A DNA stretch of 23,154 nt, from IMG/VR virus record IMGVR_UViG_3300032675_000141, positions 1 through 23,154 of that record. One strand, 5' to 3'. Position 1 is the stretch's first letter; every line of letters begins with the position of its first letter. Shown here in pieces: positions 1-23,154 of this stretch. This DNA is from a virus. The position numbers and the translations under genes are program-made. Below the pieces are notes generated by a model. It saw only the letters and a program-made list of their open reading frames with translations. It was not told where the DNA came from and searched no databases.

Positions 1-1259
1 GTCATCATATCGGTTGCACCAGCAATACGCTCACCATAGTTGATGAGGAGTTGTAAAAGCTGGAACGATACACCATTAGGTTCACGGATAGGCAATGGGA
101 AGATGTTGGCACGAAGGTCGTCGCCTGTGCTATCTACACGCTTCCACTCATGTGGTTTGAATGTGTAGTCTCCACCTTTAATCTTAACGCCACGTCCTAG
201 GAATCCACCACCAGTAACACTCATCGTACCAGCATCAATCAACTGGTTAACAATAGTATTTACCGAATCATTAGTAGGCCCAAGCAATACGCCAAAGCCA
301 AGGTCATAGAATCCACCGTCTGGGCTAGGTACAAAGCCATACTTTGTGAAGTACTGTTCAGGCTTAATACGGATGATTTCGCCATTGTGGTACTCAATCG
401 AGTCCTCAAAGTAACGTGCGACAATACGGTAGATTTTTCCAGTGTCTCTACGGATGTAGGCAATGTACGGCTCTTTGTATCCATCTTCATCGAAGTCATG
501 CCAAAAGTGAGTTTCAAAAAATTCGTAAGGAGTATCAGGGTCACCTGATTGCTGACGAACACCTTGTGCGTCTTCTTTAGCTTGGGTAAGCATAGAGACG
601 TTAGGAAGACTAGGTTGTACTTCGTCTTCTACTTTTAAAAATACGCCACGTACCTGACGCTCGTGCAGGTCGTTGGAAGACAAGAGAATTCTATGTGAGA
701 CTCTTGGGGATTCTGCAATTGACTTGGTATAGTAATTGACAACGAAATCATTAGGAAGAACAAGCTCAGAGACATTATGACCTCTTACTGGGTCAAAATA
801 AGACTTCTTAATTGCGGTACCAGCAATAGCTTGAACCAGCAAAGTCTTGTCAGTGTTCTCTTCCCAACCTTCATCTTCTTCCATTACTTGGTAAGTCATG
901 TGACGGGAGATGCGGTCTGCACGTTTGTGCATTTCACCATCGTCGTCTTTACCGTACACCTTACATTTGACAACTTCGTTATTAGAAATTAATGCAGGGT
1001 ACGCACGACTATGATATTGCATTGCAGCAATAGTAATCAATGGGAACTTTACGTTAGAAGCACCAGGCCAAGGGAAAGTTTTTTTCTCTACGACCTGCAA
1101 AGCCAATTTACTAGCTCTTTCATTACGCTCTTCCCAATCTAAACGGGAAGTTAAATCAAGATTGATTTCATCCATCAATCTGAAGCCTAATGAGGATAAC
1201 TCCTCTGAATCCATATCTTCAGCGATATTGGGGGAACGTAGGAGTTCTTCTATTTTCAT
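1..1259 (-). CDS. Phage portal protein, C-terminus cut by window edge
   Basis: An open frame runs leftward from an ATG at 1259 to the window edge with no stop, giving about 419 residues; the C-terminus lies outside. It begins MKIEELLRSPNIAEDMDSEE. Internal stretches such as GGGFLGRGVKIKGG, FKPHEWKRVDS, ANIFPLPIREPNG and, at the edge, ERIAGATDM resemble portal proteins of environmental tailed phages as I recall them. The portal forms the dodecameric ring at the capsid vertex through which DNA enters and leaves. Position directly downstream of the large terminase on the same strand is the classic packaging gene order and supports the call. An AAGGT ribosome-binding sequence sits just before the start, and a promoter-like pair lies in the 82-base gap to terL. 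Family identity rests on pattern memory and synteny, not on a search. Confidence 0.8.
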   Translation of the reverse strand, partial: MKIEELLRSPNIAEDMDSEELSSLGFRLMDEINLDLTSRLDWEERNERASKLALQVVEKKTFPWPGASNVKFPLITIAAMQYHSRAYPALISNNEVVKCKVYGKDDDGEMHKRADRISRHMTYQVMEEDEGWEENTDKTLLVQAIAGTAIKKSYFDPVRGHNVSELVLPNDFVVNYYTKSIAESPRVSHRILLSSNDLHERQVRGVFLKVEDEVQPSLPNVSMLTQAKEDAQGVRQQSGDPDTPYEFFETHFWHDFDEDGYKEPYIAYIRRDTGKIYRIVARYFEDSIEYHNGEIIRIKPEQYFTKYGFVPSPDGGFYDLGFGVLLGPTNDSVNTIVNQLIDAGTMSVTGGGFLGRGVKIKGGDYTFKPHEWKRVDSTGDDLRANIFPLPIREPNGVSFQLLQLLINYGERIAGATDMM

Positions 1260-1285
1260 TGTTTACCTTGTGAATTCTTTAAAGG

Positions 1286-1314
1286 AAAATACCACAGCAT
1301 TGTAACATAGTCAA
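1286..1314 (-). promoter_or_regulatory. Sigma-70-like promoter upstream of portal
   Basis: On the minus strand TTGACT (1314-1309) is followed after exactly 17 bases by TATTTT (1291-1286). These match the -35 and -10 consensus at 5/6 and 4/6. Transcription would start about 20 bases before the portal ribosome-binding site, so portal could be transcribed separately from terL. Seen in sequence; activity is inferred. Confidence 0.4.
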
Positions 1315-1321
1315 TATGTTC

Positions 1322-1345
1322 CTAGACAGTTCAATTCTTGTCTAG
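1322..1345. repeat. Perfect 7-bp inverted repeat at the terL stop codon
   Basis: CTAGACA (1322-1328) and TGTCTAG (1339-1345) form a perfect 7-bp hairpin with a 10-base loop. The right arm contains the terL stop codon. No T-run follows on either strand, so it is not a canonical intrinsic terminator. It may stabilise the mRNA end or set the terL/portal ratio. Confidence 0.4.
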
Positions 1346-2766
1346 TAACCAGTATAGATAGATTGTCCCTCAAATAATTGACCACCGTATTCTTTATCAT
1401 ACTCTTCATCGTCTCTTTCCTCCTGAGTAGGGGCTAAAGTCACTTTATCCAAAGCTAGTCCAATATAAGCTAGAGCATCGACTTGGTCATCGTGTTGACC
1501 TCTAGGAAAGACAAGCATCTCATCTATTAGACCAGCGTACCAGTTCTTTTCTTTGTTAAACCGTACTCCACCTGCCCTCATACGAGCCTGTAGTGGTTTA
1601 GCCCGTTGTTCTTTGTCAACCTTTGGAGTCACTGCGTGTAGGTTAATGTACATTCCCCGCTTAACCATCTCGGCATTCAAGAAGGCATCTAGGGTATGTT
1701 TAATCTGCCCTTTTTCCGCTATGAACAGGTTAGGCTCATACTTTTGTTGTATCCAAAACATATTCTCGATAATCTCAAAGCCATCCCATCTGCCTCGTCT
1801 TATATCGACTATGTGGACAAGCCCTTCTTGGTCGATACCCGCCACCGCAATAACGGTATAGTCGGACTTGGTCTTTTTTGTAATAGCAAAGTCAATTGCA
1901 GCATAATACTCAAGGTAATCAGGAGTATCGCTATGAATAAAATCGTCCCTATGAAAATAGGCATTTTCAGCGTCAATAGGCTTATTGAGATATTCCTGGC
2001 TATATCCATCAGGGTTTCCTTGGTTAATATAGGATTGTCTTATTTCTTCTAGTTTCTCTCTACTGAGCTTCTCAGGCCAGAGTAACTCGGTAAAGTCTTC
2101 ATTGTGCGCTGCAAACCTCTCTGAGTCCCATAACGAGTCTTTAAGTAGTCTTTCTAGGGCACTATCCATGTGAAGGACTGTCCCTACCATTCTAATCTTG
2201 CAGTATTCCGAACCGCAAGGGAATAGGTCATTAAATAGCCAGTTACGGAACTTCTCACGACGCTGTGGGTTCATTACCTGCTCTGCACCCTCTGCATCAT
2301 CAATAATGATGAGATTGGGGCGTTTACCGTTCCATTGCAGTCCTCGGACTTCCTGTTCAGAACCTTTGGCTATGATACAAAACTGGTGTCCGTCTAATAA
2401 CTCTACTACTACTTCTGTCTCAGTATCTTTAACGAACCGTTTAACCCCAAACTGGGATATAAGCTCCTGATTGACTAGAAGCTCTGTTTTGATGTTGGCT
2501 AGGAAGCGGACGACTTGTCCTTCTGTCTTGGAGACTAATAATATGAAATCACGGTCACGAAAGAGAGCAGACGCTAACGTACCAGAGAAGGTTACTGCAG
2601 TAGTCTTAGCGGTTCCACGAGGGGCAGCAACTACTACTCTAGAGCCATCTGAACAGAACTTATCCCAAAGAACCCTATGAAACGCAGGGATTGCCTTGAC
2701 TGCATCCATCCGAGGGACAAGAAACACCCTGACAAAGCCCTCTATCAACTGTGCATCTAGCTTCAT
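1342..2766 (-). CDS. terL: Terminase large subunit
   Basis: This 474-residue protein is the packaging motor that pumps DNA into the prohead and cuts it. The N-terminal ATPase shows a Walker A-like AAPRGTAKT (residues 47-55), Walker B LIIIDD (152-157) and a coupling motif GTVLH (195-199). The C-terminal RNase H-like nuclease shows acidic residues in AAIDFA (D292), AEKG (E351) and HDDQVDALAY (D426, D427, D430). Length is normal for the family. The ATG at 2766 is preceded by AGGAAAG at good spacing, and the first residues already look like the usual N-terminal segment, so I keep this start although it lies inside the upstream 78-residue ORF. Portal follows on the same strand. Confidence 0.95.
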   Translation of the reverse strand: MKLDAQLIEGFVRVFLVPRMDAVKAIPAFHRVLWDKFCSDGSRVVVAAPRGTAKTTAVTFSGTLASALFRDRDFILLVSKTEGQVVRFLANIKTELLVNQELISQFGVKRFVKDTETEVVVELLDGHQFCIIAKGSEQEVRGLQWNGKRPNLIIIDDAEGAEQVMNPQRREKFRNWLFNDLFPCGSEYCKIRMVGTVLHMDSALERLLKDSLWDSERFAAHNEDFTELLWPEKLSREKLEEIRQSYINQGNPDGYSQEYLNKPIDAENAYFHRDDFIHSDTPDYLEYYAAIDFAITKKTKSDYTVIAVAGIDQEGLVHIVDIRRGRWDGFEIIENMFWIQQKYEPNLFIAEKGQIKHTLDAFLNAEMVKRGMYINLHAVTPKVDKEQRAKPLQARMRAGGVRFNKEKNWYAGLIDEMLVFPRGQHDDQVDALAYIGLALDKVTLAPTQEERDDEEYDKEYGGQLFEGQSIYTGY

Positions 2767-2911
2767 GTAATGCTTTCCTAGTGAAGTCTAACAGGAGTTG
2801 CATATCATTCCTAATGCGCCATCCTGCGTCTAACCTTGCTTGTATCTCATCTAATACTTCTTCCGTTACGGGCCGAGATAAATCCGTGGAAGGGATTATG
2901 TTACTCATCAT
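2675..2911 (-). CDS. Small ORF overlapping the start of terL
   Basis: A 78-residue ORF begins with two consecutive ATGs (2911 and 2908) and ends 92 bases inside terL. Residues 1-50 are protein-like and helical (EEVLDEIQARLDAGWRIRND, then LLLDFTRKALHEA). The tail inside terL is rich in Cys, Gly and Ser and looks like translation of the wrong frame. It could be a genuine small leader gene coupled to terL by overlap, or a gene whose original 3' end was overrun by terL. No strong ribosome-binding site is seen. No family recognised. Confidence 0.5.
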   Translation of the reverse strand: MMSNIIPSTDLSRPVTEEVLDEIQARLDAGWRIRNDMQLLLDFTRKALHEARCTVDRGLCQGVSCPSDGCSQGNPCVS

Positions 2912-2993
2912 GGATAGTAGTATAAACCCTAAATTTCAAAAATCCTATATAGCGAGAAATGCGATATTGATTTTGAGTGAAAGTCTCATTTTC

Positions 2994-3360
2994 CTATAGA
3001 GAGAGGGAAACACTTTTTTCTAAATTTGAAATTTGGTTGCGTCGTCTCAGGGTGGGTTATAACTATATTAGCCCACACTTATTTCCCCCTCCCACCCTGT
3101 ATATCCATACAGTATAGGGTTTACCCTAATGGGAACGGTGGTAAGGCCTCTATCCCCTATATAGAGAGAGGATAAGGGTATCAATACTATATAGAGAGGT
3201 GGATAGTTAATGGGTCTCCTTAGCGTGGGGTCTCCTGGTTACGGGATAAGCGGGGGAGACTAGGAAGCTGCCACTAACGAGGACTCATGGGGTAAATGAT
3301 GGTCTTATCTCCTCTCCTATATGTATTCCTCTCTCTAGTATTCTTGTCTCTCTATTTAAT
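2994..3360. repeat. Cluster of TATA(TA)GAGAGAGG-like repeats in both orientations
   Basis: Forward copies: CTATAGAGAGAGG at 2994-3006, CTATATAGAGAGAGG at 3157-3171 and CTATATAGAGAGG at 3187-3199. Copies on the opposite strand read, on plus, CCTCTCCTATATG at 3311-3323, CCTCTCTCTAGTA at 3328-3340 and GTCTCTCTATTTAAT at 3346-3360. A weaker one, CTATATAGCGAGA, is at 2945-2957. The first three point one way and the last three the other. They could be protein-binding sites or initiation regions of phage transcripts; the DNA just upstream of each copy is not conserved. Confidence 0.6.
3048..3099. repeat. Nested inverted repeats
   Basis: CAGGGTGGG (3048-3056) pairs perfectly with CCCACCCTG (3091-3099). 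The alternative inner hairpin GTGGGTTA (3052-3059) with TAGCCCAC (3069-3076) uses overlapping bases, so the two folds exclude each other. A further small hairpin, TAGGGT/ACCCTA, sits at 3115-3128. Mutually exclusive stems are typical of attenuators, but no gene follows directly on the same strand. Confidence 0.45.
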
Positions 3361-3436
3361 GTCTTAACTAGGTTTGTATAAGGTTTAATGTCGGCCGCTT
3401 CATAACACTTTGATATTGCTTAAAAAATAGGCAGCG

Positions 3437-3450
3437 TTGTATCTATACAA
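3437..3450. promoter_or_regulatory. TTGTAT-CT-ATACAA dyad, possible operator
   Basis: A 14-base dyad with perfect 6-base arms lies about 100 bases upstream of the first plus-strand gene. Size and symmetry fit an operator for a small HTH protein, such as the Cro-like protein encoded at 11717-11929. No second copy was noticed near that gene, so the link is speculative. Confidence 0.3.
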
Positions 3451-3514
3451 CTAAGGGAATATACCTAGTAAATAGTTTACAAATAACTTTTGTATTCATG
3501 TATAGTTCTTACAT

Positions 3515-3530
3515 GACATCGGGGGATGTC
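3515..3530 (+). promoter_or_regulatory. 5'-UTR hairpin before the first small gene
   Basis: GACATC-GGGG-GATGTC forms a perfect 6-bp stem with a four-G loop, ending 20 bases before the ATG at 3551 and just upstream of the AGGGGA ribosome-binding site. In mRNA it could protect the 5' end or modulate initiation. Confidence 0.45.
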
Positions 3531-3550
3531 TAATTTATAGGGGAATTGAG

Positions 3551-3775
3551 ATGTTAGTAATCAATGAATCAAAGATACTTAATCAAGTAGCCAAGCTGCA
3601 CGCCAATGCTAAAGATGGTCAATTAAAGTTTAATGATGAAGTCTATCAATTATTTTTTAATCGTGCCGAAGGTGTTTACGATGTTATTGAAGGAGACGGC
3701 AGCCTCTTATTGCGTTATAACACCAGGTCTCTAAAACAAGCATCACAATGGCTTAAAGAGTTTTTATCTAACTAA
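3551..3775 (+). CDS. Hypothetical small phage protein (74 aa)
   Basis: This is the first gene of the short rightward operon. The ATG has AGGGGA at good spacing, in a leader (TATAGGGGAATTGAG) nearly copied before the next gene. The protein has a KDGQLKFNDEVYQLFF strand-like segment and a helical C-terminus (SLKQASQWLKEFL). No motif, membrane segment or family is recognised. It is likely an early accessory protein by position, which is only inference. Confidence 0.75.
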   Translation: MLVINESKILNQVAKLHANAKDGQLKFNDEVYQLFFNRAEGVYDVIEGDGSLLLRYNTRSLKQASQWLKEFLSN

Positions 3776-3788
3776 TAGGGGAATCACA

Positions 3789-4097
3789 ATGAATACATTT
3801 TACAAACACATCAAAGAAAACTACTCAAAAGATGAGTTAAAAGAGATTTCCCAGCATGGTTGCGTTAGTGGTATTGCTGGAACAATGATTTATTACAGTC
3901 AAACTAATGACCTATACGATGAATTTTCCCATGAATTGCACGATAAATTAGGCGAATGGATAGATGAGATTGGAGAGACTCCAGAGTTTATTGCCAAAGA
4001 ATTAGGGAATGCCTCTACTTTTAAGAATGCTATGGTTTGGTTTGTTGCAGAGCAATATGCCAATGAAATAGTTCAAACTCAAGAATGCGAGGCTTAA
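3789..4097 (+). CDS. Conserved hypothetical phage protein (102 aa)
   Basis: Begins MNTFYKHIKENYSKDELKEI and carries the pattern SQHGCVSGIAG followed by Y-D-E-F helices and a C-terminal MVWFVAEQYANEI. I recall phage hypothetical proteins with the same HGC-x-G-x-AG core and WF-A-E-x-A ending; a search would be needed to name the family. It is acidic and soluble. The leader TAATAGGGGAATCACA matches that of the preceding gene, suggesting duplicated or co-selected translation signals. Its stop is one base from the next ATG. Confidence 0.8.
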   Translation: MNTFYKHIKENYSKDELKEISQHGCVSGIAGTMIYYSQTNDLYDEFSHELHDKLGEWIDEIGETPEFIAKELGNASTFKNAMVWFVAEQYANEIVQTQECEA

Positions 4098-4098
4098 T

Positions 4099-4197
4099 AT
4101 GAGAGCGCTTATAGACCAGGTAATTCCTACTCTTTTATTCCTTGCGTTAGGTGTTACGCTTGGGTATCTTGGTGCTGTTTCTTTATTAGGGGTTTAA
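4099..4197 (+). CDS. 32-aa single-span membrane peptide
   Basis: A very short ORF starts one base after the previous stop (TAATATG). After the polar start MRALIDQV it is almost wholly hydrophobic (LLFLALGVTLGYLGAVSLL), enough for one membrane helix. The next ATG follows its stop by two bases, so it sits in an unbroken operon. A second peptide of the same length and design lies at 13911-14009. Function unknown. Confidence 0.6.
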   Translation: MRALIDQVIPTLLFLALGVTLGYLGAVSLLGV

Positions 4198-4199
4198 TT

Positions 4200-4331
4200 A
4201 TGAAAGTTATGGACTATGACACAGCAGAACACTTTTATGCGTGGCTTGATAAGGTAGTTTATCCAGAAGACCAGCACATTGTAGAGTGTCAGATTCATGC
4301 CTTATTGAAAGAGCTATTGAAGAAAATTTAG
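4200..4331 (+). pseudogene. Small ORF, probably frameshifted (43 aa as written)
   Basis: The ATG at 4200 gives MKVMDYDTAEHFYAWLDKVV and then 23 more residues to a TAG at 4331. From 4301 the -1 frame reads on as LIERAIEENLESGEEILEGN and IEEVIA to a TGA at 4379-4381, which overlaps the next start as GTGA in the usual coupled arrangement. The in-frame tail, by contrast, ends without coupling. A protein of about 60 residues combining both parts looks natural. A missing base (mutation or assembly error) is more likely than programmed slippage, as no classical slippery heptamer is visible. Confidence 0.5.
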
Positions 4332-4377
4332 AGAGTGGAGAAGAAATATTAGAGGGAAATATTGAGGAGGTAATAGC

Positions 4378-4569
4378 GTGAAAACACTATACCCACAATT
4401 AAGAATAACAGACCCAAAGTTTAACTATGTATCATCCGCTAAAACAGACATAAGAGAGACGTTTAGGCGTATTCAAGCCACCCAAAATCAAGAAATCAAT
4501 AAGCCTTTAGTGGAGTTTCTTATGATTCCTGATGGATTTGTGCTACCTGTTCAATGGATGGAGTGGTAG
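4378..4569 (+). CDS. Hypothetical protein with GTG start (63 aa)
   Basis: GAGGAGG, close to a perfect ribosome-binding site, lies eight bases before the GTG at 4378, which decides the start. The protein begins MKTLYPQLRITDPKFNYV and contains a helical TDIRETFRRIQA. I recall similar 60-70 residue proteins of unknown role in other phages. It is the last gene of the operon, and its final 50 bases overlap, tail to tail, the end of the leftward TerS-like gene. Confidence 0.75.
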   Translation: MKTLYPQLRITDPKFNYVSSAKTDIRETFRRIQATQNQEINKPLVEFLMIPDGFVLPVQWMEW

Positions 4570-5059
4570 GGGTTATATCAATGGCTTCCTGGGTAATGGT
4601 TCGCAGCTTATCTGCCAATGATTCAATGGTAACATGGCTGATTGATGTGGCCTTACCCTGAAGTAATTGATTAGCCTTTAGTGTTACATCTGCAATAGTG
4701 GCAAGGTGATTGGCTTTTACTTTAGTTCTTACATGGCCTTCATTGGGAATATACGATTCATCCCCGTTTTCTAGCCGTTCGCCTATTTCATCATAGGTCT
4801 TATTGATGATTTGACGCTGTTTGGCTAATAGTTCGTCTTTATAGTTTAGGAGGATTTCTTCAACCATGTTGTGCCACCATGATTTTGTCTTCCATTGGAA
4901 TGCCGTTTGATATGGGACTTCATGCTTTCGACATACGGCTGCTAGATTTGGGTCTAAAAGGTAATCATTTACAAATGCAAGCCGCTTTTCTTGTGAATAA
5001 TTCGAGCCTTCTTCCTCAAGATAGCGAGCTTCCCATTGGTCATAAGTCATTTTTGACAT
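4520..5059 (-). CDS. Putative terminase small subunit / HTH DNA-binding protein
   Basis: About 179 residues from MSKMTYDQWEARY; longer versions begin at in-frame upstream ATG or TTG codons inside ruvC. An N-terminal HTH is visible in KRLAFVNDYLLDPNLAAVCRK followed by HEVPYQTAFQWK, the usual shape of phage small terminases that recognise packaging DNA. Helical, charged segments follow (LLAKQRQIINKTYDEIGERL), with KANHLATIADVTLKANQLL after them and a Thr/Pro-rich tail. It ends the leftward replication operon, 2 kb from terL and separated from it by a rightward mini-operon. A transcription regulator is the alternative. Confidence is moderate because TerS proteins diverge strongly. Confidence 0.55.
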   Translation of the reverse strand: MSKMTYDQWEARYLEEEGSNYSQEKRLAFVNDYLLDPNLAAVCRKHEVPYQTAFQWKTKSWWHNMVEEILLNYKDELLAKQRQIINKTYDEIGERLENGDESYIPNEGHVRTKVKANHLATIADVTLKANQLLQGKATSISHVTIESLADKLRTITQEAIDITPTTPSIEQVAQIHQES

Positions 5060-5507
5060 CTTCTCTCTCTTTCTGACCATAAAGGGCAAGTAGTATTGCC
5101 TCTGCCAAATTGTGGTCTTTCTTTCTCATCTTCATCAGGGGGTAAAGGTCTTTGATAGCCTTTAGTGAATCTTCTTTAGAACTGATTTTAAGCTCTTTTT
5201 TCCATTTTTGTGGGGATACATAGTAAGTAGGTATATTTAACGCCCCTAATACCCCTCTAATCGCCCCGTAAGTGTCTCCAAATGAGAATACTGAGCCAAC
5301 ACCTTGACCAGGCCTACTAGCTACCTTTTCAAGATAACAGATTACATCAGGGTAAACCCTAAGTATGTTGCTTAATTTTTGAGCATCCACCTGTCTCTTG
5401 ATAAATCCGCCTTTAGTCTGTGTCGGAATGGTCTCTAGTAGTTCAATGGCCGACCCGTCAAGAATTGCCAATCCTCCGTCAAGTCCTGGGTCTATGCCAA
5501 GTATCAT
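5040..5507 (-). CDS. RuvC-like Holliday junction resolvase
   Basis: 155 residues with the RuvC/RNase H-like layout: ILGIDPGLDGG near the N-terminus (D6), CYLEKV (E60), the family-typical SFGDTYGAIRGVLGAL, VSPQKWKKELKI, and a C-terminal KKDHNLAEAILLALYG carrying the last acidic residues (D131, E136). It would cut four-way junctions formed during replication and recombination, clearing branches before packaging. The start overlaps the upstream HNH gene by four bases, and its end overlaps the TerS-like gene by about 20 bases, so these are translationally coupled. Confidence 0.92.
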   Translation of the reverse strand: MILGIDPGLDGGLAILDGSAIELLETIPTQTKGGFIKRQVDAQKLSNILRVYPDVICYLEKVASRPGQGVGSVFSFGDTYGAIRGVLGALNIPTYYVSPQKWKKELKISSKEDSLKAIKDLYPLMKMRKKDHNLAEAILLALYGQKEREDVKNDL

Positions 5508-6211
5508 AATAAATAACCTTTTTCTTTCATAAAATCTATTGGATTCTTGGCTGATTTTTCAATATTGCATTTGGGGCATAAAAGCTGAATATTCTCAGGT
5601 ATGTTTTTACCGCCCTTAGACAATGCCGTGATATGGTCAATGTGGTATTTTTTAGATACATCAACACGACAACAAACGCATAGCCATTTTTGAGATTCGC
5701 CAATCTTTTTAACGGTGCCATGTGGCAATCTTTCAGTGTATTTGCTTCGCCTGTTAATTGACCATTCTCTAACTTTTTCAGGGTTCTTTTTTCTGTATTC
5801 TTTTACTCTTTTAGATAAAGCACCTGATTCTTTAAGTCTTTTTATGTGTTCTTGCTTTCCACCTTTCCAATTTGGATGATTTTCACCCGTTGGTGGATTC
5901 CATGATTTTAAAAATGATTCGATACGCTTTTGGTTTGCTTCGGGAGTATGTGCAGCCCTAACCATTACGCTATTGCGGCATTTTTTCGAGCAATATTTTC
6001 CCTCACCAGACTTTATTTGGTATGGCCTAGGAATAAATACATTACCGCATTCCATACATTCTCTTTCCCTAAGTTTTTTCTCTAAATCTTTTCTAAACTG
6101 CCTACAATTATCTGAACAAAAATTTGACCGCCATTCTCTACACTTTGGCACTTCAAAAAGGTTCAGACAACCTTTGCACTTTACTTGGACTCTTGACTTC
6201 AAGATACCCAT
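5504..6211 (-). CDS. HNH endonuclease with N-terminal zinc-binding motifs
   Basis: 235 residues. Two N-terminal Cys clusters (C12/C15 to C32/C36; C52/C55 to C74/C78) look like zinc ribbons. The middle has an NHPNWKGG motif (111-118) often seen in phage HNH homing enzymes. The C-terminal HNH domain runs from CVCC (178-181) through HIDH (190-193) and ENIQLLCPKCN (206-216). It overlaps the 3' end of the YbcO-like gene by 59 bases and the start of ruvC by four. That position suggests a selfish endonuclease gene settled between ybcO-like and ruvC. Whether it is mobile, or acts in packaging or recombination, cannot be told here. Confidence 0.85.
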   Translation of the reverse strand: MGILKSRVQVKCKGCLNLFEVPKCREWRSNFCSDNCRQFRKDLEKKLRERECMECGNVFIPRPYQIKSGEGKYCSKKCRNSVMVRAAHTPEANQKRIESFLKSWNPPTGENHPNWKGGKQEHIKRLKESGALSKRVKEYRKKNPEKVREWSINRRSKYTERLPHGTVKKIGESQKWLCVCCRVDVSKKYHIDHITALSKGGKNIPENIQLLCPKCNIEKSAKNPIDFMKEKGYLL

Positions 6212-6494
6212 TCTCCATTAACCATATATATGTTGATGTGCAAGCCTCAAAAAATCTATTCCTTTTTTCTTCGTAGGAATCTGAGCCTTGGTCTAACTTA
6301 CTATGGCAATTATAGCATAATAAACATATTGCTGCATCTGAGGCTTTTCTTCCCATACCTTTTCCATGCTCTAATAGGTTAGAATGAGCTGACACGGTAG
6401 TTCCGTATGAACAACAAATTGCACAGGGCGCATCTTTTGCTAATTTTAGCAACTGAGGGTTACGATAAGGCTTCGTCTTGAGATAACTAGACAT
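6153..6494 (-). CDS. YbcO/DUF1364-like nuclease
   Basis: 113 residues from the ATG at 6494, chosen because AAAGG precedes it and it overlaps the upstream stop by eight bases; a longer form would reach 6527. The pattern KTKPYRNPQLLKLAKDAPCA, then C-x2-C, TTVSAHSN, HGKGMGRKASD, and C-x2-C-x2-CH is that of the DUF1364/YbcO family of small phage metal-dependent nucleases, thought to act on recombination intermediates. It lies between a small helical protein and the HNH gene. Its C-terminal 20 residues lie in the overlap with the HNH gene and may have been altered by that insertion. Confidence 0.8.
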   Translation of the reverse strand: MSSYLKTKPYRNPQLLKLAKDAPCAICCSYGTTVSAHSNLLEHGKGMGRKASDAAICLLCYNCHSKLDQGSDSYEEKRNRFFEACTSTYIWLMENGYLEVKSPSKVQRLSEPF

Positions 6495-6804
6495 TTGCGT
6501 TAGCCTTTTCCATTGTTTGCCATGCACTAATCTTAATCTTGGCTGCTTCTATCAGGAATCGGAGCTTTTCATCTTGATAAATAGCCTCTTTCATAGCCTC
6601 TAAATGTGTAATATATTCAACATTTTTATAGGCTTCTCGTTCTTGAGCGTTTACAGGCATATCTAGATTGTCAGACATTAACTGAGCTTTGAGTGACTTG
6701 CGATATTCCTCCATATATACCCGATTAGACCGATTTACGGCTGCTTGTTCGGCAGAATCCCTTAAAAAGTCTAGAGCTTTCTCAATATCACGCTGACTTA
6801 TCAT
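6487..6804 (-). CDS. Conserved hypothetical helical protein (105 aa)
   Basis: The start at 6804 is fixed by GGGAGG seven bases upstream, which lies inside the end of the preceding glycosyltransferase gene. The protein is almost all helix and charged: RDIEKALDFLRDSAEQAA, YMEEYRKSLKAQLM, AQEREAYKNVEYITHLEAMK. I recall very similar proteins of unknown function beside phage recombination nucleases, and here too it precedes the YbcO-like gene. A DNA-repair or recombination accessory role is inference from position. Confidence 0.8.
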   Translation of the reverse strand: MISQRDIEKALDFLRDSAEQAAVNRSNRVYMEEYRKSLKAQLMSDNLDMPVNAQEREAYKNVEYITHLEAMKEAIYQDEKLRFLIEAAKIKISAWQTMEKANANV

Positions 6805-7477
6805 TCTCGGCCTCCCAATTTGCATTGGCAATCTCTACATATTTCTTGAAATCACCGTACCAAGTCTTTTTGCCTGTGTGTGACACGTTAATATCAGGGT
6901 GAACGTACACTTTTTCACCTAAATCACGCCATTTTTGACAGAATGCTACGTCTTCACCAAGTAATTGACCATCTACTACCTTAGTCTCAAATACATGACG
7001 ATATTCTTTTCCGTGGTCGGTGTATTTTTCTGAGGCATCCCACATCATTTTGATAGCACGTTTAGAGATACGCATAAATCCTGTACCTACGGCACGAGCA
7101 TCAATCAAACCATAGTAAAAGTCATACTTTTTATCAAAGGTCTTGACGTTATAGTGTGCTAAATCATTCTTACTGACTACTGCGCCACCGATGACATCCA
7201 CAGTCGGTGAAATTAAGTTACCAAAGTCTTTCTGCTCCCATCCCTGGTCGGCATCAATAAAGATAAGGTCATCTACTTCTGCCTCATAAGCCATACGGAA
7301 TAGCTCATCTCGTGCCTTTTGAATCAATGAGCATCCCACAATGGTTTTGAGAGTCATTTCAATTTCATTCAAAATACATAACTCCATAGTCTTGAATATG
7401 GAAGTCATAAAGTCGAGTTCTAGCTTGCCGTCATAGCAAGGAGTACCAATCATTATCCTACGGGGTTTATTGTCCAT
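6788..7477 (-). CDS. GT-A-type glycosyltransferase, second of a pair
   Basis: 229 residues from MDNKPRRIMIGTPCYDGKLE, with AAGGAA before the ATG; a longer frame reaches 7531 but lies inside the upstream gene. The GT-A fold is suggested by the early IGTPCYDG strand, the SLIQKARDELFR helix and the FIDADQGW motif, whose DxD (D75, D77) would hold the nucleotide-sugar metal. VVDGQLLGEDVAFCQKW fits the later acceptor/ED region. It overlaps the partner gene by 11 bases. Substrate is unknown: phage DNA base glycosylation or modification of host surface sugars are both possible; its place among replication genes mildly favours DNA. Confidence 0.75.
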   Translation of the reverse strand: MDNKPRRIMIGTPCYDGKLELDFMTSIFKTMELCILNEIEMTLKTIVGCSLIQKARDELFRMAYEAEVDDLIFIDADQGWEQKDFGNLISPTVDVIGGAVVSKNDLAHYNVKTFDKKYDFYYGLIDARAVGTGFMRISKRAIKMMWDASEKYTDHGKEYRHVFETKVVDGQLLGEDVAFCQKWRDLGEKVYVHPDINVSHTGKKTWYGDFKKYVEIANANWEAENDKSA

Positions 7478-8078
7478 ACCATTCCTTAAAGTATTCTGGT
7501 CTATTCTGTTTAATCCACTCTTTTGGGCCATCCATTAGCTTTTGAAAGTCTCGGCCAATAGACTGTGAGCCTACATGATGCACATAAGACCTTGAAATAA
7601 AGTTTAAATAACCTGCTTTTATGAGGTCTTTACACATCACATCGTCAGAGAACCAATTGATAGGTGGAAACTTAGCTTGTGCAAATGTTTCTTTATTGAT
7701 GTAAGCAAATAGCGGTGAGACTATTGGTGATTGAAGAATGTTCTGCTCAGGTTGATGGGCTATGCTTTGGTGTGGTCTAACCCAATCGGAACGTGCGGCA
7801 ACAAAACCTAAATTACGGGGGTGTCGGTTTTTTAGAAAAGCTACATCCTCTACCAATAGATTGTAAGAGTCAGGATTAAGGACTATATCGTCATTAGCAA
7901 TAATGATTTCGTCGTATTCTCTAAATGCCAACTCCATGACTGCGTTATAGTCATCCCCAAAGTTACCCATAAACCCTTCAAATATCATTAAATTGACATC
8001 AGGGTTATAAATTCTTACGGAAGTTTGCATCACAGATAAGCTACGAGAGCCTACTGTGCATACGACAATAGGAATCAT
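7467..8078 (-). CDS. GT-A/GT2-like glycosyltransferase, first of a pair
   Basis: 203 residues. It starts with a beta strand, MIPIVVCTVGSRSLSVMQTS, typical of glycosyltransferases. NFGDDYNAVMELA and IIIANDDIVL (N62-D63-D64) correspond to the nucleotide-sugar and metal sites. NWFSDDVMCKDLIKAGY and a late HHVGSQSIG resemble the catalytic-base region and the C-terminal His of GT2 enzymes. No membrane helix or signal is seen, so it should be cytoplasmic. It is coupled to a second, unlike glycosyltransferase, so the two may add successive sugars or work on one substrate. Confidence 0.75.
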   Translation of the reverse strand: MIPIVVCTVGSRSLSVMQTSVRIYNPDVNLMIFEGFMGNFGDDYNAVMELAFREYDEIIIANDDIVLNPDSYNLLVEDVAFLKNRHPRNLGFVAARSDWVRPHQSIAHQPEQNILQSPIVSPLFAYINKETFAQAKFPPINWFSDDVMCKDLIKAGYLNFISRSYVHHVGSQSIGRDFQKLMDGPKEWIKQNRPEYFKEWYGQ

Positions 8079-8079
8079 A

Positions 8080-8310
8080 TCAATTAACTACTATTTTTGA
8101 TTCTTCAGGTTCTTTAGGCTTGAGCCATTCTTCACGTTGCTTTAAGAACTCTTTAGCAAATGCGAATCCAATAGCAGTCATCTGTGTCATTGGGTTTTCT
8201 AATTGCTTGCCTAGGTCGCTTGATACCATAGCTTCAATAACTGCTAGGGCTACCATATCCGACATCATTGCACCTTCCATAGGAAAGTCTTTAATTGCAG
8301 TTTCACTCAT
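8080..8310 (-). CDS. Hypothetical protein (76 aa)
   Basis: Begins MSETAIKDFPMEGAMMSDMV and has a Met/Ala-rich helical middle with an EFLKQREEWLKPKEPEES tail. Its start overlaps the upstream stop by four bases and its stop is one base from the next start, so it is translated within the replication operon. No recognised domain. Confidence 0.75.
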   Translation of the reverse strand: MSETAIKDFPMEGAMMSDMVALAVIEAMVSSDLGKQLENPMTQMTAIGFAFAKEFLKQREEWLKPKEPEESKIVVN

Positions 8311-8504
8311 TTTCGTTTTCCTTTTTTAACTATTGGCTCATTGATACATGGGACTACATACTTACTTGGGTCTGGCTTCTTTCCTATCCTGTACTGCCCT
8401 TCTTCTGCATACAAAACTTTAATGCCTGGAAACTCAGTCCTCATCCAATCCACTACTTTTGCCGTCTTTGGCATAAGATGACGATTTTTGGTCTTGCTGT
8501 CCAT
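8307..8504 (-). CDS. Hypothetical protein (65 aa)
   Basis: Starts at 8504, with GGA eight bases upstream, or at the internal ATG 8474. The core MPKTAKVVDWMRTEFPGIKV followed by LYAEEGQYRIGKK looks like a small alpha/beta protein, and I recall phage proteins starting MPKTA-VVD-MR. The C-terminus is very basic (KKGKRK), so nucleic-acid contact is possible. It overlaps the 58-aa ORF upstream by 41-71 bases, depending on the start used. Confidence 0.7.
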   Translation of the reverse strand: MDSKTKNRHLMPKTAKVVDWMRTEFPGIKVLYAEEGQYRIGKKPDPSKYVVPCINEPIVKKGKRK

Positions 8505-8610
8505 ATCTAATTTCCATTATCTTAGCTACCTCGTCACCACGCAAATAGGAATTCCTATAAGTAGATTTAAACATTGTTATAACTGCTTCTAAATCAATGT
8601 AAATTGCCAT
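8434..8610 (-). CDS. Small hypothetical protein (58 aa)
   Basis: The ATG at 8610 is preceded by AGGATAAG at usable spacing and lies 16 bases after the primase stop; the frame closes at a TGA at 8434. It reads MAIYIDLEAVITMFKSTYRN and then RGDEVAKIMEIRYGQQ, with a Ser/Lys/Asp-rich tail. The first 40 residues look like real protein, and the gene fills what would otherwise be a 120-base gap in a gapless operon. No family recognised. Confidence 0.55.
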   Translation of the reverse strand: MAIYIDLEAVITMFKSTYRNSYLRGDEVAKIMEIRYGQQDQKSSSYAKDGKSSGLDED

Positions 8611-8626
8611 TTTTCTTATCCTAACA

Positions 8627-9433
8627 TCAATGTTTAGTAATTCTTAACTTATTTGTCTCTACGCTCGGTGAATACTGCATCATGCTTCTTGCTATGTTAA
8701 ATACTTCAATATTGCTAATAGGAGGGTCGCACCGTTGCATATTCTCTTCTTGTAAACAAGCTAATATTGCTTTAAATGAAACTCCCCTACTTCTTAATGC
8801 CCCACCTATACTACACATATAGGCGTTTCGTAATCCCTCGCCAATCTTTTCCGAGGCAAACTCAAGGTCTTTATTCCTGTTGAGCAATTGTAATACCCAA
8901 GCTGGTGCTCTGACAATAGGACAATCCTCAGGGTCTGAACTGGCTTCCCAATGGTATTCTCCCAAAAGTCCTTTACTTGGGGCTGCGACAATATAGCCAC
9001 CATCGCCACGAGTATCAATACCCCTACCCAACTTGCCAGCAGTAGTCCTAAAACCTTCTTCGTATTGGAAAATGATGTGACGACCACTGGACTGGGTAAT
9101 GGCTTCAACGGTGTCGGGGATGCAACCATATTTTGCTGTAAGCTCGTCAAGGGAATCTTCTCCCCCGTGCCTAGGGTCGATGTCAACGACTCCAATACCT
9201 GAGAGTTGACCAGTTGCAATCCCAATGTTTGCTCTTGGCCAATGTTTGAACCATTCATTGATAGTATCCTTGTCTACCGTTGCAGACTTTAATCCGTTAA
9301 TTGTTTGTGGGTGCTTTCCTGCGCTAGTACATCCCACTTTATTACAAGTGCATTTACCTTCAATGACTGAATGTAAGGGTAGTACGTGCCAGCCTTTTTC
9401 GGCATACTGAACTGCGTGGTCTACTGCTTTCAT
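8627..9433 (-). CDS. Bifunctional DNA primase/polymerase (prim-pol) with PriCT domain
   Basis: 268 residues. The N-terminal prim-pol domain shows the small Cys cluster and GKHP (39-42), GIGVVDIDPRHGG with catalytic D84 and D86, SSGRHIIF (H119) and RGIDTRGDGGYIVAAPS (137-153). The C-terminal part (about 195-255, RNAYMCSIGGALRSRGVSF and NIEVFNIARSMMQY) matches a PriCT domain. It lays primers, and perhaps synthesises DNA, at phage replication forks. Many phage relatives fuse prim-pol to a helicase; here the helicase is a separate SF2 protein whose gene overlaps by four bases (ATGA). The start at 9433 is set by that overlap. Confidence 0.93.
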   Translation of the reverse strand: MKAVDHAVQYAEKGWHVLPLHSVIEGKCTCNKVGCTSAGKHPQTINGLKSATVDKDTINEWFKHWPRANIGIATGQLSGIGVVDIDPRHGGEDSLDELTAKYGCIPDTVEAITQSSGRHIIFQYEEGFRTTAGKLGRGIDTRGDGGYIVAAPSKGLLGEYHWEASSDPEDCPIVRAPAWVLQLLNRNKDLEFASEKIGEGLRNAYMCSIGGALRSRGVSFKAILACLQEENMQRCDPPISNIEVFNIARSMMQYSPSVETNKLRITKH

Positions 9434-10878
9434 GCCCTCTTAGCTCCATGTCTAAACGCAATCATGCGTGATTTTATGTAATTTAATGTTGTTTCTGATG
9501 GTATACGTGGAACATCTGACAATCCTTTAGGCCAGACTCCACATTTATTACGATACATCTGTGCAGCAAATCCTCTTTTGTAGCCCTTTTCCACTTCTAC
9601 ATAGAGTAACTCTGAGTATAACTTCTGTTTATCTTCACTGGTGACTTTCTTCCTAGTAACCTCCAGTAAGTCCCCCGCCTGGACATCAATTCCTGCATCT
9701 TTCTTTTTCGGAACAAATCCGCAACATGGACACGTATACTCGTGCTTTTTCCTGACAAAAGCGCACGAAGGGCATATTGTCCCTTTCTCTTTCGCATCTT
9801 TCTTAGTTGCTTCCACCTTTGGCTTAGTGCCATCATCTAACTCCTGCGGTAATTCATCGGTAACAAATCCATGTGCTTGGGTATTCCCTGCATGGTCTAA
9901 AATAATAGCGTCTTCTTTACTAGGGTGTGGACGCAATACACGCCCTGCTTGTTGTATATACAACATGAGAGACTTGGTAGGTCGTGCCATAATAAGGCAT
10001 GAAGCCTCTGGATAGTCAAACCCCTTATCGAGAATCCCTACATTGAACAATACCTTTATGTATCCATCTTTAAAGTCTTTGACTGTTTGCTCACGCTCTG
10101 CTTTAGGCATATATGAGTCAATATGGGCTGCACGAATTCCTCTGTCTTTAAATTGTTCACAAAGGGATTGACTATGGAGAACGTTGACAGCAAAGCCAAT
10201 TGTTGGGCGGTTCTCAGAACGCTTTACCCAAGTATCTACAATATCTGCGACGAGTTTTGGCTTATTGACACGGGCAAACAATTCTTTTTCGTCGTAATCG
10301 CCCCCTATAGTCCTGATTTTGGTAAGGTCTGGCTTACTTGGAGCAAAGACTTTAACGGGGACGAGGTAACCTTCATCTGTCAGTTTGGATGTAGTAGCAC
10401 CTATCACTAGGTTGGTGTACATTTTTCCCAGTCCTTTGGTAAAAGGGGTAGCTGACAATCCAATAAATACAGTATTTGGCATAGCTTCCATCATTTTACG
10501 ATGGATGTTATAGGCTACGTGGCACTCGTCAATGATGACTAAATCTGCAGCAGGAGTAGCTCTACGAGCCAATGTTTGAGGACTACATACTTGATTAACA
10601 GAATGAGGCTTATAACGAGGGTTATCCGCCATAATAATTCCGTGGTCAATACCTTCATAATCTAATCTCCTACTGGTTTGTTCAACTAGTTCGATACGGT
10701 CAGCAAGGAATAAACACTTCTTGCCTTTCTCATTGGCTTTACGAATCATTTCACTAGCAATAGTCGTCTTACCCCCGCCAGTAGCGAGTTGTAGGACAAT
10801 CCGCTTATGTCCTTTGAGAATTGCTTTTCTAAGGTCGTTGATGGAATCGACCTGATACTGCCTCAAATTGTTCTTCAT
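9430..10878 (-). CDS. SF2 DEAD/DEAH-box helicase with C-terminal zinc motif
   Basis: 482 residues. Motifs in order: RQYQVDSI (6-13), Walker A ATGGGKTT (32-39), DECH box (117-120), SATP (142-145), motif V GILDKGFDYPEA (281-292) and motif VI QQAGRVLRPH (309-318). A C-terminal C-x2-C (369, 372) and C-x2-C (383, 386) pair suggests a zinc knuckle. RecQ/UvsW-like helicases of this kind unwind forks or branched DNA. It is the first gene of the leftward replication operon and is preceded by AGGA just before the ATG. It lies directly beside the repeat-rich region that may be the origin. Confidence 0.93.
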   Translation of the reverse strand: MKNNLRQYQVDSINDLRKAILKGHKRIVLQLATGGGKTTIASEMIRKANEKGKKCLFLADRIELVEQTSRRLDYEGIDHGIIMADNPRYKPHSVNQVCSPQTLARRATPAADLVIIDECHVAYNIHRKMMEAMPNTVFIGLSATPFTKGLGKMYTNLVIGATTSKLTDEGYLVPVKVFAPSKPDLTKIRTIGGDYDEKELFARVNKPKLVADIVDTWVKRSENRPTIGFAVNVLHSQSLCEQFKDRGIRAAHIDSYMPKAEREQTVKDFKDGYIKVLFNVGILDKGFDYPEASCLIMARPTKSLMLYIQQAGRVLRPHPSKEDAIILDHAGNTQAHGFVTDELPQELDDGTKPKVEATKKDAKEKGTICPSCAFVRKKHEYTCPCCGFVPKKKDAGIDVQAGDLLEVTRKKVTSEDKQKLYSELLYVEVEKGYKRGFAAQMYRNKCGVWPKGLSDVPRIPSETTLNYIKSRMIAFRHGAKRA

Positions 10879-10928
10879 AATTCCTATTATCTCACTACTG
10901 CAAATGACTACAAGGTAGGGCTTTCCCT

Positions 10929-11004
10929 ATGTAAGAAAAAGTTTACCGAACGGGAATATTTGCATAAAAAGTAGGCAAATGTAAGAAAAAGTTACCGAAC
11001 GGGA
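10929..11004. repeat. Pair of direct repeats ATGTAAGAAAAAGT(T)TACCGAACGGGA
   Basis: Copy 1 begins at 10929 and copy 2 at 10979, 50 bases apart. They are identical over their length except for one T (GTTTACC against GTTACC). They lie 50-125 bases before the helicase start, so they may be operator or leader elements for the replication operon or initiator-binding sites. They match neither the iteron nor the TATA-AGAGAG families. Confidence 0.75.
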
Positions 11005-11008
11005 CATT

Positions 11009-11207
11009 TTGTAAAGTTATGTAAAAAAGATAAACCTACATAACATTTCTATAAATGATTCACTAATAAGGCTTTAAGCTATTTAAGGACTCTTTAATAA
11101 GTCAAAACTTTACAATCCCATGTCAATAACTTTACAATTAGCCGCCAAAACTTTACAAAAATGTCAACAAAACTGCTGATATGTACACTTTTTGTCAATA
11201 ACTATAC
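11009..11207. repeat. Iteron-like AACTTTACAA repeats
   Basis: AAAACTTTACAA occurs at 11104-11115 and 11147-11158, AACTTTACAA at 11128-11137, and an inverted TTGTAAAGTT at 11009-11018. A longer shared string, GTCAATAACTTTACA, recurs as GTCAATAACTATACA at 11194. Spacing is about 20 bases between the three main copies. Just beyond, TAGGTATCAA occurs at 11211-11220 and 11243-11252, with ATGTATCAAA at 11278-11287. Clustered short repeats next to AT-rich DNA are the classic look of an iteron origin. Confidence 0.65.
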
Positions 11208-11344
11208 ACATAGGTATCAATCTATATAAAAAATATATACCTTTAGGTATCAAATTAGTAACTTATATGTTACTAATATGTATCAAATGAGAATCATTCC
11301 TATTAAAATTTCATGCAAAAAAGGTCTTTTTGATTATTTATACT

Positions 11345-11690
11345 ATTTGTTACGGGGATACTTCCAAAGATTCCGAGACACCTAGCCTCCTAGGTATCCC
11401 TTCAAGCGGTTACTCCCATGAGTTCCTCGCCACCCGCCAGTCGTTCGTTGAATCGGCACTAGCTTCGCCACCGATTTGTGTGCTGTTACATCAACTATCC
11501 CCCAGTAGCACTTGTATCCTAGACGCTGGTGTTTTTAGCCGTCCATCTAAGACCGCCAGAGAATGAAAAAAGCCCCATTCAACTGGACTGGAGCGTGGAA
11601 AGTTGTAGTAATAGCATTTTGGTACTATGATTTTCCAGCCCATGTGAATGGAGCCTTACAACCATCACTACAATGACTTTCCACGGTCAT
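11345..11690. ncRNA. Structured GC-rich segment, candidate non-coding RNA or single-strand initiation site
   Basis: Inverted repeats in series: GGGATAC (11355-11361)/GTATCCC (11394-11400) enclosing ACCTAG (11380-11385)/CTAGGT (11390-11395), which share two bases; AATCGG (11451-11456)/CCGATT (11471-11476); GTGCT (11480-11484)/AGCAC (11507-11511); and a 10-bp perfect CGTGGAAAGT (11594-11603)/ACTTTCCACG (11676-11685), continued by TGTAGT/ACTACA across a 3-base bulge. A competing pair CCATTCA (11575-11581)/TGAATGG (11645-11651) also exists. The first 220 bases are clearly richer in G+C than the flanks. No known RNA family was recognised, and strand and transcription are unknown. Confidence 0.4.
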
Positions 11691-11716
11691 GTAGGAATGG
11701 TAGCACAACTTTTTAT

Positions 11717-11929
11717 TTATTCCAACTGGGTAAAGAAAGATTTATACGGAACGCCATACTTCTTATGTAAAAGAATCTTATATTCGTCTGGAATAGCCTT
11801 TACCTTGTTCCAATGGAATATCCGTTGTTGGCTAACTCCCAAGGCTTTTGCCGAGGCATTTAACGAACCGTGTTTTTTTACAACATAAATAAGTGGTAAA
11901 TAAAACCTATCTGTAGTACCTGTTTTCAT
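11717..11929 (-). CDS. Cro/YdaS-like HTH repressor
   Basis: 70 residues. The helix-turn-helix is NASAKALGVSQQRIFHWNKV (24-43), followed by KAIPDEYKILLHKKYGV, the arrangement of YdaS/Cro-like phage regulators. The ATG at 11929 has a perfect AGGAG before it. The gene is divergent from the long rightward operon, and the 107 bases between them carry opposed promoters, the usual setting for a small repressor that controls both. It stands alone, with the structured segment downstream. Which operator it binds is not evident from a clear repeated dyad. Confidence 0.8.
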   Translation of the reverse strand: MKTGTTDRFYLPLIYVVKKHGSLNASAKALGVSQQRIFHWNKVKAIPDEYKILLHKKYGVPYKSFFTQLE

Positions 11930-11954
11930 ATTTTCTCCTATATCTAGTGGCTAA

Positions 11955-12004
11955 AGTATAAACTAAAAATATATTTGCACAAGTTTTATTTGTAGTGATA
12001 TAGT
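11955..12004. promoter_or_regulatory. Face-to-face divergent promoters sharing TTGCACAA
   Basis: Plus strand: TTGCAC (11975-11980), 18 bases, TATAGT (11999-12004). Minus strand: TTGTGC (11982-11977), 16 bases, TATACT (11960-11955). The two -35 elements overlap on the same eight bases, TTGCACAA, so a repressor or polymerase on one excludes the other. Inverted TATATC half-sites flank the pair near 11938 and 12003. This would drive the Cro-like gene leftward and the 12037-20799 operon rightward. Confidence 0.5.
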
Positions 12005-12036
12005 TGAATCTCGTTAACACGAAAGGGGAAGTAAAA

Positions 12037-12321
12037 ATGGAAAAATGGATGAATGCAGCATACGATGGTGAAGATGAACAAGAAGCTATTGAACAGCGTG
12101 TTCCTGAACTAATGGCTAGTAAGGACTATGACCCTGCAGATGTAAGTCATATGGCCGAAGCTATCTCTGAAGCAAGTGCAATTGACCAAGAGACTATTCG
12201 TGATTTTATTGAGCGTAAAGAATGGGATAAGCTAGGGGCTAAACTGTTCTACATGAGTTATGAATACATGGAACACTTTGCTCAAATGGAAGCTCAAAGG
12301 GAAGTGAGTAACGGACTATGA
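12037..12321 (+). CDS. Hypothetical protein (94 aa), first gene of the long operon
   Basis: The ATG at 12037 has AAAGGGGAA at good spacing; an in-frame TTG at 12004 lies within the -10 element and is rejected as start. The protein is strongly acidic and helical (EDEQEAIEQRVPELMAS, YDPADVSHMAEAISEASAID, FIERKEWDKLGAKLFYM). No recognised domain. As the first product of the rightward operon it should be made early. Confidence 0.75.
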   Translation: MEKWMNAAYDGEDEQEAIEQRVPELMASKDYDPADVSHMAEAISEASAIDQETIRDFIERKEWDKLGAKLFYMSYEYMEHFAQMEAQREVSNGL

Positions 12322-12533
12322 ACGCATATGAACTAGCCGATGGATTAGCACAGATGTACATCGAAAAAGATGTTAATGGCCTTTTTAATAAACGCATACA
12401 AAACATGCTACGCCAATTCGGTCTTGCTGAAAGCATCATCAAACAACAACAGTTAGAAATAGAAGCGTTGAAAGATAAGCTAATGCTTGCAAAACAATCA
12501 TTAGAAATTGTGGAAGGATGGACAAAGAAATGA
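12318..12533 (+). CDS. Small coiled-coil protein, ELAD paralogue 1 (71 aa)
   Basis: Begins MNAYELADGLAQMY and ends in a long helix with heptad-like leucines (QQQLEIEALKDKLMLAKQSLEIVE). It overlaps the previous gene by ATGA. The next gene begins MNANELADLL and has the same IEALK helix, so the two are diverged tandem copies. I recall phage proteins starting MN-ELAD followed by MLR-Q and IEALK; function unknown. Confidence 0.75.
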   Translation: MNAYELADGLAQMYIEKDVNGLFNKRIQNMLRQFGLAESIIKQQQLEIEALKDKLMLAKQSLEIVEGWTKK

Positions 12534-12718
12534 ACGCAAATGAACTAGCTGACTTACTTGACTTCGATGCCAAGACTCTGAACTGGAAAGCGTTTGCCGA
12601 TGCTGCCACCATGCTACGCCAGCAAAAAGCTGAAATAGAGGCGTTAAAAATGGAAATACATTCTTTGACTTATGGCAAAAGACTTGCAGAATACTTGAAA
12701 AAGGCACAAGAGAAATGA
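12530..12718 (+). CDS. Small coiled-coil protein, ELAD paralogue 2 (62 aa)
   Basis: The start at 12530 gives the ATGA overlap used throughout this operon; a TTG at 12518 is less likely. Sequence MNANELADLLDFDAKTLNWK, then AATMLRQQKAEIEALKMEI. It shares the ELAD start, the MLRQ segment and the IEALK coiled coil with the preceding gene. The C-terminus KKAQEK is repeated at the end of the next protein (RKAQEK), hinting at exchange of 3' ends among these small genes. Confidence 0.75.
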   Translation: MNANELADLLDFDAKTLNWKAFADAATMLRQQKAEIEALKMEIHSLTYGKRLAEYLKKAQEK

Positions 12719-13086
12719 ACAATAAACCAGTAGCGTGGATGGAAATAGAAGAAGGTGGAATTACAGAATACAAAGTATGGCGAGAGCCTGTATCAAGTAA
12801 GTCTATTCCACTTTACACCCATCCAGCAAAAGAACTACACCTATCACTTCAAAAAAGTAAAGAAACAGGTGAACTACTAGCCGTTACTTATACAGATGAT
12901 GAGCATAGGATTGTGGAAGTGTTATGGAAAAAACCACCAGCAAAGACACTAACAGATGAGGAAATAGGCGACTTTACACACCGCATGGTTTTGTGTTGTC
13001 AGGTTCACCCAAGTTCGGCAGACATCAATGTTCTTGGACTTAAGTTTATTGTTGAGGACATACTAAGAAAGGCACAAGAGAAATGA
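12715..13086 (+). CDS. Conserved hypothetical phage protein with IPLYTHP motif (123 aa)
   Basis: Carries the KPVAWMEIEEGG start, IPLYTHPA (about 32-39) and later KTLTDEEIGDF, a combination I recall in many phage accessory proteins of unknown role. The two parts appear to be modular: the first a small beta domain, the second a TDEEI-type helical tail ending ILRKAQEK. ATGA overlaps at both ends. No catalytic motif is visible. Confidence 0.8.
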   Translation: MNNKPVAWMEIEEGGITEYKVWREPVSSKSIPLYTHPAKELHLSLQKSKETGELLAVTYTDDEHRIVEVLWKKPPAKTLTDEEIGDFTHRMVLCCQVHPSSADINVLGLKFIVEDILRKAQEK

Positions 13087-13316
13087 CTGAGAGCCAAAAA
13101 GCAATTTTAAATCTTCTTAAAGATAAAGATATGACTTTAGAAGATATGGCAGTAGAACTTCATTCTTGTACTAGCAAAATGAGGAAGATTGTTAATAACA
13201 TGGAAAAAAGTAAGTGGATTGAAAAAGACGAAGATACAGATTTATATACAATTTTGATTGACTATGCACCAAGCGTTGAATGGTCTTTCAAAGAAATTTT
13301 AGGAGCCTGGAAATGA
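13083..13316 (+). CDS. Small winged-helix-like protein (77 aa)
   Basis: Reads MTESQKAILNLLKDKDMTLE, then DMAVELHSCTSKMRKIVNNMEKS and a KWIEKDEDTDLYTI wing-like hairpin, the shape of a MarR/LexA-like winged helix. The helices fit HTH spacing (LEDMAVEL then TSKMRKIVNNM). It could be a small DNA-binding regulator within the operon. The call is from shape only. Overlaps neighbours by ATGA. Confidence 0.7.
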   Translation: MTESQKAILNLLKDKDMTLEDMAVELHSCTSKMRKIVNNMEKSKWIEKDEDTDLYTILIDYAPSVEWSFKEILGAWK

Positions 13317-13474
13317 AAGTATTATCAACTTGGAAGTTTTGGATTGTTGTAGCTTTTATGGCTACAATCGTTGCCAAATGTCACCCTGTGTACGCACAGA
13401 CTACTCAAATCATTACACCTGATGGTAAGTTAATCACTTGTATAACTAATGGACAGTTAATAACCTGCTTCTAA
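13313..13474 (+). CDS. Small exported protein with signal peptide (53 aa)
   Basis: The ATGA overlap puts the start at 13313. Residues 8-20 are hydrophobic (KFWIVVAFMATIV) and a signal peptidase I site is likely after VYA (residue 28), leaving a 25-residue mature peptide QTTQIITPDGKLITCITNGQ ending LITCF with two cysteines (43, 52). C23 is not in a lipobox. I recall similar Q-T-T-x-I-x-PDG-K small exported proteins in other phages, function unknown. It would reach the periplasm. Confidence 0.75.
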   Translation: MKVLSTWKFWIVVAFMATIVAKCHPVYAQTTQIITPDGKLITCITNGQLITCF

Positions 13475-13475
13475 T

Positions 13476-13694
13476 ATGACTACATGGACACTACAAGATT
13501 TAGACCTATCAAACTACGAACCAGCAAGAAAGGCATTATCCAATGAAGAAATTGACGTTATCGGATTTAATCTTAACTATCCGTTCTCTATTCGAAAAAT
13601 TGCTCGGGCCATCGAAATCGCCCACGGAATTGTCGAGGAGAACAGTATCCAAACCAACACTAACACCAAGGAAGATACCAATGAAAACAGTTAA
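13476..13694 (+). CDS. Hypothetical protein (72 aa)
   Basis: Starts one base after the previous stop. MTTWTLQDLDLSNYEPARKA, a NEEIDVIGFNLNY core, a helical IRKIARAIEIAHGIVEE, and an Asn/Thr-rich tail that overlaps the next gene. No recognised domain. A longer frame at 13543-13914 covers its second half, but that protein's real start is downstream. Confidence 0.7.
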   Translation: MTTWTLQDLDLSNYEPARKALSNEEIDVIGFNLNYPFSIRKIARAIEIAHGIVEENSIQTNTNTKEDTNENS

Positions 13695-13914
13695 AGTTCC
13701 TGCAGTAAAGAAATCAGACGGAAAGATTGTAAAAGCGAAATCTAAAAAGGAGAGCCACGATGACCTTAATACGGAAGGCAAAAGAGGTTTTATACTTTCA
13801 GATGGCAAGTTCGCTGGCAGGGAAGAGGCAGCTACAGTTGCTAAAAAAGCCAAACAAGTTCCTAAGACTATTAAAAAACTTCACTCCGAAGATTTGCGGA
13901 AGAAAAAGAAATGA
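13681..13914 (+). CDS. Basic conserved phage protein (77 aa)
   Basis: The start at 13681 (MKTVKVPAVKKSDGKIV) overlaps the previous stop; an in-frame ATG 138 bases upstream would add residues copied from another gene's frame. A short domain GKRGFILSDGKFAGREEAATVAKKA followed by LHSEDLRKKKK is a pattern I recall in many phage small proteins (RGF-x-x-S-DG-x-F-x-x-R-x-EA ... LHSEDL). About one third of residues are Lys/Arg, so nucleic-acid binding is likely. Function unknown. Confidence 0.75.
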   Translation: MKTVKVPAVKKSDGKIVKAKSKKESHDDLNTEGKRGFILSDGKFAGREEAATVAKKAKQVPKTIKKLHSEDLRKKKK

Positions 13915-14009
13915 AATTTACTAACACAGAAGGGTTGCTCATTGTAATCCTATGCGTTACATCCGTTGTGGATACCGTAGTTAACATATTGACATATATC
14001 AGGGGGTGA
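13911..14009 (+). CDS. 32-aa single-span membrane peptide
   Basis: ATGA overlap with the preceding stop fixes the start. MKFTNTEG leads into a hydrophobic helix LLIVILCVTSVVDTVVNILTY and ends IRG. Same length and one-helix design as the peptide at 4099-4197, without obvious sequence identity. The next gene's AGGGGG site lies in its last codons. Possible inner-membrane peptide of unknown use. Confidence 0.6.
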   Translation: MKFTNTEGLLIVILCVTSVVDTVVNILTYIRG

Positions 14010-14010
14010 T

Positions 14011-14232
14011 ATGGGAGAAATTATTGAGTTTCCAGAAGGCACTGTAGGGGATGTTCCAATAGATTCAGTACTTGAGGGAGCTAAGGTATTACAGATGGTC
14101 TGCATCATGGGGTACACAGCAGATGGTAATGAATACTTTGCCAGTAGCTGTGGTGACATTAAAGAGATTAATTGGCTGTTAGATAGATATAAAAACTTTT
14201 TACAGGGGATTGCAGATGAAGGAATGGAATGA
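14011..14232 (+). CDS. Hypothetical protein (73 aa)
   Basis: Preceded by AGGGGG. Sequence MGEIIEFPEGTVGDVPIDSV, then ADGNEYFASSCGDIKEINWL, a small alpha/beta fold common among phage accessory proteins as I recall. One DG-x-x-YFASS strand and a helical LLDRYKNFL close. It overlaps the first cupin-like gene by 17 bases. No recognised catalytic residue. Confidence 0.7.
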   Translation: MGEIIEFPEGTVGDVPIDSVLEGAKVLQMVCIMGYTADGNEYFASSCGDIKEINWLLDRYKNFLQGIADEGME

Positions 14233-14713
14233 AGTAGAAGCATTTAAGGATTGGTGGATTGCTGCAGGGTGTCCTATTAGACCTCCGTTTGAATACCCAA
14301 TTCATATTACGGATATGGCATACGCTTTGACTGTATATCGTAAGGGACAGTATCAAGTTGAGTTATACATTTGTAAACCCAATACAGAAACTCAAGTTCA
14401 CGCTCATCCAGGTATTGAGTCATTGTCAGTTTATTTAACAGGTAATCTGTCTTTTGCTACGAATGGTGCTCCATTCCCCGACTTATCTCAATATCAAAAA
14501 GAAGGTGCAAACGGAACACATTTGTTATTGGGTAAATCATTGGAATCAATCAATGGTACCCCCCATGCACTAAAGGTAAATCAAGAAGGTGGTTCATTTC
14601 TATTATTTCAAAGATGGGCTAACAAGAAGCCACGCTCAGTAGCAGTTGAATATGATGGAGTAACACTAGGCCATAAACACGACAAACAAATTGAGGTTGC
14701 AAATGTGGAATAA
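14216..14713 (+). CDS. Cupin-like protein, tandem copy 1 (165 aa)
   Basis: Start chosen at ATG 14216, with GGGG eight bases upstream. The cupin metal site is visible: VHAHPGIES (H62, H64, E68) followed seven residues later by G, and TPHALK (H117) as the likely fourth ligand. WxxAGCPIRPPFEYP near the N-terminus and EGGSFLLFQRWANKKP near the C-terminus are shared with the next gene. Cupins range from sugar epimerases and dioxygenases to non-enzymatic sensors, and nothing here tells which. There is no signal peptide, so the protein is cytoplasmic or virion-bound. Confidence 0.8.
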   Translation: MKEWNEVEAFKDWWIAAGCPIRPPFEYPIHITDMAYALTVYRKGQYQVELYICKPNTETQVHAHPGIESLSVYLTGNLSFATNGAPFPDLSQYQKEGANGTHLLLGKSLESINGTPHALKVNQEGGSFLLFQRWANKKPRSVAVEYDGVTLGHKHDKQIEVANVE

Positions 14714-15194
14714 CGTTCAAGAATTCAGAGATTGGTATATGAGTAGTGGTATGCCATTAAGACCACCATTTAAGAATCCAGTATTTCATACTGACAATGC
14801 AATGTCATTGTGTATGTTTAGAGAGGGGCGATTTCAAGTTGAGTTGTATTTGACTGAGCCATATAGCACTACTCCACCACATACTCATCCTGGAGTAGAG
14901 TCTGCATTTGTTTATTTGGCAGGGAACATTCAATTCTATCTTGAAGGTAGGGATAACCCTGATGTTCAACAATGGCAAAAATCAAATGAAAATGGTAATC
15001 ATTTTTTACTTGGAACCACTGTTGATTCTCCTGATATGACGCCTCATTGGTTAAATATTGGGCCTGAAGGTGGGGCATTCCTTAGTTTTGAATATTGGAA
15101 GAATGAAGACCCTGTTTCAGTAACAGTGAACTGGCAAGGACAAACGGTTGGAACAGAGCACGATAAAACTATAGAGAGTGTAAAACATGAGTAA
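14703..15194 (+). CDS. Cupin-like protein, tandem copy 2 (163 aa)
   Basis: Start ATG 14703, preceded by GAGGTTG, overlaps the first copy by 11 bases. It aligns end to end with that copy: SSGMPLRPPFKNP, FQVELYL, PPHTHPGVES (H60, H62, E66), FLLGTT, TPHWLNIGPEGGAFLSF (H115) and the closing TVGTEHDKTIE. All putative metal ligands are retained in both, so both are probably active and may form a heterodimer. Divergence is considerable, implying an old duplication or acquisition as a pair. Confidence 0.8.
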   Translation: MWNNVQEFRDWYMSSGMPLRPPFKNPVFHTDNAMSLCMFREGRFQVELYLTEPYSTTPPHTHPGVESAFVYLAGNIQFYLEGRDNPDVQQWQKSNENGNHFLLGTTVDSPDMTPHWLNIGPEGGAFLSFEYWKNEDPVSVTVNWQGQTVGTEHDKTIESVKHE

Positions 15195-15360
15195 AGTACA
15201 AGAGTATTACGAAGATTGGTGTGAAGAATGGAAACCTGCCGTTAAGGGACAGAATCATCCAACCAGTTATGAAGGATTTGAGGCAGGATGGATGGCTGCT
15301 ATTGAAATAATGTTAGAAAAGTTGGAAACTTCTAGGTTCAATGGAAAAGTTACTGGATGA
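15187..15360 (+). CDS. Small hypothetical protein (57 aa)
   Basis: Overlaps the end of the second cupin-like gene by eight bases. Reads MSKVQEYYEDWCEEWKPAVK, then TSYEGFEAGWMAAIEIMLEKL, an amphipathic helical protein rich in Trp, Glu and Tyr. The FEAGW-x-AA pattern is one I recall in small phage proteins. Its 3' end is itself overlapped by the next gene. Confidence 0.65.
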   Translation: MSKVQEYYEDWCEEWKPAVKGQNHPTSYEGFEAGWMAAIEIMLEKLETSRFNGKVTG

Positions 15361-15505
15361 AGAAATAAGGGATATATGGTTCTCTAAGCTCATGGTTTGG
15401 AAAAAGCCTACAGAACTAGATATGCGGTTTGCAAGAGAGTTAGAGAAATATTTAAGGGAGAAGTATGATTCCAGCAATGAGAAACGCAAGAGCGACCCAT
15501 GTTGA
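15341..15505 (+). CDS. Small hypothetical protein (54 aa)
   Basis: ATG at 15341, inside the previous gene by 20 bases. MEKLLDEEIRDIWFSKLMVW, then KKPTELDMRFARELEKYLREK. The DEEIRDIW ... FAR-x-LE pattern is typical of short phage TDEEI-like helical proteins as I recall them. The last 41 bases overlap the nuclease-like gene. A three-way overlap chain makes coupled translation likely. Confidence 0.65.
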   Translation: MEKLLDEEIRDIWFSKLMVWKKPTELDMRFARELEKYLREKYDSSNEKRKSDPC

Positions 15506-15848
15506 TTTTGGGTTCTTGAGGGGGGTAATAGGTAGTAACCCTAACTTTATGCCATCTAATATAGATATGGTACTAGAGCGTAAAGGGAGCTTCCTATTTG
15601 GGGAGTGGAAACGTGAAGATGAGGAAATAAAACAAGGGCAAAAGATTTTATTAAAAGAACTAGCCTGGATACATCGTGTATTATTGATTACGGGTTATGT
15701 GGACGATGCTCCTCATATCACGTTGATTCAAGAGGTTCTCCCTGCAACGGGGAATCTTAAAGTAGTGGGGAAGTCTGTTGCAGATTTAATGAAGTATATC
15801 CAAGACTGGTATAAAAATGCGGAGGAAGAAAATGCAAGAACATTATGA
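15465..15848 (+). CDS. PD-(D/E)XK-like nuclease (127 aa)
   Basis: AAGGGAG before the ATG at 15465 fixes the start although it lies 41 bases inside the upstream gene. The core NIDMVLERKGSFLFGEWKRE holds D34, E47 and K49 in the D-(X)n-E-X-K spacing of restriction-like nucleases, followed by GQKILLKELA with the conserved Gly-Gln seen in many such phage proteins. It is small for a full enzyme and may be a Vsr/VRR-like nuclease, or a DNA-end-binding relative. The neighbouring SSB-like and exonuclease genes support a DNA-processing role. Confidence 0.65.
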   Translation: MIPAMRNARATHVDFGFLRGVIGSNPNFMPSNIDMVLERKGSFLFGEWKREDEEIKQGQKILLKELAWIHRVLLITGYVDDAPHITLIQEVLPATGNLKVVGKSVADLMKYIQDWYKNAEEENARTL

Positions 15849-16002
15849 AACAGTACAAAGAGAGCAAGAGCAGTTAGAAGTACGCCTTCAAGACTATCTG
15901 TATCAGAAAGAGCGTCTTGAATGGCAGTTAATGTCGGTAACAAACGATATTGAAAAAATCAAAGAAGTCATTGAACAATTAGAAAAGGAATTAGGAAAAT
16001 GA
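15832..16002 (+). CDS. Coiled-coil protein (56 aa)
   Basis: GGAGGAAGAAA lies immediately before the ATG at 15832, preferred over an ATG at 15817. The whole chain is one charged helix with heptads (EQEQLEVRLQDYLYQKERLE, then DIEKIKEVIEQLEKELG). It is probably an oligomerising accessory protein, encoded between the nuclease-like and SSB-like genes and coupled to the latter by ATGA. Confidence 0.75.
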   Translation: MQEHYETVQREQEQLEVRLQDYLYQKERLEWQLMSVTNDIEKIKEVIEQLEKELGK

Positions 16003-16613
16003 GCTTAACAGTCAACGCAGGTAACGGTGGTGGTGGTGATTTTGAACAATGTCCAGCAGGAAGTTTTGCTGCACGATGCTACCAAATTATTGATTTAGGT
16101 CATCAGACATTTGAATGGAAAGGTGAAGCTAAAGTAGCCCCTAAAGTTCGTATTACTTGGGAACTAAACGAAATGATGAGTGATGGTCGCCCATTCTCAA
16201 TCTCACGAGAGTACACAGCTTCAATCGGAGACAAGGCCAATCTTCGGAAAGACTTGGAAGCATGGCGTGGTCGTCCGTTTAGTGCGGAAGAGTTGCGTAA
16301 CTTTAGTCTTGAGAATGTATTGGGTGCTCCTTGTCTGTTGGGTATCGTACATAAGCCATCTAAGGACAACTCTAAGGTCTACGCTAACGTAGGTTCAATC
16401 ATGGCTCTACCTAAGGGTATGCCTAGTCCTGAGTTGGTTAATCCTGCCGTGAAGTTTGACATCGGCACCTTTGACCAAAAGGTATTTGACGGACTGTCTA
16501 GCTATGTTCAGAAGAAGATTCTAATGAGCAAAGAACTAGAAGAAAATGGTATTCCACAGAATACTAGCTCACATGATGAGCCTGTAATTGAAGACGAGAC
16601 AGTGCCGTTCTAG
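15999..16613 (+). CDS. SSB-like single-stranded DNA-binding protein with acidic C-terminal tip
   Basis: 204 residues. The N-terminal part looks OB-fold-like: AGSFAARCYQIIDLGHQTFE, KVAPKVRITWELNEMM, FSISREYTASIGDKANLRKD, then the family-typical LEAWRGRPFS. It ends EPVIEDETVPF, which resembles the acidic amphipathic tip (DDDIPF) by which bacterial SSB and phage gp2.5-like proteins recruit partners. It would coat single strands during replication and recombination with the nearby exonuclease and helicase. The family match is from memory of similar phage proteins; DNA binding is inference. Confidence 0.65.
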   Translation: MSLTVNAGNGGGGDFEQCPAGSFAARCYQIIDLGHQTFEWKGEAKVAPKVRITWELNEMMSDGRPFSISREYTASIGDKANLRKDLEAWRGRPFSAEELRNFSLENVLGAPCLLGIVHKPSKDNSKVYANVGSIMALPKGMPSPELVNPAVKFDIGTFDQKVFDGLSSYVQKKILMSKELEENGIPQNTSSHDEPVIEDETVPF

Positions 16614-16618
16614 TTTTA

Positions 16619-16660
16619 CGGGGGAAAGCGTAAAGAAGCGAGTACCCCACCTTTAAGGGG
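16619..16660 (+). promoter_or_regulatory. G/C-run switch-like leader covering the methyltransferase SD
   Basis: The run CGGGGG (16619-16624) and the Shine-Dalgarno AAGGGG (16655-16660) flank a single CCCC (16645-16648). CCCC can pair with either G-run, so one fold exposes and the other hides the ribosome-binding site of the methyltransferase. The stems are short (4 bp), so this is a weak candidate. Confidence 0.25.
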
Positions 16661-16669
16661 AATTAAGGG

Positions 16670-17806
16670 ATGAATTATTTATCAGTATGTAGTGGAATAG
16701 AAGCTGCTACTTGTGCATGGAAAAGTCTTGGTTGGAAACCTGTAGGTTTCTCTGAGATTGAACCATTCCCAAGTGCTGTGCTTAAACATCATTATCCATC
16801 TGTTCCAAATTTAGGGGACATGAATAAATATAAGGAGTGGAATCTTGAATCAGTTGGACTTTTGGTCGGAGGAACTCCCTGCCAATCATTCAGTGTTGCA
16901 GGGCTTAGAAAAGGACTTGAAGACCCAAGGGGGAACCTTGCCCTTAGCTATGTCGGAATTCTTGACCACTTTAGACCCAAGTGGTTCGTATGGGAAAACG
17001 TGCCAGGTGTCCTCAGTTCAAATGGTGGACGGGATTTTGGTTCCTTTCTCGGGGCGTTGGTCAAAATCGGGTATGGGTGGTCATATCGGGTGCTTGATGC
17101 TCAATACTTTGGAGTCCCACAAAGACGCAGAAGAGTGTTTGTTGTCGGATGTCTTGGAGACTGGGAATCTGCCGCAAAAGTTCTATTTGAGTCCGACTGC
17201 TTGTCAGGGAATAATACGAAGAGCAGAGTTAAGAAAGAAGCAACTGCCACCTATTCTGAAAGAGGCATTGCATACGGTGGCACAGATGGAGAGTGTGCCG
17301 ACACCGTAACAAGCAAGTGGGCTAAAGGTAGTGGTGGGCCGTCTGGTAGTGAGTGTGGATTGTTTGTAGCCCATAAGGTATATGAAACACACCCTGCAGA
17401 TAGCCGAGTCAAAGAGATGGGTGAAGTATGTCAGACCGTTACAAGTCGTTGGGGAACTGGCGGTGGGAATGTCCCATTGGTTCAGGCTTATAGTATTCGA
17501 GAAGATGCTAAAGCGAATAACTTTAGTGCTACTCCATTAGAAGTAACTCCTGCATTACAAGCTATGCAGCCAAGTGTTCAATCACACCATGCTCAGACCT
17601 TTATAGCAGGTAATATGGCAGTCCGTAGATTAACACCTAGGGAATGCGAGAGGTTGCAGGGGTTCAAGGATGACTATACAATTATTCCTTGGAAAAAGGG
17701 GGAATCACCAGACGGTCACCGCTACAAGGCATTAGGTAACTCGATGGCAGTTCCAGTTATGAAGTGGATAGGGGAGAGAATCAATGAAGTTAACAAACAA
17801 ATTTAA
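16670..17806 (+). CDS. DNA (cytosine-5) methyltransferase
   Basis: 378 residues with all C5-MTase landmarks: motif I SVCSGIEAA (5-13), motif IV GGTPCQSFS with catalytic C71, motif VI FVWENVPG (106-113), motif VIII AQYFGVPQRRRRVFVVG (144-160), motif IX RRLTPRECERLQGF (about 320-333) and motif X YKALGNSMAVPV. The target-recognition region (about 175-315) contains echoing units ADTVTSKW-x-KGSGG, CQTVTSRWGTGGG and TPALQAMQPSVQSHH. It probably protects phage DNA from host restriction. The GTTTG-free leader has AAGGGG before the ATG. A second frame is coded inside it (16845-17309). Confidence 0.96.
   Translation: MNYLSVCSGIEAATCAWKSLGWKPVGFSEIEPFPSAVLKHHYPSVPNLGDMNKYKEWNLESVGLLVGGTPCQSFSVAGLRKGLEDPRGNLALSYVGILDHFRPKWFVWENVPGVLSSNGGRDFGSFLGALVKIGYGWSYRVLDAQYFGVPQRRRRVFVVGCLGDWESAAKVLFESDCLSGNNTKSRVKKEATATYSERGIAYGGTDGECADTVTSKWAKGSGGPSGSECGLFVAHKVYETHPADSRVKEMGEVCQTVTSRWGTGGGNVPLVQAYSIREDAKANNFSATPLEVTPALQAMQPSVQSHHAQTFIAGNMAVRRLTPRECERLQGFKDDYTIIPWKKGESPDGHRYKALGNSMAVPVMKWIGERINEVNKQI
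16845..17309 (+). CDS. Overprinted ORF inside the methyltransferase, +1 frame (154 aa)
   Basis: This frame opens after a TGA at 16821, has a near-perfect AAGGAG at 16832-16837 and a TTG start seven bases later. It spans methyltransferase residues 59-213. The product reads MNQLDFWSEELPANHSVLQG, has PSGSYGKTCQV, VPFSGRWSKSGMGG and LSDVLETG, and ends in a helical, basic module (FYLSPTACQGIIRRAELRKK, then LPPILKEALHTVA). That module looks like true protein, and I recall phage hypothetical proteins with the same DVLETG ... LS-x-ACxGILRRA ending. Function unknown. It overlaps the sequence for motifs IV-VIII, where double constraint should be visible. Confidence 0.7.
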   Translation: MNQLDFWSEELPANHSVLQGLEKDLKTQGGTLPLAMSEFLTTLDPSGSYGKTCQVSSVQMVDGILVPFSGRWSKSGMGGHIGCLMLNTLESHKDAEECLLSDVLETGNLPQKFYLSPTACQGIIRRAELRKKQLPPILKEALHTVAQMESVPTP

Positions 17807-18596
17807 TTTACCAGAACCAATAGTCAATGCAGTACAAAACCAAGGGTATACCCCAGGTAGCAGTGATATTACCGTTACACAGCTAATCCAACCTCCTTTG
17901 ATTCGTCAGTTGCGGATTAAGCACGATGACGCTATAGAAGAGGATGCTTCAGACCGTGTTTGGGCGTTGTTTGGAAGTAGTGTCCATCATCTGCTTGAAA
18001 TGGCTTATAAGGGGTCTACAGTGCGTCGGGAGGAGCGAGTCTATGCCGAGGTACTGGGATGGAAATTAGGGGGCGCATTCGACGTTTTAGAGGGTTCTCA
18101 CCTATCTGATTACAAGGTGACCTCAGTATTCGCTGCTAGTGGCAAAATCGAGTGGGAACGCCAGTTAAACGTCCTGAGATGGTTATTGCATAAGAATGGC
18201 ACAGAAGTCACTAAATTGAGCATTACAGCCATTTTCAGAGACTGGAGACCCCGTGAGCAACAGAAGAACCCAGAGTACCCTGCAAGACCGATTCTGACCC
18301 TTCCTATCCGTATGTGGACACTAGATGAGGCAGAGGCTTATGTACAAGAGCGTATTGCACTTCATCAATTATCTGAACCACCCATGTGTACAGATGAAGA
18401 AAGATGGGCTACTCCTGAACAATTTGCTTTAATGAAGAAGGGTGGCAAACGAGCCATCAAGCTATATCCGTCACAAGAGGGTGTTACACTCGGCACAGAC
18501 CAGTTCTGGGAGCATCGTCCAGCTACTTATAGGCGTTGTGAAGATTACTGCAGTGTAAATAAATTCTGCCCCGTATGGAGTAATGTTGCTTTTTAA
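17784..18596 (+). CDS. Cas4/RecB-like PD-(D/E)XK exonuclease with four cysteines
   Basis: 270 residues. The nuclease core shows H69 (FGSSVHHLLE), D100 (GGAFDV), DYK (109-111) and a QLN helix (Q127). C202, then C252, C256 and C262 (RRCEDYCSVNKFCPVW) are spaced like the Fe-S cluster ligands of Cas4/AddB-type nucleases. It would resect DNA ends for recombination, or degrade DNA. SSB-like and RuvC-like proteins in the same phage fit a recombination set. GGGGAG precedes the ATG, which lies 23 bases inside the methyltransferase gene. Confidence 0.88.
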   Translation: MKLTNKFNLPEPIVNAVQNQGYTPGSSDITVTQLIQPPLIRQLRIKHDDAIEEDASDRVWALFGSSVHHLLEMAYKGSTVRREERVYAEVLGWKLGGAFDVLEGSHLSDYKVTSVFAASGKIEWERQLNVLRWLLHKNGTEVTKLSITAIFRDWRPREQQKNPEYPARPILTLPIRMWTLDEAEAYVQERIALHQLSEPPMCTDEERWATPEQFALMKKGGKRAIKLYPSQEGVTLGTDQFWEHRPATYRRCEDYCSVNKFCPVWSNVAF

Positions 18597-18610
18597 ACTA
18601 AACTAACAAA

Positions 18611-18707
18611 TGAGACCACAGGCATTCATCCCCCACTTCCCCCTGACGGCTCCCCTCCGTCACGCTTGTGGTCTCACCTACAATGTGAGACGGATTGGTC
18701 TCACCTA
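18611..18707 (+). promoter_or_regulatory. Structured leader before the Ntn hydrolase gene
   Basis: TGAGACCACA (18611-18620) pairs perfectly with TGTGGTCTCA (18667-18676), extendable to 13 bp with one G-U, and encloses TGACGG/CCGTCA (18644-18649/18657-18662). A second hairpin, GTGAGAC/GTCTCAC (18685-18691/18698-18704), follows. TGGTCTCACCTA occurs twice, at 18669-18680 and 18696-18707, so the first arm can pair with either copy. No T-run follows, which argues against a simple terminator. It lies between the exonuclease stop and the ATG at 18719. Confidence 0.6.
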
Positions 18708-18718
18708 ACGAGAATGAT

Positions 18719-19144
18719 ATGACTACTATTGTTGGCGATTGGATTAATAAAATATTAGTTGCAGACAGTCAGTTTTCAGACGATGATTCAGGTATTAAAT
18801 ATTTTGAAGATAAGATTATTGCAATAGAAGGTGGTTATCTTGGAGTTGCAGGTAATTGGGTGGATGGAGAAAAGGTTTCTGAATATATTAATAAGAAACA
18901 CAAGACAAAACCAAAACTAAAAGCAGATAGTTCATTCTTAAAATTAACAGAAGAGGGTCTATTCTCTTGTGGAGATGACCTAGAATGGGAACGAGTTAGA
19001 ACTTTTATGGCAATTGGCAGTGGCTCAATGGCTGCAGAGGTTTGTATGAGAATGGGATTAAGTGCAGAGGAAGCTGTTAAATGGGCGTGTAATGTGGACT
19101 TAAAAAGTCACGAACCAGTCAAAACATATAAATTGGGCGAATAA
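18719..19144 (+). CDS. HslV/proteasome-like Ntn hydrolase (141 aa)
   Basis: Starts MTTIVGDWINKILVADSQFS. After Met removal a Thr would be N-terminal, as in HslV and proteasome beta subunits, with D16 of VADSQ and a downstream Lys (K27 or K32) at roughly the family positions. YLGVAGNWVDG and, later, FMAIGSGSMAAEVCMRMG match the Gly-rich strands of HslV. At 141 residues it is shorter than HslV (about 175). It may be a phage peptidase or a structural derivative. Start chosen at ATG 18719; the frame extends upstream into the hairpin leader but without an ATG. One base separates it from the next gene. Confidence 0.75.
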   Translation: MTTIVGDWINKILVADSQFSDDDSGIKYFEDKIIAIEGGYLGVAGNWVDGEKVSEYINKKHKTKPKLKADSSFLKLTEEGLFSCGDDLEWERVRTFMAIGSGSMAAEVCMRMGLSAEEAVKWACNVDLKSHEPVKTYKLGE

Positions 19145-19145
19145 A

Positions 19146-20099
19146 ATGCAACCAAGATGCAACGATGAAGATTTTATAGAGTTGTGGAATAAACATCAAT
19201 CGGGAACTATATTAGCAAAAGTATTAGATATTGACCTTCGTACCCTAATGCGTCGACGAAGTAGACTAGAAAAGAAATACAACATTAAATTAGAAGCAAA
19301 AGAAAAGCCAAGTCAAAGATTAACTATTCCAGAGAACAAAGTCCGCACTAATCTGTCTATGGAAGATGGATTGATTATTGTGGGTTCTGATTGCCACTAT
19401 TGGCCTGGATATGTCAGTACCGCCCATAGAGCATTTGTCCATCTCATCAAGAAACTAAAACCTAATGGAATAGTCCTTAATGGAGACATTATGGATAACG
19501 CCACAATCAGCCAACACAATAGGATTGGGTGGGATAAGACTCCAACCGTGAAGGAAGAACTAGAAGAAGTCCAAGCCAGACTAGGAGACATTGAGAAGGT
19601 TCGTCCTGCAGGAACATTTATGCACCGCACCATTGGTAACCACGACCTTCGTTTTGATGGGAAACTATCTAATGTTCTAGGACAGTATGAGGGCGTACCT
19701 GGTATGGCACTAGCCGACCATTTACCTGGATGGACATACAGTTGGTCTCTGATGGTAAACAACACTTGTATGATTAAGCACCGTTGGCATAATGGTCAAC
19801 ATGGAGTGTTTAACAATACCCTGAAATCGGGGGTCTCAATGGTCACGGGGCATTTGCATTCCTTAAAAGTAACTCCTTGGACTGACTATAACGGAGATAG
19901 ATATGGCATTGACACAGGAACAATGTCGGCAATTGGAGGAGACAAGTACATCTACACGGAAGATTCGCCCGTCAACTGGCGTTCAGGATTCGCAATACTT
20001 ACGTTTGTCAATGGAGAACTTATGCCGCCAGAACTTGTACAAGTCATTAGTGAAGATGATGGATTGGTATTCTTTCGAGGAGAGGTGATTTCGGTATGA
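19146..20099 (+). CDS. Calcineurin-like metallophosphoesterase with N-terminal HTH-like segment
   Basis: 317 residues. Residues 1-50 resemble an HTH/basic region (GTILAKVLDIDLRTLMRRRS). The phosphoesterase metal sites follow in order: GSDCH (D82, H84), NGDIMD (D114), GNHD (N165, H166), KHRWHNG (H212, H215) and GHLHS (H236, H238). Such phage enzymes cleave phosphodiesters; substrates range from DNA ends to cyclic nucleotides. The added HTH-like segment suggests a nucleic-acid substrate. Coupled to the next gene by ATGA. Confidence 0.88.
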   Translation: MQPRCNDEDFIELWNKHQSGTILAKVLDIDLRTLMRRRSRLEKKYNIKLEAKEKPSQRLTIPENKVRTNLSMEDGLIIVGSDCHYWPGYVSTAHRAFVHLIKKLKPNGIVLNGDIMDNATISQHNRIGWDKTPTVKEELEEVQARLGDIEKVRPAGTFMHRTIGNHDLRFDGKLSNVLGQYEGVPGMALADHLPGWTYSWSLMVNNTCMIKHRWHNGQHGVFNNTLKSGVSMVTGHLHSLKVTPWTDYNGDRYGIDTGTMSAIGGDKYIYTEDSPVNWRSGFAILTFVNGELMPPELVQVISEDDGLVFFRGEVISV

Positions 20100-20293
20100 A
20101 GATAGAAGTCAAAATCATTAAGGAAAACGAAGATGGTTCAGCCAACGCTCAAGTTGATTTCGATAAAGAAGGGCTTGAAACACTCGTACAGTGGGGGCTT
20201 GTTAGTCTGCTTACCAAAGCAATTGATGAATACAAGGTTAGAGATGACGAAATTCCTTTCCCTGTGCCAAAGCCTAAAAGGAAGAAAAAGTGA
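20096..20293 (+). CDS. Hypothetical protein (65 aa)
   Basis: Begins MKIEVKIIKENEDGSANAQV followed by DFDKEGLETLVQWGLVSLL, then a basic PKPKRKKK tail. I recall phage proteins with the same V-DFD-EGLE-LVQ-G core just upstream of lysis genes; function is not known to me. It overlaps the endolysin start as GTGA. Confidence 0.8.
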   Translation: MKIEVKIIKENEDGSANAQVDFDKEGLETLVQWGLVSLLTKAIDEYKVRDDEIPFPVPKPKRKKK

Positions 20294-20799
20294 ACCGTAA
20301 TTGGAATAAGTCATTTGACCTAGTGATTGTGAACGAAGGAGGCTACGTTGACAACAAACTTGACCCAGGAGGAGCTACTAACTGGGGATGTACTCAAGCA
20401 GTATGGGAAGGCTATATTGGTCATAAAGTGTCTGTAGACGATATGAAAGCCTTAACTAAAGAAGATGTAAAACCTTTATACAAAAAGAGGTACTGGGATG
20501 CCATACACGGAGATGCTATTCCTTCGGGACTTGATTATTGCCTTTTTGATTGTGCTATCAATAGTGGTGTTAATAGGTCAGCGAAAATTATCCAAGAAAT
20601 CGTGGGCGTTTTTGCTGATGGTGCTATCGGTAATAATACTGTTAGTGCTATAACTCAACTTAACCCAGTTACTGCCATTAATGAGTTCTGTGATAAACGA
20701 CAAGCATTCCTAGAATCATTAAAGACTTTCCCAGTATTTGGAAAAGGCTGGAGCAAACGAGTATCAGAAGTCCGTATTCGTGCTCTAGAGATGGTTTAA
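20290..20799 (+). CDS. Endolysin, GH108 N-acetylmuramidase
   Basis: 169 residues from a GTG at 20290 overlapping the previous stop. The N-terminal EGGYVDNKLDPGGATNWGCT carries catalytic E16 and the DPGG-T-x-GI-like motif of GH108; the C-terminal half (VFADGAIGNNTVSAI, FCDKRQAFLESLKTFPVFGKGWSKRV) matches the PG_binding_3 domain. It hydrolyses the glycan strands of host peptidoglycan at lysis. No signal peptide is present, so release depends on a holin. It closes the rightward operon, and its TAA overlaps the spanin stop codon. Confidence 0.95.
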   Translation: MNRNWNKSFDLVIVNEGGYVDNKLDPGGATNWGCTQAVWEGYIGHKVSVDDMKALTKEDVKPLYKKRYWDAIHGDAIPSGLDYCLFDCAINSGVNRSAKIIQEIVGVFADGAIGNNTVSAITQLNPVTAINEFCDKRQAFLESLKTFPVFGKGWSKRVSEVRIRALEMV

Positions 20800-21209
20800 A
20801 GGGCTACTTGGGCCTTCACCCATGCTTGAAGCTCAGTGAGCATTAGCGTGGTTTGACTGCATTGTCCAATAAGTATTGAGTAGGCGGTACTTGCATCAGT
20901 TCCTGAGGGGGCTGTGGAAATTCCCTCTGTTTTACTGCCACTGGGGTTGATGTGCAACCCACTACCATAAAAGTTCCTAAGATTAGCCAACTTAGCTTCA
21001 TATTCATTCTTTACTCCAGAGGTGATGAGTGCTGCTTGTTTATCTTTTGAAGAATTCTCTGCTTCCTGCGCTTTTCCTGCTGCTTCAACACGCTCCTGAT
21101 ATGCAACAAATCGTGAATGTTCATAGCCATAGCCAAGATACACGCACCCACAAAGTACCATAACAACCAATCCAGCTTTGATGTAAGTTGTAACATTTAG
21201 TGGAAACAT
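20796..21209 (-). CDS. Rz: Rz-like inner-membrane spanin
   Basis: 137 residues: an N-terminal membrane helix (IKAGLVVMVLCGCVYLGYGY), then a charged coiled-coil-like stretch (AYQERVEAAGKAQEAENSSK, NEYEAKLANLRNF) and a Gly/Ser-rich linker with a helical end. This is the i-spanin layout; it joins the outer-membrane o-spanin across the periplasm to fuse the membranes after the wall is cut. A complete Rz1-type lipoprotein is coded inside it in another frame, which makes the identification firm. It shares one base with the stop of the upstream membrane gene (TAATG). Confidence 0.88.
   Translation of the reverse strand: MFPLNVTTYIKAGLVVMVLCGCVYLGYGYEHSRFVAYQERVEAAGKAQEAENSSKDKQAALITSGVKNEYEAKLANLRNFYGSGLHINPSGSKTEGISTAPSGTDASTAYSILIGQCSQTTLMLTELQAWVKAQVAL
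20843..21001 (-). CDS. Rz1: Rz1-like outer-membrane lipoprotein spanin, nested in Rz
   Basis: A 52-residue ORF in the +1 frame relative to Rz: MKLSWLILGTFMVVGCTSTP, then VAVKQREFPQPPQELMQVPP and a short tail ending KPR. The lipobox VVGC puts the lipidated Cys at 16, giving a 37-residue Pro-rich mature lipoprotein, as in lambda Rz1. TTAGGA lies near the start codon region. It is entirely embedded in Rz, the classical overlapping spanin arrangement, and is too short for ordinary ORF callers. Confidence 0.88.
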   Translation of the reverse strand: MKLSWLILGTFMVVGCTSTPVAVKQREFPQPPQELMQVPPTQYLLDNAVKPR

Positions 21210-21403
21210 TATCTTTCGTCTAACGGCTTGGTGGTTAAGAATCTTAGGATAGCAACCAATATACCAATAATAATATAGCTAAAGCCATAGTAACGGTCAC
21301 TGATTACTCCTTGGATACTAGAAAAGTTATCAAATAATGCCCCGAACACTACCAATGCGAAAGAAAACCACATTGTTTTGGAACGGTGCATTGGTTTTTT
21401 CAT
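21209..21403 (-). CDS. Two-span membrane protein, holin candidate (64 aa)
   Basis: Sequence starts MKKPMHRSKTMWFSFALVVF, continues to a second hydrophobic helix (YYGFSYIIIGILVAILRFLT) and ends in TTKPLDER. The two-helix, short, basic-ended design and the location next to Rz fit a class II holin; I recall very similar SKT-x-WF proteins annotated as holins or unknown in phages. It would let the endolysin cross the membrane. It overlaps the preceding gene by four bases. Confidence 0.65.
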   Translation of the reverse strand: MKKPMHRSKTMWFSFALVVFGALFDNFSSIQGVISDRYYGFSYIIIGILVAILRFLTTKPLDER

Positions 21404-21594
21404 TTAAAAGGGATATGTCCTGTACCTGCAGCCCATAGTAAAAGTGCTACAGCACCCATACCAATTAGCTTAATCACCCTTTTGACGACAGATTCGCCTA
21501 CAGAGGTATAAAAGTTCTTAATCACCTTTTCAGTTACTCTTTCTACAAGTTCTTCAAGTTGGTCGTCTGTTAGGGGGATTTGTGTGTTTGACAT
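21400..21594 (-). CDS. Single-span membrane protein of the lysis cassette (64 aa)
   Basis: An acidic cytoplasmic-looking N-terminus (DDQLEELVERVTEKVIKNFY) leads to one C-terminal membrane helix (LIGMGAVALLLWAAGTGHIP). Small tail-anchored proteins like this recur next to phage holins; it could be a holin partner, an antiholin or unrelated. Two bases separate it from the upstream gene. Confidence 0.65.
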   Translation of the reverse strand: MSNTQIPLTDDQLEELVERVTEKVIKNFYTSVGESVVKRVIKLIGMGAVALLLWAAGTGHIPFK

Positions 21595-21596
21595 GA

Positions 21597-22004
21597 TTAA
21601 GTAGCTTGAGTTTGGGCGGTTAAAATTCCGTTGGTAAATGTCATGGAACCATTAGTTCCAGTAAGTGTTAATTTTGCTGTAGTAATTGTGACAGACAATC
21701 CAGTTGGTGTCCCTGTAATTGCTGAATAAGGAATTGTAGTAGAGGCTGTAACTGCTCCTGTGTTGTTACCGTACAAATATCCAGTAAGTCCTGGAGTCTT
21801 AATATTGGATAGATTTGTATTGGCAATGTTACCGCCAGTAATAGATACATTATCCGAGTTTTGTGTAGATAAAGTCCCAAGACCATTAATGTTTCCGTTA
21901 GTCTTATAGAAGACTTGGTAAAACCAATCCCTAAACTGACGGGTATCTACACCTTGGTTAGTAGGAGGTGGTGGAGGAAGGTTGGTAAATGGATTGACAG
22001 CCAT
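21597..22004 (-). CDS. Small virion/tail-fibre-like protein (135 aa)
   Basis: After a Pro-rich start (NPFTNLPPPPPTNQGVDTRQ) and a short helix (FRDWFYQVFYKTNG) the chain is low-complexity Thr/Asn/Gly/Ser-rich beta repeat: SDNVSITGGNIANTNLSNIK, GYLYGNNTGAVTASTTIPYS. Such composition is typical of tail-fibre or decoration proteins and of beta-helical trimers. It lies between the ATP-grasp gene and the lysis cassette on the structural strand. Virion location is inference. Confidence 0.6.
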   Translation of the reverse strand: MAVNPFTNLPPPPPTNQGVDTRQFRDWFYQVFYKTNGNINGLGTLSTQNSDNVSITGGNIANTNLSNIKTPGLTGYLYGNNTGAVTASTTIPYSAITGTPTGLSVTITTAKLTLTGTNGSMTFTNGILTAQTQAT

Positions 22005-23154
22005 TATTCTTCCTCTGAATCCTCTTCATACTTCCAATTCTCAGCATAGCCATATTGTTGCAGTGCAGGAATTTGATGCTCCATACCTTCGCCAATGTCA
22101 TCTCTTACGTTAATACAGTCAGGAATATCAATTTTCTTAACGTTCTTATAGGCACGTTCACAGGCTTGTTTAACGGTCTTTCCTACCCCGTTTGCCACTA
22201 AGACATAATCACCTGCCGTCACTAGGCAAGGACGCTCTGTAACCCCGTTCTCGTCGTTCTGAGGGGCATTACCAACCATTACCTCACATAAGGCGTAGTC
22301 GGTAGTTAATTCATCGGGTAAACCATAGATAGGAAATCCTGTATGGTCACGCCCCGTAGTCTTAGACCTAGGGTAATCCCCAATAGGGATAACGATACCA
22401 GTAGCAGTGTCGTAACTAACTTTGAGAGTATCTTTGCCATTTAATAAGTCAACCATCCAATCTACGACAGAACCCTTGTGAAGGGCTTGTTGAATGTTAA
22501 ATAAAGGCCAACCTTTACGCATTGTCCATTCTAGGGGGCGAGGTTCACCTTTTTCATCCACAATAAAGGCTAAATCTACATAGCCAGTATGTCCGATATA
22601 GCATAGGTAATCTTCAAAACGTTTTAAAGTGTCATTAAATAGGTTAGACTCGGTGCAATACTTAATGACAGTTCCCTGTTCACCTGTATTACAGCCATAG
22701 TTGCCTGACATGAGCTTCTTATGTTCAAAGCCTTCAAGGATGTTCTTGCCAAATCCATTAGGGCCTATCCAAGCACCTACTCCGAACTCTATTCCTGGAA
22801 CGAACTCTTGGAGGATGAAATCACGTCGTTTACCAGTTTCTTTCCATCGTTGAAGCATGAAGACCATATCTGCCGCTGATTTAGATACATAAGATAGAGC
22901 CTTGTCTGCATCACCACTGGGTTTAGAGACGTATCGTTTGGGATTAGCTTTAACAAAGTCGATAGCGCTGTTGTAGTCCTTAAATTCAAAAGAAGGTATA
23001 ACTGCAAGTCCTGCCTTCTTCATAATGTCTTGACCATAATCACGGTCTAGTTCCATCTTGGCACCAAGCATATTAGTACCGATAATTGGGTAACCCTCTT
23101 CATGGAACTTTTCTAGTTCCCGCATTTGAAAAGCGTTATCCGATAATACGATTA
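22004..23154 (-). CDS. PurD-like ATP-grasp ligase, N-terminus beyond window
   Basis: No stop occurs between the ATG at 23125 and the window edge: the frame reads IVLSDNAFQ just before MRELEKF, so the gene starts outside. 383 codons are visible. ATP-grasp features: ELDRDYGQDIMKKAGL, RYVSKPSGDADKALSYV (ATP-binding Lys), FILQEFVPGIEFGVGAWIG, and PLEWTMRKGWPLFNIQ, which matches the metal/substrate E-x-N-x-R-x-G-x-P site of PurD. PurD ligates glycine to phosphoribosylamine. Here the downstream half is rewired and the gene sits by virion genes, so the substrate may differ. The acidic tail EEDSEEE is unusual. Start and full N-terminal domain cannot be judged. Confidence 0.85.
   Translation of the reverse strand, partial: IVLSDNAFQMRELEKFHEEGYPIIGTNMLGAKMELDRDYGQDIMKKAGLAVIPSFEFKDYNSAIDFVKANPKRYVSKPSGDADKALSYVSKSAADMVFMLQRWKETGKRRDFILQEFVPGIEFGVGAWIGPNGFGKNILEGFEHKKLMSGNYGCNTGEQGTVIKYCTESNLFNDTLKRFEDYLCYIGHTGYVDLAFIVDEKGEPRPLEWTMRKGWPLFNIQQALHKGSVVDWMVDLLNGKDTLKVSYDTATGIVIPIGDYPRSKTTGRDHTGFPIYGLPDELTTDYALCEVMVGNAPQNDENGVTERPCLVTAGDYVLVANGVGKTVKQACERAYKNVKKIDIPDCINVRDDIGEGMEHQIPALQQYGYAENWKYEEDSEEE

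Follow-up and report, generated by a model that had tools for sequence, protein, structure and literature searches.

A nested gene, very probably protein-coding, in the +1 frame of phage C5-cytosine DNA methyltransferases

Nested viral genes and the methyltransferase locus

Complete genes that lie on the same strand inside another gene, in a shifted frame, are already known in viruses (reviewed in PMC8227390). Examples conserved over many viruses include lambda Rz1, which is encoded inside Rz (PMC5295617), nested genes of phiX174, and tymovirus p69, which lies in the methyltransferase domain of the replicase. The locus described here has the same layout. It differs in that the host gene is a DNA cytosine methyltransferase (MTase), which is not the case in Rz/Rz1, phiX174 or the tymoviruses, and in that the nested product is soluble-looking, basic and helical, unlike the membrane or movement proteins of the known nested genes. 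No homology of this product to known overprinted viral genes was found. Annotators have called the +1 frame in isolated genomes, without comment, and a search of open-access full text (which does not reach subscription papers and preprints) found no description of a gene within phage cytosine methyltransferases. The nested MTase gene is thus apparently undescribed so far, although nested overlapping genes as such are known.

The DNA analysed here, referred to as the window, is the whole stretch of 23,154 bases of the IMG/VR virus record IMGVR_UViG_3300032675_000141. It carries an intact MTase gene (Table 1), whose membership of the C5-cytosine DNA methyltransferases is supported by the PF00145 match and by motifs IV, VI, VIII, IX and X. 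A sequence-only reading of the window had proposed that a 154-codon frame lies wholly inside this gene in the +1 frame, that it starts with TTG seven bases after AAGGAG, and that it crosses the catalytic motifs IV-VIII. All three points held on mapping, with PCQ, ENV and QRRRR translated from within the overlap. On the comparative evidence given below, this frame is very probably a real gene that codes for a protein and overprints a phage C5-cytosine MTase in +1. This judgement concerns coding only and is inferred from sequences, as there is no direct evidence of translation.

Table 1. Features of the MTase locus, in window coordinates.
Feature	Position	Strand	Basis
C5-cytosine DNA methyltransferase gene, frame 0, intact, 378 aa	16670-17806	+	ORF translation; PF00145 9e-57, TIGR00675 1.2e-57
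Putative nested gene, +1 frame, TTG start, 154 aa	16845-17309	+	ORF list, stop mapping, synonymous-site analysis
Putative Shine-Dalgarno AAGGAG of nested gene, within MTase codons K-E	16832-16837	+	7 bases before TTG
N-terminal part of nested product, predicted disordered, overlapping MTase motifs IV-VIII	16845-17132	+	AlphaFold2 pLDDT, synonymous ratio
Predicted C-terminal basic three-helix module, residues ~97-150, just 3' of MTase motif VIII	17133-17294	+	Predicted helices, invariant residues, +1 codon rhythm
MTase motif IV PCQ (catalytic Cys), codons 70-72, dual-coding	16877-16885	+	Translation
MTase motif VI ENV, codons 109-111, dual-coding	16994-17002	+	Translation
MTase motif VIII QRRRR, codons 151-155, dual-coding	17120-17134	+	Translation

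Elsewhere in the window, a 150-aa ATG frame (8806-9258, minus strand) overlaps a 268-aa gene on the same strand (8627-9433), and a 105-aa ORF (13536-13853, minus strand) lies antisense to most of a 123-aa basic gene (13543-13914, plus strand), probably by chance. Two neighbouring 167-aa genes (14210-15194, plus strand) resemble tandem paralogues; they have a common HxHPGxES motif and are perhaps cupin-like.

Coding signals in the +1 frame

Each +1-frame stop of 109 distinct homologous MTases from viral contigs was placed on the codon numbering of the window. The stops are confined to codons 1-59 and to codons 206 and beyond, with a single stop in total across codons 60-205. Codon 59 alone accounts for 52 of them, each immediately 5' of an ATG start that replaces the TTG. 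In the tested stretch, 53 stops were observed against about 438 expected from codon-preserving shuffles, and all but one of the 53 are this pre-ATG stop, while the +2 frame has no deficit at all (954 against 916). The view that a long chance ORF would be unlikely here, which had been taken from the window alone, is borne out by these counts.

Synonymous variation in the MTase frame follows the same boundaries. Among 107 sequences (5583 pairs), the ratio of observed to expected is 0.94 in codons 2-52, 0.465 in the overlap, and 0.90 and 0.95 downstream, with a minimum of 0.13 near codon 190. The ratio is already lowered, to 0.64, in codons 53-58, where the Shine-Dalgarno site lies, and the N-terminal part of the nested gene is constrained (0.34-0.66) even though its product is predicted to be disordered. 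The sequence-only reading had named the absence of such a drop as part of what would refute it, and the fall to 0.47 from 0.90-0.95 outside recurs in three further sets: P1-like MTases (75 sequences; 0.447 inside, 0.90/0.92 outside), Firmicutes phages (61 sequences; 0.548 inside, 0.91/0.94 outside), and prophages (0.548 inside, about 0.92 downstream). The first homologue sets were partly collected through similarity to the nested product. The prophage set was picked by MTase similarity alone and, since the search was made with the MTase protein, selection bias on the nested product is removed.

The clearest difference between the two frames is found in the C-terminal module. In all four sets, the most variable base there is the third position of the +1 codon, which is the first position of the MTase codon. 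Read in the +1 frame, the module has a synonymous ratio of 0.61-0.71; read in the MTase frame, it has one of 0.18-0.31. In these alignments, it is demonstrably the nested frame that prevails in DNA evolution directly 3' of MTase motif VIII, and variation there has been interpreted in the wrong frame for this group of MTases.

The initiation signals are also retained. The Lys-Glu pair whose codons contain the Shine-Dalgarno site is written AAGGAG in 65 of 92 homologues, against 13 expected from codon usage, and the nested starts are TTG in 51 cases and ATG in 58. With a simple motif list, a start preceded by a Shine-Dalgarno sequence was found in 91 of 109 window-type genes, 73 of 76 from Firmicutes, 68 of 78 from prophages and 34 of 78 from the P1-like set, compared with about 10% of control start codons. 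These counts are generous, because the best of several candidate starts was taken for each gene. Most homologues have nonetheless been shown to keep an own start and a putative ribosome-binding site. Stop avoidance, synonymous suppression limited to the overlap, and +1 codon periodicity with purifying selection, all of which are expected of an overprinted gene, are thus present, together with a conserved start and Shine-Dalgarno sequence, for which the P1-like set gives weaker support.

An open and seemingly conserved +1 frame might be no more than a by-product of MTase sequence conservation and codon usage, without any translation. The conservation of MTase motifs does give partial +1 similarity, to the extent that the family profile weakly matches stop-filled +1 frames of other MTases, and long chance +1 ORFs occur in GC-rich MTases without the module (for example, one of 167 aa at locus L416). 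Against this, stops are avoided far beyond what codon-preserving shuffles produce and only in the +1 frame, synonymous suppression is limited to the ORF in four sets, and within the module conservation follows the +1 frame and not that of the MTase. With +1 periodicity present in MTase-selected sequences too, chance and codon usage are ruled out, and we give a passive origin of the signal almost no credence. An RNA structure, or a DNA or RNA regulatory element, earns equally little; it could by itself cause synonymous suppression, but the constraint extends over about 145 codons with a +1 rhythm, the +1 synonymous sites are far freer than those of the MTase, the edges of the constraint are the start, Shine-Dalgarno sequence and stop of the nested gene, and the protein motifs are common to distant phages. 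No RNA fold test was made, and it is the codon rhythm in the module that largely refutes such an element, as neither it nor a passive by-product would produce this rhythm.

Coding could also be genuine without a separate start, if the module were produced as a frameshift fusion to the MTase N-terminus. The module does lie downstream of conserved MTase domains on the same transcript, and a slippery motif was not specifically sought. This possibility is nevertheless very improbable given the +1 stop directly before the ATG start in 52 of the 109 homologues and the prevalence of starts preceded by a Shine-Dalgarno sequence in the window-type, Firmicutes and prophage sets. An overprinted gene translated from its own start remains the preferred reading.

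Distribution, linkage to the MTase and origin

A tblastn search with the nested product retrieved 114 phage records at 1e-5, and a search with the consensus module retrieved 132 phage and 531 plasmid records. The plasmids are mostly from Escherichia and are probably P1-like phage-plasmids, as inferred from their size and from the Dam-family label on the host gene. The carriers comprise phages of Proteobacteria, Firmicutes, Actinobacteria, Cyanobacteria and Verrucomicrobia, and MTases of this subfamily contain the nested gene in hundreds of further phages and prophages, coliphage P1 among them. In each locus examined in detail, the nested frame is +1 of the MTase; these are P1 dmt, CobraSix, Terrisporobacter, Ruminococcus, Oscillospirales, Aeromonas, Pectobacterium, mycobacteriophage Porcelain, cyanophage Pan4, Akkermansia phage Chantilly, Streptococcus Javan261, Roseobacter CRP-822 and Sinorhizobium NV1.1.1. 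The protein search that had been proposed as a check therefore placed its matches where an overprinted gene requires them. The suggestion of a widespread dual-coding locus is likewise supported, by phages from five bacterial phyla and by the prophages. Among MTase-selected prophage loci, the frame is present in 80 of 80 (profile E-value <=1.4e-29), so that the outcome that would have refuted the proposal, MTases of the subfamily without the frame, did not materialise; the frame is also present in all MTase-selected viral loci.

Profile searches of bacterial genomes gave matches in 6 of 398 genomes in a sample of Caballeronia's phylum, and in 21 of 398 in a sample of the phylum of the Bacillota MAG behind locus L371. 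All of the random-genome loci except one (L507) have the nested frame in +1 relative to an MTase, although several are decayed or have diverged strongly. In 26 whole genomes, 33 matches coincide with PF00145 matches by coordinates, and the hand-checked offsets are +1. No detached copy of the nested gene was found among the viral loci, among these 33 matches or among the matches in about 796 random genomes. Apparent exceptions were discarded: L478 and gp104 of Mycobacterium phage Thibault are decayed or interrupted MTase loci, and in L507 the match was to the MTase frame itself. The module is absent from 14 other C5-MTases used as controls, of which 12 are encoded in the same bacterial genomes and 2 by the same Terrisporobacter phage, and their +1 frames have stops in the matched region.

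Decay of the locus goes both ways. In L176, L274 and L316, the MTase frame has acquired stops and the nested frame is still open, while in L041 and L329 the nested frame is lost and the MTase is kept. A single stop in the nested frame is found in L250.

In a tree of MTase motifs I-VIII, all 36 carriers fall on one side of a branch (support 87/81). When eight divergent carriers from random genomes are added, the trait requires several changes and a non-carrier clade is nested among the divergent carriers, which undoes the simple picture of one origin; a single origin with losses and repeated gain are both compatible with this tree. The divergent loci (L479, L500, L501, L502, L504, L505, L506 and L508) encode divergent, partly Dcm-like MTases with a +1 ORF of about 155-180 aa that has a weaker version of the module, for example CSLSAILIPDAPGKYFLSSEQ. 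They suggest a deeper family, although selection on these frames is untested, and a related +1 frame in divergent MTases may point to an even earlier origin followed by losses. No viral matches were obtained when the product of L504, one of these divergent loci, was used as the query. Dual coding over the catalytic core of an enzyme has been kept here despite deep divergence, and in one segment the nested frame is the dominant one, which makes the locus a suitable natural example for work on the persistence of overprinted genes.

The predicted product, its annotated relatives and its possible role

The nested product would be small, with a flexible N-terminal part followed by a compact, basic domain at the C-terminus. 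In the AlphaFold2 model, residues 1-95 are mostly disordered (pLDDT about 40-64) and residues 97-150 form three helices (100-106, 117-129 and 136-150), of which the last two reach a pLDDT of about 90-95. A coherent helical basic module at the C-terminus, as had been read from the window, is therefore also what structure prediction returns. Twelve residues are invariant in 55 diverse sequences (L100, L104, L115, A119, C120, G122, R126, A127, L134, P135, L138 and L142), and the module has a basic stretch R-R-A-x-x-R-(G/K)-K. The product has no significant sequence match in Pfam, NCBIfam or PDB and no significant fold match in PDB, and among Pfam, NCBIfam and solved folds it matches none of the known DNA-binding or controller families (C-protein, HTH). 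In PADLOC, the window protein has no match, and another member has only marginal MTase_II scores (E ~0.009).

Ribosomes are inferred to initiate internally on the MTase message and to translate the nested frame independently, in which case each MTase transcript would yield both proteins. The nested product might then bind to the enzyme, to the DNA that the enzyme targets or to its own operator, and so adjust MTase activity or expression. A role tied to the MTase, as partner or regulator, is the likeliest reading, with roughly an even chance of being correct; expression and function are untested. It is favoured because no copy was found detached from the MTase locus, although phage genes shuffle freely. 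Obligate linkage favours a partner or modulator role without showing it. In the fuller picture, a phage MTase subfamily would carry a small regulator or partner of its own inside the coding sequence of its catalytic domain, inseparably and on one message; the arrangement would be ancient and so far overlooked, extending over phages of five or more bacterial phyla, P1 among them. This picture is advanced tentatively and falls a little short of even.

The nested protein may instead be real but have a job unrelated to methylation, such as counter-defence against modification-dependent 5mC restriction or another host-directed function, with the MTase gene a convenient carrier. Many of the factors that phages use for host takeover or against restriction are small, basic and partly disordered, and the few decayed loci that keep the nested frame open beside a broken MTase fit such a role. 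Decay in the opposite direction does not, nor does the lack of a detached copy in mosaic phage genomes, and PADLOC offers no family beyond the marginal MTase_II scores. This alternative is a real but less favoured possibility, and a role tied to the MTase remains preferred.

The closest well-studied relative is the bifunctional DNA methyltransferase gene dmt of P1, whose nested +1 frame is 56% identical to that of the window over 64 residues and is absent from the annotated features of the P1 record. The predicted tryptic peptides of the nested P1 product include QITPSDVSLPDWLEK, HLNQVIDLNQEK and SVVVFMDR. Dmt peptides have been detected by LC-MS/MS in P1 virion preparations (PMC9024508). As the dmt locus was non-essential by CRISPRi in the laboratory (PMC10695390), any role of the nested protein would be conditional. 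The nested gene represents a new protein family for the very well studied phage P1, and for many phages and prophages, at a site that annotation pipelines do not search for genes, and mutants or constructs of dmt-like genes affect two genes simultaneously.

The sequence-only reading had mentioned phage hypothetical proteins with the same DVLETG ... ACxGILRRA ending, and such entries exist. Thibault gp104 (YP_009018115.1) and a CDS of the P1-like phage 813R1 (WMM35488.1) are hypothetical proteins annotated in the nested frame. They differ from the window product in that gp104 is a truncated form, and in that 813R1 (L162/L333) has a broken dmt MTase frame as well as a frameshift in the nested C-terminal module. 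In a viral fold library, the only relatives are gp104, which is the best, and a 521-aa phage entry named 'cytosine specific methyltransferase'. PHROG_16143 matches 36 of 66 family members (best 5.2e-14; the window at 1.7e-6 over 26-131 of 139) and PHROG_1008 matches 7 of 66. These profiles match the +1 frame, so some annotators called it, but their label, 'DNA methyltransferase', is unsuited to that frame and dual coding is unmentioned.

Several of these entries have peculiarities of their own. In Thibault (L324, 341-2142), the MTase is interrupted after motif VIII by an inserted HNH endonuclease gene, and of the nested gene only the C-terminal module is left, as gp104, with a new start. In Mycobacterium phage Porcelain (L326, 1320-2520), the annotation splits the MTase into two genes, of which the second is in the frame of the nested gene. 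PHROG_1008 matches the nested frame in the window but the C-terminal fragment of the MTase in Thibault, and looks like a chimera of both.
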